64,000 bases of DNA from Lentibacter sp. XHP0401 (GTDB taxonomy: Bacteria > Pseudomonadota > Alphaproteobacteria > Rhodobacterales > Rhodobacteraceae), in contig NZ_JAOWLC010000002.1 in the NCBI RefSeq assembly GCF_025751535.1, forward strand, positions 124,001 to 188,000, given 5' to 3'. The stretch's first letter is position 1; every line of letters starts with the position of its first letter. The notes under the pieces were generated by a model. That model saw nothing but the letters and a program-made list of their open reading frames with translations. It had not been told where the DNA came from and did no database searches. A program made the position numbers and the translations under genes. Shown here in pieces: positions 1-64,000 of the stretch.

Positions 1-1
1 G

Positions 2-28
2 GACCTGCCGAAGGATGCCGCAGAGTGA
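2..28 (+). CDS. C-terminal end of an upstream gene, probably fabZ (partial)
   Basis: A reading frame open from the window edge ends with a TGA that overlaps the GTG start of lpxA (GTGA). Only about eight residues (DLPKDAAE) are visible, so the protein cannot be recognised from sequence. In alphaproteobacteria fabZ usually sits directly before lpxA in the lpxD-fabZ-lpxA-lpxI-lpxB cluster, and stop/start overlap is typical there. The fabZ identity is inferred from order alone. Confidence 0.35.
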   Translation, partial: DLPKDAAE

Positions 29-813
29 GCATAGATATTCATCCAAGCGCGGTTGTTGAAGACGGCGCACAGATTGGAGAAGGCTGCTCTATCGGGCCGT
101 TTTCACTGATCGGGGCCGATGTGGTGCTGGGTGCGAATGTGCAGATCAAGAGCCATGTGGTGATCACAGGGCAAACCGAGATTGGCGAGGGCACAGTTGT
201 GTTTCCTTTCGCTGTGATCGGGGAAGTGCCGCAAGACCTTAAATTCAAGGGTGAGAAAACGGCGCTCAAGATCGGGGCGCGCAACCGTATCCGCGAGCAT
301 GTGACCATCAACTGCGGAACCGAAGGCGGCGGTGGTGTGACGCGCGTAGGCAATGACGGGCTGTTTATGGCGGGCTGTCATATTGCCCATGATGCGCAGG
401 TCGGGGACCGTGTGATTGTGGTGAATTCTTCGGCTGTGGCGGGGCATTGTGTGATCGAGGATGATGTGATCATCGGCGGGCTGTGCGGCATCCACCAATG
501 GGTGCGGATTGGTCAGGGAGCGATTATCGGTGCGCTGAGCATGGTGACCAACGATGTGATTCCGCACGGGCTTGTGCAGGGGCCGCGCGGCGAGCTTGAC
601 GGGCTGAACCTTGTGGGCCTCAAGCGGCGCGGTGTGGCACGGGCAGATATTACGGCGCTCAGGGCGGCGTTCCAGATGCTTGCGCAGGGCGAAGGCACGT
701 TTCAGGAGCGCGCGCGCCGTTTGGGCGAAGACAGCGAAAGCGACTATGTGCAGCAGATCGTTGGCTTTGTGACGGGCGCGAGCGACCGTTCTTTCCTGAC
801 GCCCGGAAGCTGA
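25..813 (+). CDS. lpxA: LpxA, acyl-ACP--UDP-N-acetylglucosamine O-acyltransferase
   Basis: Cytoplasmic enzyme for the first step of lipid A synthesis: transfer of a 3-hydroxyacyl chain from ACP to UDP-GlcNAc. The 262 residues match the family length. The N-terminal two thirds is a left-handed beta-helix of hexapeptide repeats. The motif CHIAHD (about residues 118-123) carries the catalytic histidine (here about H122, equivalent to E. coli H125). The C-terminal part is the usual helical domain. The start is GTG at 25, overlapping the preceding stop codon. One base separates its stop from lpxI, so the genes are probably translationally coupled. Confidence 0.96.
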   Translation: MSIDIHPSAVVEDGAQIGEGCSIGPFSLIGADVVLGANVQIKSHVVITGQTEIGEGTVVFPFAVIGEVPQDLKFKGEKTALKIGARNRIREHVTINCGTEGGGGVTRVGNDGLFMAGCHIAHDAQVGDRVIVVNSSAVAGHCVIEDDVIIGGLCGIHQWVRIGQGAIIGALSMVTNDVIPHGLVQGPRGELDGLNLVGLKRRGVARADITALRAAFQMLAQGEGTFQERARRLGEDSESDYVQQIVGFVTGASDRSFLTPGS

Positions 814-814
814 G

Positions 815-1735
815 ATGCTGGCGCTGATTGCAGGGCGTGGAGCGTTGCCCAAGACGATTGCGGGTGCGCAAGAGGTGATGCCACTGATCTGCGCTATGGA
901 GGGGTTTGAGCCTGACGGGCTTGAGGCTGATCTTACATTTAGATTGGAAACTTTGGGAACATTGCTGCTCAGACTGGGCGAGCGCGCTGTGACGGAAGTA
1001 TGCTTTTGCGGGGTGATCGGGCGGCCAGCTGTAGACCCCAGCAAGCTTGATTCCGAGACATTGCCGCTTGTGCCTATTTTTGTCGAGGCGTTTCAAAAGG
1101 GCGATGACGGTGCGCTGCGGGCGGCCATGGGGATATTCGAGCAGACGGGCTTTACGGTGCGGGCTGCACATGAGCTGTTGCCCGACCTGACGCGGCCTGA
1201 AGGTGTGCCGACGAAGGTAAAGCCCGAGCCCCGCCACGAGGCGGATGCACTTGTGGGTGAATCTGTGCTGGCCGAGATGGGCGCGCAGGATTTGGGGCAA
1301 GCCTGTGTTTTGCGGGCAGGTGAGGTGCTGGCACGGGAAGACGACAACGGGACCGATGCGATGCTGGCGAAGTTTGCCGAGAAATATGTGCCGCACCAGA
1401 ACGGGCTGGGGCCGCTGGACTGGGCGCTGAACGCGGCGGACTGGATGAGCACGCCGCTGGACAACGCTTGGGACAGGATCGAAAGCTGGCTTGAGGATGC
1501 GCCCGAGCCCGTAGAAGGCCCGAAAGCAGCCAACGGGGCAGTGCTTTTCAAGGCGCCCAAACCCGAGCAGGACCGCCGCGCCGATTTGCCGACCATCGGA
1601 CCCGCCACGGCGATGCGCGCGGCAGAGGCCGGGCTGGACGGGATCATCATCGAGGCGGGCGGTGTGATTGTGCTGGATCAGGAGCATGTCGTGAGAATTC
1701 TTGATGCCATGGGCATGTTTTTATGGGTGCGATAA
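815..1735 (+). CDS. lpxI: LpxI, UDP-2,3-diacylglucosamine pyrophosphatase (DUF1009 family)
   Basis: Hydrolyses UDP-2,3-diacyl-GlcN to 2,3-diacyl-GlcN-1-phosphate (lipid X). It is the alphaproteobacterial replacement for LpxH, first described in Caulobacter. Visible marks are the N-terminal LALIAGRGALP and a C-terminal segment with EAGGVIVLD followed by MGMFLWVR. The position between lpxA and lpxB supports the call strongly. At 306 residues it is somewhat longer than I expect for the family (about 270-280). The last 13 bases overlap the start of lpxB in another frame. Confidence 0.9.
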   Translation: MLALIAGRGALPKTIAGAQEVMPLICAMEGFEPDGLEADLTFRLETLGTLLLRLGERAVTEVCFCGVIGRPAVDPSKLDSETLPLVPIFVEAFQKGDDGALRAAMGIFEQTGFTVRAAHELLPDLTRPEGVPTKVKPEPRHEADALVGESVLAEMGAQDLGQACVLRAGEVLAREDDNGTDAMLAKFAEKYVPHQNGLGPLDWALNAADWMSTPLDNAWDRIESWLEDAPEPVEGPKAANGAVLFKAPKPEQDRRADLPTIGPATAMRAAEAGLDGIIIEAGGVIVLDQEHVVRILDAMGMFLWVR

Positions 1736-2865
1736 GGCGTATATTTATCGTGGCGGGGGAAGCCTCGGGCGATAAACTGGGGCAGGCTGTAATGCGCGGA
1801 TTGAAGGCTTTGCAGCCTGACATTGCGTTTTCGGGTGTAGGTGGGCCGCTTATGGAGGCCGAGGGACTCGACTCACTTTTTCCGATGAGCGAGTTGAGCG
1901 TAATGGGGCTTGCCGAGGTGCTGCCGAAATACCGCGCGCTTGTGCGGCGCAAAGACGAGACTGTGGCAGCGGCACTGGCGTTTGAGCCTGATCTCTTGCT
2001 GACCATCGACAGCCCTGATTTTTGCAAGCGCGTGGCAAAGGATGTGCGCGCAGCCAATCCTGCAATCAGAACGGTACATTATGTTGCGCCCTCGGTTTGG
2101 GCATGGCGGCCCAAGCGCGCGGAGAAACTGGCGAAGTTCACCGACAAGGTGCTGACACTCTTGCCGTTTGAGCCGCAACTCATGCAGGCGGCGGGGATGG
2201 AGGCGGAGTTTGTCGGCCACCCTGTTGTGGCAGAGCCCAAGGCGAGCCGCGATGATATTGCCGCCTTTCGGGCTGGACACGGGCTTGGTGATGCGCCGCT
2301 TTTGTTGTTGCTTCCCGGCTCACGGATGGGCGAGGTGAAGCGGCTTTCAGAGCGCTTTGGGGCTGCGGCGGAGGCTGTTTTGGCCAAGCAGGCGGGAATG
2401 CGGGCTGTGGTTGTCGTTGCGGATAATGTGCGGGACTATCTGACCGAAAACGAAGCACTTTTTCCGAAGGGCACGCTTTTTCTCAGCCCTAAAGATGCTG
2501 ATGAGAAGCGCGCGGCGTTTGCGGCTTGCGATGTGGCGCTGGCGGCTTCCGGCACGGTGTCGCTTGAACTTGCCGCGGCAGGCACACCTATGGTGATCGG
2601 TTATGATATGGCGTGGCTGAGCCGTGTGCTCATGTCGCGAATGCTGCTTATTGACACGGTGACGCTTGTGAACCTTGTGAGCGAAACGCGTGCTGTGCCT
2701 GAGCGGATTGGCAAGTCCTGCACAGCAAAGGCGCTGGCGGAAGCCGTGTTGGACGTGCTCGCGCAGCCCAACGCGCAGGCGGAGGCGATGCGCCTCACGA
2801 TGGAGCGGCTGGGCAGAGGCGGAGTAGATCCGGGCCTGCGCGCGGCCAAGGCGCTGCTTAACTGA
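1723..2865 (+). CDS. lpxB: LpxB, lipid-A-disaccharide synthase
   Basis: Glycosyltransferase family 19 enzyme that condenses UDP-2,3-diacyl-GlcN with lipid X to give the tetraacyl disaccharide. It acts at the cytoplasmic face of the inner membrane. The N-terminus carries the family signature FIVAGEASGDKLG. Further marks are VAPSVWAWRP (about residues 122-131), LLLLPGSRMGEV and ALAASGTVSLELA. Length 380 is normal. The ATG at 1723 lies inside the end of lpxI. The 3' end overlaps the convergent moeA stop by 8 bp. Confidence 0.95.
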   Translation: MGAIRRIFIVAGEASGDKLGQAVMRGLKALQPDIAFSGVGGPLMEAEGLDSLFPMSELSVMGLAEVLPKYRALVRRKDETVAAALAFEPDLLLTIDSPDFCKRVAKDVRAANPAIRTVHYVAPSVWAWRPKRAEKLAKFTDKVLTLLPFEPQLMQAAGMEAEFVGHPVVAEPKASRDDIAAFRAGHGLGDAPLLLLLPGSRMGEVKRLSERFGAAAEAVLAKQAGMRAVVVVADNVRDYLTENEALFPKGTLFLSPKDADEKRAAFAACDVALAASGTVSLELAAAGTPMVIGYDMAWLSRVLMSRMLLIDTVTLVNLVSETRAVPERIGKSCTAKALAEAVLDVLAQPNAQAEAMRLTMERLGRGGVDPGLRAAKALLN

Positions 2866-4033
2866 GCCAAATATACTCGACGGTTTCATCCACACCACGC
2901 GCGCTGTCATGCGGAGGACGGATGAGCAGCGCGTTGGCCTTGGCCAGCACTGAAAGCAGCGCAGAATCCTGACGGGATTCGGCCGCGATCCGGCCGTTTT
3001 CAACACGCGCGCGCATGTAGTGCTCACGTGGCCCGTTGGCTTCGAGCGGCTTTGAAAGCGTGGCTGTGAAGCGCTGTGAGGGGGCGGCTTTGAGGCCCGT
3101 CATGGCGCGCAGGAAGGGCAGCAGAAAGACATGGCCACAAACCATGGCGGAGACGGGGTTTCCGGGCAGACCGATCATCACGGCACGGCCCATCCGGCCA
3201 GCCATGAGTGGCTTTCCCGGGCGCATGGCGACTTTGTAGAAGCTTTGCTCAAGGCCGAGGCCTGCGGCGACATCGGCCACGATATCATGATCGCCCACAG
3301 AAGCGCCGCCGATTGTGACGATGAGATCAGCGCCTTCACAAAGCGCGAATACGGTTTCCAGACTGGCGCGGGTGTCGCGCGCGATGGGCAGGATGCGGGC
3401 CTCGGCTCCGTTGGCATCGAGCAGGGCTTTTAAGCCATAGGTATTGGAGGCGATGATCTGGTCTTGCGCGGGCGTTTCACCCGGCTGGACAAGCTCGTCA
3501 CCCGTTGAGACCAGCGCAACCACGGGGCGCTTGTAGACGGGCAGCTCTGCGTGGTTCATCGAGGCTGCGAGGGCGATATCGGAGGCTGTGAGTTGGCGCG
3601 GAGCGCTCATCTCGTCACCGGTCATGAAATCCTGCCCTGCAGGGCGGATGTTGGATTTACCTTTGTATTCGGTGAGCAGCGTAATGAGCTTGCCGCGGCG
3701 CTCGACTTCTTCCTGAATGGCGACCATATCGGCCCCCTCGGGCACGGGAGCACCTGTGAAGATGCGCACGGCTTGCCCCGCACCGAGCTTGCCTATGAAG
3801 CTATGGCCGGCGGCAGATTCGCCCACGACGACAAACTGCGCGTGTAGGTCGGCCTCGACCGAATTGAGCGCATAACCATCCATGGATGAGCTCGCGAAAG
3901 GCGGCTGTGTGAGCTTGGCTTTGATGGGCTCTGCCAGCACACGGCCAGCGGCTTGCGCAATCGGGCAAAGCTCGGTTGGTTGGGTGCGGACAAGTGCGAA
4001 AAGCTGGGCGAGCGCCTCTTCAACGGAGATCAT
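2858..4033 (-). CDS. moeA: MoeA, molybdopterin molybdotransferase
   Basis: Inserts molybdate into adenylylated molybdopterin in Moco synthesis. It has the N-terminal MoeA linker domain ([21 protein letters not shown]), a central MoCF-binding domain ([11 protein letters not shown], then [11 protein letters not shown]) and the C-terminal MoeA domain. Length 391 is typical. Its ATG overlaps the moaC stop as ATGA, and it ends the trpG-D-C-moaC-moeA unit. In other Rhodobacterales I recall lexA following moeA; here the strand ends against the convergent lpxB. Confidence 0.95.
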
Positions 4034-4506
4034 TTGGCTTCATAACGTCCTGATTTTCCACCATCTTTCAGCACAACGCGGGTTGCGCCTATTTCCATGG
4101 CTTTGTCGACGGCTTTGACCATATCGTAGACTGTGAGAGCGGCAATGGAGACGGCTGTGAGCGCTTCCATTTCAACGCCTGTTTGCCCCGTTGTCTTGAC
4201 GGTTGCTGTGATCTGTATGCCTGGCAGGCTTTCATCGGGCTCAAGCTCAAGCGCAACCTTGGTGATGGGCAGCGGGTGACAGAGCGGGATGAGACGCGAG
4301 GTTTCTTTTGCCCCCATGATGCCTGCAAGCTGCGCCACGGCGAGGACATCGCCTTTTTTGGCGCGGTCCTCGATGATCATGGCGAGGGTTTCGGGGGCCA
4401 TGCGGATATGGCCCTTGGCTGTGGCGACACGAGAGGTGACGGCTTTGTCGGAGACATCGACCATATGGGCGTTGCCTGTCTCGTCAAAATGGGTGAGGCC
4501 CGACAT
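4030..4506 (-). CDS. moaC: MoaC, cyclic pyranopterin monophosphate synthase
   Basis: Together with MoaA it makes cyclic pyranopterin monophosphate, the first intermediate of molybdenum cofactor synthesis. Signatures are [24 protein letters not shown] and the [12 protein letters not shown] stretch followed by YDMVKAVDK. The 158 residues match the family. The TAA of trpC is immediately followed by its ATG, and its own stop overlaps the moeA start, so translation is probably coupled along the operon. Confidence 0.96.
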
Positions 4507-5313
4507 TTACATGCCTCCAGCGGTGAAAGGGTTGGCCAGAAGTGTGCGTGTGGCGATTTCAACATTCTCCTGCCGCATCAGGCTTTCGCCGATGAGGAAA
4601 CAACGCGCGCCATAGCGGGCCATTTCGGCAAGGTCATCCGGGGTTGAAAGGCCGCTTTCCGACACGATCATCCGCTCGACAGGAACATGCTTGGAGAGTT
4701 TGCGTGATACATCAAGAGAGGTTTCGAAGGTATTGAGATTGCGATTATTTATGCCGATGAGGCGAGAACTTAGCAGGTGTGTGCGTTCGAGCTCTTCAGC
4801 ATCGTGCACCTCGATCAGCGCGTCCATGCCCCATTCGGTGGCGGCGGCTTCAAGCTCTTGGGCTTGCGCATCGGAGACAGAGGCCATGATGATCAGGATG
4901 CAATCTGCGCCGAGTGCGCGGGCTTCGGCGACCTGATAGGTATCGTAGAGAAAATCCTTGCGCAACACAGGCAGGTTGCACGCGGCGCGGGCTTCGGTGA
5001 GGAAGCTTTTATCACCTTGAAAACTGGGGGTATCGGTGAGAACCGACAGGCAAGTTGCACCGCCGGCTTCATAGGCCTGTGCCAATGCGGCGGGGTCAAA
5101 ATCTTCCCGGATGAGACCTTTTGAGGGGCTGGCCTTTTTGATCTCGGCGATGAGGCCGTAGCCTGTTTTGCTTGCTTCAAACAGCGCGTCTGCAAAGGGG
5201 CGCACGTGCGGTGCAGCGTGGGCCTCGGCCTCGACCACATCAAGTGGTTTGGCGGCTTTGTCGGCGGCGATTTCCTCAAGCTTGTAAGCTTTGATTTTGT
5301 CGAGAATGGTCAT
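4507..5313 (-). CDS. trpC: TrpC, indole-3-glycerol-phosphate synthase
   Basis: TIM-barrel enzyme that closes the indole ring from carboxyphenylaminodeoxyribulose phosphate. Diagnostic segments are [34 protein letters not shown] and IVSESGL. It has 268 residues with no fused TrpF domain, so phosphoribosylanthranilate isomerase must be elsewhere. The ATG overlaps the trpD stop (ATGA). Confidence 0.97.
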
Positions 5314-6332
5314 GTGGCCTCCGATGTGAATTTGGCAAGGGCTGCAACTTTTTCGGCGGCGCTACCGCTGTCGATGCTCTCGCGCGCCATGTCGACGCCT
5401 TGGGCCACTGTATCAGCTTTGCCCGCAACGTGAAGGGCTGCGGCGGAATTGAGCAAAACAGCATCACGATAGGCTGAGGGAGCGCCTGCGAGGAGGGCGC
5501 GGAAGGCTGTTGCGTTTTCCGCCGGTGTGCCGCCGATGATCGCCTCGAAGGGATGTTCGGGCAGGCCGGCCTCTTCGGGGTGCAGCTCGTGCTCTGTTAC
5601 AGAGCCGTCTTCATTGAGCGCGGCGATCCATGAGACGCCTGTAATGGTGAGTTCGTCAGTGCCATCGGAGCCGTGAACCAGCCATGCGCGCTCGCTTCCG
5701 AGCTGGCCGAGGGTTTCGGCCATGGGGCGGATCAGATCGCGGCTGAACGTGCCAGTGAGCTGGCGTTTGACGCCTGCCGGGTTTGTCAGCGGGCCGAGGA
5801 TGTTGAAAATCGTGCGTGTTCCAAGCTCGGCCCGTGCGGGGCCGACATGGGCCATGGCCGGGTGGTGCATGGGCGCCATCATGAAACAAATACCGCAGCT
5901 TTCAAGAGCCTTTTCAACCACTTGTGCGCTGATCATCACGTTGATGCCAAGCTCGGTGAGCGCATCGGCTGCGCCTGATTTGGAACTGAGGTTGCGATTG
6001 CCGTGTTTGGCCACGGGCACGCCAGCACCTGCAACAACAAAAGCCGTAGCGGTCGAAATGTTGAGTGTTCCCTTGCCATCACCGCCTGTGCCGACGATGT
6101 CCATTGCACCTTGAGGTGCTTTGACCGGATGGCATTTGGAACGCATGACAGCCGCAGCGGCGGCGAATTCCTCAACTGTTTCGCCACGTGTGCGTAGGGC
6201 CATGAGAAAGCCGCCGATCTGGGCGGGGGTGGCCTCGCCGTTGAACAGCTCGGTGAAGGCAGCCTCGGCCTCGGCGCGGCTGAGCGCGCGCTCGGCGGCG
6301 GCACCGATGAGGGGTTTCAGCGTCTGGCTCAT
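5310..6332 (-). CDS. trpD: TrpD, anthranilate phosphoribosyltransferase
   Basis: Transfers phosphoribosyl from PRPP to anthranilate. The PRPP loop [14 protein letters not shown] and the following [15 protein letters not shown] (anthranilate/Mg site) are intact. 340 residues, usual length, with no fused TrpG domain. Both ends overlap their neighbours by 4 bp (trpG upstream, trpC downstream). Confidence 0.97.
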
Positions 6333-6910
6333 GCGGGCTCCTTTGCCATATCAAGGAATGTTTTCAGCATCTTGTGTCCGTGTTCCGAGCGGATTGATTC
6401 GGGGTGGAACTGGACGCCATGCAGGGGAAACTCGCGGTGCGCGAGCCCCATGATGGTGCCGTCTTCCAGCTCGGCGGTCACCTCAAGGCAGTCGGGCAGG
6501 CTCTCGCGCTCTACCACGAGTGAATGATAGCGGGTGGCCTCGAAGGGCGAGGGCAGGCCCGCGAAGACGCTTTTGCCGTGATGGTGGATGGTGCCCATTT
6601 TGCCATGGACGATTTCATGGCAACGCACGACCTTGCCGCCAAAGGCTTCCCCGAGGGTTTGATGCCCCAGACAAACGCCGAGAAGCGGGATGCGTGCCTT
6701 GGCAGCGGCGCGGGTAAGTTCAAGGCAAATGCCAGCCTGAGCCGGGTCTTTGGGGCCGGGAGAGACAAGAATTGAGGAGGGGCGCAGGGCGAGAGCCTCG
6801 GCTACAGTGAGGGCATCGTTGCGTTTGACCACAACGTCAGCGCCCAATTCGCCGCAATAATGCACCAGATTGTAAGTGAAACTGTCGTAATTATCTATCA
6901 GTAGCAGCAT
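6329..6910 (-). CDS. trpG: TrpG/PabA, glutamine amidotransferase subunit of anthranilate synthase
   Basis: Class I glutamine amidotransferase that supplies ammonia to TrpE (and possibly to PabB). It begins [15 protein letters not shown], with nucleophile loop [15 protein letters not shown] and catalytic QFHPESI. An in-frame upstream ATG at 6982 would add 24 residues without homology to the family. The start at 6910 gives 193 residues, normal for TrpG. First gene of the minus-strand trp/moa unit; the 124-bp gap to the divergent deacetylase gene must hold the promoter. Confidence 0.94.
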
Positions 6911-7034
6911 CTTGCCAATCGCTCTTAGGAAAGGGCTGGAGGCTCGGCCCAAGGTCGCGGTATACATGTTCAGGGTTCGCAAGGACCGTCAAGGGGCAGT
7001 GGCCTTTCAAGGCAGATAAATCAGAGGTGATCGA

Positions 7035-8423
7035 GTGGCACGCGGATTTCTGAGTGGTGTGATATTGGGAACGGTTGTGGCGGGCGCCGGCGCGGGAGCG
7101 CTTTCGCTTGCCACGGATATTCCGCGCGCCCGGGCGCCGCAAACGGGGGTGAGTGCGCCTGAAGTGACGGCTCCTGATATGCAGACGGCAGCTTTGCCTG
7201 ATGTAAAGGATGAGGCCGAGCAGCCCGCTGTGAAGCCTGCCGCTCCACAGGGCCAAGCACCGGACACAGACCGCACGGCCGAAACAGATACGGCGACGGC
7301 AGCAAAGCCGGACGCCACGAGCGAGACAGCTGCCTTGAGCCAACCTGAAACCGGCAGTGCGCCCGAGGTTTTCTCGGAAACCGACACGCCGCCCGGGAAC
7401 CAGACGCCCGGTGTTGCGCCTGAAATGCCTTTGAGCGAAAGCACTCCCGAGCTGACAGATGAAGCTACGCCCGAGCCCGAAGCTGAAGCGGCACAACCTG
7501 TGCCGTTGCCTGACGAGGAGCGTGAAGAAATCACACTGACGGTGCCAAATGTGCCTGAAGCCGAACCGTCAGCTCCTGTTCCTGCTGCGCAAGGCGAGCA
7601 GACAGCACGTGTGAGCATCGGAACGCCGGCGCGCACGCTTGGCTCGGGCTCGTCGAGCCGTTTGCCTTCACTTGGAGCCGAGAGCACAGAAAACAGTGGG
7701 GACACACCGCAAGATGCCTCTGCGCCCGCGGGCTCTGTCGATATTGCCGATCTGCCGCCTGTGGAGCGCTTCGCCGCACCTTTTGCCGGGCAGGCTGATA
7801 CGCCCAAAATGGCGATTGTGTTGATTGACGACGGCACGAGCGATATTGGCGTCGAGGCGTTGAGCACCTTTCCTTATCCGCTGAGTTTTGCTGTGGATAC
7901 CTCCTGGAGCGGGGCGGAAGACGCGATGGCAAAATACCGGGCTTCGGGATTTGAGGTTTTGGCGATGGTCAATCTGCCGAGCGGGGCGCGGGCTACGGAT
8001 GTGGAAGTGTCGATGCCTGTGCTTTTGGGCAAGGTTCCCGAGGCTGTCGGCATTATGGAAACGCCTGATGCAGGGTTGCAAACCAGCCGCGAGGTGATTG
8101 AACAGGTGACGGAATATGCCAATGACAGCGGACATGGGCTGCTGTTGTTTCCCAAGGGGTTGAACACGGCACAGAAGCTTGCGGCGAAAGAAGGCGTGCC
8201 CTCGGCCACCGTGTTTCGCGACTTTGACAGCAAGGGGCAGAACGCCAGCACGATCAAACGGTTTTTGAACCATGCGGGGATGAAAGCCGGCGCGGAAGGC
8301 GGTGTCGTGATGCTGGGCCGTTTGCGCGCCGATACGATCAGTGCATTGCTGCTTTGGGGGCTGCAAGAACGCGGAGACCGCCTTGAGCTTGCGCCCGTGA
8401 GCCAGCTTTTGAAAGTGCAGTAA
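7035..8423 (+). CDS. Divergent polysaccharide deacetylase family protein (YibQ/DUF610 type)
   Basis: Begins with a single hydrophobic segment (about residues 4-25) that looks like an uncleaved signal anchor. About 225 residues rich in Pro, Glu, Ala and Thr follow and look disordered. The C-terminal ~200 residues form the divergent deacetylase domain: MAIVLIDDGTSD at the first strand, then LSFAVD, MVNLPSGA, VGIMETPDAG, GLLLFPKGLN and VMLGRLRADT. The domain is probably periplasmic and its substrate is unknown. The start is GTG at 7035 preceded by AGAGGTG. Divergent from trpG. Confidence 0.85.
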   Translation: MARGFLSGVILGTVVAGAGAGALSLATDIPRARAPQTGVSAPEVTAPDMQTAALPDVKDEAEQPAVKPAAPQGQAPDTDRTAETDTATAAKPDATSETAALSQPETGSAPEVFSETDTPPGNQTPGVAPEMPLSESTPELTDEATPEPEAEAAQPVPLPDEEREEITLTVPNVPEAEPSAPVPAAQGEQTARVSIGTPARTLGSGSSSRLPSLGAESTENSGDTPQDASAPAGSVDIADLPPVERFAAPFAGQADTPKMAIVLIDDGTSDIGVEALSTFPYPLSFAVDTSWSGAEDAMAKYRASGFEVLAMVNLPSGARATDVEVSMPVLLGKVPEAVGIMETPDAGLQTSREVIEQVTEYANDSGHGLLLFPKGLNTAQKLAAKEGVPSATVFRDFDSKGQNASTIKRFLNHAGMKAGAEGGVVMLGRLRADTISALLLWGLQERGDRLELAPVSQLLKVQ

Positions 8424-8437
8424 GCTCTGGCCTCTCT

Positions 8438-8992
8438 CTAGAGGTTCAATGCTTTCCATTCGCCTTGGGCGATGCCGTGCAGGCTGTGCGGCCCGATACT
8501 GACACGGATGAGGCGTAGCGTGGGGTGGCCGACATGGGCTGTCATGCGGCGGACCTGTCGGTTGCGCCCCTCTCTCAAGGTAAGTTCGATCCATGTGTCG
8601 GGAATTGCTTTGCGCACACGGATGGGCGGATTGCGCGGCCAGAGCCACAGCGGCTCCGCCACGCGGCGGGCCTTGGCGGGCTTTGTGAGGCCGTCTTTCA
8701 GCGTGACACCTTGGGCGAGGGCTAAGAGGGCAGCATCATCAGGTGTGCCTTCGACTTGCACGAGGTATGTTTTGGGCTCTTTGAACTTCGGGTTTGAAAG
8801 CCGGGCTTGCAGTTTTCCGTCGTCGGTGAGCAGGAGCAGGCCTTCGCTGTCGCGATCAAGCCGGCCAGCTGGGTAGACGGCTTTTTCGGTGATGTAATCC
8901 GACAGCGTCGCGCGCGGGGAGCCGATCGTGCCTTTATCGGTGAACTGGCTCAGCACGCCGAAAGGCTTGTTGAAGAGGATGAGGCGGCTCAT
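8438..8992 (-). CDS. Pseudouridine synthase, RsuA/RluE family (23S rRNA)
   Basis: Makes pseudouridine in rRNA. Family marks are [14 protein letters not shown] at the start, the catalytic-Asp motif [16 protein letters not shown], then KTYLVQVEG and [23 protein letters not shown]. There is no N-terminal S4 domain, which fits RluE (E. coli U2457 of 23S rRNA) better than RsuA or RluB. Start chosen at 8992 (184 residues); the upstream ATG at 9061 reads through a dispersed repeat and adds unconserved residues. Confidence 0.88.
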
Positions 8993-9013
8993 TTGGTTAT
9001 GCGAAGTGAAAGA

Positions 9014-9123
9014 TCGAATTTTCGCTGCGCGAAAATCCGACAGCCTGGGGGCTGGCCCCAAGACGCAGGGTGAACTGGGGGCCAGCCCCCAGACCCCCGG
9101 GATATTTGTGGCAAGAAAAAAAG
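9014..9123 (+). repeat. Dispersed palindromic repeat, copy A
   Basis: Begins with TCGAATTTTCGCTGCGCGAAAA-type hairpin sequence, then two GC-rich palindromes. The second (9075-9092) is CTGGGGGC-CA-GCCCCCAG, a perfect 8-bp stem followed by ACCCCCGGGATATTT and a run of A. The same arrangement occurs once more at 32890-32965. It lies downstream of trpE (minus), where it would act as a terminator-like hairpin, and upstream of the pseudouridine synthase gene. Confidence 0.7.
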
Positions 9124-9144
9124 AACGGGCGAAAGGGGGCTTGG

Positions 9145-10656
9145 TCAGCCATTGCCATTGCCTGTAAAGCGGGCCGCATCGGCGGCGGCGCGGCGGATGG
9201 CCCCTGATTTGTGCAGGGTTTCCATATATTCGGCTTCGGGGTCGCTGTCATAGACCACGCCGCCACCTGCTTGAATGTAGAGTGTTTCATCTTTCACCAA
9301 GGCGGTGCGCAGCGCGATGCAGACATCCATATCACCATTGGCAGCGAAATAGCCGACGCCGCCGCCGTAGACGCCGCGCTTTTCGGGCTCAAGCTCGTCG
9401 ATGATCTCCATGGCGCGCACTTTCGGGGCACCTGAAACTGTGCCAGCCGGAAGGCCGGAGAGCAGCGCGGAAAGGGCATCATGCTCTGGCGCAAGCTCGC
9501 CCACCACGTTGGAGACGATGTGCATCACATGGCTGTAGCGCTCGATGATGAACTCTTCGGTGGGGCGCACCGTGCCGATTTTGGACACGCGGGCGGTGTC
9601 GTTGCGCCCGAGATCAAGCAACATGAGGTGCTCGGCGAGTTCTTTTTGATCGGCCAGAAGATCAAGCTCCAGCGCTTTGTCCTCTTCCGGTGTGGCGCCG
9701 CGGGGTCGTGTGCCTGCGATCGGGCGGATTGTCACTTCGTTGCCAAAAACGCGCACGAGGATTTCGGGCGATGCGCCGACAACCTGAAAGCCACCGAAGT
9801 TGAAATAGAACATGAAGGGCGAGGGATTGGTGCGCCTGAGGCTGCGATAGAGCGCAAAGGGCGGTTGGCGGAAGGGTTGCGACCAGCGCTGGCTTGGCAC
9901 GACCTGAAAGATATCGCCTGCGCGGATGTAGTCCTTTGCCTTTTCTACGGCGGCTTTGTAGCCCTCGCGGGTGAAGTTGCTTTTCGGTTCGCTGTCTTCA
10001 TGGGCTTCGCCAAACTCGCGAGCTTGTTGGGGCAGGGCGCGCTCAAGGTCGCGCACGGCGTCCATCACCCGCTCGGCGGCCTGTGCATAGGCGGCGCGGG
10101 CGGACTGGCCATCGCTGGCCCAAGCGGGGGCAACCACGATGACCTCGCCTTTGACGCCATCGAGCACGGCTGTCACCGTGGGGCGCAGGAGCACCGCATC
10201 GGGCAGGCCGAGGGTATCTTCAGGAACATTTGGCAGGTGTTCGACAAGGCGGATCATGTCGTAACCCAAGTAGCCGAAGAGGCCTGCCGAGGCGGCGGGC
10301 AGGCCCTCGGGCATCTCGATCCGGCTTTCGGCGAGAAGCGCGCGCAGGTTGGCGAGGGGATCACCTGATTGACCTTCAAAGGCGCTTTCATCAAAGCGTG
10401 CCTGTCGGTTGAGGCGGCTCTCTGTGCCGTGGCATTGCCAAACCAGATCGGGCTTCATACCGATGATGGAGTAGCGCCCGCGCACTTCGCCGCCTGTGAC
10501 GGATTCGAGCATAAAGGCGTTTTTAGCAGCACCCGTGAGCTTGAGCATGAGCGACACGGGTGTATCGAGATCGGCGGCAAGGCGGGTGTAGACAAGCTGG
10601 TTTTGCCCTGCGTTAAAGCCCTTTTCGAAGGTGTCAAAGGACGGGGTCAGCTCCAT
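9145..10656 (-). CDS. trpE: TrpE, anthranilate synthase component I
   Basis: Chorismate-utilising enzyme that makes anthranilate with TrpG. The N-terminal domain has [20 protein letters not shown], the regulatory LLES-type region that commonly binds tryptophan. The C-terminal catalytic domain shows [23 protein letters not shown] and [15 protein letters not shown]. 503 residues, normal. It is separated from trpGDC by two genes, one on the opposite strand. Fifteen bases upstream lies the ppiD stop codon, so it may be co-transcribed with ppiD. Confidence 0.96.
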
Positions 10657-10671
10657 CTGGATACCTCTGCC

Positions 10672-12522
10672 TTACTGAAACTGGGTGTTCACCGCGTTGA
10701 TCGCGGCTTCATCGAGCGTGACGGGCGTGCGCGCCTGAATGTCGGTGATGAACATGTTGTAAACATCTTGCGCCAGATCATTGCGATACTGATCTTCGAG
10801 AAGTTCGCGGGTGCTGGCCAGTTCGGGGTCATCCGGGTTTGGCGCGATGATCATGTCAAGCTGCACGAGGGCCACAATGCCGCCACTGCCGGAGACAGCG
10901 GAGTCGCCTTGATTTTGCAGTTTGAAAACATCGACGATGAGCGAGGCAGGGGCATCGGCGAGGAATTCGGAGCGGGACAGCCCGCTTTCAACCCGCGGCG
11001 TGACACCGAGGGATGCAAAGGCGCGGCCTTCGCCAAGATCTGCGGCAAGGGCTTCGGCTTTGGCTGTCAAAGCGGCTGTGAGGCGGCTCTGGCGCTCGTC
11101 GGCGGTAACTTCGTCACGCACATCGTTGAGCGGTTGGGCCACCGCTGGTTCTTCGGCATCAAGGCGCAGGGCGATGAGGCCGCCATCTTCGAGTTCGATG
11201 ATTTCAGGGAAATCGTCGGTGGTGATCCTGTCGGCGGCTTCACGAAAGGCCGCGTAGCCTGATGGCCCACCATCGGCGCGGCTGTGCCATTCGATCTGGC
11301 CAAGCTCCATAATGGTTTCGGCTGCGATCTCTTCGAGTGTTGCACCGCCTGCGAGCAAGTCTTCGTAGGTGTCGCGCTCGTTGTCGATGAGGCGCCGGGC
11401 GCGGCTTTGGGCGAATTCGTCGCGCAGCTCGTCTTTGACATCTTCAAACTCGGTGACCACTGCGTCGAGCACGCCGTTGATACGGAAGAGGGCGGGGCCG
11501 AGGCTTGTGGGGAGCGGGCCAACCACAGCACCGCTTTCGGCAGTGAAGACAGCTTCACCGGCATCGTCAAGCTCTGCAAGCGTGACATCGCCCATATCGA
11601 CATCGCTGAGAGCAAGGCCGCGTTCGGTGACGATGGCTTCAAAATTTTTCTCACCTGAGGCTATGGAACCGGCTGCGGCGCTGGCCTCTTCTTCGGAGGA
11701 AAACACCAAGCGCTCGACAAGGCGGCGCTCGGGGCGGTTAAGCTCGGCGGCGCGCTCTTCAAAGAGCTGTTGCAGGGTGGTTTCGTCTACCTCGACCTGT
11801 TCGATCATCTGCTCGGGGGTGAGCAGTGCGTAGGTGATTTTGCGCAGATCGGGGGTCATGTAGCGCGACTGGTTTTCCGCGTGAAAGGCCACGAGTTGCT
11901 CTTCGGTTGCCTCTTCAAGCGGAGCCTCCAGTGTGCTCTCGTCAATCAGAGCCCAAGTGAAATCACGCTCTTCGCCGAGAAAGTTGATGATTGTGTCGGC
12001 ATAGACAGGTGTTGGCTCGATGTTGCTGAACATGGCGGATTGCACGATGCCACGGGCCATTTCCTCGCGCACGATCGTTTCATATTCGGCTTCGGTGAGG
12101 CCGATCTGTTGCAGGCGGAAGCGGTAATCCTCGCGGTTGAATGTGCCGTCGATGCCTTGGAACGCATCTGTGGTGACGATCTGGCGCGCGAGGCGGTCAT
12201 CCCCGACAGAGAGGCCGATGCGGGCTGTCTCATAATCAAGCGAGCGCGAGGCGATCAACTGTGAAAGCACGATGCGGTCGAGTTGTTGCGCCTGTGCTTC
12301 GGCAAAGCTGAGTGTGCCGCCAGAGGCCGAGCTTTGGCTCTGCAACATCTGTTGCAGCGCGCGTGAATAGCTTTGGGTTGTGATGGGTTTGTCGCCCACA
12401 GCACCGACTGTGCGCACGGAGCCGCCCAGATTGGTGACGCCGAAGCCGCCAAGCCCGAGGATGAGCATGCCCATCAGGATCCAGACCAGTGTCTTTGTTG
12501 TTTTGCCACTCGCGTTCATCAC
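10672..12522 (-). CDS. ppiD: PpiD-like periplasmic peptidyl-prolyl isomerase/chaperone
   Basis: Membrane-anchored folding factor for proteins leaving the Sec translocon. One transmembrane anchor near the N-terminus (about residues 12-32, GMLILGLGGFGVTNLGG) precedes a long SurA_N-type helical domain. A central parvulin-like domain (about residues 240-360) contains RRLVERLVF, GPLPTSLGPALFRI. The C-terminal helical part ends FNAVNTQFQ-like (AINAVNTQFQ). 616 residues is close to E. coli PpiD (623). The parvulin core looks divergent, so isomerase activity is uncertain; the chaperone role is safer. Confidence 0.88.
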   Translation of the reverse strand: MMNASGKTTKTLVWILMGMLILGLGGFGVTNLGGSVRTVGAVGDKPITTQSYSRALQQMLQSQSSASGGTLSFAEAQAQQLDRIVLSQLIASRSLDYETARIGLSVGDDRLARQIVTTDAFQGIDGTFNREDYRFRLQQIGLTEAEYETIVREEMARGIVQSAMFSNIEPTPVYADTIINFLGEERDFTWALIDESTLEAPLEEATEEQLVAFHAENQSRYMTPDLRKITYALLTPEQMIEQVEVDETTLQQLFEERAAELNRPERRLVERLVFSSEEEASAAAGSIASGEKNFEAIVTERGLALSDVDMGDVTLAELDDAGEAVFTAESGAVVGPLPTSLGPALFRINGVLDAVVTEFEDVKDELRDEFAQSRARRLIDNERDTYEDLLAGGATLEEIAAETIMELGQIEWHSRADGGPSGYAAFREAADRITTDDFPEIIELEDGGLIALRLDAEEPAVAQPLNDVRDEVTADERQSRLTAALTAKAEALAADLGEGRAFASLGVTPRVESGLSRSEFLADAPASLIVDVFKLQNQGDSAVSGSGGIVALVQLDMIIAPNPDDPELASTRELLEDQYRNDLAQDVYNMFITDIQARTPVTLDEAAINAVNTQFQ

Positions 12523-12596
12523 GCTCTCCTCACGCCCAATTCTTGAAGGCAGTGTCTAAGGGTTTGCGCGTGCAGGGGCAAGGGGCAGAGGGGGGC

Positions 12597-13772
12597 TTAA
12601 ACGTTTGTCTTTTCGAGGCGATCAAACAGGGTTTTTACGCCCGTCGCATCAACATTGGCAAAGGCGATGCGAAGTTCACGATTTGCAGCGGCATCGTTTA
12701 CGGGGCGGAACATGGTTCCGGGCAGGCAGAGGACGCTTTGCTGTGCCACCAGTGCTTTGGCCAACTGGTCGGAGCGGGCCTCGAAGGGGTGTGCGACATA
12801 GGCGAAATAAGCGCCAAGGCCGAGAAGCTGCCAACCTTGCGTGGCCAAACGCGGGAACTCTGTTTCAATCGCTGCGCGACGAGCAAGAATTTCTGCGCGC
12901 TCTCCTGCGAGCCATTGGCTGAGGTTCTGCATACCCCAGAGTGCGCCGAACTGGCCGATCTGGCTTGGGCAGATGGTGACGGTGTCGAGGAATTTCTCGA
13001 CTTCGGCAAGGCGGGCCTGTGACGCTGTGATCGCGCCGACGCGGTGGCCTGTGAGGCGGTAGGCTTTGGAAAAGGAGTAAAGCTGAATAAGTGTATCCTG
13101 CCAGCCGTGGCGGGTGAAGAGATCATGCGGTGCGCCAGTGCGGCTGTCAAAGTCGCGGTAGGTTTCATCGACAATGAGGGCGATGCCGTGCTCCTGGGCG
13201 AGATCAAAGAAGGCGCCGACAAGCTCGGCCGGGTATTCAACGCCAGCAGGGTTGTTGGGGGTGACCAGCGCAATCGCACGGGTGCGCGGTGTGATCAGCG
13301 CGCGGGCTTGTTCGGGATCAGGCAGAAGGCCTGCACCTGCGGGCAAGGGCACGCTGTTCACACCGGACATATCGAGCCACATTTTGTGGTTGAAATACCA
13401 AGGGGTCGGCAGGATCACCTCGTCGCCTTCGGCGCAGAGCGTGGCTATGGTGGCGGCAAAGGCCTGATTGCAGCCCGAGGTGATGGCGACTTCGGCTTCA
13501 GCGATTTCGCCGCCGTAGCTTTCGCGCCACCGGCCTGCCACTTCGGCACGCAGGGCGGGCAGGCCGAGGGACGGCCCGTAAAGGTGCATTTCCGGGCGGG
13601 TAAGAAGCGCTTCGGCCATTGCTTTGCGCATCGCTTCGGGCGGCGGCTCTGTCGGCGCGGCCTGGCTCACGTTGATCAGCGGGCGGTTGGCGGGAAAGCT
13701 TACCCCCTCAAGCCAGCGGCGCGCTTCTTGCACGGGTGGCGGAAAGGTTGTCGCGGTGCGGGGCAGGGTCAT
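12597..13772 (-). CDS. Pyridoxal-phosphate aminotransferase, class I/II
   Basis: Fold-type I PLP enzyme. SGCNQAFAATIATL is the phosphate-binding region, VTPNNPAGVEYP contains the substrate-binding Asn, VDETYRDFDS the PLP-pyridine Asp, and YSFSKAYRLTGHRVGA the Schiff-base Lys. The C-terminal Arg region is ANRELRIAFANVD. Start set at 13772 (391 residues): the longer frame to 13889 would run into gpt and lacks family sequence. The amino-acid substrate cannot be told from sequence. Downstream of gpt on the same strand. Confidence 0.86.
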   Translation of the reverse strand: MTLPRTATTFPPPVQEARRWLEGVSFPANRPLINVSQAAPTEPPPEAMRKAMAEALLTRPEMHLYGPSLGLPALRAEVAGRWRESYGGEIAEAEVAITSGCNQAFAATIATLCAEGDEVILPTPWYFNHKMWLDMSGVNSVPLPAGAGLLPDPEQARALITPRTRAIALVTPNNPAGVEYPAELVGAFFDLAQEHGIALIVDETYRDFDSRTGAPHDLFTRHGWQDTLIQLYSFSKAYRLTGHRVGAITASQARLAEVEKFLDTVTICPSQIGQFGALWGMQNLSQWLAGERAEILARRAAIETEFPRLATQGWQLLGLGAYFAYVAHPFEARSDQLAKALVAQQSVLCLPGTMFRPVNDAAANRELRIAFANVDATGVKTLFDRLEKTNV

Positions 13773-13825
13773 TGGGCAACTCTTGTTGTGGGGCGGGAGC
13801 CTCCGAATGGTAGAAATAGCAGGTG

Positions 13826-14344
13826 TCAATCTGCGCCGCGATAGGGTTGCACATATTGTAGTGCCATGTCCCACGGGAAGAAAATCCACGTATCCTGACT
13901 GACACCTGTGATGAAGGTATCAGCCTGTTTTTCGCCTTCGGGCTTGGCGTAGACGCAGGCGAAGTGGGCGTTTGGGTAGAGTGAGCGGACAAGCTCGAGG
14001 GTTTTGCCGCTGTCGACCAGATCATCGACCACGAGGATGCCTGTGCCATCGCCCATCATGTCGGCGTCGGGGGCTTTGAGCACTTCGGCATCGCGGCGCT
14101 GGTCGGCTTTGCCACCGCCCGAGTGATAGGATTTGACTGAAATCGTATCGACAGTGCGGATATCAAGCTCGCGGGCCACGATCATGGCCGGGGCCATGCC
14201 GCCGCGGGTGATGGCAACCACGGCGCGCCATTGTCCACTGTCGGGGCCTTTGCCATCGAGCCGCCACGCGAGCGCACGGCTGTCGCGGTGAATTTGATCC
14301 CAGGAGATATGGAAGCCTTTTTCATGTGGCAAACGATCGGTCAT
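13826..14344 (-). CDS. gpt: Xanthine(-guanine) phosphoribosyltransferase
   Basis: Purine salvage enzyme that joins xanthine or guanine to PRPP. The PRPP-binding signature is [15 protein letters not shown] (about residues 102-116). The [11 protein letters not shown] loop and the C-terminal WIFFPWDM segment are as in Gpt rather than Hpt. 172 residues, usual length. It lies between a LysE exporter gene and an aminotransferase gene, all on the minus strand with gaps of 20-53 bp. Confidence 0.93.
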
Positions 14345-14364
14345 GGCAGCGAATCCTTTTGGTG

Positions 14365-14976
14365 CTATTTCGAGAAGATGAGGCGCAGTCCGAGTGCGCC
14401 GAGTATGAGTGCGGCTGTGCGATCAAGGACAGGCTTGAGGCGCAGATAGCCCGCGCGGGCGGGGGCTGTGGAGAGGGCAAGCGCGAAGAGCGTGTAAACA
14501 ATCCATTCCACGAGCAAGTGATTGAGCGCGATGCCGGCCTTTTCCGTGAGGCTCATACCTTGCGGGAAGATCACCAGAAGCACGGCAGAGGCGAATATCA
14601 CTGATTTCGGATTGCCCATGTTTACGGCGAAGCCTGTGAAAAACGCTCGGCGCAGTTTCGGGGCTTCTGCTGAAGTGGGAATGAGCGGTTTGGTTGCGTC
14701 TTTCCACATGCCATAGGCGATATAAATCAGGTAGAGCGCGCCACCTGTTTTGAGCGCCGTGTAGGCCCATGGAAAGAGGTTGAACACGCCCTCAAGGCCC
14801 AAGAGCGCGAGGCCTGTCCATATTGCGGCCATTGTGCCGAGCCCGAGGCCCGTGACAATGCCCGCCATGCGGCCTGACGTGAGGGTGGTTTTGAGGGCGA
14901 GCAGCAGCGCGGGGCCGGGGCTGGCCATGGAGGCCAGAAGTGTGAGGTTGAACGCGATGAGGGTTGCGACTGTCAT
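14365..14976 (-). CDS. LysE/RhtB family amino-acid exporter (downstream copy)
   Basis: Inner-membrane exporter of the LysE superfamily. The family signature near the N-terminus is [20 protein letters not shown]. It shows about six hydrophobic segments, with [20 protein letters not shown] in the middle. 203 residues. Its ATG overlaps the stop of the paralogous exporter gene (14973-15566), so the two are coupled and could form a heteromeric or redundant pair. The exported substrate is unknown. Confidence 0.88.
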
Positions 14977-15566
14977 ATTGCCACCCTTGCCGCGAGCGCG
15001 CCAAGGAGTACGGCTGCGGTTCTATCAAGCACGCGCTTGGCGCGTTGGTAGGCGTTTATGATGCGCCTGCTGCCCAAGCCGTAGGCCAAGAGGCTGTAAA
15101 AGGCGATTTCGAGCAGAAAGTGGTTTCCGACAACAATGAGTTTTGCGTTGAGGTCCAGATCTTGCGGCATGATCGTTGCGAAAATCGCTGCGATAAACAA
15201 AACGGCTTTCGGGTTTGACAGGTTGCCAAGGATGCCCAGAGAGAAGCCCCGCAGCGCGCCTTTGGCCATGGCTGGCGGGGCGCCTGCCTTGCGCCATGTC
15301 GTTATGGCCAGCCATACCAGATAGAGTGCGCCCGTGGTTTTGATCGCGAAATAGGCCGCTGGCGCGGCAGCAAAGAAGGCGGTGAGCCCCGTGAGAGCCA
15401 GAATTGTCCAGAGCGTTGCTGCTGTCGCGAGGCCAAGCCCCGTGCGCAGAGCGCCCTGACGGCCTTCGGACATGGCCGAGCGGAGCATCAATAGAAAGGC
15501 AGGCCCGGGGCTGGCGAGGGCTGCCAATATAGCGAGATTAAAGGCTATGAGGTGCCCTGGCTCCAC
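14973..15566 (-). CDS. LysE/RhtB family amino-acid exporter (upstream copy)
   Basis: Paralogue of the following gene. N-terminal ALASPGPAFLLMLRSAMSEG and central LGNLSNPKAVLFIAAIFATI are the LysE marks, with about six membrane spans in 197 residues. It starts five bases after the fabI stop, so it is probably in the fabI transcription unit. Tandem duplication is the simplest origin. Substrate not assignable. Confidence 0.88.
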   Translation of the reverse strand: MEPGHLIAFNLAILAALASPGPAFLLMLRSAMSEGRQGALRTGLGLATAATLWTILALTGLTAFFAAAPAAYFAIKTTGALYLVWLAITTWRKAGAPPAMAKGALRGFSLGILGNLSNPKAVLFIAAIFATIMPQDLDLNAKLIVVGNHFLLEIAFYSLLAYGLGSRRIINAYQRAKRVLDRTAAVLLGALAARVAI

Positions 15567-15570
15567 CGCG

Positions 15571-16392
15571 TCAGTCCTTGCGGCCTGTCACAACGTCAAT
15601 ATCCGGGGCATCGACGGCCTTCATGCCGACAACATGATAACCCGCATCGACATGCAGGTTTTCGCCCGTCACGCCCGAACCGAGATCGGACAGAAGATAA
15701 AGAGCGGATTTGCCGACATCGTCGATTGTCACGTTGCGGCGGAGCGGTGAGTTGAGCTCGTTCCATTTGAGGATATAGCGAAAATCACCGATGCCCGAGG
15801 CGGCGAGCGTTTTGATCGGGCCAGCCGAGATTGAATTGACGCGGATGCCGTCTTTGCCGAGATCTTCGGCGAGATATTTCACGGAAGCCTCAAGCGCGGC
15901 TTTGGCAACGCCCATCACGTTGTAGTGCGGCATGACCTGCTCGGCGCCGTAATAGGTGAGGGTGAGAGCTGATCCGCCAGCGTTCATCATTTTTTCGGCG
16001 CGCTGCATGATTGCGGTGAAGGAATAGACCGAAATGTCCATTGTCATGGTGAAGTTGTCGCGGCTGGTTTCGACATAGCGACCGCGCAGCTCGTTTTTAT
16101 CGGAGAAGCCGATGGCGTGGACCACGAAATCAAGCTGACCCCATTCTTTTTGCAACTCGGCGAAGAGCGCGTCCATTGAGGCCTCATCGCCCACATCGCA
16201 GGGCAGAACAAGGCTTGAGCCAAGTTGGGCAGCCAGAGGGTTGACCCGCTTGAGCAGAGCCTCGCCCTGATAGGAAAAGGCCAGCTCGGCACCTGCATCG
16301 GCGCAGGCTTTGGCGATACCCCAGGCGATAGATTTGTCATTGGCAAGGCCCATGATGAGGCCGCGCTTGCCTGCCAACAGTTGATTGGACAT
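15571..16392 (-). CDS. fabI: FabI, enoyl-ACP reductase (NADH)
   Basis: Last reductive step of fatty-acid elongation. It starts MSNQLLAGKRGLIMGLAND, where GLANDKSIAWGIAKA is the dinucleotide-binding region. The catalytic Tyr-x6-Lys reads YNVMGVAK, and GPIKTLAASGI is the substrate loop. Start at 16392 gives 273 residues, the usual size; the longer frame adds 69 unconserved residues. It heads a minus-strand group fabI-lysE-lysE-gpt-aminotransferase and diverges from pdxH across 110 bp. Confidence 0.95.
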   Translation of the reverse strand: MSNQLLAGKRGLIMGLANDKSIAWGIAKACADAGAELAFSYQGEALLKRVNPLAAQLGSSLVLPCDVGDEASMDALFAELQKEWGQLDFVVHAIGFSDKNELRGRYVETSRDNFTMTMDISVYSFTAIMQRAEKMMNAGGSALTLTYYGAEQVMPHYNVMGVAKAALEASVKYLAEDLGKDGIRVNSISAGPIKTLAASGIGDFRYILKWNELNSPLRRNVTIDDVGKSALYLLSDLGSGVTGENLHVDAGYHVVGMKAVDAPDIDVVTGRKD

Positions 16393-16502
16393 GTTTGATC
16401 TCCGCCCGTGTGATAAAGTTAATGGGTTATTGACGTCTTTAGGCGATTGCCTAGGGTGCTTCAAGTCTGAGGACAAAACTGCAAACAGCAAAGGGAAAAA
16501 AG

Positions 16503-17108
16503 ATGGCGGACCGCACGGGACTTTTTGCAGGAGACGACCCCTTTGTGATTGCGCAGAGCTGGCTGACCACGGCGGAAGAAAGCGAGCCGAACGATGCAAA
16601 CGCGATTGCGCTTTCGACCGTTGATAGCGACGGGCTGCCCAACGTGCGTATGGTTCTACTTAAAGAAATTGAGGCTGATGCCTTTGTTTTTTATACCAAT
16701 TACGGCTCGGCCAAGGCACAGGAGCTTGACGGGGCGGGCAAGGGTGCATTTGTGATGCACTGGAAATCGCTGCGCCGCCAAGTGCGGGTGCGTGGGCTTG
16801 TGAGCCGTGAAGAAGGCCCTCAGGCTGACGCATATTACAAGTCGCGCTCGCTGAAGAGCCGTTTGGGGGCTTGGGCCTCGGAACAGTCGCAGCCGCTCAG
16901 TTCGCGCACAAGTCTGATGGCCAAAGTGGCCAGGATTACGGCTGAAAAAGGCACGAACCCTGACCGCCCGCCTTTTTGGGGCGGTTACCGGATCACACCG
17001 CTGGAAATCGAGTTTTGGGCGGACGGTGCTTTCCGGTTGCATGATCGCTTCAAATGGAGCCGTGAAGCCGTTGATATGCCTTGGAAAATACAGCGTCTGA
17101 ACCCCTGA
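16503..17108 (+). CDS. pdxH: PdxH, pyridoxamine 5'-phosphate oxidase
   Basis: FMN-dependent oxidase that makes PLP from PNP or PMP. Key segments are [20 protein letters not shown] (FMN binding), [19 protein letters not shown], and the C-terminal [15 protein letters not shown]. 201 residues with the normal C-terminus RLNP. A purine-rich GGGAAAAAAG just before the ATG serves as ribosome site. A 5-bp hairpin (17124-17139) followed by TTGTT may be a weak terminator. Confidence 0.94.
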
Positions 17109-17139
17109 AATCTCTTCTGTTGTGACGCTAAGTGGCGTC

Positions 17140-17161
17140 TTGTTACGTAACGTGATAACAA
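17140..17161. promoter_or_regulatory. Palindromic site upstream of the cold-shock gene
   Basis: Inverted repeat TTGTTA...TAACAA (17140-17145 with 17156-17161), with a nested perfect 10-bp palindrome GTTACGTAAC at 17142-17151. It sits about 110 bp before the start of the double cold-shock gene. This could be an operator for an unknown regulator, or an RNA hairpin in the pdxH 3' end or csp leader. There is no direct evidence for either. Confidence 0.4.
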
Positions 17162-17269
17162 TTGAGTTGATTTGTCGATTTCTGAATTTGGGGTTGAATA
17201 ACGCGCCCGATTCCACGCACAAAGCTTATGGGGACGGAGTGTAACGGATAGGAAAGTTAGAGAATTATC

Positions 17270-17785
17270 GTGGATGACGAAACGTTAGTCTACGGCAGCG
17301 TCAAGTGGTTTGACCCCGCAAAGGGGTTTGGCTTTGTTGTTGCCGATGAGGGGGGGCCGGATATCCTGCTCCATGCTAATGTGTTGAGGAATTTTGGGCA
17401 GAACTCGGTCGCTGACGGCGCACGGGTTCATATCAAAGTACTCTCTACAGAGCGTGGTGTGCAGGCGATCGAGGTGCTCGAAATCGAACCGCCAGAATCA
17501 TTTGATCAGGTTGCATTGGCCGATTTTGAAGAAATCGACCCGGCAATTATTGCTGCGGCGCCGCTTCAGGCTGCGCGGGTGAAGTGGTTTGACAAAACCA
17601 AGGGCTTCGGATTTGCCAATGTTTTTGGCAGCACGGACGATGTGTTTGTGCATATCGAGGTTTTGCGCCGCTCGGGCTTTGCCGATTTGCAGCCGGGAGA
17701 AGCTGTTGTTATCAAGGTTATTGATGGCAAACGCGGACGTATGGCAACGGAGGTTCGCTCTTGGGAGAGCGCGGCAAACAGCTGA
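17270..17785 (+). CDS. Cold-shock protein with two CSD domains
   Basis: Two cold-shock (OB-fold, nucleic-acid-binding) domains in one 171-residue chain. Domain 1 (about 6-70) has VKWFDPAKGFGFVVAD with RNP-1-like KGFGFV; domain 2 (about 100-168) has VKWFDKTKGFGFANVF and DVFVHIEVL. An acidic linker joins them. Tandem CSD proteins of this size are common in alphaproteobacteria. Start is GTG at 17270, preceded by GGAAAG/AGAG. The leader of about 160 nt could carry a thermosensing structure. The stop overlaps the next gene. Confidence 0.92.
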   Translation: MDDETLVYGSVKWFDPAKGFGFVVADEGGPDILLHANVLRNFGQNSVADGARVHIKVLSTERGVQAIEVLEIEPPESFDQVALADFEEIDPAIIAAAPLQAARVKWFDKTKGFGFANVFGSTDDVFVHIEVLRRSGFADLQPGEAVVIKVIDGKRGRMATEVRSWESAANS

Positions 17786-18252
17786 GAACCGGGATTTGCG
17801 CCGTGCTGTTCAGCGGCGTGATGGCTGTGCCGGTTTGGGCCGGATGTACGCCTGACGAGGTGAAGCTGCGCGGGTCTTGGGGGCAGGCGCGGTTTACTGT
17901 CGAACTGGCGGATGACGCCAGCGAGCGGGCGCAAGGCCTGATGCACCGTGAAAGCCTGCCGCGCAGTGCCGGAATGCTCTTTGCATATGAGACCCCTTCG
18001 GAGGTGAGCTTCTGGATGCGCAACACTTTGATACCGCTTGATTTGCTGTTTGTTGATGAGACGGGGCAGGTCAACCACATTCATAGCGAGGCGCAACCCC
18101 TTGATGAGACATTGATTCCGAGCAATGGAAAGGCGCTTGCTGTGCTTGAGATCAATGGGGGCTTGGCCGCGCAATACGGCATCACCGTTGGTAGTGAAAT
18201 GCAGCATCAAGTCTTTGATCAGGCTGGTGCAGTCTGGCCTTGTGAGAGATAG
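17761..18252 (+). CDS. DUF192 protein, secreted
   Basis: Small secreted protein of the DUF192 family. The first ~27 residues form a signal peptide (basic MGERGKQLR, hydrophobic core, cleavage near VWA/GC). The domain follows with ERAQGLMHRESLP, GMLFAYE and the conserved FWMRNTLIPLDLLFVD. Function is not established for the family. The start is TTG at 17761 inside the end of the cold-shock gene; later GTG/ATG codons would cut off the signal peptide. It ends overlapping convergent glk by 34 bp. Confidence 0.82.
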   Translation: MGERGKQLRTGICAVLFSGVMAVPVWAGCTPDEVKLRGSWGQARFTVELADDASERAQGLMHRESLPRSAGMLFAYETPSEVSFWMRNTLIPLDLLFVDETGQVNHIHSEAQPLDETLIPSNGKALAVLEINGGLAAQYGITVGSEMQHQVFDQAGAVWPCER

Positions 18253-19097
18253 AGTGCGGCCCCTGTGAGGGCGGCGGCTTCATCTTCCAGAATATGAAAA
18301 GCAAAGCTTTGCATGAGGGGCGTATATGCACCACGTGTCTCGAAGGACGTGCGGAACGCGCCGTGATCGAGGTGTCTGAAAATGGCGCGACCTAGGCTGC
18401 CAGCGAGCCAGATTCCGCCATAGGGCAGCGCACCTAAGACCAGATCTCCGATATAGCACCCCAAAACCTTAAGATAGAGCTTAAGGGTCTCTTCGTGCCA
18501 ATTTGAAGTGATGTCTGCCGCAGTGATATTTTGGCCAGTAAGTGCGTGATGTAGATGCGGAAGCGAGGCGCCCGAGAGCACGGCTTCCATCACGGGTGCG
18601 CCGTGACGACGGGCGCATTGGCTGAGAATGCGGTTTTCTGTTGTGCCGAGCAAAGGCAAATGGGCATAGCCAAGCTCTGCGGCGGGGGCGCTCCAGAGTC
18701 CGTGTGCCTTGCGAAGCACAGCCGCGTTGAGTCCTGTGCCGATGTTGAGCACGAGCCGGGGGCCTGTGGGCGCAGAGAAGGTGGCAAGTGCGTAACCCAT
18801 GGCCTGTAAGTCATTGAGCAGATGCGCTTTTGCAAAGGGAAGGCGGGTGGTGTCGATCAGCCAGGGGTGGTTGGTGAGTTGGATAGTATTGTCTTGAACG
18901 GGCCCGGCTGCGGCGATGCAGGCGGTGTCTGGTGTTTCGCGCTGTGTAAGGTAGCGCGCGAGGGCGGCCTCAAAGCTTGGGTAAGCGTTGTTTGGTGTGT
19001 GCCAGATCGTGTCAGGCAAAAGCGCACCGTTTTTCGCCAGCGCAAAACGGCTGTTGGTTCCGCCAATATCGGCGAGGAGGGCGAGGGGTTGTGCCAT
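18219..19097 (-). CDS. glk: Glk, glucokinase
   Basis: ATP-dependent glucose phosphorylation, ROK-unrelated Glk family. The phosphate-1 motif is ADIGGTNSRFALA at the N-terminus, followed by LLNDLQAMGYAL and NIGTGLNAAVL. Start at 19097 gives 292 residues, slightly short of E. coli Glk (321). The longer frame from 19145 would run into the terminator of the preceding gene. Confidence 0.88.
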   Translation of the reverse strand: MAQPLALLADIGGTNSRFALAKNGALLPDTIWHTPNNAYPSFEAALARYLTQRETPDTACIAAAGPVQDNTIQLTNHPWLIDTTRLPFAKAHLLNDLQAMGYALATFSAPTGPRLVLNIGTGLNAAVLRKAHGLWSAPAAELGYAHLPLLGTTENRILSQCARRHGAPVMEAVLSGASLPHLHHALTGQNITAADITSNWHEETLKLYLKVLGCYIGDLVLGALPYGGIWLAGSLGRAIFRHLDHGAFRTSFETRGAYTPLMQSFAFHILEDEAAALTGAALYLSQGQTAPA

Positions 19098-19123
19098 GGG
19101 GTGAGTTTGGCACAGGTTGGGCC

Positions 19124-19157
19124 AAAGAAAAACGCCCCGGCGCATAGCCGAGGCGTT
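19124..19157 (-). terminator. Rho-independent terminator of the metF/methyltransferase unit
   Basis: On the minus strand an 11-bp stem (AACGCCTCGGC pairing with GCCGGGGCGTT, one G-U) closes a 5-nt loop and is followed by TTTTTCTTT. It starts 20 bp after the methyl-THF methyltransferase stop and lies just before glk, so glk needs its own promoter. Its core shares 12 nt with the terminator at 33627-33663. Confidence 0.85.
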
Positions 19158-19177
19158 TTGTTGTCGCGCAAAAGCAC

Positions 19178-20257
19178 TTAGCCGCGGCGGCGGCCGCCTG
19201 TGCGGCCTGCACGGCCACGATGCTCCTGGCCTGCTTTGGGTGCGACACGGTTGAAATTGATCCAGGCGGCGCCGCCGTCATCGTTGTTGGTGAGGAAGTT
19301 GGCTGCGCGGATCGCTTCCATCTCTTTACCGGCACGCGCCTTTGTGGAGCCTATGCCAAAGAGTTGGCAGAAGGCTTCGTCGTCCATATCCGAAGGCAGG
19401 ATGATCCCTGCGGCCTCGGCCTCGGCACGCTTTTCGGCGATTTTGGTGGGGCCTGTTGCGATGGCGACGGGGTTCATGATCGCCGATGTCATGCCAGCGG
19501 TGATGGCCATGGGCAGGAAGGCGTTGTTGATACCGTGGCGGTTGGGCAGGCCGAAGCTGATGTTGGAAGCGCCACAAGTTGTGTTCACGCCGAGCTCTTC
19601 GCGCAGGCGGCGCACAAGGGTGAAGACTTGTAGGCCCGCTGTGCCCATTGCGCCGATGGGCATGACCAGTGGGTCGACCACGATATCGTGCGCAGGGATG
19701 CCGAAATCGGCGGCGCGTTCGACGATTTTTTTGGCGACGGCAAAGCGCACATCGGGGTCTTCGGAGATACCTGTATCGTCGTTTGAAATGGCTACGACCG
19801 GCACGTTGTATTTTTTCACAAGCGGGAGCACAAGCTCAAGGCGCTCTTCCTCGCCTGTGACAGAGTTGAGCAGCGGGCGGCCCTCGGCGGCGGCGAGGCC
19901 GTTTTCCAAAGCACCGGGCACCGAACTGTCGATGCAAAGCGGTGAATCTGTTACGGCCTGCACATGCTCGATGAGTTGCCTCATGAGCGTGGGCTCAACG
20001 AAGTTGTTGTCGGCATAGCGGGGGTCTTCGGCCATTTTTTTGGAGAAAACGGCGCCCGAGTTGATATCAAGGATGGTCGCACCCGCCGCAACTTGCGCCA
20101 GCGCGTCAGCCTGCACGCGGGTAAAGTCGCCGCGCTCGAGCTCTTCATTCAGGATCTTGCGGCCTGTCGGGTTGATGCGTTCGCCGATCACGGTGAAAGG
20201 CTGATCAAAGCCGATGATGGCTGTTTTTGTTTTGGATTCGACGATCGTTCTTGTCAT
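19178..20257 (-). CDS. Methyltetrahydrofolate:corrinoid methyltransferase (pterin-binding part of a split methionine synthase)
   Basis: Pterin-binding TIM-barrel of the MetH/AcsE class: FTVIGERINPTGRK, ILDINSGAV, LCIDSSVPGALENGL, ISNDDTGI and DIVVDPLVMPIGA are visible. It should move the methyl group from methyl-THF to a cobalamin carrier protein. 359 residues, with an Arg/Gly-rich tail (RGRAGRTGGRRRG). There is no B12 or homocysteine domain; those are separate genes at 33681-34385 and 34572-35585. The gene directly follows metF, which makes its substrate. A three-protein methionine synthase of this kind was reported in Phaeobacter, as I recall. Confidence 0.87.
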   Translation of the reverse strand: MTRTIVESKTKTAIIGFDQPFTVIGERINPTGRKILNEELERGDFTRVQADALAQVAAGATILDINSGAVFSKKMAEDPRYADNNFVEPTLMRQLIEHVQAVTDSPLCIDSSVPGALENGLAAAEGRPLLNSVTGEEERLELVLPLVKKYNVPVVAISNDDTGISEDPDVRFAVAKKIVERAADFGIPAHDIVVDPLVMPIGAMGTAGLQVFTLVRRLREELGVNTTCGASNISFGLPNRHGINNAFLPMAITAGMTSAIMNPVAIATGPTKIAEKRAEAEAAGIILPSDMDDEAFCQLFGIGSTKARAGKEMEAIRAANFLTNNDDGGAAWINFNRVAPKAGQEHRGRAGRTGGRRRG

Positions 20258-20269
20258 TTCAGCGCTTTC

Positions 20270-21214
20270 TTATGCTTGGTTTGCGACGGCGTTTACTGGC
20301 GTGCCGGACGCGCCGCCGTTGTCTGTCGCCCATTGGGCGTTGGTTTTGATACCACCGAGCGGGAAGAAGTGCACCTGCTCGATGTTGAAATCGGGGTTGG
20401 CGGCTTTGTGGGCTGCCAACTCTGCGAGCACTTCTGTGGGCTCGTAGGGCAGGAGCAGTTTTGTCACGTCCATCGCGCGCTTTTGCAACACTTTGAGCGA
20501 GGGGCCAACGCCACAGGCGATGGCGAATTTGATCAGGGTTTGCAGCTTGGCGGGGCCAGCTATTCCGATATGCACGGGAATATCGACGCCTGCTTCTTTG
20601 AGGCTGTTGGCCCATGTGATGATCGGGCCGGCCTCAAAGGCAAATTGGGTGGCGAGGGCCATGCTGGCATCGGTGCGCTCGGAGAACTTTTGCTTCCACT
20701 GGAGTGCTTCATCGACGTTTTTGCTGCCGCCGTTGATGTCGATATCCTTGTTGCCTTCGGGGTGCCCTGCAACATGCAGGCGGGTGAAACCTGCTTTATC
20801 AAAGAGGCCACTTTCGAGAAGCTGCATGGAGGAGTGGAACGCCCCGTGAGGCTCGGCCACGCCGCCTGCGAGCACAAGCGCTTGTTTCACGTCGGCTTCG
20901 CCCTGATACATGGCGATCCAGTTGGCAAGCGTGGCTTCATCCTTGATGATACGCGCAGGGAAATGCGGCATGACGTCAAAGCCTTCTGCGTTAATGCGCG
21001 CAGCGGTTTCAACCATCTCCTCAATCGGAGTGCCCTCTATGTGGGCGATGTAGACGCGTGTGCCCTGTGGCAGGATATCGCGGAAACTTTCGACCTTGGA
21101 GGCGGTGCGGGGCATCACTTCGATGGAGTATCCATGCAGGAAAGCTTCCATATGGGCAGGATTGCCAGCAGCGGGCTTAGCGTCGGTTTTGCGGCGGAAA
21201 TTCAATAGAGCCAT
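20270..21214 (-). CDS. metF: Methylenetetrahydrofolate reductase (MetF family)
   Basis: Flavoprotein TIM-barrel that reduces methylene-THF to methyl-THF. Marks include YSIEVMPRT, GTRVYIAHIEG, FDVMPHFPARII and HFFPLGGIKTN. A strong Shine-Dalgarno (GGGAGG) six bases before the ATG at 21214 favours that start (314 residues) over the ATG at 21235 that overlaps the upstream stop. It is more divergent from E. coli MetF than typical. Context between the small 'virulence factor' gene and the methyltransferase points to one-carbon supply for methionine. Confidence 0.86.
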   Translation of the reverse strand: MALLNFRRKTDAKPAAGNPAHMEAFLHGYSIEVMPRTASKVESFRDILPQGTRVYIAHIEGTPIEEMVETAARINAEGFDVMPHFPARIIKDEATLANWIAMYQGEADVKQALVLAGGVAEPHGAFHSSMQLLESGLFDKAGFTRLHVAGHPEGNKDIDINGGSKNVDEALQWKQKFSERTDASMALATQFAFEAGPIITWANSLKEAGVDIPVHIGIAGPAKLQTLIKFAIACGVGPSLKVLQKRAMDVTKLLLPYEPTEVLAELAAHKAANPDFNIEQVHFFPLGGIKTNAQWATDNGGASGTPVNAVANQA

Positions 21215-21231
21215 TGTGGCCTCCCAGATGC

Positions 21232-21537
21232 TCATTTGGCTGTGGACCAGCCTTCGTTTGCGATCAGCGTTTTGATACGCTCTTGGTCATATTCGGCGTC
21301 GATACGTGCAACTTCGGCAGCGGCGATTTCGGCGGGGTCGCCTTCAAGAGAGAAAGGGGCTGCTTTTCGCCACTCGGCCATGTAGGCATCACCGTCTTTT
21401 GCGCCGATTTTCATGGCGGCACGGTCGATTGCTTGTTCGAAGCGCTCGGGTAGCGGGCCTTTCGAGCCGCGGCGGCCTTTGCCCACGATGACCTGCGCAG
21501 GAATGTCGCGCCAGTATACGATTGTGACGTCAGGCAT
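21232..21537 (-). CDS. Small 'virulence factor' family protein (PF13769 type)
   Basis: 101 residues, cytoplasmic, no signal or membrane segment. It starts MPDVTIVYWRDIPAQVIVGKGR and ends with an acidic helix containing IDAEYDQERIKTLI. I recognise it as the small family misleadingly named 'virulence factor', which in Rhodobacteraceae travels with metF and the methyl-THF methyltransferase. Its molecular role is unknown; an accessory role in methyl transfer is inferred only from position. It is the first gene of the unit, with 277 bp to the divergent sulfotransferase gene, where I saw no riboswitch I could support. Confidence 0.72.
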   Translation of the reverse strand: MPDVTIVYWRDIPAQVIVGKGRRGSKGPLPERFEQAIDRAAMKIGAKDGDAYMAEWRKAAPFSLEGDPAEIAAAEVARIDAEYDQERIKTLIANEGWSTAK

Positions 21538-21814
21538 GGTTGATTCCCTTTTCCTTGTTTGATCACGTCTAAAGGACGTTGAACGCCCTACAGCGCCCGT
21601 TTTCGACTTTGCGGCGCATTTGTGCGACCTTGCGCACATTTCAAACTGAAATTGAACCGCAACGCCCCGTGCGTTGCCTCGAAAAATACTCATGACCTTG
21701 ATGAGGCCAGGCTCAGGTGCTTGACTGTGAGGTCGTGTTTTCTGCCGGGCAGCTTTGGTTGACAGGAGAGTGGGCCATCCGCTACGCCGACTGAAAATTT
21801 GGTCTGGAGCAGGT

Positions 21815-22471
21815 ATGGTTATCAAAGTCGAAGCACATAAAATTGCTTATATGGCGCTGCCAAAGGCTGCGTGCTCATCGGTTAAAATGGCTTTAGGCTA
21901 TATTGACCCTGCTTTGGATGGAAAAGACCGTGATGCGTTCTCGACTGCGAAGTGGCACCGTCTTTACCAAACCATGCGGTTTCGCGAAGACCGGTGGAAG
22001 CCATATTACAATGAAGAGTGGTTTAGTTTCTGTATTGTACGCGATCCGTTGAAGCGGCTTTTGTCGAGCTACTATAACCGTGTTGTCGAGATGCGTGACT
22101 TGCAGAAGAAAACTGTTTTCATCGAGGGGGTGCCCGAGCTGCCGCTTGAGCCTGATCCTGATTTCTTTTTTCAGAATCTGATGGGGTATCGTGAGATAAA
22201 CACCTCGATCAAGCATCACACGATTGGCGCGCAAGTCTTTTTGGGGCCAAAGCCGCTGCGCTTTACTAAGGTGTATAAAACAAGTGAGCTTGGCGAATTG
22301 AGCCGTGATTTGTCGGAAAGATCCGGTCGGGAAGTGAGCCTGCCGCACGTTAACTCGAGCGGGCAGAAACTGACAGCCGAGCAGCTCAAGCCCGAGACGC
22401 TGGCGGCCATAAAACCGTTTATGGACACTCAATACGAGTATTTGTCCGAGTATTTTAAAAACCCTCTGTGA
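21815..22471 (+). CDS. Sulfotransferase family protein
   Basis: PAPS-dependent sulfotransferase fold (Sulfotransfer_2-like), 218 residues. The 5'-phosphosulfate loop is the N-terminal ALPKAACSSVKMAL. The 3'-phosphate motif is FCIVRDPLKRLLSSYYNRV (about residues 70-88). Start at 21815 is preceded by GGAGCAGG; an upstream in-frame start has no such site. The acceptor (polysaccharide or other) cannot be told. A stand-alone gene with more A+T-rich codons than its neighbours, so recent acquisition is possible. Confidence 0.78.
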   Translation: MVIKVEAHKIAYMALPKAACSSVKMALGYIDPALDGKDRDAFSTAKWHRLYQTMRFREDRWKPYYNEEWFSFCIVRDPLKRLLSSYYNRVVEMRDLQKKTVFIEGVPELPLEPDPDFFFQNLMGYREINTSIKHHTIGAQVFLGPKPLRFTKVYKTSELGELSRDLSERSGREVSLPHVNSSGQKLTAEQLKPETLAAIKPFMDTQYEYLSEYFKNPL

Positions 22472-22553
22472 CGGTTCGAGCATTTCGGAAACCCCTTGCA
22501 GAAGGCGGGTGCGCAGCATAGTTTGAGAGCAACACGAAATGGAGGGCGTACCT

Positions 22554-23666
22554 ATGACGCCCAGGCGTCCCACAGGTGCGGGCGCTATCCCGAGAACGGT
22601 TGAGAGCTCCGCGCCCAATCCGCTTGATTCTGGTCCGCTATACGCGGCGCTGGACTTGGGCACTAACAGTTGTCGCATGTTGATTGCCCAACCTAAGGGC
22701 AGTCAATTTCATGTGGTTGATAGCTATTCAAAGTCGGTGCAACTCGGGCTGGGCCTTGAGAGCACGGGGCGGCTTTCGCGCAGTTCGATGCAACGCACGA
22801 TTCAGGCGCTAAAAACCTGTCAGCAAAAGCTCAAGCGTCATAAAGTGCGCAAGATGCGGCTTGTGGCCACTGAAGCCTGCCGCCGTGCGAGCAACGGGGC
22901 AGAGTTTATGGCCAAGATCAAGCGCGAGACAGGGCTTGTGCTTGAGATTATTCCTGCCGAGGAAGAAGCGCGTCTGGCGGTGATTTCCTGCGCACCGCTG
23001 GTCAGCGCCAAGACCGAGCAGCTTCTGGTTGTGGATATTGGCGGGGGCTCGACCGAGCTTGTCTGGATTGACCTTTCCGATGTTCCAAAGAAGCAGCGCG
23101 CTAAGGCGATTATGAGAATGCACCGCGGCTTTGGCCATGTGCAGGAAGGTGAGCCCGCGGCGAAAGTTGTCGACTGGATATCGGTGCCTTTGGGAGTGGC
23201 TACACTGAAAGACCAGTTTGCCGATGTCGAAGATGATGCCGCGCGGTTTGCTCTGATGAGCTGGTTCTTCGAGGAAAATCTTGCAGATTTCACGCCCTAT
23301 CAGGATGTGCAGCAGCGCGAGCGCTTCCAGATTGTGGGCACCTCGGGAACGGTGACAACTGTTGCGGCGAGCCATCTGGGCTTGAGGCGTTATGACCGCA
23401 CCAAAGTTGACGGACTCAGGATGAGTTCCGAAGAGATCGACGCGGTGATCCGTGATTACCTTGCACTTGGCCCGGAGGGGCGGCGGAGTGATCCGCGCAT
23501 CGGACAGGACAGGCAGGCGTTGATCATGTCGGGGAGTGCGATTTTGCAGGCGCTTTTGCGTTGTTGGCCGACCGACAAGCTGAGTGTGGCCGACCGAGGG
23601 CTGCGCGAAGGCTTGCTTTATGCTCAAATGAGTGCGGATGGTGTGTTGGAGGATGGGCCTTTTTAG
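22554..23666 (+). CDS. Ppx/GppA family exopolyphosphatase/phosphatase
   Basis: Actin-like ATPase fold enzyme that degrades polyphosphate or pppGpp. Phosphate-1 is ALDLGTNSCRMLIAQP and phosphate-2 is LVVDIGGGSTELVW. FQIVGTSGTVTTVAA and LSVADRGLREGLL follow. Start at 22554 has GGAGGG seven bases upstream; the ATG at 22539 overlaps that site. 370 residues, with a Pro-rich N-terminal extension of about 30. It stops 14 bp before rlmE, so the two are probably co-transcribed. Confidence 0.9.
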   Translation: MTPRRPTGAGAIPRTVESSAPNPLDSGPLYAALDLGTNSCRMLIAQPKGSQFHVVDSYSKSVQLGLGLESTGRLSRSSMQRTIQALKTCQQKLKRHKVRKMRLVATEACRRASNGAEFMAKIKRETGLVLEIIPAEEEARLAVISCAPLVSAKTEQLLVVDIGGGSTELVWIDLSDVPKKQRAKAIMRMHRGFGHVQEGEPAAKVVDWISVPLGVATLKDQFADVEDDAARFALMSWFFEENLADFTPYQDVQQRERFQIVGTSGTVTTVAASHLGLRRYDRTKVDGLRMSSEEIDAVIRDYLALGPEGRRSDPRIGQDRQALIMSGSAILQALLRCWPTDKLSVADRGLREGLLYAQMSADGVLEDGPF

Positions 23667-23680
23667 GCTAGAGCAAAGTC

Positions 23681-24394
23681 ATGGCAAAAAAACCGGACGG
23701 AAAAAACACATCGGGGCGCGGACAGCGCGAACTGAAAGTGAAAGTTAAAACGGCGCGGGGGCGACGCAGTTCTTCGACGCGCTGGCTTCAGCGGCAGTTG
23801 AATGACCCTTATGTAAAGCGCGCGCAGGCTGAGGGCTATCGCGGGCGCGCTGCGTTCAAGATTATGGAACTGGACGACAAGTTCGGCTTTCTTGTGCCAG
23901 GTGCGCGGGTTGTTGACCTTGGTTGTGCGCCAGGGGGCTGGCTTCAGGTGGCTGTGCCACGGGTAAATGCGCTTGGTGATAAGGCCGGCCCGCAAGGCAG
24001 GCTCCTTGGGGTCGATTTGCAGGTGGTTGAGCCTGTGACGGGCTGCGAGATCCACCAGCTTGATTTCATGGACGAGGGGGCTGACGGGCAGGTCAAGGAA
24101 TGGCTCGGCGGCAAGGCCGATGTGGTGATGTCGGACATGGCAGCGTCAAGTTCGGGCCATAAACAGACCGATCACTTGCGTATCATTTCGCTGTGCGAGG
24201 CTGCGGCTTACTTTGCCTTTGATGTGCTGGAAGAGGGTGGAACCTTTGTGGCGAAAGTTTTGGCTGGTGGCGCTGAGGGCGAGCTGCAAAAACTGCTCAA
24301 GCAAAAGTTTACCAAGGTGGTGAATGTGAAGCCACCCAGCTCGCGCAGTGACAGCTCGGAGAAATTTGTGATTGCGACAGGCTTTCGCGGTTAG
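23681..24394 (+). CDS. rlmE: RlmE (FtsJ/RrmJ), 23S rRNA 2'-O-ribose methyltransferase
   Basis: SAM-dependent methylation of the A-loop uridine (E. coli U2552) of 23S rRNA. The basic N-terminus is followed by [16 protein letters not shown], the SAM motif [16 protein letters not shown], then [21 protein letters not shown] and [12 protein letters not shown], which supply the catalytic K-D-K. 237 residues. Directly downstream of ppx. Confidence 0.94.
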
Positions 24395-24397
24395 GCA

Positions 24398-24565
24398 CTA
24401 TGCGGCAGCGTGCAGGCTTTTTCGGGCCGATGCGATGAAATGTTGTGCATCGGTTAGCTCTGTGGTGTCGCGTGCGGTTTCGGGGCAGGCGGCTGAGGCC
24501 AGATTCTGCTGGCGGATCAGTTCAAAAAGCCGCGCATGGCGCGGCGCATTTGTGACATGGTTCAT
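24398..24565 (-). CDS. Small hypothetical protein (55 aa)
   Basis: Begins MNHVTNAPRHARLFELIRQQ and ends ARKSLHAAA. Its ATG at 24565 is preceded by AAAGGAACCGCT, a good ribosome site, and it fits the gap convergent to rlmE (3 bp between stops). Predicted soluble and helical with one Cys. I do not recognise a family. The good Shine-Dalgarno argues for a real gene; the short length keeps confidence modest. Confidence 0.5.
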   Translation of the reverse strand: MNHVTNAPRHARLFELIRQQNLASAACPETARDTTELTDAQHFIASARKSLHAAA

Positions 24566-24744
24566 AGCGGTTCCTTTACAGCCAGATACCCACACCCAAG
24601 CCGATTGCGGTTAACATCGTACTTAAATGCGGCGAAAGTCGACCGTAAGTGATGCTTTTTCGTGAACTTTGCTGTGTAACGTTTGACGTTGTGTCAGGTC
24701 GGAAGCGGCTTTTCTTTTAGGTGTGTTGTGCTCATATGGTGCCT

Positions 24745-26271
24745 ATGATGCAAGATCAAATCAGCGATATTTTTATTATAGGCGGCGGTGTGAACGGCTG
24801 CGGTATTGCCCGAGATGCGGCGGGGCGCGGGTTGAGTGTGACGCTTGTGGAGCAGGGGGATCTGGCGTCTGGCACATCGTCGGCTTCGACCAAGCTGTTT
24901 CACGGCGGGTTGCGATACCTTGAGTATTTCGAATTACGGCTTGTGCGCGAAGCGCTGAAAGAACGCGAAGTTTTGCTTGGCATGATGCCACATATCAGCT
25001 GGCCGATGCGGTTTGTGCTGCCTTTGAGCCCTGACATGCGCTTTGATACGGAGACCCCTGCGGCAAGGCTGTTGGCGAGGGTGATGCCATGGATGAAGGG
25101 GCGGCGGCCTGACTGGATGATCCGTCTGGGGCTGTTTCTGTATGACCATTTGGGCGGACGTAAAGAGCTGCCTGCGACTTCTGGTTTGCGACTGAAGGGC
25201 ACAGCCGAGGGCGCGGTGCTTGATGAGCGGTTTGCCCGCGCGTTCGAGTATTCGGATGTTTGGGTGGATGACGCGCGGCTTGTGAGCCTGAATGCGCGCG
25301 ATGCGCACGAGCGGGGCGCACATGTTCTGACCCGCACCCGCTTTGTGAATGCCGCGCGCGTGGACGGGCTTTGGCAGGTCACTGTTGAGTGTGACGGCGT
25401 GAATGAGGTGCATCGGGCACGAGCCTTGGTGAACGCGGCGGGGCCTTGGGTTGCGGAGGCTTTGAGCCATGTTAGCACCGGGATGCGCGGGCAGATCAGA
25501 CTGGTGCGAGGCTCCCATATTGTTGTTCCCAAACTTTACGATCACGACAAATGCTATTTCTTGCAAGGCACGGACGGGCGGATCTGTTTTCTTATCCCTT
25601 ATGAAGAAGATTTCACGCTTATTGGCACAACCGATGCTGACCATAGCTCGGTCGACGAGCGCCCAGAAGCAAGTGAAGCGGAGCAGGCTTATCTTATAGA
25701 ATTTGTGAACAGTTACTTGCGTGCCGATATTTCGCTGGCTGATGTGGTTTGGTCTTACTCGGGCGTTCGGCCTTTGCAGGATGACGGCCAAACAAGTGCC
25801 TCGGCGGCCACGCGGGATTATGAATTGCGCCTTGAAGCGGGAGAGGCTCCGCTGCTTACAGTCTTTGGCGGAAAGATTACCACCTATCGCAAACTTGCGG
25901 AGGCGGCTGTTAGCAAACTTGCGCCTGAACATGCGCCCTGGACGAAGGGTGTGGCACTGGCCGGGGGTGATTTTACTGTGAGCGAAAAACCGGCTCTGGA
26001 GGCGCGTGTTGCCGAGGCTTATCCGTTTATTGAGCCTCGCACCGTGCGGCGGCTTGTGCGAAGTTACGGGCTTGATGTGTTTGAAGTGCTTGGAGATTGT
26101 GTTGCTCTCGTTGATCTTGGCGCAGGATTAAGCACGCGGGAGGTTGACTGGCTGATAGGGCATGAGTTTGCGCTCACAGCTGAGGACATTCTCTGGCGGC
26201 GTAGCAAGCTGGGGTTGCGGATGAATGCTGACGGTGTCGCCGCGCTTGAGGCCTATCTGGCAGCGCGCTAA
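24745..26271 (+). CDS. glpD: GlpD, glycerol-3-phosphate dehydrogenase (FAD)
   Basis: Membrane-associated oxidation of sn-glycerol-3-phosphate to DHAP, with electrons passed to quinone. The FAD motif is [20 protein letters not shown], followed by [18 protein letters not shown]. The C-terminal domain has the [16 protein letters not shown] stretch. About 508 residues. The start is uncertain: ATG codons at 24736, 24745 and 24748 are all in frame and none has a clear Shine-Dalgarno; 24745 leaves a normal short N-terminus. glpK follows after 20 bp; no glpR or glycerol facilitator gene is adjacent. Confidence 0.93.
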
Positions 26272-26291
26272 ACTGGCGTGAAGGGGGAAAG

Positions 26292-27770
26292 ATGCGGTAT
26301 ATTCTGGCGATTGATCAGGGCACGACAAGCTCGCGTGCGATTGTGTTTGATGAAGCAATGCGCCCGCGTGGCAGCGCGCAGGAAGAGTTCGAGCAGCATT
26401 TCCCCCAGTCCGGATGGGTGGAGCATGCACCGGACGATCTTTGGCAGACGGTGCTGCGCACATGTTTTGGGGCGTTGGAGGCCGCAGGCATAGAGGCAGA
26501 GGCTCTGGCGGGCATCGGCATCACCAACCAGCGCGAAACCACGGTGCTTTGGGACCGCGCCACGGGAGTGCCGCTTTATAACGCGATTGTCTGGCAGGAC
26601 AGGCGCACGAGCGAGGCCTGTGCTGCGCTGAAAGAGGCGGGGCATGAGGCCGAGGTGCGTGCAAAGACCGGGCTGTTGCTTGACCCGTATTTCAGCGGCA
26701 CCAAACTTGCCTGGCTTTTGGACAACGTTGCAGGTGCACGCGCGCGGGCCGAGGCGGGGCAACTGGCTTTTGGCACTGTGGACAGCTGGCTTTTGTGGAA
26801 GCTGACGTCTGGCCGTGTGCATGCAACAGATGCGACCAACGCGGCGCGCACCTTGCTTTATGACATTCACGAGGGAGATTGGTCGCCGGAAATTTGTGCG
26901 CTTCTGGATATTCCGGTGAGCCTTTTGCCTGAGGTGAGGGACTGCGCGGGGCGCTTCGGGGAGACGGAAGCTCTCGGAGCGCCCGTGCCTATACTGGGCA
27001 TCGCAGGGGACCAGCAGGCGGCGACGATCGGGCAGGGGTGTTTCAGCGCCGGTATGATGAAGGCGACCTACGGGACAGGATGTTTTGCGCTGCTGAATAC
27101 GGGTGCGGATGCTGTAACTTCGGAACATAAGCTTTTGACAACAATAGCGTATCAGCTCGACGGTGAAGTGACATATGCGCTTGAAGGCTCTATATTTGTC
27201 GCGGGTGCTGTCGTGCAATGGTTGCGCGACGGGCTCGGAATTATCGGCTCGGCACGCGAAACACAGGCTCTTGCCGAAGCGGCGGATGCGGGGCATGACG
27301 TTATCATTGTGCCTGCCTTCACGGGGCTTGGTGCGCCCTATTGGAACCCCGAGTGCCGCGGTGCGGCTTTTGGGCTGACGCGGGCCACGGGGCCTGCCGA
27401 AATGGTGCGGGCGGCGCTGCAATCAGTAGGCTATCAGACCCGCGATTTACTTGAGGCGATGCGGGCAGATGGGGGGGCTTTTGCAGAGGCTGCTCTCAGG
27501 GTGGATGGCGGGATGTGTGCCTCGGATTGGACGATGCAGTTTTTGGCCGACATCACCGGCACGCAAGTTGACAGACCCACAGTGCTTGAGACCACGGCGC
27601 TTGGCGCGGCATGGCTTGCAGGGCACGCGGCGGGGCTCTATCCGGATCAGGCGGGGTTTGCGGATATGTGGCAGCTTGACCGCAGCTTTGAGCCGCAGAT
27701 GAACGAAGAGATGCGCGCAGCCAAGTATGCCCGCTGGCAGCGGGCCGTAGCGGCCGCGCAGGCGGTTTGA
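26292..27770 (+). CDS. glpK: GlpK, glycerol kinase
   Basis: Phosphorylates glycerol with ATP to give the substrate of GlpD. FGGY-kinase marks: [18 protein letters not shown] at the N-terminus, [14 protein letters not shown], then [29 protein letters not shown] and [17 protein letters not shown]. 492 residues. ATG preceded by AGGGGGAAAG. Ends 10 bp from the convergent cation-efflux gene. Confidence 0.96.
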
Positions 27771-27779
27771 GACGAATTC

Positions 27780-28703
27780 TCAGCAGTCTCCGTAGAGCGT
27801 GCCGGTGCAGCGTGTTTCATCACTGGTTTCAAGCTCGAGTGTGACGTGCTTGATGCTGAAGTGCCGCGCGAGGTGGGTTTTGATTGCGTTGCGGATTTGT
27901 GGTCCGCGAGACCAATCATCAGGATTAATGACGATGTGACAATCTAGTGCTGCTGTTTGTTCCTGCATTTGCCAAAGATGGACGTGATGCAGACTCTCGA
28001 CGCCGTCGATTGCGCGGATGGCATCAATCACTTCAACGTTATCGAGGCCGTCGGGGCTGCCAAGCATGAGGGTGCGGATCGGGCCGCCGATTTCGGCAAA
28101 GGCGAGCCAGAGGATATAGCCTGCGATGAGGATCGTTATGATCGGATCAACTATGCGGATATCGTAAAACATGATGAGCAACCCGCCGATGATGACTGCA
28201 ACAGAGGCCAGCGCATCGGAGAGGTTGTGCAGAAACATTGCACGAATGTTAATGCTGTCTTTTTGCATCGTGTAGGTAAGCAGGGCTGTGAGCGTGTCAA
28301 TGAGAAGGGCAACACCACCTATCAGTACAACCAGCCAGCCTGTCACCTCGGGCGGCTCAATCAGGCGCATCATGCCTTCGTAAACCAAGTATAAGCCGAC
28401 AAGAATAAGCGTGGTGTAGTTGATAAGTGCTGCGACAATTTCGATTCGTCCGTAGCCAAAGCTCATATCGGCATCCGCTGGCTTGCGGGCGATTTTTCGG
28501 GCGGCGAAAGCGATGACGAGTGACATCATGTCTGACAGATTGTGCAGTGCATCAGCGACAAGGGCGAGGCTGCCTGACAGGATACCACCGATGATCTGTG
28601 CGATTGTGAGAAGGCCGTTGGCCCAGATTGCTATGGCGACACGCCGGTCGCCGCTTTCTGGATCAAGATGGACGTGACCGTGATGAGTGTGATCATGTGG
28701 CAT
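27780..28703 (-). CDS. Cation diffusion facilitator family transporter
   Basis: Zn/Co/Cd-type efflux by proton antiport in the inner membrane. A His-rich N-terminus (HDHTHHGHVH) is followed by six membrane spans. Metal-site pairs are ALHNLSDMMS and FLHNLSDALAS. The C-terminal cytoplasmic domain contains VESLHHVHLWQM. 307 residues, typical of the CzcD/ZitB branch. Metal specificity is not decided by what I can see. Confidence 0.9.
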   Translation of the reverse strand: MPHDHTHHGHVHLDPESGDRRVAIAIWANGLLTIAQIIGGILSGSLALVADALHNLSDMMSLVIAFAARKIARKPADADMSFGYGRIEIVAALINYTTLILVGLYLVYEGMMRLIEPPEVTGWLVVLIGGVALLIDTLTALLTYTMQKDSINIRAMFLHNLSDALASVAVIIGGLLIMFYDIRIVDPIITILIAGYILWLAFAEIGGPIRTLMLGSPDGLDNVEVIDAIRAIDGVESLHHVHLWQMQEQTAALDCHIVINPDDWSRGPQIRNAIKTHLARHFSIKHVTLELETSDETRCTGTLYGDC

Positions 28704-28769
28704 CGGGCCGATCCTTATGAATGCCAGCTTAAACCAGCGCTTTGAAACGCGGAGACATGGCGGAAAATT

Positions 28770-28846
28770 TGGTAGGCCCGGTAGGACTCGAACCTACGAC
28801 CAAAGCGTTATGAGCGCTCTGCTCTAACCAACTGAGCTACAGGCCC
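28770..28846 (-). tRNA. tRNA with CAT anticodon (tRNA-Ile2 favoured, elongator tRNA-Met possible)
   Basis: A complete 77-nt cloverleaf including encoded CCA: acceptor GGGCCTG/CGGGCCT, D-stem GCTC/GAGC, anticodon loop CTCATAA, T-arm GTAGG-TTCGAGT-CCTAC. The CAT anticodon is shared by Met and lysidine-modified Ile2 tRNAs. C4-G69 and C5-G68 are reported TilS determinants in E. coli and favour Ile2. Position 1-72 is a G-U pair, which is unusual. It does not look like initiator tRNA. Confidence 0.9.
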
Positions 28847-28966
28847 GCCTGATGCTTTGGTTACCAGACCGCACGGGCGCGTCAAGTCTTTGCGTTGCTA
28901 TCGGTCGTTGCTATGGGCCATGTGATGATTTAGGACGTGGGCCAAGTGACATATGGGGACTTGAGC

Positions 28967-30010
28967 ATGGCTGGCAAAAACGGAATCACCTACGCGGATG
29001 CGGGTGTGGATATTGATGCGGGCAATGCGCTCGTTGAGCGGATCAAGCCTGCGGCCAAGCGCACGCAGCGCTCTGGTGTAATGGCGGGGCTGGGCGGCTT
29101 TGGCGCGCTGTTTGATTTGAAAGACGCGGGCTATGTCGATCCGATTCTTGTGGCTGCGACAGACGGTGTAGGCACAAAGCTGCGGATTGCCATTGATACG
29201 GGCGAAGTTGACGGCGTGGGCATCGACCTTGTTGCGATGTGTGTCAATGACCTTGTGTGTCAGGGAGCGGAGCCTCTGTTCTTTCTAGATTACTTTGCCA
29301 CAGGCAAGCTTGAGATGGATATGGCTGCGCGGATAATCGAAGGCATAGCCAAGGGCTGCGAGCTGTCCGGCTGTGCTTTGATTGGTGGTGAAACCGCCGA
29401 GATGCCGGGGATGTATCCTGATGGCGACTTTGACCTTGCGGGCTTTAGCGTTGGTGCGATGGAGCGCGGCGCGGATTTGCCTGCCGGTGTGAAAGAGGGC
29501 GATGTGCTGCTTGGGCTTGGCTCGAACGGTGTGCACTCAAACGGATATTCGCTGGTGCGTAAGCTTGTCGAAGTCTCGGGCCTTGGCTGGGGCGCGGACT
29601 GTCCTTGGAGTGAGGGCACGCTGGGTGCTGCACTGCTGACACCAACGCGGCTTTATGTGAAGCAGGCTTTGGCGGCTGTGCGCTCGGGCGGTGTGCATGC
29701 TTTGGCGCACATCACGGGCGGTGGCCTGACCGAGAATCTGCCACGTGTTTTGCCTGAAGGGCTTGGCGCGGATATCAACCTTGATGCTTGGGAGCTTCCC
29801 GATGTGTTCAAGTGGCTGGCGGCGACGGGGGGCATGGCCGAGGCCGAGATGCTCAAAACGTTTAACTCGGGCATTGGCATGATTCTGTCGGTTGAAGCCG
29901 CCGAGGCCACGCGCTTGAAGGCGCTTTTGGAGGCAGAAGGCGAGCAGGTGTTCGAGCTTGGCCATGTCACCAAGGGCGAGGGCGTCCGCTATGAGGGCCG
30001 CCTCGTTTGA
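28967..30010 (+). CDS. purM: PurM, phosphoribosylformylglycinamidine cyclo-ligase (AIR synthetase)
   Basis: ATP-dependent ring closure of FGAM to AIR in purine synthesis. Family marks: [20 protein letters not shown] at the start, [44 protein letters not shown] and [15 protein letters not shown]. Start at ATG 28967 (347 residues) aligns with the family; GTG at 28937 would add ten. The stop overlaps the purN start (TTGA). Confidence 0.95.
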
Positions 30011-30597
30011 CACGGGTTGCGCTCTTTATCTCGGGCGGCGGCTCCAATATGCTTTCGTTGGTTGAGAGTATGACGGGAGACCACCCTGCGCGGCCTTGCC
30101 TTGTTTTGAGCAACCGTGCGGATGCTGGCGGGCTTGCGAAAGCGGAAGCGCTCGGGATTGCTACAGAAGTTGTTGACCATCGGCCGCATAAGGGCGACCG
30201 CGCGGCTTTTGAAACCGAGTTGCAAAGTGTTTTGATGCGTCACAGCCCCGATCTTATTTGTCTTGCGGGGTTTATGCGGGTGTTGACCGAAGGTTTTACC
30301 AGCCAGTGGGAAGGGCGGATGCTGAATATTCATCCTTCGCTGTTGCCTAAGTATAAAGGGCTTCACACCCATCAACGTGCCTTGGATGCGGGCGACACAG
30401 AAGCGGGTTGCACTGTGCATGAAGTGACAGCCAAGCTTGATGACGGGCCAATCCTCGGGCAGGCGCGTGTGCCTGTTGAAGCGGATGATACAGCGGAAAC
30501 ACTTGCGGCGCGGGTGCTGGCGCAAGAGCATATTCTTTACCCTGCGGTACTTAAGCGCTTTGTGAGCGGAGACAAGACGCCGCTCTATTTGCCCTGA
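30007..30597 (+). CDS. purN: PurN, phosphoribosylglycinamide formyltransferase
   Basis: Formyl-THF-dependent GAR transformylase. [10 protein letters not shown] near the start, [34 protein letters not shown] (with the catalytic Asn-His) and [18 protein letters not shown] are visible. 196 residues. The start is TTG at 30007, overlapping the purM stop, so its translation depends on purM readout. Confidence 0.95.
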
Positions 30598-30661
30598 TAC
30601 TTTTCATTTCTGATCGCCTCGCGTATAGGCGGAGCCAGACATAGCAAGAGCACAAGCCTTT

Positions 30662-31819
30662 ATGAGAACGATCACCACGACCGCAGAGCTGGCAGAGTAT
30701 TGCCAAGAGGCCGCAACACACGACTACGTAACAGTCGATACCGAATTTCTGCGCGAGCGAACGTATTACTCAAAGCTCTGCCTTGTGCAGCTTGCGATGC
30801 CCGGCTCAACGGATGACAACGCGGTTTTGGTTGACCCATTGGCAAACGGAATCTCACTTCAACCGCTTTATGATCTGATGGCGGATGAGAGCACTGTGAA
30901 GGTGTTTCATGCGGCGCGGCAGGATCTCGAGATTTTTTTCCATGATGGAGATGTGATCCCCACGCCTTTGTTTGACACGCAGGTGGCTGCAATGGTCTGT
31001 GGTTTTGGAGAACAAGTGGGTTACGAGACGCTTGTTCGCAAGATTGCCAAGGCATCGGTTGATAAAAGCAGCCGTTTTACCGACTGGTCACGCCGACCTT
31101 TGTCGGAGGCGCAGAAAACCTACGCTTTGGCCGACGTGACGCACTTGCGCCAGATTTATGAGTTTCTGCGGGACCAATTGGCCAAAAACAAGCGCGGTAA
31201 ATGGGTGAGCGAAGAACTCTCTGTGCTCACATCACCCGAGACCTATCTTATGGATCCCGACAAGGCCTGGGAGCGCGTGAAAGTGCGCACGAGCGCTGGC
31301 AAATTTCTCGCGATTGTGCGTGAGCTGGCGAAATTTCGTGAAGCTTATGCGCAAGAGCGCAATGTGCCGCGCAGCCGTGTTTACAAAGACGATGCACTGA
31401 CCGAACTGGCCTCGACCAAGCCCAAGGATATGAATGATCTCTCACGCTCGCGGCTTTTGTTACGTGAAGCGCGCAAAGGCGAGATTGCTGAAGGTATCCT
31501 GAAGGCTGTGGCAGATGGTTTGGCCTGTGCACCTGAAGACATGCCACAAGGTGACAAAACGCGCGAGAAGCTGAATGTGAATCCTGCTCTAGCAGATTTG
31601 TTGCGCGTTTTGCTGAAGGCCAAAACAGAAGAGATGGGCGTTGCGGCAAAACTGATTGCCTCGGCCAGTGATCTTGACTTGATGGCTGCTGGCGAACGCG
31701 ATGTTGCGGCACTCAGCGGCTGGCGGCGCGAAGCCTTTGGCGAGGATGCGCTGCGGCTGTGCAACGGTGAGATCGGCCTTGCCGTGAAGGGGCGCAGCGT
31801 AAAAGTAATTACCCTTTAA
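30662..31819 (+). CDS. rnd: Rnd, ribonuclease D
   Basis: 3'-5' exoribonuclease for tRNA and small-RNA maturation. DEDDy catalytic motifs: VTVDTEFLRERTYY (ExoI), VFHAARQDLEIFF (ExoII), and YALADVTHLRQIYEFL (ExoIII, Tyr and Asp). The C-terminal half holds HRDC-type domains (AYAQERNVPRSRVYKDDAL). 385 residues. It is 64 bp downstream of purN and convergent with the lipoprotein gene. Confidence 0.95.
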   Translation: MRTITTTAELAEYCQEAATHDYVTVDTEFLRERTYYSKLCLVQLAMPGSTDDNAVLVDPLANGISLQPLYDLMADESTVKVFHAARQDLEIFFHDGDVIPTPLFDTQVAAMVCGFGEQVGYETLVRKIAKASVDKSSRFTDWSRRPLSEAQKTYALADVTHLRQIYEFLRDQLAKNKRGKWVSEELSVLTSPETYLMDPDKAWERVKVRTSAGKFLAIVRELAKFREAYAQERNVPRSRVYKDDALTELASTKPKDMNDLSRSRLLLREARKGEIAEGILKAVADGLACAPEDMPQGDKTREKLNVNPALADLLRVLLKAKTEEMGVAAKLIASASDLDLMAAGERDVAALSGWRREAFGEDALRLCNGEIGLAVKGRSVKVITL

Positions 31820-31839
31820 CGCTGACTAGGCTTTTGAGC

Positions 31840-32352
31840 CTACCGGCGCACGGAGCGGGCGTTTTGAGCGCCTTTCACACGAATTGTACGCACACCGATA
31901 AGTTGCTCTTCGGGCACAAAGACAGCTGCGTTGAGTTCACGCGAGGTTGCTGGCGCGTTGGGGCGCGAGCGTGTCGAATACTCCGCTTTGAGCGTATATT
32001 CCAGCGTGGGCAGGGGAGAAGCACCTTCCTCGGGATCGACATCGGGGACAAGCTGGACATTGTATGCGCCAAGTGTCGGGCTGAGACCTTTGACGCGCAC
32101 GATGGCACCGCCAGCGGCACGCTCGACGGAAAGTTCGAGGATCTGATCAACAGGAACGCCTTGATACGTTTGCTCGGCGCGCTTGAAGGAGGACCGCTTG
32201 GGAATGAGCGGGTTGACTTCGCCTTGAACGACTTGCTCGCTACGGCTTTTGCCAAACCAGTTGAACGGGTTGTATTTTGACCCGCCGATGCTTCCGCCGC
32301 ATCCGGACAGGGCGAATGCCGATACCAGTGCTGTTGTCAGGATGATCCGCAT
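31840..32352 (-). CDS. Putative lipoprotein of unknown function
   Basis: 170 residues. N-terminal signal peptide MRIILTTALVSAFALSGCGG with a clear lipobox (LSGC), so lipidation at C18 is expected. The mature part starts with NPFNWFGKSRSE and is followed by a beta-rich domain with basic C-terminus NARSVRR. I recognise no domain. Divergent from sufE across 122 bp and convergent with rnd. Confidence 0.78.
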   Translation of the reverse strand: MRIILTTALVSAFALSGCGGSIGGSKYNPFNWFGKSRSEQVVQGEVNPLIPKRSSFKRAEQTYQGVPVDQILELSVERAAGGAIVRVKGLSPTLGAYNVQLVPDVDPEEGASPLPTLEYTLKAEYSTRSRPNAPATSRELNAAVFVPEEQLIGVRTIRVKGAQNARSVRR

Positions 32353-32474
32353 GTTTCACTCCGCCGTTTGCTTGAGTATCGTGCTACCTGATTGTGGCGC
32401 TGTTGAAAAGACGGGAAAACATATGGACCTTTCCAGACAGCGCCCCTATCTCGACTGTAACAAGAGGGAAGACC

Positions 32475-32882
32475 ATGGCCAGTGCTGCATTTGAAGAACT
32501 TGTAGAAGATTTCGAGTTTCTGGACGATTGGGAAGAGCGGTATGCTCTTGTCATCGAGCTTGGCAAAGCGATGGAGCCTTTGGCTGAGGCGCTGAAAGTT
32601 CCGGCAACCAAAGTGGAAGGCTGTGCCAGTCAGGTCTGGTTACACCCACAGATTACAGAGGGTGTCTTTTCCTTTGACGGCGAAAGTGACGCGATGATTG
32701 TACGCGGTCTTGTTGCTGTTTTGCGTAAACTTTACAATGGATTAGAGGTGAAAGCTGTTTTGGATGTGGATGCTCAGGCAGAGCTCGCGCGCCTCGGATT
32801 GCAAGAACATCTTTCGGCGCAGCGCTCTAACGGGGTACGTTCGATGATCGAACGAATTCGATCTGTGGCGGCGGCTGGCTGA
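32475..32882 (+). CDS. sufE: SufE family sulfur acceptor
   Basis: Takes persulfide sulfur from a SufS-type cysteine desulfurase and passes it to Fe-S assembly. The acceptor cysteine is in VEGCASQVWL (about C49). Start at 32475 has AGAGGGA upstream and begins MASAAFEELVEDFEFLDDWEERY as in the family; 135 residues. No other suf gene is adjacent. A dispersed palindromic repeat follows directly. Confidence 0.92.
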   Translation: MASAAFEELVEDFEFLDDWEERYALVIELGKAMEPLAEALKVPATKVEGCASQVWLHPQITEGVFSFDGESDAMIVRGLVAVLRKLYNGLEVKAVLDVDAQAELARLGLQEHLSAQRSNGVRSMIERIRSVAAAG

Positions 32883-32889
32883 TACCGGT

Positions 32890-32965
32890 TCGAATTTTGC
32901 TTCGCAAAATCCGACCGTCTGGGGGCGCTGCCCCCAGACCCCCGAGGTATTTTGAACAGAAGAAG
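32890..32965 (+). repeat. Dispersed palindromic repeat, copy B
   Basis: Same architecture as 9014-9123: TCGAATTTTGC-TTCGCAAAATCCGAC, then CTGGGGGC-GCT-GCCCCCAG (32919-32937, perfect 8-bp stem), then ACCCCCGAGGTATTTT and an A-rich end. It lacks the extra GC palindrome of copy A. It fills the space between convergent sufE and DUF1638 and could terminate both. Confidence 0.7.
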
Positions 32966-32967
32966 AC

Positions 32968-33612
32968 TCAATCAGGCTTTTTTGATTGTGCTTTTAGGGT
33001 TGTCGCCAGATCGCCGTAACCTGTGAAGCGATACTCAAAAGCGAGACCGAGACGTTCGGCGCAATTTTTGGCTTTGGCTTTGAGCGCGGGATCGAGCGTT
33101 TGGGCCTGATAGACCAGTTTGGTGTAGTTTCCGAAGATCATGTCGCGCAGTTCAGGGTGTTTGTGTAGGCCCATTGGTTTCCAGACAAAGGCATCAAACT
33201 GCTTGACCAGGAAATCGGTGAGGTAAAAAGCGGTGATTTCATCGTCGAGTTCTGCAAAGGCTTCGTTGCCCTCAAAGAAGGAGTAGCAATGCGGGCCTGC
33301 GACCATTTCAACGCCGAGTTCGGCGCATTTGGCTTGCAGCAGGCCTCCTGTGCCACAATCGGCGTAGACTACGAAGATATTTTGATAGGCTGCACGGTGT
33401 TTGAGAACGCCGTTTTCAACGGCCTCGGTGATGCGCTCGGGGTAGAGGTGAAGATTGGCAGGCAGACAGGTGAGATCCATGTAATCCCAGTTGTTCAGCG
33501 CTTTGAGTGCGAGAATTTCGCGGGCCAGCGCACCACAGGCTATGAGCAGCATGCGGCCGCGCCCCTCTGGGGCAAGACCTTGCTCGGTGAGCGTTTTGTC
33601 ATCTGGTAGCAT
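32968..33612 (-). CDS. DUF1638 family protein
   Basis: 214 residues, cytoplasmic. Visible segments are MLLIACGALAREILAL, MDLTCLPANLHLYPERI, FVVYADCGTGGLL and VAGPHCYSFFEG, with several conserved Cys and His that could bind a metal. The family is linked to B12-dependent methyltransferase clusters by position, but I know no proven activity. GGAG lies eight bases before the ATG. A terminator separates it from the corrinoid-protein gene, so it may be transcribed separately. Confidence 0.75.
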   Translation of the reverse strand: MLPDDKTLTEQGLAPEGRGRMLLIACGALAREILALKALNNWDYMDLTCLPANLHLYPERITEAVENGVLKHRAAYQNIFVVYADCGTGGLLQAKCAELGVEMVAGPHCYSFFEGNEAFAELDDEITAFYLTDFLVKQFDAFVWKPMGLHKHPELRDMIFGNYTKLVYQAQTLDPALKAKAKNCAERLGLAFEYRFTGYGDLATTLKAQSKKPD

Positions 33613-33626
33613 AGGGGTGCTCCAAT

Positions 33627-33663
33627 AAAAAAGCCCGCACGGCTATGCGCCGACGGGCCTTTG
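33627..33663 (-). terminator. Rho-independent terminator after the corrinoid-protein gene
   Basis: On the minus strand AAGGCCCGTCGGC pairs with GCCGTGCGGGCTT (bulged) around a short loop, followed by TTTTTT. It lies 18 bp downstream of the corrinoid gene and just before DUF1638. It contains CGGCTATGCGCC (33640-33651), the reverse complement of a 12-mer in the terminator at 19124-19157. Confidence 0.8.
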
Positions 33664-33680
33664 CACAAAGTGCACGGTGC

Positions 33681-34385
33681 TTAGCCTGCGGCAGCTTTGT
33701 TGTGTTTGCGAGCGACATGCTCTTTGGCGGTTTCAACGGCCACCGCTGCGTCGCGGCAGTAAGCGTCGGCGCCGATGGCTTTGCCGAACTCTTCATTGAG
33801 TGGAGCGCCGCCAACGAGAATGATATAGTCGTCGCGGATGCCTTGCTCGATCATCGTGTCGATCACGACTTTCATGTAGGGCATTGTGGTTGTCAGTAGG
33901 GCTGACATACCGAGAATTTCGGGTTTGTGCTCTTCAATTGCGGCGAGATAGCTTTCCACCGAGTTGTTGATGCCGATGTCTGCGACTTCAAAGCCCGCGC
34001 CTTCCATCATCATCCCGACGAGGTTTTTGCCGATGTCGTGAATATCGCCTTTGACCGTGCCGATGACCATGCCGCCGACGCGGGGTGCGCCGGTTTCGGC
34101 CAGAAGCGGTTTTAGAATCGCCATGCCGCCCTTCATTGCGTTGGCCGCGAGGAGAACTTCCGGAACAAACAGAATGCCATCCCGGAAATCCTGGCCAACG
34201 ATTGTCATGCCGCCGACGAGGGCTTCTGTGAGAACCCGGTAGGGGGGCCAGTCGCGGCTGAGCAGGATATTAACGCCTTCTTCGATTTCCTCTTTGAGGC
34301 CATCGTAAAGGTCGTCAAACATCTGCTGGACAAGCTCGTCGTCGTCGAGATCGGCTAGGATGATGTCTTGGTCTTCGTCCGACAT
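33681..34385 (-). CDS. Corrinoid (B12-binding) methyl-carrier protein of split methionine synthase
   Basis: N-terminal helical cap domain (about residues 10-90, DDELVQQMFDDLYDGLKEEI) and C-terminal Rossmann B12 domain. The cobalt-ligating DxHxxG reads GDIHDIGKNLVGMM (about residues 120-133), followed by ADIGINNSVESY, LGMSALLTTTMPYM and ILVGGAPLNEEFG. 234 residues with start at 34385 (AAGGA upstream); the longer frame adds unconserved residues. It should shuttle methyl between the proteins encoded at 19178-20257 and 34572-35585. No reactivation domain is present. Confidence 0.88.
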   Translation of the reverse strand: MSDEDQDIILADLDDDELVQQMFDDLYDGLKEEIEEGVNILLSRDWPPYRVLTEALVGGMTIVGQDFRDGILFVPEVLLAANAMKGGMAILKPLLAETGAPRVGGMVIGTVKGDIHDIGKNLVGMMMEGAGFEVADIGINNSVESYLAAIEEHKPEILGMSALLTTTMPYMKVVIDTMIEQGIRDDYIILVGGAPLNEEFGKAIGADAYCRDAAVAVETAKEHVARKHNKAAAG

Positions 34386-34571
34386 GGCGGATTCCTTTGA
34401 TAGAAGTTCTTTTGAGTCAGCTTTTGCCAAAATGTCGCAACGAGACTGCCCCGATTGCGACACACGCGACGCTGTTGCCGACCATCTGTGCTTTTGTCTG
34501 TCTGTGCGGCCCTTTCAGGCTTGTTCATAGCGTCTTCGCAGCGCTCTGCTGTTGGTTGTGAAACCGGTGTG

Positions 34572-35585
34572 TCAGCTGCGGCGGCGGCGGTTCGTGCGTG
34601 TCGAGGTGGGCTCGTCATCGCCGAGACCGTCGCTGGCAGAGGAGAAGGCCCCGAGGCGCGACGTGATCTCTTCAAGCGAGGGCTTTTCACCTTTGGGCTG
34701 CGTTTCAAGGGCTTCGCGCATTTTTCTCAGGTGCTCTGGCATGGTCCCGCAGCAGCCGCCGATGATACGCGCGCCGCTGTCGCGGGCGAGAAGCGCATAG
34801 TCGGCCATGAGCTCTGGCGTGCCATCGTAGTGGATGTGGCCATCGACGTATTTGGGGATGCCTGCATTGCCTTTGGCGATGATCGGGCGTTCGGTGCCTT
34901 GAGCGGCAAAACCTTGAATGGTGCGCAAGAGATCGGATGAGCCGACACCACAGTTTGCACCGAAGGCAAGCGGCGGGTTGGCGAGCTTTTCAACCATTGT
35001 AACCATGGCAGCGCTGGTAACACCCATCATGGTGCGGCCGGCCGTATCAAAGCTCATTGTGCCACACCAAGGCATGTCTGCCAGAGCGAAGGCCTCGGCG
35101 GCGGCGATATATTCTTCGGGGGCTGAAATGGTTTCGACCCAGAGAACATCTGCGCCGCCTTCTTTGAGGCCTTCGGCTTGTTCGTGAAATATCTCGACCG
35201 CAAGCTCATGTGTGAGTTGGCCCAGAGGGGCCATAATTTCGCCTGTTGGACCGACGGAGCCCGCAACGATGACTTTATGATCAGCGCGGTCGGCGACATT
35301 GCGGCCTATTTCGGCTGAGATGCGGCTGAGTTCGCGTGCACGGTTGGCTGCGTTGTGAAGCTTGAGGCGTGCTGCGTTACCGCCAAAAGAGTTTGTCAGA
35401 AATATATCGGAGCCGGCATCGACAGCAGATTTGTAAAGGGTGGTGATCTTGGCAGGTTCCGAAACATTCCAAAGTTCGGGCGGCTCGCCAGAGCTGAGCC
35501 CCATGTTGAAGAGGTTTGTGCCTGTTGCCCCATCGGCAAGGAGCCAGTCACGGGTTTCCAGTAGGGTCTCAAGGGGAGATGTCAT
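34572..35585 (-). CDS. Homocysteine S-methyltransferase component of split methionine synthase
   Basis: Zn-dependent homocysteine-binding barrel (betaine-homocysteine methyltransferase/MetH N-domain fold). DGATGTNLFNMGL is the start of the barrel, and the zinc ligands sit in FGANCGVG and IIGGCCGTMPEHL. 337 residues, including a tail rich in Ser, Thr and Arg. It lacks pterin and B12 domains. The corrinoid gene follows 186 bp downstream on the same strand. A stand-alone betaine-homocysteine methyltransferase is the alternative; the gene order favours the split-MetH reading. Confidence 0.85.
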   Translation of the reverse strand: MTSPLETLLETRDWLLADGATGTNLFNMGLSSGEPPELWNVSEPAKITTLYKSAVDAGSDIFLTNSFGGNAARLKLHNAANRARELSRISAEIGRNVADRADHKVIVAGSVGPTGEIMAPLGQLTHELAVEIFHEQAEGLKEGGADVLWVETISAPEEYIAAAEAFALADMPWCGTMSFDTAGRTMMGVTSAAMVTMVEKLANPPLAFGANCGVGSSDLLRTIQGFAAQGTERPIIAKGNAGIPKYVDGHIHYDGTPELMADYALLARDSGARIIGGCCGTMPEHLRKMREALETQPKGEKPSLEEITSRLGAFSSASDGLGDDEPTSTRTNRRRRS

Positions 35586-35786
35586 GCTTCGGCTGCCTTT
35601 GCTGTTTGCCACTCCTTCGCACAGAGTGAGGTTTTAGGCAAATTCATAAACACCATAAAGATTATGTATTCGGCACAGAGAAAGTGCCGGCGCAGAGCGT
35701 AATCAGGAAGAGTAAAGAAGCCAGGCAGGCGGGTGAATATGGCGCTTTCTGAAGTAAAATTCAAAGTGAGACCTAGACGGGAGCAC

Positions 35787-35819
35787 AAAAAAAGTACCGC
35801 CCGGGTAAAAGGGCGGCAC
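35787..35819 (-). terminator. Rho-independent terminator of the zeta-subunit gene
   Basis: On the minus strand GTGCCGCCC pairs with GGGCGGTAC around an 8-nt loop and is followed by TTTTTTT. It lies 27 bp after the stop of the DUF1476 gene. About 100 bp further (35671-35689) another hairpin (CGGCAC/GTGCCG) sits in the leader of the homocysteine methyltransferase gene; its role is unknown. Confidence 0.85.
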
Positions 35820-35845
35820 TTTGCCGTACAAAATCTGTCGCTGGC

Positions 35846-36163
35846 TTATTTAACTTCGGTCATCACTTGGCCTTTGGCCACGATAGCAAGCTCTGTGCGT
35901 TTGGCGCGGATGGTGTCCGCATCGGCCATTTCACCGAGGTCAGCGGCGACTTTGCGCACGACATCTTCGTGGCCTGCTTCTTCAAAATCGGCTTTGACGA
36001 CTTCGGCCGCATAGGCATTGGCTTCATCGCCTGATTTGCCCAGAAGTTCGGCAGCCCAGAGCCCTAGGAGCTTGTTGGTGCGCGCTTCGGCTTTGAATTT
36101 CATTTCTTCGTCGTGGGCGTATTTGTTTTCAAACGCTTGTTCGCGGTCATCAAAAGTGGACAT
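35846..36163 (-). CDS. DUF1476 protein, zeta subunit (inhibitor) of the F1-ATPase
   Basis: 105 residues, all-helical and highly charged. It begins MSTFDDREQAFENKYAHDEE and continues KFKAEARTNKLLGLWAAELLGKS, the signature of DUF1476. In Paracoccus this family was shown to be the zeta subunit, which blocks ATP hydrolysis by the F1FO-ATP synthase. Start at 36163; the longer frame to 36526 overlaps the purC start region and is not conserved. As usual it is not in an atp operon; it diverges from purC. Confidence 0.88.
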   Translation of the reverse strand: MSTFDDREQAFENKYAHDEEMKFKAEARTNKLLGLWAAELLGKSGDEANAYAAEVVKADFEEAGHEDVVRKVAADLGEMADADTIRAKRTELAIVAKGQVMTEVK

Positions 36164-36319
36164 AAGGGCGGCTCCCAGCAAAGTTGAACTTGAGAATACA
36201 TATGCAATTCGTCGCGGCGAAGCACAAGCCCTCATGGCGTGTCTTGCGACAATGAGCCCTTTGCCATAAGAGAGCACCAAGCACGGAGACTCACCTGCCG
36301 TGTCGAGATTGGAGCCCAG

Positions 36320-37078
36320 ATGGCACGTCGTAAGAAAATTTATGAAGGCAAGGCCAAGACCCTGTTTGAGGGGCCCGAGCCAGGCACGATTGTTCAGTAT
36401 TTCAAAGACGATGCCACAGCCTTCAACGCTGAAAAACGCGATGTTATCGAAGGTAAGGGCGTTTTGAACAACATGTTGTCGGAATACTTTATGAACGGTT
36501 TGACACAAATTGGCGTGCCGAACCATTTTATCCGCCGCCTCAACATGCGCGAGCAGCTTGTACGCGCTTGCGAAATTATCCCGCTTGAAATTATCGTGCG
36601 TAACTTTGCGGCGGGGTCCATGTCAAAACGGCTTGGAATTGAGGAGGGCACGGCGCTGCCACGGCCCATCGTGGAGTACTGCTATAAAGACGATGCGCTT
36701 GGCGATCCACTTGTTTCAGAAGAACATATTGCGGCTTTTGGCTGGGCCAGCCAGCAAGATATGGACGACATCCTGAGCCTTGCCTTGCGGGTAAATGATT
36801 TCCTGTCGGGTGTTATGTTCGGGGTCGGGATCAAACTTGTCGATTTCAAAATCGAGATTGGCCGCGTTTATGAAGGTGATTATCAGCGCCTTATCGTGGC
36901 GGACGAGATCAGCCCGGACAGTTGCCGCCTTTGGGATATGGAAACAGGTCAGAAGCTTGATAAGGATGTGTTCCGGCGTGACCTCGGCAGCCTGACCGAC
37001 GCGTATAGCGAAGTAGCAAGAAGGCTCGGTGTGATGCCAAAGGGGGCGACCCCGATGAAGCCGACGTTGATTAACTGA
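36320..37078 (+). CDS. purC: PurC, SAICAR synthase
   Basis: Ligates aspartate to CAIR in purine synthesis. [22 protein letters not shown] holds the ATP-binding start. [24 protein letters not shown] and [26 protein letters not shown] follow. 252 residues. Start at 36320 has GGAG upstream; the longer frame from 36239 is not conserved. First of purC-purS-purQ. Confidence 0.96.
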
Positions 37079-37144
37079 AGCTTTGAAGAGATTGTTTGCC
37101 AAGGCGGAAATCTTGGCTTGAACGGAAGAGATACGGAGAAAACC

Positions 37145-37375
37145 ATGAAAGCGCGTGTGCATGTGATGCTGAAGAACGGGGTTCTGGACCCGCAGGGCGA
37201 GGCCGTGCGGCATGCGCTTGGCGCGCTTGGCTTTGATGGTGTGCAAGGTGTGCGCCAAGGCAAGGTTATTGAACTGGAGCTGGCTGAGGGGACAACTGAA
37301 GCCACGGTGACCGAGATGTGTGAGAAGCTACTCGCGAACACGGTTATCGAAAGCTACACGATCGAACTCGGCTGA
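37145..37375 (+). CDS. purS: PurS, FGAM synthase small subunit
   Basis: 76 residues. It starts MKARVHVMLKNGVLDPQGEAV and contains GFDGVQGVRQGKVIELEL, the PurS signature. It bridges PurL and PurQ in the three-part FGAM synthase. GAGATACGGAGAA precedes the ATG. purQ follows after 10 bp. Confidence 0.94.
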   Translation: MKARVHVMLKNGVLDPQGEAVRHALGALGFDGVQGVRQGKVIELELAEGTTEATVTEMCEKLLANTVIESYTIELG

Positions 37376-37385
37376 GGAGAGCGCC

Positions 37386-38054
37386 ATGAAAGCCGCTGTG
37401 ATTGTCTTCCCTGGATCAAATTGTGATCGTGACCTTGCTGTTGCCCTGGAAAAGGCGGGGGCCGATGTGCAAATGGTTTGGCACAAAGACACCGCATTGC
37501 CCAAGGGTATTGATTTGGTGGCTGTTCCGGGCGGGTTTTCCTTTGGTGATTATCTGCGCTGCGGTGCGATTGCGGCGAACTCACCGATTTGCGGCGAGCT
37601 GAAGACCCATGTGGAGCGGGGCGGTTACGCGCTCGGAATTTGCAACGGGTTTCAGGTGCTGACAGAGACTGGGCTTTTGCCGGGCGCTTTGCGGCGCAAT
37701 GCGGGGCTGAAATATATTTGCAAGCCTATCGAGTTGTGCGTTGAGGCGACCGACACGGCTTATACCAGTGATTACACCAAAGGGCAGGTGATCACGGTGC
37801 CGATCGCACATCATGATGGCAACTACTATGTCGATGATGCCAAATTGGCCGAGCTTCAAGGGGAAGGGCGGATTGCGTTCAGCTATGTTGATAACCCTAA
37901 TGGTTCTGTCGCTGATATCGCGGGTGTTGTGAGCCGAAACCGTCGGGTACTTGGTATGATGCCCCACCCCGAGCGGATGTCGGAGGCAAGCCACGGTGGG
38001 ACCGATGGTAAGGCAATGTTTACAAGCCTCATGAGCCAAATGGCGCTTGCGTGA
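37386..38054 (+). CDS. purQ: PurQ, FGAM synthase glutaminase subunit
   Basis: Glutamine amidotransferase that supplies ammonia to PurL. IVFPGSNCDRDLAVAL at the start, nucleophile GICNGFQVLTETGLLPG, and MMPHPERM carrying the His/Glu of the triad. 222 residues. The large subunit gene purL, often next in alphaproteobacteria, is not here; dctB follows after 46 bp. Confidence 0.96.
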   Translation: MKAAVIVFPGSNCDRDLAVALEKAGADVQMVWHKDTALPKGIDLVAVPGGFSFGDYLRCGAIAANSPICGELKTHVERGGYALGICNGFQVLTETGLLPGALRRNAGLKYICKPIELCVEATDTAYTSDYTKGQVITVPIAHHDGNYYVDDAKLAELQGEGRIAFSYVDNPNGSVADIAGVVSRNRRVLGMMPHPERMSEASHGGTDGKAMFTSLMSQMALA

Positions 38055-38100
38055 TATCTACGAGCTTGTGAGGCGCGTGCGGGCTGGGTAAATTGGCCGA

Positions 38101-39864
38101 ATGAGCCTGATTGTTGACCCTTCTGGAAAAGCACGCCCGAGCACCACTGGCTGGCGAATGCGTGCGCTTTTTGTCGGGCTTTTGCTGCTTGCTGTCGTGA
38201 CGATTGCGGTGACAAACCGATTTCTGACAGAGCGGTTTACCGAGAACACCCGTAACCGAGCCGAACTTCGCCTGACGCTCTATTCAGGCAACCTGATGTC
38301 AGAACTCAAGCGCAACTCGATTGTGCCGCAGCTTTTGAGCCGAGACCCCGCATTGATCGGGGCGCTCAACTCGAATGATTTCAGCCAGTCTACACAGAGA
38401 TTGATCTCATTTGTCGAGGAGATTGGCGCGGCCTCGCTTGTTTTGCTGGATGCCAGCGGGCGAACTGTAGCGGCTACCGACCGTGCGCGGATTGGGGAGC
38501 AGCACCGCCAGCAGAGCTATTTCATTGATACCCTGCGCTCGCCCAACACGCTTTTTGCGACAGTCCCGCGGGAAAGTGGAGGCTATCGCTTTGTGTATTC
38601 ACGGCGTGTCACAAGCCAGAGCGAGACCATCGGGATAATCCTTGTCGAGGTTGATCTGGCCAAGTTCGAGCGTGCTTGGGCGGGTATTTCGGATGCGGTT
38701 TTTGTCACGGATAGTGAGGGGACGATCGTTCTTGCGACCGAACCGCGCTGGCGTGGTCTGCAAGAAACCGAAGCACTCAGCCATGAGCCGGCAGACAGCG
38801 CTATCGAGCGGGCTATACATGCGACACAAAACTGGACCTCACTGCCGCCTGACGCCTATGTGAAGGGCGAGGCCGTGATGCGCAAGGAAATGCGCGTGCC
38901 ATTTAGGGGCTGGAAGATGGCGTCCTTTACCACTTATGCAAGTGTACGCGAGAGGGTGAATGGCGTTTTGGCGCTCGAGATCATGGTGTTTGCCATGCTC
39001 CTCTCATTTGTTTTCTATTTGCTCAGTCGCAAGTCGGCATTGCGTATGGCGCTGTTTCAACGGGAGTCGGCGGAGCTTCGCCAGTTGAATGCGCGATTGC
39101 AGCGGGAAATTGCCGAGCGGGAAAAGATGCAAGGGGCACTCAAGACCGCAGAGTTGAGCCTTGCACAAAGTTCCAAGCTTGCGGCTTTGGGCGAAATGTC
39201 CGCGGCTGTGAGTCATGAGCTGAACCAGCCTTTGGCCGCGATGAAAACCTATCTCGCAGGATCACGGCTTTTGCTGCAACGCAATCGCCCTGATGAGGCT
39301 TTGTCATCGTTTCACCGCATTGATGATTTGATTGAGCGGATGGGGGCTATTACGAAGCAACTCAAAAGCTATGCGCGTAAGGGACAGGATGAGCTAAGCC
39401 CTATAAATATGGGTGATGCGTTGACCTCTGCTTTATCGATGATGGAGCCGCAGCTAAAGCTGAGGCATGTCAAAATCGACCGTATTTTACCGAAATGGCC
39501 TGTAATGGTCATGGGGGACCGGGTGCGCATCGAGCAGGTGATGGTCAATCTCATCCGTAACGCTCTGGACGCGACCAAGCTGGTGCGTGAGCCCGAGATC
39601 GAACTTATCCTGGCGGCAGGTGAAACGGCCACTCTTGCAGTGCGCGACAATGGCCCTGGCATTGAAGATCTCGATTCACTTTTCGAGCCGTTTTACACTA
39701 CAAAACAGCCTGGAGAAGGTGTTGGGCTTGGGCTTGCCATTTCATCAGGGATCGTAAACGACCTAGGGGGACGCCTGACCGCACGCAATTCGATAGCGGG
39801 GGGGGCTGTTTTTGAAATGCAACTACCTATCTTGGAAGACAGCAGCTCTGAAGCTGCCGAGTGA
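38101..39864 (+). CDS. dctB: DctB-like sensor histidine kinase
   Basis: Membrane sensor kinase, 587 residues. TM1 is at about 19-38; a periplasmic double-PAS (PDC) sensor region runs to about 285; TM2 is about 288-310. A coiled coil (ELRQLNARLQREIAEREKM) precedes the kinase. The H-box is AAVSHELNQPLAAMKTYLAG, the N-box is NLIRNALDAT, and DNGPGIEDL and GVGLGLAISSGI complete it. This is the DctB type that senses C4-dicarboxylates, but no dctPQM transport genes are in the window, so the ligand is not certain. dctD follows after 18 bp. Confidence 0.87.
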   Translation: MSLIVDPSGKARPSTTGWRMRALFVGLLLLAVVTIAVTNRFLTERFTENTRNRAELRLTLYSGNLMSELKRNSIVPQLLSRDPALIGALNSNDFSQSTQRLISFVEEIGAASLVLLDASGRTVAATDRARIGEQHRQQSYFIDTLRSPNTLFATVPRESGGYRFVYSRRVTSQSETIGIILVEVDLAKFERAWAGISDAVFVTDSEGTIVLATEPRWRGLQETEALSHEPADSAIERAIHATQNWTSLPPDAYVKGEAVMRKEMRVPFRGWKMASFTTYASVRERVNGVLALEIMVFAMLLSFVFYLLSRKSALRMALFQRESAELRQLNARLQREIAEREKMQGALKTAELSLAQSSKLAALGEMSAAVSHELNQPLAAMKTYLAGSRLLLQRNRPDEALSSFHRIDDLIERMGAITKQLKSYARKGQDELSPINMGDALTSALSMMEPQLKLRHVKIDRILPKWPVMVMGDRVRIEQVMVNLIRNALDATKLVREPEIELILAAGETATLAVRDNGPGIEDLDSLFEPFYTTKQPGEGVGLGLAISSGIVNDLGGRLTARNSIAGGAVFEMQLPILEDSSSEAAE

Positions 39865-39882
39865 TTTGAAAGAGAAAAGATT

Positions 39883-41220
39883 ATGGCCAAAGCTATGAAA
39901 ATTGCGATTGTGGACGACGAGCAGGACATGCGCCAGTCCATCAGCCAGTGGCTCGCGCTTTCGGGTTATGACACACAGACTTTTCCAAGTGCGGAAGAGG
40001 CGCTGAAAGAGCTTGGCGCAGATTATCCGGGCATTGTGATTTCTGATATCAAGATGCCCGGCATGGACGGTATGCAATTTCTCAAGAAGCTGATGGGTGC
40101 TGACAGCGCTTTGCCTGTAATCATGATTACCGGACATGGCGATGTGCCTATGGCAGTTGAGGCGATGCGGGTTGGCGCATATGATTTCCTTGAAAAGCCC
40201 TTCAACCCTGACCGTATGACAGAGTTGGCAAAGAAAGCAGCCAATGCACGCCGTCTGACGCTTGATAACCGTGCTTTGCGCCGCGAGCTCTCCGAGGGCG
40301 GACAGCTTATGAAAAAACTCATCGGCGCGAGCCCGGTGATGGAGCGGTTGAAGGAAGATATTCTCGACCTTGGCCAAGCCGACGGACACGTGCTGATTGA
40401 TGGTGAAACAGGCACAGGCAAAACACTTGTTGCGCATGCTTTGCATGCTGTGGGCGCGCGAGCGGGCAAGAAGTTCGTTTTGGTGAGCTGTTCGGCGTTG
40501 GAGGAAGACGCGTTGACCAAGCGGCTTTTCGGGCCGATGCTACCTGAGGACACACGCCTGCCCGCCGTGGAAGAGGCGCGTGGCGGCACGCTTGTTTTGG
40601 AAGACATCGAGACACTACCTGATGCAGTGCAGGCAAGGCTTTTGAGTTTTATGAACGATGAGGGCACACCGCCCGAAACGCGGATTGTGGCGATATCAAA
40701 CTTGCAGGAGCAGGATCGCACCGTTGAAGACGCGTTGCGCAATGATCTGTTTTACCGCCTTGCCGCTCTGCGCATCACTGTGCCGCCGCTACGCCAGCGC
40801 GGTGAGGATATCCTGACGCTGTTTACCCGTTTGTCTGATGAATTTGCTGATGAATATGGCTGCGATGCGCCAAAGGTGAGTGCGCAGGAGGCGGCGCAAC
40901 TTTTGCAGGCGCCTTGGCCTGGAAACGTGCGCCAGTTGATCAACACTGCGGAGCGGGCTGTTTTGCAGTCACGTCGAGGCTCGGGTTCCATCACTTCGCT
41001 TTTGATGAGCGACCATGACGAGATGCAGCCTGTGATGACCACAGAAGGCAAGCCATTGAAAGAGTATGTCGAAGCCTTTGAGAGAATGCTCATCGACAAT
41101 ACGATGCGTCGCCATAAGGGCTCTATTGCCGCAGTGATGGATGAGCTCTGTTTGCCGCGCCGCACTCTCAACGAGAAGATGGCCAAGTATGCCTTGCAGC
41201 GATCCGACTATCTGAACTGA
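39883..41220 (+). CDS. dctD: DctD-like response regulator with AAA+ domain lacking GAFTGA
   Basis: Receiver domain (about 1-120; phospho-acceptor Asp in IVISDIKMPGMDG), AAA+ domain (about 145-370) and Fis-type helix-turn-helix (SIAAVMDELCLPRRTLNEKM). Walker A is intact (GETGTGKT), and the arginine-finger region NDLFYRLAALRITVPPLRQR is present. The sigma-54-contacting GAFTGA loop is absent: the expected place (about residues 215-236) reads LFGPMLPEDTRLPAVEEARG. Walker B is altered to TLVLEDIE. It may act without sigma-54. 445 residues, paired with dctB. Confidence 0.85.
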   Translation: MAKAMKIAIVDDEQDMRQSISQWLALSGYDTQTFPSAEEALKELGADYPGIVISDIKMPGMDGMQFLKKLMGADSALPVIMITGHGDVPMAVEAMRVGAYDFLEKPFNPDRMTELAKKAANARRLTLDNRALRRELSEGGQLMKKLIGASPVMERLKEDILDLGQADGHVLIDGETGTGKTLVAHALHAVGARAGKKFVLVSCSALEEDALTKRLFGPMLPEDTRLPAVEEARGGTLVLEDIETLPDAVQARLLSFMNDEGTPPETRIVAISNLQEQDRTVEDALRNDLFYRLAALRITVPPLRQRGEDILTLFTRLSDEFADEYGCDAPKVSAQEAAQLLQAPWPGNVRQLINTAERAVLQSRRGSGSITSLLMSDHDEMQPVMTTEGKPLKEYVEAFERMLIDNTMRRHKGSIAAVMDELCLPRRTLNEKMAKYALQRSDYLN

Positions 41221-41642
41221 GTAGGTGTTGGGCCTGTCTGTAAAAGTGATGCGGTCACGGTGCGAAGGCATATTAGCCATTGTATTTTGACGCGGCCTGA
41301 CATTATGTAGAAAGAGCAGAGTTGCGAGATTTCGCACTTTGAGGAGTTTATCTGCTTCGGATACTGCGCACTGCGCGATCCCCTGCAGGATGAATTGGCC
41401 CAGAAATGTGGCCGAACGGACCGGCAAGCCTTTGTGCTTGCCAATAAATGGGCGCTTTTGCCTGCATATGCAGAGAAGTGTCGGAGAAGAAACGCGATGA
41501 AGCGCGCGGTATATTCGAGTTCGAGAGCAGAGGGCGCATGCGCCCCTTTCGAGCACGCGCCTGACATTGCCCGAAATAGACACGTTTTGATTTCTGCTGT
41601 GCCCTTTGGGTTATGCAGGGATTTTGCGTGCAAATGGACTTC
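41221..41642 (+). other. Long structured leader/intergenic region before rne
   Basis: 422 bp without a convincing gene. It holds three self-complementary elements: a hairpin with 7-bp stem (GGCAAGC/GCTTGCC, 41423-41442), the palindrome CTGCATATGCAG (41462-41473) and GGGCGCATGCGCCC (41532-41545). RNase E in E. coli autoregulates by cutting its own structured 5' UTR; a similar function here is inference. ORFs in this stretch have no ribosome sites and look random. Confidence 0.55.
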
Positions 41643-44387
41643 ATGGCTAAGAAAATGCTTATCGACGCCACCCACGCAGAGGAAACTCGCGTTGTTGTGG
41701 TTGATGGAAACAAAGTTGAGGAATTTGACTTTGAAACCGAGAACCGCCGGCAGCTTGCTGGCAACATCTATCTCGCAAAGATAACACGGGTCGAACCGTC
41801 GCTTCAGGCGGCTTTCGTTGACTATGGTGGCAACCGCCATGGTTTCCTCGCGTTCAACGAGATTCACCCCGATTACTATCAGATACCGGTCGCGGACCGT
41901 GAAGCGCTGATGGAAGAAGAGCGCGCCTATGTGGAAGCACAGCGCGCGCGTGACGAGGACGAAGAAGACAAGCCTAAGCGCCGCCGTTCTTCGCGGTCCA
42001 AAGCGTCGCGTGCGAAAACCGATGACGCGGTGGAGACGCGTGAAGTCGCGGCTGAGGTTGACGGCGATGTTTCCGGTATGGAGACCATCGACTTTGAAGA
42101 AGGGGACGACACCGCTGAAGGCTTGTCGCCCATGGAGCTTGTAGGCGACACGCCTGTGGAAGAGCCAGATGATGCGGTTGAAGCTGAATCCGGTGATGAT
42201 GCTTCAGAAGAAGTCAGCGAAGAGTCTGGTGAGCTGTCCGATGACGAAGATGGCGCCCCCAAGGGCCGCAGCAATCGTGGTAAGAAAGACGCCAGTGCCA
42301 AAGACGAGACCATTGAGAGTGTAGCTGAGGATGACGAGGAGGAGGATATTCGCCCCCCTCGCAAGCCACGCCCGCGTCGCTACAAGATTCAGGAAGTGGT
42401 TAAAGTGCGCCAGATCATGCTGGTGCAGGTTGTTAAAGAAGAGCGCGGCAACAAGGGAGCGGCCCTTACAACTTACCTGAGTTTGGCTGGTCGCTATTGC
42501 GTACTTATGCCAAACACAGCGCGTGGCGGCGGTATTTCCCGCAAAATTACCAATCCTGCGGACCGGAAAAAGCTCAAAGAAATTGCGCATGAAATCGAAG
42601 TGCCTAAGGGTGCTGGACTGATTGTGCGCACGGCAGGCGCAAAACGCACCAAGACCGAGATAAAGCGCGACTATGAGTATTTGCAGCGTTTGTGGGAGCA
42701 GATCCGCGAACTGACGCTGAAATCAACGGCACCTTCAAAGATCTATGAAGAGGGTGATCTTATCAAGCGTTCGATCCGCGATCTTTACAGCCGCGAGATT
42801 GATGAAGTGTTGGTAGAAGGCGAGCGCGGTTACCGCATCGCTAAAGATTTCATGAAAATGATCATGCCGTCGCATTCCAAGAACGTGCAGCGTTATGAGG
42901 ACAGCTTGCCGCTATTTGCACGCTATCAGGTTGAGAGCTATCTGTCGGGGATGTTTAACCCGACTGTGCAGCTTAAATCGGGTGGTTACATTGTCTTTGG
43001 TGTGACTGAAGCTCTGGTGGCTGTTGATGTGAACTCGGGGCGCGCGACGAAAGAAAGCAGCATCGAGGAAACAGCACTCAAGACCAACCTTGAAGCCGCT
43101 GAAGAAGTTGCACGCCAGTTGCGCCTGCGAGATCTGGCTGGCTTGATTGTGATCGACTTTATCGACATGGACGAACGCCGCAACAATGCTGCTGTTGAAA
43201 AACGCATGAAGGACAAGCTCAAGTCTGACCGCGCGCGCATTCAGGTGGGTCGGATCTCGGGTTTTGGCCTGATGGAAATGTCCCGCCAGCGCTTGCGCCC
43301 GGGTATGCTTGAAGCGACGACCCAGCCTTGCCCAAGCTGTCATGGCACAGGGCTTATCCGCTCGGATGATAACCTTGCGCTGAGCGTTTTGCGCCAGATC
43401 GAGGAAGAGGGCACGCGCCGCCGTTCACGCGAAGTATTAGTGACTTGCCCTGTAGGGATTGCCAACTTTCTGATGAACCAGAAACGCGAGCATGTGGCAC
43501 ATATCGAAGCGCGCTACGGTATGTCGGTTCGGATTGAGGGCGACCCCAAGTTAATCAGCCCTGACTTTACGCTTGAAAAATTCAAGACTGCGACCCGCAA
43601 TGTAAAGGAAATGCCCTCGACTGCAATTTCGGCTTCGGCTGCTTTGATGGATGACATCGACAGTGAAGTGACGGATGAGATTGAGGAAAATACTTCTGTT
43701 GAGGTTGCTGAACGTGTTGAAGAGAACGGCGAGGGTAAGCCCAAGAAGCGCCGTCGCCGTCGTCCACGCCGCCGCGGTAAAGGCAATGGTGGGGAAAACG
43801 GTGCTGAAAACGATTCTGAAAACGGGGGCGACAGCCGTGGAACTGACGGCCATGACGCGCAAACGGATAAGCCTGTTGATGCCGACAAGCCTAATGAGAC
43901 ACCTCAAGATGCACCCGCGAAGGCTGTTTCTGTAGAGGTTTCGGAAACCGTTGAGGATGCGCCGAAGAAAAAGACGGTTAGCCGTTCGCGCAAGAAGAAA
44001 ACCGATACGGATGAGCCGGTAAACTCACAAGAGGCTGCCTCGGCAGAGATCCCGGCCGCTGTGGATGATGGCGCACCGAAGAAAGCCACGCGCAAGCCCT
44101 CAACCCGTGCCAAGAAACCTAAGGCGGATGAGGTGGAAGCCTCTGACGGTGCTCAAGCACCAGCGGAAGAAAAGACGGCCAAGCCGAAGACAACGCGTTC
44201 GCGCGCAAAGAAGAAGGTTGACGAGCCAGAGGTGGAAGCACCGGCGACAGTGGAACCTGCGACCAAAGCAGAACCAGCTCCAAAGCCCGCGCCAAAGCCA
44301 AAAGCGGCACCTGAGCCAGCGCCCGAGGTGAAGGATGACGCACCACCCAAGCCAAAGAAAAAGGGCTGGTGGTCACTAGGTGGCTAA
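41643..44387 (+). CDS. rne: Ribonuclease E (alphaproteobacterial type)
   Basis: Endoribonuclease of the RNA degradosome, 914 residues. The N-terminus MAKKMLIDATHAEETRVVVV starts the RNase H-like and S1 region. The S1 domain is interrupted by an acidic, disordered insert (about residues 95-245). Catalytic Asp segments are VAVDVNSGRAT (about 458) and LIVIDFIDMDERRNN (about 500). The zinc-link is PCPSCHGTG (about 561). The C-terminal third is low-complexity, with Arg-rich KKRRRRRPRRRGKG, KA/EP repeats and a terminal KKKGWWSLGG. Start at 41643; an earlier ATG at 41613 is less likely. Confidence 0.95.
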   Translation: MAKKMLIDATHAEETRVVVVDGNKVEEFDFETENRRQLAGNIYLAKITRVEPSLQAAFVDYGGNRHGFLAFNEIHPDYYQIPVADREALMEEERAYVEAQRARDEDEEDKPKRRRSSRSKASRAKTDDAVETREVAAEVDGDVSGMETIDFEEGDDTAEGLSPMELVGDTPVEEPDDAVEAESGDDASEEVSEESGELSDDEDGAPKGRSNRGKKDASAKDETIESVAEDDEEEDIRPPRKPRPRRYKIQEVVKVRQIMLVQVVKEERGNKGAALTTYLSLAGRYCVLMPNTARGGGISRKITNPADRKKLKEIAHEIEVPKGAGLIVRTAGAKRTKTEIKRDYEYLQRLWEQIRELTLKSTAPSKIYEEGDLIKRSIRDLYSREIDEVLVEGERGYRIAKDFMKMIMPSHSKNVQRYEDSLPLFARYQVESYLSGMFNPTVQLKSGGYIVFGVTEALVAVDVNSGRATKESSIEETALKTNLEAAEEVARQLRLRDLAGLIVIDFIDMDERRNNAAVEKRMKDKLKSDRARIQVGRISGFGLMEMSRQRLRPGMLEATTQPCPSCHGTGLIRSDDNLALSVLRQIEEEGTRRRSREVLVTCPVGIANFLMNQKREHVAHIEARYGMSVRIEGDPKLISPDFTLEKFKTATRNVKEMPSTAISASAALMDDIDSEVTDEIEENTSVEVAERVEENGEGKPKKRRRRRPRRRGKGNGGENGAENDSENGGDSRGTDGHDAQTDKPVDADKPNETPQDAPAKAVSVEVSETVEDAPKKKTVSRSRKKKTDTDEPVNSQEAASAEIPAAVDDGAPKKATRKPSTRAKKPKADEVEASDGAQAPAEEKTAKPKTTRSRAKKKVDEPEVEAPATVEPATKAEPAPKPAPKPKAAPEPAPEVKDDAPPKPKKKGWWSLGG

Positions 44388-44396
44388 TAAATTTAG

Positions 44397-44419
44397 ACCG
44401 CGCCTTCGGGCGCGGTTTT
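44397..44419 (+). terminator. Rho-independent terminator of rne
   Basis: ACCGCGCC-TTCG-GGCGCGGT followed by TTT: a perfect 8-bp stem with a stable UUCG tetraloop, 10 bp after the rne stop. It separates rne from convergent tusA. Confidence 0.92.
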
Positions 44420-44447
44420 CATTTGTGGGTTTGCTTGGTTGTTAAGA

Positions 44448-44669
44448 CTAAGCCTTGCGCAACGTATAGTGCTGCGCGCCTTTTTCATCTTTGGTGCTGA
44501 CAAGGCTGTGCCCGGCTTCTGCACAAAAGTGCGGCACATCGATCACTGCGGCGGGATCATCGGCGATCAGTGTGATCTCTGAACCTGAAGAGAGAGCTTG
44601 CATCCGCTTGCGCAAGCGCAACACAGGCAGGGGGCACAAAAGGCCACGGGCATCGACGATTTCACTCAT
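44448..44669 (-). CDS. tusA: TusA family sulfurtransferase
   Basis: Small sulfur-carrier protein, 73 residues. The persulfide-carrying cysteine is in DARGLLCPLPVLRLRKRM (about C12), with the CPxP motif of the family. It takes part in tRNA thiolation or general sulfur relay. It is divergent from ccdA; the 93-bp gap must contain both promoters. Confidence 0.9.
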   Translation of the reverse strand: MSEIVDARGLLCPLPVLRLRKRMQALSSGSEITLIADDPAAVIDVPHFCAEAGHSLVSTKDEKGAQHYTLRKA

Positions 44670-44762
44670 AATGCCGATTTAGGGTTAATGTTACAGCCTG
44701 TCCACAACCTTGTGACAGAATGTGCCGATGACGGCCCGAGCAGGATGCGATAAGGCTACGAT

Positions 44763-45512
44763 ATGTTTGGAATCGAGATCATAGATGCAGGACTAATGCC
44801 TGCAATGTTTGTAGCGCTGGCGGCGGGTATCGTATCGTTTCTCAGCCCCTGTGTTCTGCCCATTGTGCCACCTTATCTGGCTTATATGTCGGGTGTTTCC
44901 GTGTCTGATTTGAACCGCGCCGAAGGGCCCCGCAGTGCTGTTGTGCCTGCGTTGTTTTTTGTGCTGGGTCTTTCTACTGTGTTTTTACTTTTGGGCTTTG
45001 CTGCCTCTGCTCTTGGCAAGGCTTTGCTCGGCTACAGTGACCTGTTTTCTACGGTTGCGGGTATAATCGTTATGATTTTCGGGGCGCATTTTGTCGGCGT
45101 CTACCGCATCGGTTTTCTGGATCGTGAAGCGCGGCTTGATGTCGGAGATCAAGGTGGAAGCTCAATGGGAGCCTATGTTCTTGGCCTTGCCTTTGCTTTC
45201 GGTTGGACGCCGTGTATCGGCCCTCAGCTTGGCGCGATTCTGTCGCTTGCGGCGGGGGAAGCGAGTATTTCAAAAGGGCTTGTTCTGCTCGGGACATACG
45301 CTATCGGGCTTGGTATTCCGTTTATTCTTGTGGCGCTGTTTTTGCCCAAGCTTGGCGGCGTTATGAGCTGGATGAAAACTCACATGGAGCAGATCGAACG
45401 TGTGATGGGGTTACTCCTTTGGACCATCGGACTCTTGATGCTGACGGGCGGCTTCTCTGATTTTTCTTATTGGTTGCTTGAAACTTTTCCGGCACTTGCA
45501 AAGCTTGGCTGA
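44763..45512 (+). CDS. ccdA: CcdA, cytochrome c biogenesis thiol-disulfide transporter
   Basis: Inner-membrane DsbD-beta/CcdA protein, 249 residues with six membrane spans. The two redox cysteines are in FLSPCVLPIVPPYLAYMSG and FAFGWTPCIGPQLGAIL. It carries electrons from cytoplasmic thioredoxin to periplasmic apo-cytochrome c or other thiol partners. The hydrolase gene follows after 60 bp. Confidence 0.93.
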   Translation: MFGIEIIDAGLMPAMFVALAAGIVSFLSPCVLPIVPPYLAYMSGVSVSDLNRAEGPRSAVVPALFFVLGLSTVFLLLGFAASALGKALLGYSDLFSTVAGIIVMIFGAHFVGVYRIGFLDREARLDVGDQGGSSMGAYVLGLAFAFGWTPCIGPQLGAILSLAAGEASISKGLVLLGTYAIGLGIPFILVALFLPKLGGVMSWMKTHMEQIERVMGLLLWTIGLLMLTGGFSDFSYWLLETFPALAKLG

Positions 45513-45572
45513 CGGGCTTTACCCTTACTCTTGCCTGAAACCTGCGTTAGTGTTGCGCGCAAAGGGGTTAGC

Positions 45573-46826
45573 ATGAGCAGTGAGCCTGGAAAAACGGAGC
45601 AAAACGTGCATCGCCGGAGAGTTTTTTACATCCCCGGCTATGATCCGATTCACCCAAGACGTTACCGTGAACTTTATCGTAAAGAGTCTGCGACGCAGGC
45701 CGAGATATCGGGCTATGAGATCAACCTTTCTCCCAAGACAACAAAAGGGCCTTATGGCTGGCATGTGAACGCGGTTATCAATGAGCAGGCGGTGCAAACC
45801 GATGTCGAAGCCTTGGTCTGGTCTGATATTGTTCGCGATTCCATGAGGCATACTATTTCCTCTACCTTTAGTGCGATGTTGCGCACCGCTTGGGTATATA
45901 TCGGAACGGGTGCGCTGTGGCGGCTGATGCGGCTTCGCAAAGGGCCTGTCATTGCGGCACTTTACCCTGTGCTGATGCTGATAGTGCAGGCGCTTCTGGC
46001 TGTCTTAGTTGCTTGGGTTGTGATGCGTGGCGTTGTCGCTTTGGTAGCTTGGCTTGTGCCTAATCTGGCAAGTGTTGCACCGTATATAGGGCTGGCACTT
46101 GGACTTGGGGGAGGTTGGGCGCTGTTGATTTGGTTCAAAAAACAGGATGCGAAGTTTTTTGTTTACTATCTTATGCATGACTATTCCTATTCGGCGCTGC
46201 ATAAAGGGGCTAATTCCCCTGAGCTTGAGGCACGGATGGCGGAGTTTTCTGATGCCATCGCCGAGGCACTGACGCAGGAATATGACGAGGTTTTGCTCGT
46301 TGGGCATTCCTCCGGCGCTCATTTGGGCGTTTCGATCCTGTCTGATCTTATACGCGCGGGGCGGGTTCCGGATAATGGGCCGAAACTCGGATTTCTTTCG
46401 TTGGGGCAGGTTGTGCCGATGGTGTCTTTTTTGCCTGATGCATGGCGTTTGCGCTCGGATCTGGCGTATCTGTGTGCGCGCGACGAGTTGTTCTGGCTTG
46501 ATGTGACCGCTCCGGGAGATGGCTGTGCCTTTGCGCTTTGTGACCCTGTGGCGGTGTCCGGTGTTGCACCGGAGGGGCAGCGCTGGCCACTGGTGATTTC
46601 TGCAGCGTTTACCCAGACATTGAGTGCGGAGCGTTGGAAAGAATTGCGCTGGCGGTTTTTCAGACTTCATTTTCAGTATCTCTGTGCTTTTGACCGCCCG
46701 CGGGACTACGACTACTTTCAGATCACAGCTGGACCATTAACGCTTTCGGAGCGCTTTTCCAGGCGTGGTGCATCACGCAGCCGTATCGACAAAGCTGTGA
46801 ATAAGTACACGAGTGTCCGGCCATGA
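45573..46826 (+). CDS. Membrane-anchored alpha/beta-hydrolase-like protein, uncharacterised
   Basis: 417 residues. It opens with RRVFYIPGYDPIHPRRYRELY, the first strand of an alpha/beta-hydrolase fold. Two long hydrophobic segments follow (about 125-160 and 165-190). The nucleophile elbow is VLLVGHSSGAHLG (GxSxG, Ser at about 245). A later Asp/His region is not clear. Start at 45573 has AAAGGGG upstream. Its stop overlaps the P450 start (ATGA), so the two are coupled. Substrate unknown. Confidence 0.72.
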   Translation: MSSEPGKTEQNVHRRRVFYIPGYDPIHPRRYRELYRKESATQAEISGYEINLSPKTTKGPYGWHVNAVINEQAVQTDVEALVWSDIVRDSMRHTISSTFSAMLRTAWVYIGTGALWRLMRLRKGPVIAALYPVLMLIVQALLAVLVAWVVMRGVVALVAWLVPNLASVAPYIGLALGLGGGWALLIWFKKQDAKFFVYYLMHDYSYSALHKGANSPELEARMAEFSDAIAEALTQEYDEVLLVGHSSGAHLGVSILSDLIRAGRVPDNGPKLGFLSLGQVVPMVSFLPDAWRLRSDLAYLCARDELFWLDVTAPGDGCAFALCDPVAVSGVAPEGQRWPLVISAAFTQTLSAERWKELRWRFFRLHFQYLCAFDRPRDYDYFQITAGPLTLSERFSRRGASRSRIDKAVNKYTSVRP

Positions 46827-48193
46827 TATTGCCACCCAAACCACCCGCGCGGCCTGACAAGGTGAGCCTTTGGCGCTATGTCAAATTGTTCCGTCAGGAT
46901 ATTTTGTCGGCGCAGCCCGCAAAGTTGTATCGCGCGTGGATGGCTGAATTTCGAACCCCGTTTTTTCGCTCCTATATGGTGAATGATCCCCACATTTTGA
47001 ACCTTGTGCTTAAGGAACGTCCTGATGATTTCCCTAAATCAGGGCGTGTGAGTGAAGGTTTGCGCCCCCTCCTTGGCGAGAGCGTATTTCTCACGAACGG
47101 AGACACTTGGAAGCGGCAGCGCCGCATTATTGATCCCGCGTTTGAAGGCGGGCGACTGCGCGATACATTCCCTGCAATGTGGAAAGCTTCCGAGGCCTGT
47201 GTGGAACGCCTTAAGGAAGGCGAGAGCGAGATTGAGGAAGTGACAAGCCATGCGGCAGCAGATGTGATATTTCGCACGCTTTTTTCGATCCCGATTGAGA
47301 ACAAGATTGCTTCGGAAGTCTTCTCTGAGTTTCGAGATTATCAGCGCAGTCAGCCTATTTTGAATATTGCTGCGTTTTTGCCGATGCCGCGTTGGATGCC
47401 GCGCTTTTTCCGCCGCCGCACAAGGGAAACAGCAAAAAGCATTAGAGGGCTCATTGCGAGCCTTACAGATGAAAGGGCGGCCCAGATAGCGGCTGGCACG
47501 GCGCCTGATGATCTAGCGACCAAGATCATGACCACAGCAGATCCGGCAACAGGGGAACGCTTCACTGCCGAGGAGATGGTCGATCAGGTAGCGATCTTTT
47601 TCTTGGCAGGGCATGAAACGAGCGCTTCGGCGCTGGCATGGACGCTTTATCTTATGGCGTTATACCCCGAGTGGCAGGAGAAACTTGCCGAGGAGGCCAA
47701 GGTTCTGGAAGGCTGCGACTTCAAGGTGATGTCAAAGTTGAAGCTTTCCCGCGATGTATTTCGAGAGGCTTTACGGCTTTATCCGCCCGTGCCGATGATG
47801 GTTCGGGAAGCGTCTTGCCCCGAGCAGTTTCGCGAACGGGATGTGGCGAAAGGAAGCCAGATTGTATTGAGTCCTTGGCACCTCCATCGGCATGAGCGGA
47901 TCTGGCCGCGTGCGGATGAATTTGAGCCCGAGCGATGGCAGACCGAGGAGGGGCGCACATGCGCGCGCGATGCTTACATGCCGTTTTCGGCGGGACCGCG
48001 TGTGTGCACTGGTGCGGGTTTTGCAATGGTTGAGGGGCCGCTGATTTTGTCGATGCTGCTCAAGGCGTTTCACTTTGAGCTTGTGGAAGGCCGCGTGCCG
48101 CAGCCTGTGGCGCATCTGACAGTGCGGGCGAAAGACGGGATATGGCTGAAGGTGAGCAAGCGCCAGACTGGCCCCGAAAACTCGAATTCTTGA
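46823..48193 (+). CDS. Cytochrome P450
   Basis: Haem monooxygenase, 456 residues, soluble bacterial type. The I-helix oxygen-binding motif is LAGHETSASAL, the ExxR pair is in FREALRLYPPVPM, and the haem-ligand loop is PFSAGPRVCTGAGFAMVEG with C395 as thiolate. An N-terminal proline-rich start (MILPPKPPARPDK) has no membrane anchor. No ferredoxin or reductase gene is adjacent, so redox partners come from elsewhere. The substrate is not deducible; coupling with the preceding hydrolase suggests a common lipophilic substrate. Confidence 0.9.
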   Translation: MILPPKPPARPDKVSLWRYVKLFRQDILSAQPAKLYRAWMAEFRTPFFRSYMVNDPHILNLVLKERPDDFPKSGRVSEGLRPLLGESVFLTNGDTWKRQRRIIDPAFEGGRLRDTFPAMWKASEACVERLKEGESEIEEVTSHAAADVIFRTLFSIPIENKIASEVFSEFRDYQRSQPILNIAAFLPMPRWMPRFFRRRTRETAKSIRGLIASLTDERAAQIAAGTAPDDLATKIMTTADPATGERFTAEEMVDQVAIFFLAGHETSASALAWTLYLMALYPEWQEKLAEEAKVLEGCDFKVMSKLKLSRDVFREALRLYPPVPMMVREASCPEQFRERDVAKGSQIVLSPWHLHRHERIWPRADEFEPERWQTEEGRTCARDAYMPFSAGPRVCTGAGFAMVEGPLILSMLLKAFHFELVEGRVPQPVAHLTVRAKDGIWLKVSKRQTGPENSNS

Positions 48194-48479
48194 GGCAAAT
48201 TTCCTGAAGAAATTTGAACTTTGAGCGGTTCAATAGGGTCTTGATTGCAAAAGATGATGATGTCGCCTGCATTGGTAGGCGCGGTATACCCGCGCAGTGC
48301 GAATTCGTATTTGAAGCGGGTCATGCCGACGATCCTTCTCGACATCACATTATTTGCGGCGAACCACACCGCCTTTTGCGGCTGCGCGCGAGCTGAATAT
48401 CTGTTCGATTCAGAGATCAGGGGTGAGATGGGCCGAGAGTGACATGCTTTGATCTAAGCAGAGTATGGTTAATGCTAGC
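48194..48479. other. Gene-free stretch after the P450 gene
   Basis: 286 bp between convergent P450 and RHH genes. Right after the P450 stop is a hairpin CAAATTTC-CTGAA-GAAATTTG (48196-48216, 8-bp stem), which lacks a T run but may end transcription. Reading frames across the rest (both strands) are short, without ribosome sites. A minus-strand frame with MTRFKYEFALRGYTAPTNAG looks faintly protein-like and may be a gene remnant. No RNA gene recognised. Confidence 0.4.
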
Positions 48480-48482
48480 TTA
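48468..48482. promoter_or_regulatory. Perfect CtrA-box-like sequence TTAA-N7-TTAA
   Basis: TTAATGCTAGCTTAA, within the 17-bp palindrome GTTAATGCTAGCTTAAC. It matches the CtrA full site known from Caulobacter (TTAA-N7-TTAA). It overlaps the stop codon of the RHH gene and is not near any start, so chance occurrence is quite possible. Confidence 0.3.
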
Positions 48483-48692
48483 ACGCTGAAGCTCTGCAAG
48501 CACATAGAGCCGAATGGCCGAGGCAAGGCCACTTTCGACTCCGCGGGCTTCATCAATTTCGGCAGCTAGCTCATTGATAGGTTTGTTTTTTTGTGCCGCA
48601 ATGTGACGGAAGGCGCGCCAGAACTCATCCTCTAGCGAGACGCTGGTGCGGTGGCCGCGCAATGTGAGTGAGCGCTTGAGGGGGCGGCTCAT
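48480..48692 (-). CDS. Ribbon-helix-helix domain protein (RHH_4 type)
   Basis: 70 residues. RTSVSLEDEFWRAFRHIAAQKNKPINELAAEID forms the beta strand plus two helices of an RHH DNA-binding fold. Probably a small regulator, target unknown. Its ATG overlaps the DUF4169 stop (ATGA), which in turn overlaps fumC, so this is the third gene of a tightly coupled fumC unit. Confidence 0.83.
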   Translation of the reverse strand: MSRPLKRSLTLRGHRTSVSLEDEFWRAFRHIAAQKNKPINELAAEIDEARGVESGLASAIRLYVLAELQR

Positions 48693-48864
48693 GTCTTGCG
48701 CTCTTTGCCTGAATGATCACGCGCGGCCTTGGCCGCGCGGGCCTTTTCAAGCTCTTTCTGCGCTTTGGTACGGCCGTGTTTGACCACGTTTTCAGCGGCG
48801 CGAGCTTTGTCTTCGGCCCGCGCCGCTGCTTTTCGAAACCGGTTGAGATTAACCGGCTCGACCA

Positions 48865-48865
<1 letters not shown>
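48689..48865 (-). CDS. DUF4169 family small protein
   Basis: 58 residues, read directly from the minus strand: it starts MVEPVNLNRFRKAAARAED and ends AARDHSGKERKT. Very basic and helical, rich in Ala, Arg and Lys, matching the small DUF4169 family found beside fumC in Rhodobacteraceae. The start overlaps the fumC stop and the stop overlaps the RHH start, both as ATGA. Function unknown; the charge suggests nucleic-acid or protein binding. Confidence 0.82.
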
Positions 48866-50256
<1,391 letters not shown>

Positions 50257-50350
50257 GTTGGGCTCCTTAAGAAAACTGTCGCAAGTGGTCTAACGCCCAG
50301 CCCCGCGCGGGGCAATGGCTGATAGCCCTAACAGATTTTGCCAAGAGAGT

Positions 50351-50842
50351 TTACTTACGGAAATGATCAAGGCTGACAACGTCAGCTTCATGTTTTGCCG
50401 GCTCGGAATCCGTTTTGACAGCGTTCTTTGTTTTCGAACTTTCTGTCACAGGTATAAGGTCTTCTTCATCCAGTTCATCGTCATCCTCTTCGCTCGTTTC
50501 AAAGCGCAGACCAAATTCTACAGAGGGGTCAACAAAGGTTTTGATTGCATCATAAGGGATGCTCAGCGGTTCGGGAGCCTCGCCAAAATTGAGTGTTACG
50601 GAGAAGCCGTTTTTTGTGACCTCCAAGCCTTCAAACCAATGTTGGATAACAATCGTCATCTCGGATGGATAGCGCTCTCGAAGCCAGTCGGCGAGTTCTG
50701 CATCCGGGTGACGGGTATCAAATGTGATGAAGAAATGGTGTTCACCAGGGAGGCCATGTTGCGAAACATCTCCCAGAACGCGTCTGATAAGGCTGCGCAT
50801 CGCGTTGTGCATCAATGTGCCATAGTCAATCGTGTCTGACAT
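50351..50842 (-). CDS. sspB: SspB, ClpXP adaptor (stringent starvation protein B type)
   Basis: 163 residues, alphaproteobacterial SspB. The N-terminal substrate-binding fold includes HFFITFDTRHPDAELADWL and VTLNFGEAPEPLSIPYDAI. A long acidic linker (EEDDDELDEEDL) leads to a C-terminal ClpX-docking tail with VVSLDHFRK. It delivers ssrA-tagged proteins to ClpXP; the tmRNA gene lies only 1.5 kb away. AAGGGA precedes the ATG. Confidence 0.9.
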   Translation of the reverse strand: MSDTIDYGTLMHNAMRSLIRRVLGDVSQHGLPGEHHFFITFDTRHPDAELADWLRERYPSEMTIVIQHWFEGLEVTKNGFSVTLNFGEAPEPLSIPYDAIKTFVDPSVEFGLRFETSEEDDDELDEEDLIPVTESSKTKNAVKTDSEPAKHEADVVSLDHFRK

Positions 50843-50909
50843 GGGCGGTCCCTTTTATTATATTTTTCAGAATAGGGATTTTCACGGAAAACAAAAGGCC
50901 GATTCCGCT

Positions 50910-52142
50910 CTAGAGGAAGCTGAAGGCCCCTAGGGCGCATCCAAGTGTAGCGTTGCCTGCCAAAAGTAAAAACAGGTTCCCTTTTAAAAGTGAAAACAAG
51001 CCCATGCCTGACAGGATAAGGCTCAACGCAGGTATGCTGATATTGGCGAAACCCTGCTCAAGGCCGTTAGGCCAAAGCACAGAGAGCGCGAACCAGAGTG
51101 ACAGACTCGCTATTACGCCAGTGACGGCTGCGGTGATGCCGGTGAGAGCCGCGCGCAGACGGGGCATAGCAAGGAGACGCTCAAGATACGGGGCTCCAAC
51201 GAAGATATAGACAAAGCACGGCGTGAAAACCATCCAAAGGGTTATGAACCCTGCCAGAGTTGCCATGCCGATACCGCCCTGGGCGTTGCCGGCTACGTGG
51301 CTGACAAACTGGGTCACAAGGATGAGTGGGCCTGGAGTGGTTTCGGCGAGCCCCAAAGCATCGATCATCTGTGGAGCGGTAATCCAGCCGTGATCTTGCA
51401 CTATGGTTTGCGTCATCCAGCCGAGCAAGGCGTAGGCCCCACCAAAACTCAAAAGAGCCATTTGAGCAAAATAGGCCGCAAGTTCCGTGAGGAAGTTTTG
51501 GTCCGTGATATAAAGCACTGCGAGAGGTGTTACCCACAAGACAAGACCGATGAAGAGCGTGCGAATGGGATTTGAAGCAGGCTGTACTGGTGTAGGCTTG
51601 TCGGTGTTCTTGCATGAAAAGAACAACCCACCTGCAAATGCAGCGAGCAAGAGAATTAGCGGGTAGGGCGCGCCAAACGCAAAAATGCCGAGGAACGCCA
51701 CAACTGCTATGGCAATACTGGCGAGATTATTAAGAGCTTTGCTGGCAAGAGCAAAGAGAGCATGAACAACAATGGTGATCACGGAGGCCTTGATGCCGAG
51801 AAAGGCAGCAACAGCCCAAGGCTGTGCTCCATAGCTAATATACGCCATGGCCAGCGCCCAGATAACGAGTGCCCCCGGAACAACGAAGAGCAAGCCAGCC
51901 GCCAAGCCGCCAGCAAGACCGCGCAGGCGCCAGCCCGCATATGTGGCGAGTTGCATCGCTTCCGGGCCAGGCAAAAGCATACAAAAGCTGAGCGCGCCTG
52001 CGAATTGGCTTTCATTGAGCCATGCGCGTTCATCAACCAGTACGCGATGCATGAGAGCGATTTGCGCGGCTGGACCACCAAAGGACAGAAGGCCGATTTT
52101 CGCAAATGTTTTGTAGAAGTCCCGCGAGGTATGATTGATCAT
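50910..52142 (-). CDS. chrA: Chromate transporter, ChrA family (two-domain)
   Basis: Inner-membrane protein with two homologous CHR domains. Domain 1 begins FAKIGLLSFGGPAAQIALMH with MLLPGPEAMQLATYAGW; domain 2 has FAQMALLSFGGAYALLGWM and LAETTPGPLILVTQFV. About 10-12 membrane spans. The start is uncertain: ATG at 52142 directly before the first domain, ATG at 52178 or a TTG at 52211 are possible. Family members expel chromate, but many have untested substrates. Confidence 0.86.
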   Translation of the reverse strand: MINHTSRDFYKTFAKIGLLSFGGPAAQIALMHRVLVDERAWLNESQFAGALSFCMLLPGPEAMQLATYAGWRLRGLAGGLAAGLLFVVPGALVIWALAMAYISYGAQPWAVAAFLGIKASVITIVVHALFALASKALNNLASIAIAVVAFLGIFAFGAPYPLILLLAAFAGGLFFSCKNTDKPTPVQPASNPIRTLFIGLVLWVTPLAVLYITDQNFLTELAAYFAQMALLSFGGAYALLGWMTQTIVQDHGWITAPQMIDALGLAETTPGPLILVTQFVSHVAGNAQGGIGMATLAGFITLWMVFTPCFVYIFVGAPYLERLLAMPRLRAALTGITAAVTGVIASLSLWFALSVLWPNGLEQGFANISIPALSLILSGMGLFSLLKGNLFLLLAGNATLGCALGAFSFL

Positions 52143-52384
52143 CGGGCCGGCCCAAGTTGACGCGTGAAGCAACAGCATATCTTTTGCGCGCCCAACGGGA
52201 AAGCTTATCAATTACAAATTAGGCCGTTTTGTTGGAACTTTCCATATTATTTGGAGCAGGCATTTATGCGTGAAAGTTGACAGGCTGGAAGGCAAGCGCA
52301 AATTTGGCCAAGCGTTTTTTGAAAATGACTGAAAGTGCAGGCTTCTGTTGCCAGGTGCCTGCGAACCCCGCCTTAGGTCGCTAA

Positions 52385-52690
52385 ACGTAAGGACTTAATT
52401 TTCAATAGTTCCGGTCGCTTACGCGGCCATCGCCATTGGAGCACGATTGTCATTTGCAATTGTACAAGTTTCGCCGATAACGGTGGCAGACAGCCGAAAC
52501 AAAGCAAACCTCTTTAGACGTTCGTCGATCCTATTTCGTCCCCATGATCCCCAAATGAAGGATGTTTGGTGGAGACGCCGGGTACCGCCCCCGGGTCCGA
52601 TCCGCTTATTACAAGCGCGTTTATGTTCATAGTCTCCGAGAAGACATCTCATATATAGAGGTGGTTGGTGTCGAATTAAAGGGGCAAAAT
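52385..52690 (-). ncRNA. ssrA: Two-piece (circularly permuted) tmRNA
   Basis: Read on the minus strand. The acceptor piece comes first and ends CGTCTCCACCA (CCA at 52567), with T-arm CCGGG-GGCGGTA-CCCGG. A 23-nt intervening segment (52544-52566) follows. The coding piece starts GGGGACG at 52543. GGGGACG pairs with CGTCTCC and includes the G3-U70 pair that makes it an alanine acceptor. The tag frame reads ANDNRAPMAMAA then TAA (about 52460 to 52421). Outer ends are estimated. It rescues stalled ribosomes and marks nascent proteins for ClpXP. An apparent 77-aa ORF here is this RNA. Confidence 0.93.
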
Positions 52691-52697
52691 ATTTGCA

Positions 52698-52728
52698 TCT
52701 ATAGGAAAGTTGAAAGCTTTGCTGTCAA
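52698..52728 (-). promoter_or_regulatory. Probable sigma-70 promoter of ssrA
   Basis: On the minus strand TTGACA (52728-52723) is followed after 19 bp by TATAGA (52703-52698), placing a start near 52690, upstream of the acceptor piece. The spacing is slightly long; the -35 is perfect. Confidence 0.55.
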
Positions 52729-52762
52729 GGTTTCAAACTGGATGCTTTGACAAGCAGAAAAA

Positions 52763-53500
52763 TCACTGCGGTTTTCGGCCGACTCGTTTGGCAAAAACAT
52801 CGGCTGCAAGTTTTTGAGTATAGATTTCAAGCGCGGTTAGAGCCGCTTCAACACCGTCTGCGTCTTGAGCTTCAAGTGCGTCAGTAATTTTGCTGTGTAG
52901 GTCAATGATTGCCGCTCGCGAGCGGGTAGTGAAAGTGATCATATTCATCAAGGGCTGCATTGCTTCGACTGCGCCTGCGAGTTGATAGGAAAGCACCGGA
53001 TTTCCTGCGCCATCAACGAGCGCACGGTGAAAGGCGACATCTGAGGCACAGAACGCTTCATCGGAAAGGTTGGGCTGAGATTGGCGAAAAATTTCCGTGC
53101 GCATGGTGGCGATCTGATCAGCCGTGCGCCGCTCGGCCGAAAGAGGAGCGCAGGCGCGCTCGAGTGTGTAGCGCGCTTCGCAGGCGGTTTCGAAGCTCAC
53201 ATCATTCATGCTGAGCAGCAAAGTCGAGGTGGTAATCTGTTGGGAGTAGGCGTCTTGAAAGCTGATGCGGTTTACAAAAGCACCGCCCGTTGCCCCACGC
53301 TGTGTGCGTATGAGAGACTGGGCCGCAAGACGTTTGAGTGCTTCACGCACTGTGGGGCGAGACACATTGAATTGCTCTGACAGATCAGCCTCGGAAGGAA
53401 GCCGTTCGTCCACAATGAGTGCGCCGGAGATGATCGCATCGCGGATGTTTTTGGCTATTTTGGCAGAAAGGTCGGCGGGTTTTTGAGCGGGTTTTTTCAT
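52763..53500 (-). CDS. GntR family regulator, FadR/FCD subfamily (DmdR-like by position)
   Basis: 245 residues. Winged helix-turn-helix at 25-85: RLPSEADLSEQFNVSRPTVREALKRL, then QRGATGGAFV for the wing. The C-terminal FCD ligand domain is helical (CASDVAFHRALVDGAGN with likely metal-binding His). It diverges from the DUF2182-DUF1326-dmdA-acuI genes. In Ruegeria pomeroyi, as I recall, a GntR-family gene next to dmdA represses it (DmdR). Two matching operator-like sites lie in the shared 78-bp gap, one touching its own start codon, which points to autoregulation. Confidence 0.87.
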   Translation of the reverse strand: MKKPAQKPADLSAKIAKNIRDAIISGALIVDERLPSEADLSEQFNVSRPTVREALKRLAAQSLIRTQRGATGGAFVNRISFQDAYSQQITTSTLLLSMNDVSFETACEARYTLERACAPLSAERRTADQIATMRTEIFRQSQPNLSDEAFCASDVAFHRALVDGAGNPVLSYQLAGAVEAMQPLMNMITFTTRSRAAIIDLHSKITDALEAQDADGVEAALTALEIYTQKLAADVFAKRVGRKPQ

Positions 53501-53548
53501 ATGTCTTACATTTGTGCTTTACGAAGAGCATAAATTGTCTGACATTTG
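53501..53548. promoter_or_regulatory. Two operator-like repeats for the divergent GntR regulator
   Basis: ATGTCTTACATTTG (53501-53514) and TTGTCTGACATTTG (53535-53548) agree at 12 of 14 positions, in the same orientation, 34 bp apart. The core TGTCTGACA is a perfect palindrome and both cores fit the general GntR consensus GTM-N-KAC. They occupy the only regulatory space between the repressor and the dmdA operon. Confidence 0.7.
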
Positions 53549-53578
53549 ACTGCAAGAGTTGAGTCGAACGGGGATCAT

Positions 53579-54343
53579 ATGATTCTAAGCCGCATCAAAA
53601 CCATGACAGGCCTGCATTGGCTTGCACTTTTTGCGATGATTGCGCTTGCTTGGGCTGCTCTTTTTGCCATGGCTGTTCCGGCCGAAATGCGCGCATTTTC
53701 AAGCCTTTATGGTGCGGAATTTTGGCAGGCTCTCTGTACGGTTACGCCTGATACGGCAGGATTTGCACGGCTGTTTTTAATGTGGGCGCTGATGTCGGCG
53801 GCGATGATGGCGCCGACAGCCTTACCCGCTTTCGGGACATATGACGATTTGGTGCGCTCAACAGGGCGAGGACATTTCACGCTGCTTGTAACAGGCTATC
53901 TCTTGGTTTGGCTCGGTTTCGCGGTATTGGCAGCGGCTGTGCAGATGGCTCTGACGTTGGTGGGAGCTGTTGACTTGTTGGGGCAAAGCCAGTCACCCGT
54001 GTTGACTGCGGGTCTACTCATTGGCGCAGGGCTTTATCAGTTCTCGGCCCTCAAGGACGCTTGTTTGAGTAAATGTCGCCGCCCAATTAGTTTTTTTATG
54101 CAGCATTGGGAAGAGGGGCCTTGGCGCAACGGCGTGCGACTTGGGCTCGTTTGCCTTGGTTGCTGCTGGGCGCTTATGCTTTTGGGTTTTGTTGGAGGGG
54201 TCATGAACTTAGCGTTCATGGGACTTGCCACGCTTATGATGATTTTGGAGAAACTGCCAGAGATCGGGCAACGGCTTACATGGCCGTTGGGCTTTGGGCT
54301 TATCGCGTGGGGGCTTTTTGCACTGACCTACGTTTTTATTTAG
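53579..54343 (+). CDS. DUF2182 integral membrane protein
   Basis: 254 residues with about six membrane spans. The family motif is LMWALMSAAMMAPTALPAF, followed by YQFSALKDACLSKCRRP, where two Cys could bind metal, and a GLVCLGCCWALML helix. The family is described as metal-binding, but its function is unproven. Start at 53579 (GGGGATC upstream); a TTG at 53546 lies inside an operator. It pairs with DUF1326, as commonly seen in other genomes. Confidence 0.84.
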   Translation: MILSRIKTMTGLHWLALFAMIALAWAALFAMAVPAEMRAFSSLYGAEFWQALCTVTPDTAGFARLFLMWALMSAAMMAPTALPAFGTYDDLVRSTGRGHFTLLVTGYLLVWLGFAVLAAAVQMALTLVGAVDLLGQSQSPVLTAGLLIGAGLYQFSALKDACLSKCRRPISFFMQHWEEGPWRNGVRLGLVCLGCCWALMLLGFVGGVMNLAFMGLATLMMILEKLPEIGQRLTWPLGFGLIAWGLFALTYVFI

Positions 54344-54356
54344 GAGGAGGACGAAT

Positions 54357-54989
54357 ATGGCTTTAGATGGTGAAATTGGCACGATCCCTTGGGCGATCAA
54401 GGGCGAACTTATTCTCAACTGCAACTGCACTGTGTTTTGCCCTTGTGTGGTCAGCCTTGGGCAGCATCCGCCCACGGAAGGCCACTGTCAGGCTTGGTCC
54501 GGCGTGCGGATTGATGAGGGCGACTACGGTGGTGTCAGCCTTTCGGGGCTGAATGTTGGCCTTTTTCTTGAAATACCAGGTAACATGGGCCGGGGAAACT
54601 GGAAAGCGGCGGCATACATCGATGATCGGGCCACGGAGGAGCAATATGACGCGCTTGTGGCAATTTTTTCAGGGGCGGCAAGAGGCACAACGGGTTTGTT
54701 TGGTTTGCTGGTCAGTGAGTTTCTCGGGGCAGAGCGTGCGCCGATTACTTTTGAGACGGTGGGCAAGGAGCGCCGCCTCATGGTTGGCAAAAAGATCAAA
54801 GGCGCAGTTGTGCCTGTCGAGGGCAAGGATGGTAAAGACGTGGTTGTGACCAACACGGAATACTGGATGGGGCCTGACATTACAGTTGCCAAGGCGACAC
54901 AAGGGCGCGTTCGGGCTTTTGGCCGTGTCTGGGATTTTGACGGCCGCAGTGCTGAAATTTGCCAGATCGATTGGCACGGCCCTCGCTGA
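54357..54989 (+). CDS. DUF1326 domain protein
   Basis: 210 residues, no signal peptide. The Cys-rich N-terminus GELILNCNCTVFCPCVVSL (about 16-34) looks like a soft-metal site; a C-terminal beta-rich domain ends CQIDWHGPR. A GGAGGAGG ribosome site precedes the ATG. Its stop overlaps the dmdA start (TGATG), so its translation is tied to DMSP demethylase. Function unknown; a metal or thiol role is inferred from the Cys residues only. Confidence 0.82.
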   Translation: MALDGEIGTIPWAIKGELILNCNCTVFCPCVVSLGQHPPTEGHCQAWSGVRIDEGDYGGVSLSGLNVGLFLEIPGNMGRGNWKAAAYIDDRATEEQYDALVAIFSGAARGTTGLFGLLVSEFLGAERAPITFETVGKERRLMVGKKIKGAVVPVEGKDGKDVVVTNTEYWMGPDITVAKATQGRVRAFGRVWDFDGRSAEICQIDWHGPR

Positions 54990-56092
54990 TGGTGCAGATA
55001 GCGTTGTCGCGCCGCTTGCGCCGCACTCCCTTTAGTGAAGGAGTGGAGGCCGCAGGCGTGAAGGGCTACACGGTCTATAACCGGATGCTCTTGCCGACTG
55101 TTTTTCGCACAGTTCAAGAAGATTACCGCCACCTTAAGGAGGCGGTTCAGCTTTGGGATGTCTCTTGCGAGCGGCAGGTTGAGTTGCGCGGCTCCGATGC
55201 CACACGTCTTATGCAAATGCTGACCCCGCGCGACTTGCGCCCGATGCAGGCAGGTCAGTGTTACTATGTGCCCATTGTGGACGAAACAGGTGGGATGCTG
55301 AATGATCCAGTAGCTGTAAAACTCGCAGATGATCGTTGGTGGGTGTCTATTGCCGACAGTGATTTGCTGTTGTGGATTAAGGGGATCGCTTACGGTTATC
55401 GGCTTGATGTACTGGTGGATGAACCTGACGTCAGTCCGCTGGGTGTTCAAGGTCCACACGCCGATGATGTGATGGCAGATGTCTTCGGAGATGCGGTGCG
55501 CGACATTCGCTTCTTCCGCTTCGCTATGCTCGAATTTCAGGGACGCAAACTGGCTGTAGCGCGCTCGGGATATTCCAAGCAAGGTGGTTTTGAAATATAT
55601 GTTGAAGGCAGCGATATTGGAATGCCTCTCTGGAACGCGCTGATGGAAGCAGGCAAAAAATATGATATTCATGCAGGCTGCCCCAACCTAATCGAGCGCA
55701 TCGAGGGTGGCTTACTGAGCTATGGTAACGACATGACGGACGATAACACACCTCATGAATGTGGGCTCGGCAAGTTCTGCAATACGCATTCGGCGATTGG
55801 CTGTGTCGGCCGCGATGCTTTGCTGCGGGTGGCTCAAGAGGGGCCTGTTCGGCAAATCCGTGCTGTAGAAATCCATGGTGATGCTGTGCCACCTTGCGAT
55901 CGGCTTTGGCCTGTTGTGGTCGGCGAAACACAAGTCGGAAATATCAGCAGTGCGGCCTACTCGCCCGATTTTACGACAAATGTTGCGATTGGAATGATCC
56001 GTATGACACATTGGGATGAAGGCAGTGAAGTCGACATAATAACTCCTGCGGGGGTGCATGCTGCGACTGTGAAAGAAACATTCTGGATTTGA
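54989..56092 (+). CDS. dmdA: DmdA, dimethylsulfoniopropionate demethylase
   Basis: THF-dependent enzyme of the GcvT fold that moves a methyl from DMSP to THF, giving methylmercaptopropionate and methyl-THF. It begins with SRRLRRTPFSEGVEAAGVKG and contains YNRMLLPTVF, DDRWWVSIADSDLLL, and GCPNLIERIEGGLLSYGNDM, as in roseobacter DmdA rather than glycine-cleavage T protein. 367 residues. Start at 54989 overlaps the DUF1326 stop. acuI follows after 17 bp, the order known from Ruegeria. Confidence 0.88.
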   Translation: MVQIALSRRLRRTPFSEGVEAAGVKGYTVYNRMLLPTVFRTVQEDYRHLKEAVQLWDVSCERQVELRGSDATRLMQMLTPRDLRPMQAGQCYYVPIVDETGGMLNDPVAVKLADDRWWVSIADSDLLLWIKGIAYGYRLDVLVDEPDVSPLGVQGPHADDVMADVFGDAVRDIRFFRFAMLEFQGRKLAVARSGYSKQGGFEIYVEGSDIGMPLWNALMEAGKKYDIHAGCPNLIERIEGGLLSYGNDMTDDNTPHECGLGKFCNTHSAIGCVGRDALLRVAQEGPVRQIRAVEIHGDAVPPCDRLWPVVVGETQVGNISSAAYSPDFTTNVAIGMIRMTHWDEGSEVDIITPAGVHAATVKETFWI

Positions 56093-56109
56093 AAGAAAGA
56101 GGTGACGAG

Positions 56110-57102
56110 ATGAGCGACTTCAACGCATTGGTTGTCGAGAAAGACGAAGAGACAGGCAAGACGAGTGCTATGGTCAAACAGCTTTCCGACGCGGATTTGC
56201 CTGATGGCGAAGTAACTGTAGCGGTGGAGTATTCCACGGTGAATTACAAAGACGGCCTGTGCATTGGCCCGGGCGGTGGGCTTGTGCGCAAGTATCCGCA
56301 TGTGCCTGGTATCGACTTTGCGGGCAAAGTCGAAAGCTCGTCAGATCCACGCTATAAGGCGGGAGACAAAGTTGTTCTTACAGGATGGCGCGTGGGAGAA
56401 GCCCATTGGGGCGGGTATTCGCAAAAAGCTAGCGTAAAGGCTGACTGGCTCGTGCCGCTTCCCGAGGGACTTGATACGCGCCAAGCAATGGCCGTTGGCA
56501 CGGCGGGGTTTACCGCAATGCTCGCCGTGATGGCGCTTGAAGACCATGGGATCAAATCGGGCCCGGTTCTGGTGACAGGTGCGGCGGGCGGTGTCGGATC
56601 AGTTGCCACGGCTATACTGGCGAACCTTGGCCATGAGGTTGCCGCTGTGACGGGGCGGCCCGAGACGGAGGACTATCTGAAAAGCCTTGGAGCAACCCAG
56701 ATTGTAGCTCGTGAAGAGATTAACGAAACGGTCAAGCGCCCACTGGAAGGCGAAACATGGGGTGGATGTGTGGATGCTGTCGGCGGTGAAATGCTGGCGC
56801 GACTGCTGGGGCAAATGCAATATGGAGCCTCTGTTGCGGCAGTTGGCCTTGCAGGTGGAGCTGGCTTGCCCGCCACTGTCATTCCATTTCTTTTGCGCGG
56901 CGTGAACCTTTTGGGCATCGATAGCGTGATGCAGCCCTATGATAACCGTCTGCGGGCTTGGGAACGTATTGCCCGTGATCTGCCCATGACGAAACTGGAA
57001 GCGATGGTGCAGCCTGCAAGCCTGAGCGATTTGCCCGAGTTGGGAAGAGATATCCTCAAGGGACAGGTCAAGGGCCGTGTCGTAGTTGACGTGAACGCTT
57101 GA
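56110..57102 (+). CDS. acuI: AcuI, acryloyl-CoA reductase (NADPH)
   Basis: Medium-chain dehydrogenase/reductase (YhdH type), 330 residues. VEYSTVNYKDGLCIGPGGG near the start, then VLTGWRVGEAHWGGYSQKA and the cofactor loop VTGAAGGVGSVATAILA. It removes toxic acryloyl-CoA formed when DMSP is cleaved to acrylate. Start at 56110 with AGAGGTG upstream. Last gene of the operon; a strong terminator follows. Confidence 0.9.
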   Translation: MSDFNALVVEKDEETGKTSAMVKQLSDADLPDGEVTVAVEYSTVNYKDGLCIGPGGGLVRKYPHVPGIDFAGKVESSSDPRYKAGDKVVLTGWRVGEAHWGGYSQKASVKADWLVPLPEGLDTRQAMAVGTAGFTAMLAVMALEDHGIKSGPVLVTGAAGGVGSVATAILANLGHEVAAVTGRPETEDYLKSLGATQIVAREEINETVKRPLEGETWGGCVDAVGGEMLARLLGQMQYGASVAAVGLAGGAGLPATVIPFLLRGVNLLGIDSVMQPYDNRLRAWERIARDLPMTKLEAMVQPASLSDLPELGRDILKGQVKGRVVVDVNA

Positions 57103-57125
57103 ATGCGCCGATTGGCTGGAAACAT

Positions 57126-57149
57126 AAAACCGCCCTTCCGGGCGGTTTT
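57126..57149 (+). terminator. Rho-independent terminator of the dmdA-acuI operon
   Basis: AAAACCGCCC-TTCC-GGGCGGTTTT, a 10-bp stem with 4-nt loop starting 24 bp after the acuI stop. Confidence 0.92.
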
Positions 57150-57228
57150 ATATTGTGTGAAAGCGCGGCTTGGCGGGCCAGTGGATTTGTGAAAGAGATT
57201 GAACAAAGACAGTATGAGGAGCCAAACC

Positions 57229-57645
57229 ATGAGTTATGATGCCGATAATATTTTTGCCAGGATCCTGCGCGGTGAAATCCCTTCGATCAAGGTTTATGAA
57301 GACGATGAGACCTATTGCTTTATGGATATCATGCCGCGAAGCCCGGGGCATTGCCTTGTCATTCCGAAAACATCCTGCCGCAATATTCTGGATGCGACCA
57401 CTGAACAGCTGAGCGCTTGTATGGTGACGGTAAACAAGGTGGCCAATGCGGCAATGAAGGCCTTTGGCGCGGATGGAGCGACCTTGCAACAATTCTCCGA
57501 AGCGGCGGGCGGGCAAGAAGTCTTTCATTTACACTTTCATGTTTTGCCGCGCTATGAGGGCATGCGTATGGGGCCTGCGGGCACTATGGGCGATATGGAT
57601 GAGATCAGAGAAAATGCTGCAAAGCTGATTTCGGCCATGGGGTAA
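57229..57645 (+). CDS. HIT family protein
   Basis: Histidine-triad nucleotide hydrolase/transferase, 138 residues. MSYDADNIFARILRGEIPSI at the start, DIMPRSPGHCLVIPK, and the triad HLHFHVLPRYEG with His-x-His-x-His. Start at 57229 has GAGGAG upstream; an ATG at 57199 is less likely. It has its own promoter after the acuI terminator. Confidence 0.91.
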   Translation: MSYDADNIFARILRGEIPSIKVYEDDETYCFMDIMPRSPGHCLVIPKTSCRNILDATTEQLSACMVTVNKVANAAMKAFGADGATLQQFSEAAGGQEVFHLHFHVLPRYEGMRMGPAGTMGDMDEIRENAAKLISAMG

Positions 57646-58075
57646 TGTTTTTCGTTTCTGCGAACGGCGCAAATGATCAAAGCAGTTGGTTCGCAAATTA
57701 ACGGGCTATTTCAGATCGAAAATGGTGGGTTCGCCTGTGCTTGCGGTGGCGCCCGTCTTATAAGGCGCGAGCTTTCTTGAAGTGCTTATTAATTCACAGA
57801 CCTGCGACTCAATGTGCCTCAAGAAGTATGTGGTGTTTGCGATAATTTTAACTTCATTGATTTGATCTTGGCCTTGTTGGAAAGGGAGTATGGTTCGTTT
57901 CCGACATATTATGTCGAGGATGTTTGACATTGAGAAAATCGTTGTTACCCTTGGAAAACTAGGTTTTTGCGAGTGAAACGCGCAATATAGCTGACATAAA
58001 GAGCGGTGGTTATGCGCAGTGCCTGCTAACTTCGGTTGCAAGGGCAGGGTGCGTGCGTCGCAACTGAGAGGGACA
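57646..58075. other. 430-bp A+T-richer intergenic region
   Basis: Apart from the doubtful minus-strand frame at 57706-57930 I see no gene, tRNA or clear terminator. A TTGACA occurs at 57924-57929 on the plus strand, without a good -10 partner at normal distance. The base composition is noticeably less GC-rich than neighbouring genes. Confidence 0.4.
57706..57930 (-). CDS. Possible small protein (74 aa), unrecognised
   Basis: Minus-strand frame starting MSNILDIICRKRTILPFQQG and ending GATASTGEPTIFDLK, which reads like a structured small protein. It lies alone in the 430-bp gap between the HIT and universal-stress genes. No clear Shine-Dalgarno is close to the ATG (AAGGG is 16 bases away) and I know no family. 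It may be a species-specific gene or a chance frame. Confidence 0.35.
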   Translation of the reverse strand: MSNILDIICRKRTILPFQQGQDQINEVKIIANTTYFLRHIESQVCELISTSRKLAPYKTGATASTGEPTIFDLK

Positions 58076-58492
58076 ATGTTTAACAAGATTATGACGCCTG
58101 TTGATTTAGCACATCTTACAGAGCAAAGGGCAGCTTTGGAGCATGCTGCTGCGCTGGCAAAGCTTTACGGAGCGACGGTTGTATATGTCGGCGTGTCGAC
58201 AAATATACCAAGCGCGATGGCACATACCCCGGCGGAATTTAAAGACAAATTGAACAGTTTTGCGACCGAGCAAGCGAAATTGCATGGGGTTACCACTGAG
58301 GCGGATGCCGAATTCAGTCATGATCCGCGCACAGATTTGGACGACTGTTTGGTTGAAGCGGCAGTTAAGACCAATGCCGATATGATTGTGATGCAAAGCC
58401 ATATGCCAAAGGCGCTGGACTTTTTCTGGCCGTCAAACGGCAGCAAAGTTGCGGAGCATGCAAAATGCTCGGTGACGCTCGTGCGCTCTTGA
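58076..58492 (+). CDS. Universal stress protein (UspA family)
   Basis: 138 residues of the Usp alpha/beta fold. MFNKIMTPVDLAHLTEQRAAL at the start, ADMIVMQSHMP, and the C-terminal NGSKVAEHAKCSVTLVRS. The usual G-x2-G-x9-G-S/T ATP loop is degenerate (only NGS remains), so it may not bind ATP. GAGAGGGA precedes the ATG. It lies 40 bp before the BCCT transporter, an arrangement where Usp proteins often modulate the carrier. Confidence 0.88.
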   Translation: MFNKIMTPVDLAHLTEQRAALEHAAALAKLYGATVVYVGVSTNIPSAMAHTPAEFKDKLNSFATEQAKLHGVTTEADAEFSHDPRTDLDDCLVEAAVKTNADMIVMQSHMPKALDFFWPSNGSKVAEHAKCSVTLVRS

Positions 58493-58532
58493 ACTGGAAG
58501 CAAACAAAAATAATAGAATATAGGAGGGTGCC

Positions 58533-60170
58533 ATGAGTGAAGAAACACCAGACACAGGAATACCGCAGCCCGAGGGCAATGCGGACTTAATTGATACAGA
58601 CTACGAGATTGGCCAGGATAATATCGAGACCCAGATCGGGCCTTTTGGCTTGGATATTCACAATCCGGTATTCCTGATTTCGGGAATGGCGATTGTGGCG
58701 TTTGTGTTTTACGCGTTGGCCCTGCCTGAACAATCGGGAGAGCTTTTCAGCTGGTTGTTTTCCAGTGTGACCAAGGGGTTTGACTGGTTCTTTATTGGCT
58801 CGGCTAACATTTTTGTTCTTTTCTGTCTGTTACTCATCGTTCTGCCCGTCGGCTCAGTGCGTCTTGGTGGTTCGGAGGCGACTCCAGATTATGGCTATAT
58901 CGGCTGGTTTGCGATGCTGTTTGCGGCGGGTATGGGGATTGGCCTCATGTTTTATGGCGTATCAGAGCCGATGAGCCACTTTGCCTCCTCTTTGGGAGGG
59001 ACAGCTTCAGAGGGAGGTGTGCGCACGGACTGGGCACCCCTTGGCGGTGCGGCAGGCGATAATGAAGCCGCGACAAGGCTCGCATTTGCCGCAACGATTT
59101 ATCATTGGGGTCTGCACCCATGGGCAATCTACGCGGTTGTGGCGCTCGCACTGGCGCTCTTCAGTTACAACAAGGGTTTACCACTCACCATTCGCTCGGC
59201 TTTTTATCCGATCCTGGGCGAGCGCATTTGGGGGTGGCCGGGGCACATCATTGATATTCTTGCCGTATTCGCGACCCTCTTTGGCCTTGCTACCTCACTT
59301 GGCTTTGGCGCGACACAAGCCAACGCAGGGCTAAACGAACTTTTCGGCGTTCCCATCGGTGCAACAACAGAAGTCATTCTGATTACGTTGATCACGGCCG
59401 TGGCACTGATTTCTGTTATACGTGGCCTTGACGGTGGCGTTAAAGTATTGTCCGAAATCAACATGGGATTGGCTTTCTTGCTCTTGATTTTCGTGCTGAT
59501 TGCGGGCCCTACAGCGGCAATTCTGACAGGTTTTGTTGACTATCTGGGCGCCTATTTGCAGTATCTGCCAGCGCTTTCAAACCCGGTCGGCCGTGAAGAT
59601 GTCAATTTCAGTCAAGGTTGGACATCCTTCTATTGGGCGTGGTGGATCAGTTGGTCACCTTTTGTCGGCATGTTTATCGCACGTGTAAGCCGTGGGCGGA
59701 CAGTACGTGAATTTATCATTTGCGTTCTGCTGATCCCAAGTCTTGTTTGTGTGCTCTGGATGAGCGTGTTTGGTGGCGTTGCTATTCAACAGGTTGTGCA
59801 AGACGGCTACACAGCGGCACAGAATGCTCCTTTGGAACTCAAGCTTTTCAAGATGCTGGATGCACTTCCGCTGACCCAAATCACGAGCTTGATCGGGATT
59901 GTGCTTGTGATTGTATTCTTTGTCACCTCATCTGATTCAGGCTCTTTGGTGATTGATACGATCACGGCGGGCGGCAAAGTTGATGCTCCGGTTCCGCAGC
60001 GTGTTTTCTGGTGTATCTTTGAGGGTGCGGTTGCGATCGTGCTTTTGCTATCGGTGGGTGGTTTGCAATCACTTCAGTCGATGGTGATCTCTACAGGTCT
60101 GCCCTTTACAGTAGTTTTGCTAATCATGTGCTGGGCTATCTTTAAGGGACTTCTGGCCGAAAAAAGCTAG
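58533..60170 (+). CDS. BCCT family transporter (betaine/carnitine/choline/DMSP)
   Basis: Secondary carrier with twelve membrane spans, 545 residues. Family marks: AAGMGIGLMFYGVSEPMSHF, AIYHWGLHPWAIYAVV-like HWGLHPW, and WTSFYWAWWISWSPFVGMFI with substrate-binding Trp residues, then ARVSRGRTVREF. AGGAGGG precedes the ATG. Roseobacter BCCT carriers import DMSP or glycine betaine; the nearby dmdA supports DMSP, but the substrate is not proven by sequence. The acidic N-terminal tail (about 50 residues) may be regulatory. Confidence 0.91.
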   Translation: MSEETPDTGIPQPEGNADLIDTDYEIGQDNIETQIGPFGLDIHNPVFLISGMAIVAFVFYALALPEQSGELFSWLFSSVTKGFDWFFIGSANIFVLFCLLLIVLPVGSVRLGGSEATPDYGYIGWFAMLFAAGMGIGLMFYGVSEPMSHFASSLGGTASEGGVRTDWAPLGGAAGDNEAATRLAFAATIYHWGLHPWAIYAVVALALALFSYNKGLPLTIRSAFYPILGERIWGWPGHIIDILAVFATLFGLATSLGFGATQANAGLNELFGVPIGATTEVILITLITAVALISVIRGLDGGVKVLSEINMGLAFLLLIFVLIAGPTAAILTGFVDYLGAYLQYLPALSNPVGREDVNFSQGWTSFYWAWWISWSPFVGMFIARVSRGRTVREFIICVLLIPSLVCVLWMSVFGGVAIQQVVQDGYTAAQNAPLELKLFKMLDALPLTQITSLIGIVLVIVFFVTSSDSGSLVIDTITAGGKVDAPVPQRVFWCIFEGAVAIVLLLSVGGLQSLQSMVISTGLPFTVVLLIMCWAIFKGLLAEKS

Positions 60171-60194
60171 ACGGCATCCTACAAGTTGATAGAG

Positions 60195-60230
60195 CGGCCC
60201 CTGCTGAAAATGCACGGGGCCGTTTCTTTT
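60195..60230 (+). terminator. Rho-independent terminator of the BCCT gene
   Basis: CGGCCCC (60195-60201) pairs with GGGGCCG (60216-60222) around a 14-nt loop and is followed by TTTCTTTT. It lies 24 bp after the stop codon. Confidence 0.85.
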
Positions 60231-60293
60231 GCCGCGCAGGCCTTGAAACCCTGCAAAATTGTGCGCTCAATGTCGGCAAACATGGAGAGACAT

Positions 60294-61514
60294 ATGACAC
60301 TCGATATCGAATTTGTGCGCGCGCAGTTTCCGGCTTTTAATCAACCAGCTCTTCAAGAGCAGGCGTTTTTCGAAAACGCAGGGGGATCGTATACGTGCAA
60401 GCCGGTGATAGACAGGCTCACACGGTTTTACAACGAGCGCAAAGTACAGCCCTATGCACCTTATGAGGCCTCACGCCTTGGTGGTGAGGAGATGGATGAA
60501 GCGCGTTCAAGATTGGCAGCGATGATGGGCGTAGACACAGATGAGGTGAGCTTTGGTCCGTCAACCACGCAAAATACCTATGTTCTAGCGAATAGCTTTC
60601 GCCAATTTATGCAACCCGGTGATGCTGTGATCGTGACAAACCAAGACCACGAAGCCAATACGGGCCCATGGCGGCGGTTGGCGGATGAAGGGTTTGAAGT
60701 GCGAGAATGGCAGATTGATCCTGATACCGGGCATCTGGAACTAGACAAGCTCGAAGAGTTGCTCGACGAAAAGGTGCGTTTGGTATGTTTCCCACATTGC
60801 TCAAATGTCGTGGGCGAGATTAATCCTGTCGTTGAAATCACGGCGCTGGCGCATGCTGCCGGAGCGTTCGTCTGTGTTGATGGGGTGAGCTATGCTCCTC
60901 ACGGAATTCCCAATGTGGGCCTTATGGGGCCAGATATCTATCTGTTTTCGGCTTATAAAACCTACGGGCCGCATCAGGGTATTATGGTGATGCGCCGTGC
61001 GTTGGGCGAAACACTGCCAAATCAGGGCCACTACTTTAACGCAGGCAGTCTTTACAAGCGTTTTACACCAGCAGGGCCGGATCATGCGCAGGTTGCTGCT
61101 TCGGCGGGTATGGCTGACTATGCCGATGCATTGGCGGAACATCATGGGATAACAGGCAAGTCTGCGGAGCGTGCAGCAGGCGTCCACGATTTGATGCGTA
61201 ACCATGAGGTAGCACTTTTGCAACCCTTGCTGGATTACGCGAAAGCAAAAAACTCGGTTCGCCTGATCGGACCGACCGATGCTGCCCTTCGCGCGCCAAC
61301 CGTTGCTTTGGAGTTGGCTCAAGCCGGCGAGGCCGTGGCGAGGGCATTATCTGAAGGTGGTATTATGGCAGGCGGTGGCGATTTCTACGCTGTCCGCGCA
61401 CTTCAGGCGATGGGCGTTGATCCTGAGAAGGGTGTCTTGCGCTTGTCTTTCGTTCACTACACTTCAAAACAGGAAGTTGATAAGCTTATCAATGCACTGG
61501 ACCGTGTTTTGTGA
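60294..61514 (+). CDS. Class V aminotransferase-fold PLP enzyme (NifS/cysteine-desulfurase-like)
   Basis: 406 residues. It begins MTLDIEFVRAQFPAFNQ; AFFENAGGSYT is the N-terminal glycine region. QDHEANTGPW and VCVDGVSYAPHG contribute to PLP binding, and LFSAYKTYGPHQG carries the Schiff-base Lys. Start at 60294 has GGAGAG upstream. Cysteine desulfurase, selenocysteine lyase or an isopenicillin-epimerase-like enzyme are all possible. It is followed 57 bp later by the photolyase gene. Confidence 0.82.
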   Translation: MTLDIEFVRAQFPAFNQPALQEQAFFENAGGSYTCKPVIDRLTRFYNERKVQPYAPYEASRLGGEEMDEARSRLAAMMGVDTDEVSFGPSTTQNTYVLANSFRQFMQPGDAVIVTNQDHEANTGPWRRLADEGFEVREWQIDPDTGHLELDKLEELLDEKVRLVCFPHCSNVVGEINPVVEITALAHAAGAFVCVDGVSYAPHGIPNVGLMGPDIYLFSAYKTYGPHQGIMVMRRALGETLPNQGHYFNAGSLYKRFTPAGPDHAQVAASAGMADYADALAEHHGITGKSAERAAGVHDLMRNHEVALLQPLLDYAKAKNSVRLIGPTDAALRAPTVALELAQAGEAVARALSEGGIMAGGGDFYAVRALQAMGVDPEKGVLRLSFVHYTSKQEVDKLINALDRVL

Positions 61515-61571
61515 TCTGACAGCTTTTGCCTTGCGTAGATATGTAAACACGTAAGAGAGGCAAGTAGTGAC

Positions 61572-62978
61572 ATGAGCAGACCAGTGATTTGGTGGGTCCG
61601 GCGCGATATGCGGCTGACAGATAATGAGGCGCTCTGCGCGGCGTTGGAGGCAGGCCCCGTTATCCCGCTGTTCATATATGAAACCCGCTCGGAGAGCTTG
61701 GGCGCTGCTCCCCGCTGGCGTCTTAAGCGTGCGCTTGAAGCTTTCTCAGAGGCATTGAGCGAAAAGGGCTCAAAGCTTGTTTTGCGGCGTGGAGCTGCGC
61801 TTGACGTGTTGCGTGATGTGATTGCCGAGAGCGGCGCAACACAGGTGCATTGGGGTAGATTATATGACCCCGCTTCAAGACGTATCGATTCGGATATCAA
61901 AAAAACCTTGCGGGCAGACGGGGTTCAAGCTCACAGCCACATAGGGCACATTTTGCACGAACCAATGTCTGTGAAGACACAAACGGGTGATTTTTATAAG
62001 GTCTTTACGCCGTTCTGGCGCAATATCCAGAGTGCCGATGTCGCCTTTCCTAAGAACAATCCCAAAAGCCTACCACAGCCCGAGGGCTGGCCCACGTCTG
62101 AATGCTTGAACGATTGGGCGATAGCATCCGACATGTATCGCGGCGCAGATGTGCTTGCGCGGTATTCCACCGCTGGTGAAGCTGCAGCTTGGCAAAAGTT
62201 ATATGACTTTCTTGAAGAGCGTGCCGTGACATATAAGGCCGCGCGTGATCGTTTAGCGGAAAATGGAACATCTGATTTGTCTGACAATCTGGCGTACGGC
62301 GAGATTTCTCCGCGCACTATCTGGCATTTGGGTCAGAAGGCCATAGCCTCCGGCGCGCAGGGGCTTGAGCCTTTTTTACGCCAGATTGCATGGCGCGATT
62401 TTGCGCATCACTTGATGTATCACACACCCCATATGTTGCAAGAAAACTGGCGCGAAGGTTGGGACAATTTCCCATGGAACGAGGATACGGAATCTTCTGC
62501 AGTGATGGCTTGGAAAATGGGCACCACCGGCATTGATTTTGTCGACGCTGCGATGCGCGAGCTTTGGGTCACTGGGAAAATGCATAACCGGGCACGGATG
62601 GTTGTGGCAAGCTATCTCACCAAGCACATGATGGTGCATTGGCGTGTGGGGGAGCAATGGTTTGCAGACCAGCTAATTGATTATGATCCCGCAAATAATG
62701 CGATGGGCTGGCAGTGGGTTGCTGGGTCAGGGCCTGATGCAGCACCGTATTTCAGAGTGTTTAACCCGGACACACAACTTGAAAAATTTGATCCTAAGCG
62801 TGCCTATTTCTCACGCTGGGTGGCGGAGGGACAGGTTGAACCCCCACAAACTGCGCTTGATTTTTTTGACGCCATTCCAAAACAAGCGCAACTTTCTTCA
62901 CAGGACACACGCCCGAAACCTATTGTAAGGCTTAAAGAAGGGCGGGAACGGGCTTTGGCAGCCTATAGCGCAAAGTAG
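61572..62978 (+). CDS. phr: Deoxyribodipyrimidine photolyase (class I CPD type)
   Basis: Light-driven repair of UV-induced cyclobutane dimers with FAD. N-terminal antenna domain WWVRRDMRLTDNEAL, then the FAD domain with FLRQIAWRDFAHHLMYHTP, GKMHNRARMVVASYLTKHM and NAMGWQWVAGSGPDAAPYF. 468 residues. A TGATC element lies 56 bp upstream of the ATG, possibly part of an extracytoplasmic-sigma promoter. Confidence 0.94.
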   Translation: MSRPVIWWVRRDMRLTDNEALCAALEAGPVIPLFIYETRSESLGAAPRWRLKRALEAFSEALSEKGSKLVLRRGAALDVLRDVIAESGATQVHWGRLYDPASRRIDSDIKKTLRADGVQAHSHIGHILHEPMSVKTQTGDFYKVFTPFWRNIQSADVAFPKNNPKSLPQPEGWPTSECLNDWAIASDMYRGADVLARYSTAGEAAAWQKLYDFLEERAVTYKAARDRLAENGTSDLSDNLAYGEISPRTIWHLGQKAIASGAQGLEPFLRQIAWRDFAHHLMYHTPHMLQENWREGWDNFPWNEDTESSAVMAWKMGTTGIDFVDAAMRELWVTGKMHNRARMVVASYLTKHMMVHWRVGEQWFADQLIDYDPANNAMGWQWVAGSGPDAAPYFRVFNPDTQLEKFDPKRAYFSRWVAEGQVEPPQTALDFFDAIPKQAQLSSQDTRPKPIVRLKEGRERALAAYSAK

Positions 62979-63105
62979 TCAATAAGTATGAAAAACGAGA
63001 AGAGGCCTTTCGCTATTTGAGGATTTTTTACCTAAGCTCTTGCGCCACGTCCTTTCATGACGGTATCTGATATGGAGTAAAATAAATATAGCGAAGCTTG
63101 AACAG

Positions 63106-63555
63106 ATGCCTACAGCCGCCCGAATGCTTTCTGCAATCTACCTTGCTGTATTGGCTTTCGTCGTCACCGATATGATTGTGGCAGCTATGCTGGTCGAGGA
63201 ACCTGACCTCAATTTTGGCCGTTTTCGCGAAATCAACGTTTTTATTTCGGCATCTGTCGGCTGGATATTGCTTGGCTCGCGGGTTGGCAATCCTTACTCT
63301 GTTGCGACGGGGCTCGGGATTACCGCTGTTGCGGCTGCAATCTTCTGGTGCATATTTGCACACTCTATTCTGGAGATGCTCGAGCTTTCGCTAAACCGGA
63401 AGTTTGACGGACCAATGGAAGCGCTGGTCGGTGCCGTTGAACTGGGTGTCGGATATAGTGCCGAATTGTTGCGGGCAAATATTATAGTTACGCTGGTCTT
63501 AGGCGGCATTGTGGCGGGGTTGTTTGCAGAGTTTGTTAGCCGCCGCTGGAGCTAA
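63106..63555 (+). CDS. trgA: TrgA family membrane protein
   Basis: 149 residues with about four hydrophobic spans: an N-terminal helix at about 8-28, GWILLGSRVGN, TGLGITAVAAAIFWCIFAH and a C-terminal IVTLVLGGIVAGLFAEF. It matches the TrgA family, first linked to tellurite resistance in Rhodobacter sphaeroides, where trgB follows as it does here. The biochemical role is unknown. The ribosome site is weak and an ATG at 63124 is an alternative start. Confidence 0.8.
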   Translation: MPTAARMLSAIYLAVLAFVVTDMIVAAMLVEEPDLNFGRFREINVFISASVGWILLGSRVGNPYSVATGLGITAVAAAIFWCIFAHSILEMLELSLNRKFDGPMEALVGAVELGVGYSAELLRANIIVTLVLGGIVAGLFAEFVSRRWS

Positions 63556-63578
63556 GTCAATTACAGTTAGGAACTGAA

Positions 63579-64000
63579 GTGACACAGGTTTTCTTGTATG
63601 GAACACTGCGGCATATGGGCTTGTTGCAGATTGTTTTGGGGCATGTTCCCGAGGAAAGGCTAACGGCTGCCCGGTTGACTGGGCACTACGTCGCCAGAGC
63701 TGAAGGACGAGACTTTCCCTTGATTGTCGAGCGTGAAGGGAGCGAGGCCGAAGGCCTTTTATTGATAGATGTCACAGCGGAAGAAAAAACGCGGCTTGAT
63801 TACTACGAGCTTGGTTTTGGCTATGAGCTGAGAACGGTAAATGTGTCCGGAAGCGAGGCGCTTGTCTATTTCCCGCATGACGGGCTTTGGCAGCCTGCCG
63901 AACCTTGGAGTCTGGAGTATTGGAGCGAACATCACTGGCCCATCACACAGCATTCAGCACATGAGCTTATGGGACTTCTGGGGGAGGTGCCTGCGCGGGA
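63579..64000 (+). CDS. trgB: TrgB-like protein, N-terminal part (runs off the window)
   Basis: Open frame from GTG 63579 to the window edge, about 140 residues seen. It begins (V/M)TQVFLYGTLRHMGLLQIVLG, where YGTL is the gamma-glutamylcyclotransferase-like signature. LTGHYVARAEGRDFPLIV, EGLLLIDVTAEEKTRLDYYE and FPHDGLWQPAEPWSLEYW follow. TrgB proteins join such a domain to a C-terminal Nudix hydrolase, which would lie beyond the edge. TTAGGA precedes the start. Its position 23 bp after trgA supports the name. Confidence 0.75.
   Translation, partial: MTQVFLYGTLRHMGLLQIVLGHVPEERLTAARLTGHYVARAEGRDFPLIVEREGSEAEGLLLIDVTAEEKTRLDYYELGFGYELRTVNVSGSEALVYFPHDGLWQPAEPWSLEYWSEHHWPITQHSAHELMGLLGEVPAR

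Follow-up and report, generated by a model that had tools for sequence, protein, structure and literature searches.

Genomic organization of the D1 locus

The window analysed here, a 64,000-nucleotide stretch of the Lentibacter sp. XHP0401 genome, encodes on its plus strand a DctD-like response regulator of 445 amino acids, here named D1, whose open reading frame extends exactly from 39883 to 41220. Pfam searches identify Response_reg (PF00072, residues 7–115), Sigma54_activat (PF00158, residues 146–298), AAA_lid_14 (PF25601, residues 304–366) and HTH_8 (PF02954, residues 396–436), so that a sigma-54-interaction-type AAA+ domain is accompanied by a receiver and a Fis-type helix-turn-helix (HTH) domain. 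Together with an intact Walker A motif (GETGTGKT, 40402–40425, +), this is the architecture that the initial annotation had described. Among single-domain solved structures, the receiver nearest to that of D1 (39898–40227, +) is the one of Sinorhizobium meliloti DctD (E 2.7e-42).

A DctB-like sensor kinase of 587 amino acids with dCache, HisKA and HATPase_c domains, identified as an open reading frame and by Pfam, is encoded upstream of D1 at 38101–39864 (+), and purQ (37386–38054, +) lies directly upstream of dctB, separated from it by 46 bp. The downstream neighbour is rne, the gene for RNase E (41613–44387, +), which is conserved in most of the family, as is the gene order purC-purQ-dctB-dctD-rne-ccdA. 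In the deeper D1 members the pur-dctBD part of this arrangement remains, and most of these members showed no adjacent rne. The gap between purQ and dctB has a median of 46 nt and is 100 nt or shorter in 45 of 49 loci, suggesting that dctBD may be co-transcribed with purQ. A search for conserved dyads that might serve in autoregulation, upstream of dctB and in the dctD-rne gap, gave no clear candidate, the top ones being shared by no more than 7 of 38 and 9 of 98 loci, respectively. Elsewhere in the window, the segments 54959–57102 and 58533–60170 contain genes resembling those for a DMSP demethylase (dmdA), an acrylyl-CoA reductase (acuI) and a BCCT transporter.

Loss of the sigma-54 contact loops and conservation of the ATP-binding site

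The GAFTGA motif in loop L1 of bacterial enhancer-binding proteins (bEBPs) contacts sigma-54, and in canonical activators L1 and L2 together engage sigma-54 and the promoter. The residues of D1 from LFG to EEARGGTL are LFGPMLPEDTRLPAVEEARGGTL, and alignment with orthologues places the truncated L1 loop (LFGPMLPEDTRLPAVEEA), from which GAFTGA has been deleted, at 40525–40578 (+). The absence of GAFTGA at this place had been noticed initially in this one protein, and an alignment across Rhodobacteraceae had been proposed to find out whether it is clade-wide. It is: GAFTGA is missing in all 96 full-length D1 orthologues that were compared in the family, all of which have a short L1 and a short L2. 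The L1 segment has a median length of 22 residues in these orthologues and 28 residues in canonical proteins. The L2 loop, which precedes sensor I (40645–40683, +), is also truncated, its segment being 22 residues long in the orthologues as against 31 residues in 19 canonical DctD-like proteins. The shortening of L2, the residue that follows the Walker A lysine and the missing rpoN gene of the host are features that had not been recognized initially.

The ATP-binding site combines altered and invariant residues. Walker B of D1 reads LEDIE, with Glu-240 and Asp-241 (40600–40605, +) where the canonical motif has Asp-Glu, in agreement with the EDIE reported initially in place of DEIE. The first of these two positions is Glu in 96 of 96 orthologues (canonical Asp), and the second, canonically Glu, is Asp in 86, Asn in 4, Gly in 3 and His in 2; across the 78 named genomes that could be parsed, the pair is Glu-Asp in 77 and Glu-Gly in one. 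The Walker A lysine (Lys-180) is kept throughout the 96 and is followed by Thr or Ser where canonical proteins have Glu. Both arginine fingers, the sensor II arginine and five receiver residues (Asp-11, Asp-12, the phospho-acceptor Asp-55, Thr-83 and Lys-105) are likewise invariant, and the Asn position of the Glu switch is mostly Ser (n = 96). The labels Glu switch, arginine fingers and L2 follow PspF and NtrC and the alignment. The invariance of the Walker A lysine, the arginine fingers and the arginine of sensor II supports the earlier proposal that ATP binding has been kept, as far as residues can predict it.

A D1 match at E ≤ 1e-60 was obtained in 187 of 199 family genomes, most best matches being 75–93% identical and some of the weakest being paralogues; the closest named genomes by D1 identity are those of Lentibacter (95–96%). 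Mean pairwise identity is highest in the Fis-type HTH (0.87; 41056–41205, +), followed by the receiver (0.80), the AAA+ domain (0.72) and the L1 and L2 loops (0.59). Whole-gene dN/dS values against Lentibacter, Sulfitobacter and Roseovarius orthologues are 0.015–0.035, with dS near saturation. Judged from these sequence comparisons, the phosphorylation site, the ATP-binding residues, the arginine fingers and the HTH are under strong purifying selection. Since the same deletion and the same Walker B Glu recur in 96 of 96 orthologues, they are due neither to chance nor to a sequencing error, the circumstance that had been considered able to restore GAFTGA.

Two irregular members were encountered. 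In one relative D1 lies in two frames (L132, G044:C1:1372291-1373618), possibly as a frameshift or pseudogene. A Rhodobacteraceae-type D1 (88% identity) is also present on a contig assigned to a Poseidoniales archaeon (L199), which looks like contamination of a metagenome-assembled genome.

Distribution of sigma-54 in the host genome and the family

Profile searches with PF04552 and PF04963 did not find rpoN in the host assembly (3.7 Mb, 28 contigs, 100% complete): PF04552 gave a single sub-cut-off match, inside the HTH of a LacI-type regulator, and PF04963 gave nothing at E ≤ 10. Both profiles served well in the positive controls, where matches were obtained in E. coli, B. subtilis and Caulobacter. 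In a survey of 199 family genomes, one per genus as sampled and at least 90% complete, 62 have a solid rpoN match and 137 do not. The 62 include G027, whose match is fragmentary and contains a stop, and leave out G069, whose 23-bit match passes the cut-off but is short and covers the same profile stretch as the LacI-type HTH. The G027 fragment (G027:C54:1297-1632, in the genome of L025) is a frame of 118 amino acids with an internal TAG and is apparently a decaying sigma-54 gene. Within the host's own genus rpoN is patchy, being clearly positive in 2 of 7 genomes. Its presence in only some species of that genus (G532, G537) points to gain or loss over short times.

The motif follows sigma-54 closely. 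GAFTGA or GSFTGA, searched for with a DNA pattern that encodes FG[HY]..G[A/S/T]FTGA and whose reversed control gave 0 matches, occurs in 53 of the 199 genomes; all 53 belong to the 62 rpoN-positive ones, and the 137 rpoN-negative ones have no match (Fisher p 2.6e-39, kinship of the genomes ignored). The lack of a match in nine rpoN-positive genomes does not necessarily conflict with this association, because the pattern demands Gly at the first position, where an Asn variant is known, and because G027, which is among the nine, has only a broken rpoN. The survey by Francke et al. (2011) gives such an Asn variant for R. pomeroyi and P. denitrificans, with one true EBP in each (PMC3162934). Candidate -24/-12 sites (TGGCACGNNNNTTGCW) average 1.63 per genome with rpoN and 1.34 without it, with controls at 0.58 and 0.64, so that the background is high in the 199 genomes; the host genome has one site and one control match.

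GAFTGA is absent from all close D1 orthologues inspected, dozens of which come from rpoN-positive genomes, and the D1 loops do not differ consistently between rpoN-positive and rpoN-negative genera. A simple consequence of rpoN loss is thereby ruled out as the origin of the loop loss, and the patchiness of rpoN within the genus argues in the same direction. The earlier suggestion that D1 may have left sigma-54 control gains support from the lack of rpoN in the host and from an L1 deletion that is family-wide regardless of rpoN.

Ancestry of D1 and the other bEBP-type proteins

The host genome encodes four bEBP-type proteins, namely D1, a second DctD with GAFPGA, NtrX and NtrC, and an intact GAFTGA is found in none of them. 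Host NtrC has its own kinase NtrB, short L1 and L2 loops and a Walker B in which Glu replaces Asp; host NtrX retains the Asp-Glu of Walker B. The second DctBD pair (L001 / L011, G000:C22:35884-37191) adjoins a TRAP transporter that was classed as TAXI-type by eye. A third DctD-like clade, D3 (L115, L118-L123, L157, L158 and L164), also lacks GAFTGA, keeps the Walker B Asp-Glu and has members inside and outside Rhodobacteraceae.

In 337 genomes of the class, no D1 relative with more than 44% identity turned up outside the family, and the outgroup DctDs that the search returned mostly carry GAFTGA. In a quick maximum-likelihood tree with SH-aLRT, D1 and its divergent members form one clade (SH-aLRT 99), the GAFPGA type, D2, is nested among GAFTGA proteins and the motif loss of D3 is separate; the branches of NtrC and NtrX are too long to be placed. 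The deepest member of the D1 clade, L112, has lost L1 and has kept the Walker B Asp-Glu, suggesting that loop loss probably came first in the D1 lineage and the Walker B change later. The locus of L112 still has the order purC-purQ-dctB-dctD, in support of its orthology with D1. NtrC is distinct from D1 and is paired with a kinase of its own, so that its loop loss is probably independent of that in D1.

The cognate sensor and the signal

The sensor encoded next to D1 matches the sensor structures of V. cholerae and S. meliloti DctB, but its periplasmic domain (38242–38766, +) has Gln-138 and Glu-183 in place of an Arg and a Lys of other DctBs. The Arg of the FRxYF motif is present in 4 of 104 D1-linked sensors and 37 of 39 other DctBs, and the Lys of VxK in 4 of 104 and 35 of 39, respectively. 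These two basic residues of the canonical DctB pocket are presumably its dicarboxylate contacts. The D1-linked sensors have conserved residues of their own (Arg-146, Thr-150, Phe-152, Phe-164, Tyr-166, Ser-167 and Arg-168, in the numbering of the sensor in the window). The sensor of the second DctBD pair retains both the Arg and the Lys.

No C4-dicarboxylate transporter gene is adjacent to the D1 locus, and none of the 16 DctP-type TRAP matches in the host genome is assignable to D1. Since the sensor has lost the basic residues and the linkage is to purQ rather than to a transporter, the name DctD and the transporter targets first proposed for D1 appear doubtful, as does a C4-dicarboxylate role of the pair. 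A C4-dicarboxylate bound in the manner of DctB is an unlikely signal.

Comparison with known systems

The class of GAFTGA-less bEBPs is broad and also includes NtrX, HupR, TyrR and VpsR. The NtrC of Rhodobacter capsulatus had been put forward as a parallel, and aptly so, since it shares with D1 the receiver-AAA+-Fis HTH architecture, the L1 deletion and a conserved phospho-receiver; the class extends beyond NtrC, however, NtrC is a different protein that is paired with the kinase NtrB, and a role in activating sigma-70 promoters would be carried over to D1 only by analogy. The NtrC of Rhodobacterales is without the L1 loop, and that of R. capsulatus acts at sigma-70 promoters and requires ATP to be bound but not hydrolysed (PMC10274813). 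The loop-less NtrC of Caulobacter appears to need both; it acts on sigma-70-type promoters as a repressor as well as an activator (PMC10274813).

S. meliloti DctB/DctD is related to the D1 pair by its receiver, by sensor homology and by the same gene pairing. It differs in that D1 lacks GAFTGA, has Glu-Asp in Walker B and a short L2, and in that the D1-linked sensor is without the paired Arg and Lys and no transporter is adjacent. NtrX of Brucella and Rhodobacteraceae is another GAFTGA-less response-regulator bEBP, but in the host it keeps the Walker B Asp-Glu, and it has another kinase and another locus. NtrX regulates motility in Phaeobacter inhibens (PMC12363192). In Ruegeria fitness data a gene called dctD-2 adjoins a TRAP transporter (PMC10041152), a neighbour that suggests a D2 or D3 type rather than D1. 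Francke et al. (2011) list about 110 EBP homologues with minor GAFTGA deviations, among which the Thr-to-Pro change seen in the second DctD of the host is common; the accessible part describes no family-wide DctD lineage (PMC3162934). No paper on D1 in Rhodobacteraceae was found among those searched.

The AlphaFold2 model of D1 keeps the AAA+ fold (pLDDT 84.9), with an inter-domain arrangement of low confidence (pTM 0.58). The top solved full-length match to the model by VIA Z is VpsR of Vibrio cholerae (Z 28.9, rmsd 3.4 over 359 residues). VpsR is 27% identical to D1 and is not an orthologue, and its structure is titled as c-di-GMP binding. Foldseek ranks NtrX first, and the full-length NtrX structures 5m7n-p are among the best matches.

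A plausible mode of action

We consider, with a probability of about 0.68, that D1 represents an ancient lineage of DctD relatives that spans the family, works without sigma-54 and acts at sigma-70-family promoters. Its release from sigma-54 is suggested by the truncation of both sigma-54-engaging loops in a cell that has no sigma-54. Gating by phosphorylation is the best reading of the conserved receiver, and ATP binding is probably required as well. The DctB-like kinase would phosphorylate Asp-55 of D1, and phosphorylation together with ATP binding would drive oligomerisation of the AAA+ domain on DNA. D1 would then activate (or repress) promoters of sigma-70-family holoenzymes through contact or recruitment, without ATP-powered remodelling of a sigma-54 holoenzyme. 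The weak conservation of the second Walker B position (Asp, Asn, Gly or His) suggests that ATP hydrolysis may be slow or unnecessary, in line with what is reported of R. capsulatus NtrC. Against this, a Walker B of the Glu-Asp type could still hydrolyse ATP, the deepest member L112 retains Asp-Glu, and the loop-less NtrC of Caulobacter reportedly requires hydrolysis.

A fuller history of the pair is possible and is offered tentatively. DctBD1 would have ceased altogether to be a dicarboxylate system: fixed behind purQ early in the family's history, it would have altered its sensor pocket, given up sigma-54 and turned into a core regulator that answers a new signal at sigma-70 promoters by binding ATP without hydrolysing it.

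Resemblance to VpsR raises the alternative that the AAA+ domain is a structural or dimerisation scaffold only, as in VpsR or TyrR, and that D1 binds DNA and works without ATP. VpsR, a GAFTGA-less bEBP at sigma-70 promoters and the best full-length structural match by Z, reportedly does not need ATP (PMC10274813), and both Walker B and the Asn position of the Glu switch are altered in D1. That 96 of 96 orthologues retain the Walker A lysine, the two arginine fingers and the arginine of sensor II is unexpected for a pure scaffold, and we regard this alternative as unlikely. To much the same degree it is improbable that D1 is mainly a repressor or roadblock at sigma-70 promoters: Caulobacter NtrC provides a precedent for repression, but the conserved phosphorylation and ATP sites fit regulated oligomerisation either way. 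Far less credible is continued work with sigma-54 through another contact in rpoN-positive cells. The many orthologues in such genomes would allow it, but rpoN-negative genera keep the same D1 with loops that are not consistently different, both substrate loops are truncated, and GAFTGA changes mostly reduce or abolish sigma-54 activation, according to one survey (PMC3162934). That D1 is decaying or artefactual is hardly conceivable, for the split gene of G044 has no counterpart in the host genome, whereas cross-genus identity is high and synteny conserved, and sequencing error or local pseudogenization as the source of the loop loss is ruled out by the 96 orthologues and the low dN/dS.

Implications for Rhodobacteraceae

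As far as can be read from its sequence, D1 is an uncharacterised new case within an already known class, that of GAFTGA-less, sigma-54-independent bEBPs. Proteins of the D1 class are as a rule annotated as sigma-54-dependent, although sigma-54 is missing from about two thirds of the family's genera in the sample. Since loss of the contact loop is common to essentially the whole family, many such annotations are probably off, and many genes named like D1 probably work otherwise than annotated. The change in the D1-linked sensor warns in the same way against transferring the dicarboxylate annotation. Loop-less lineages in the family comprise NtrC, NtrX, D1 and another DctD-like clade, and a fifth lineage, with GAFPGA, has a damaged motif. 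Rhodobacteraceae thus offer a natural series for seeing how an AAA+ activator functions after losing its remodelling target.
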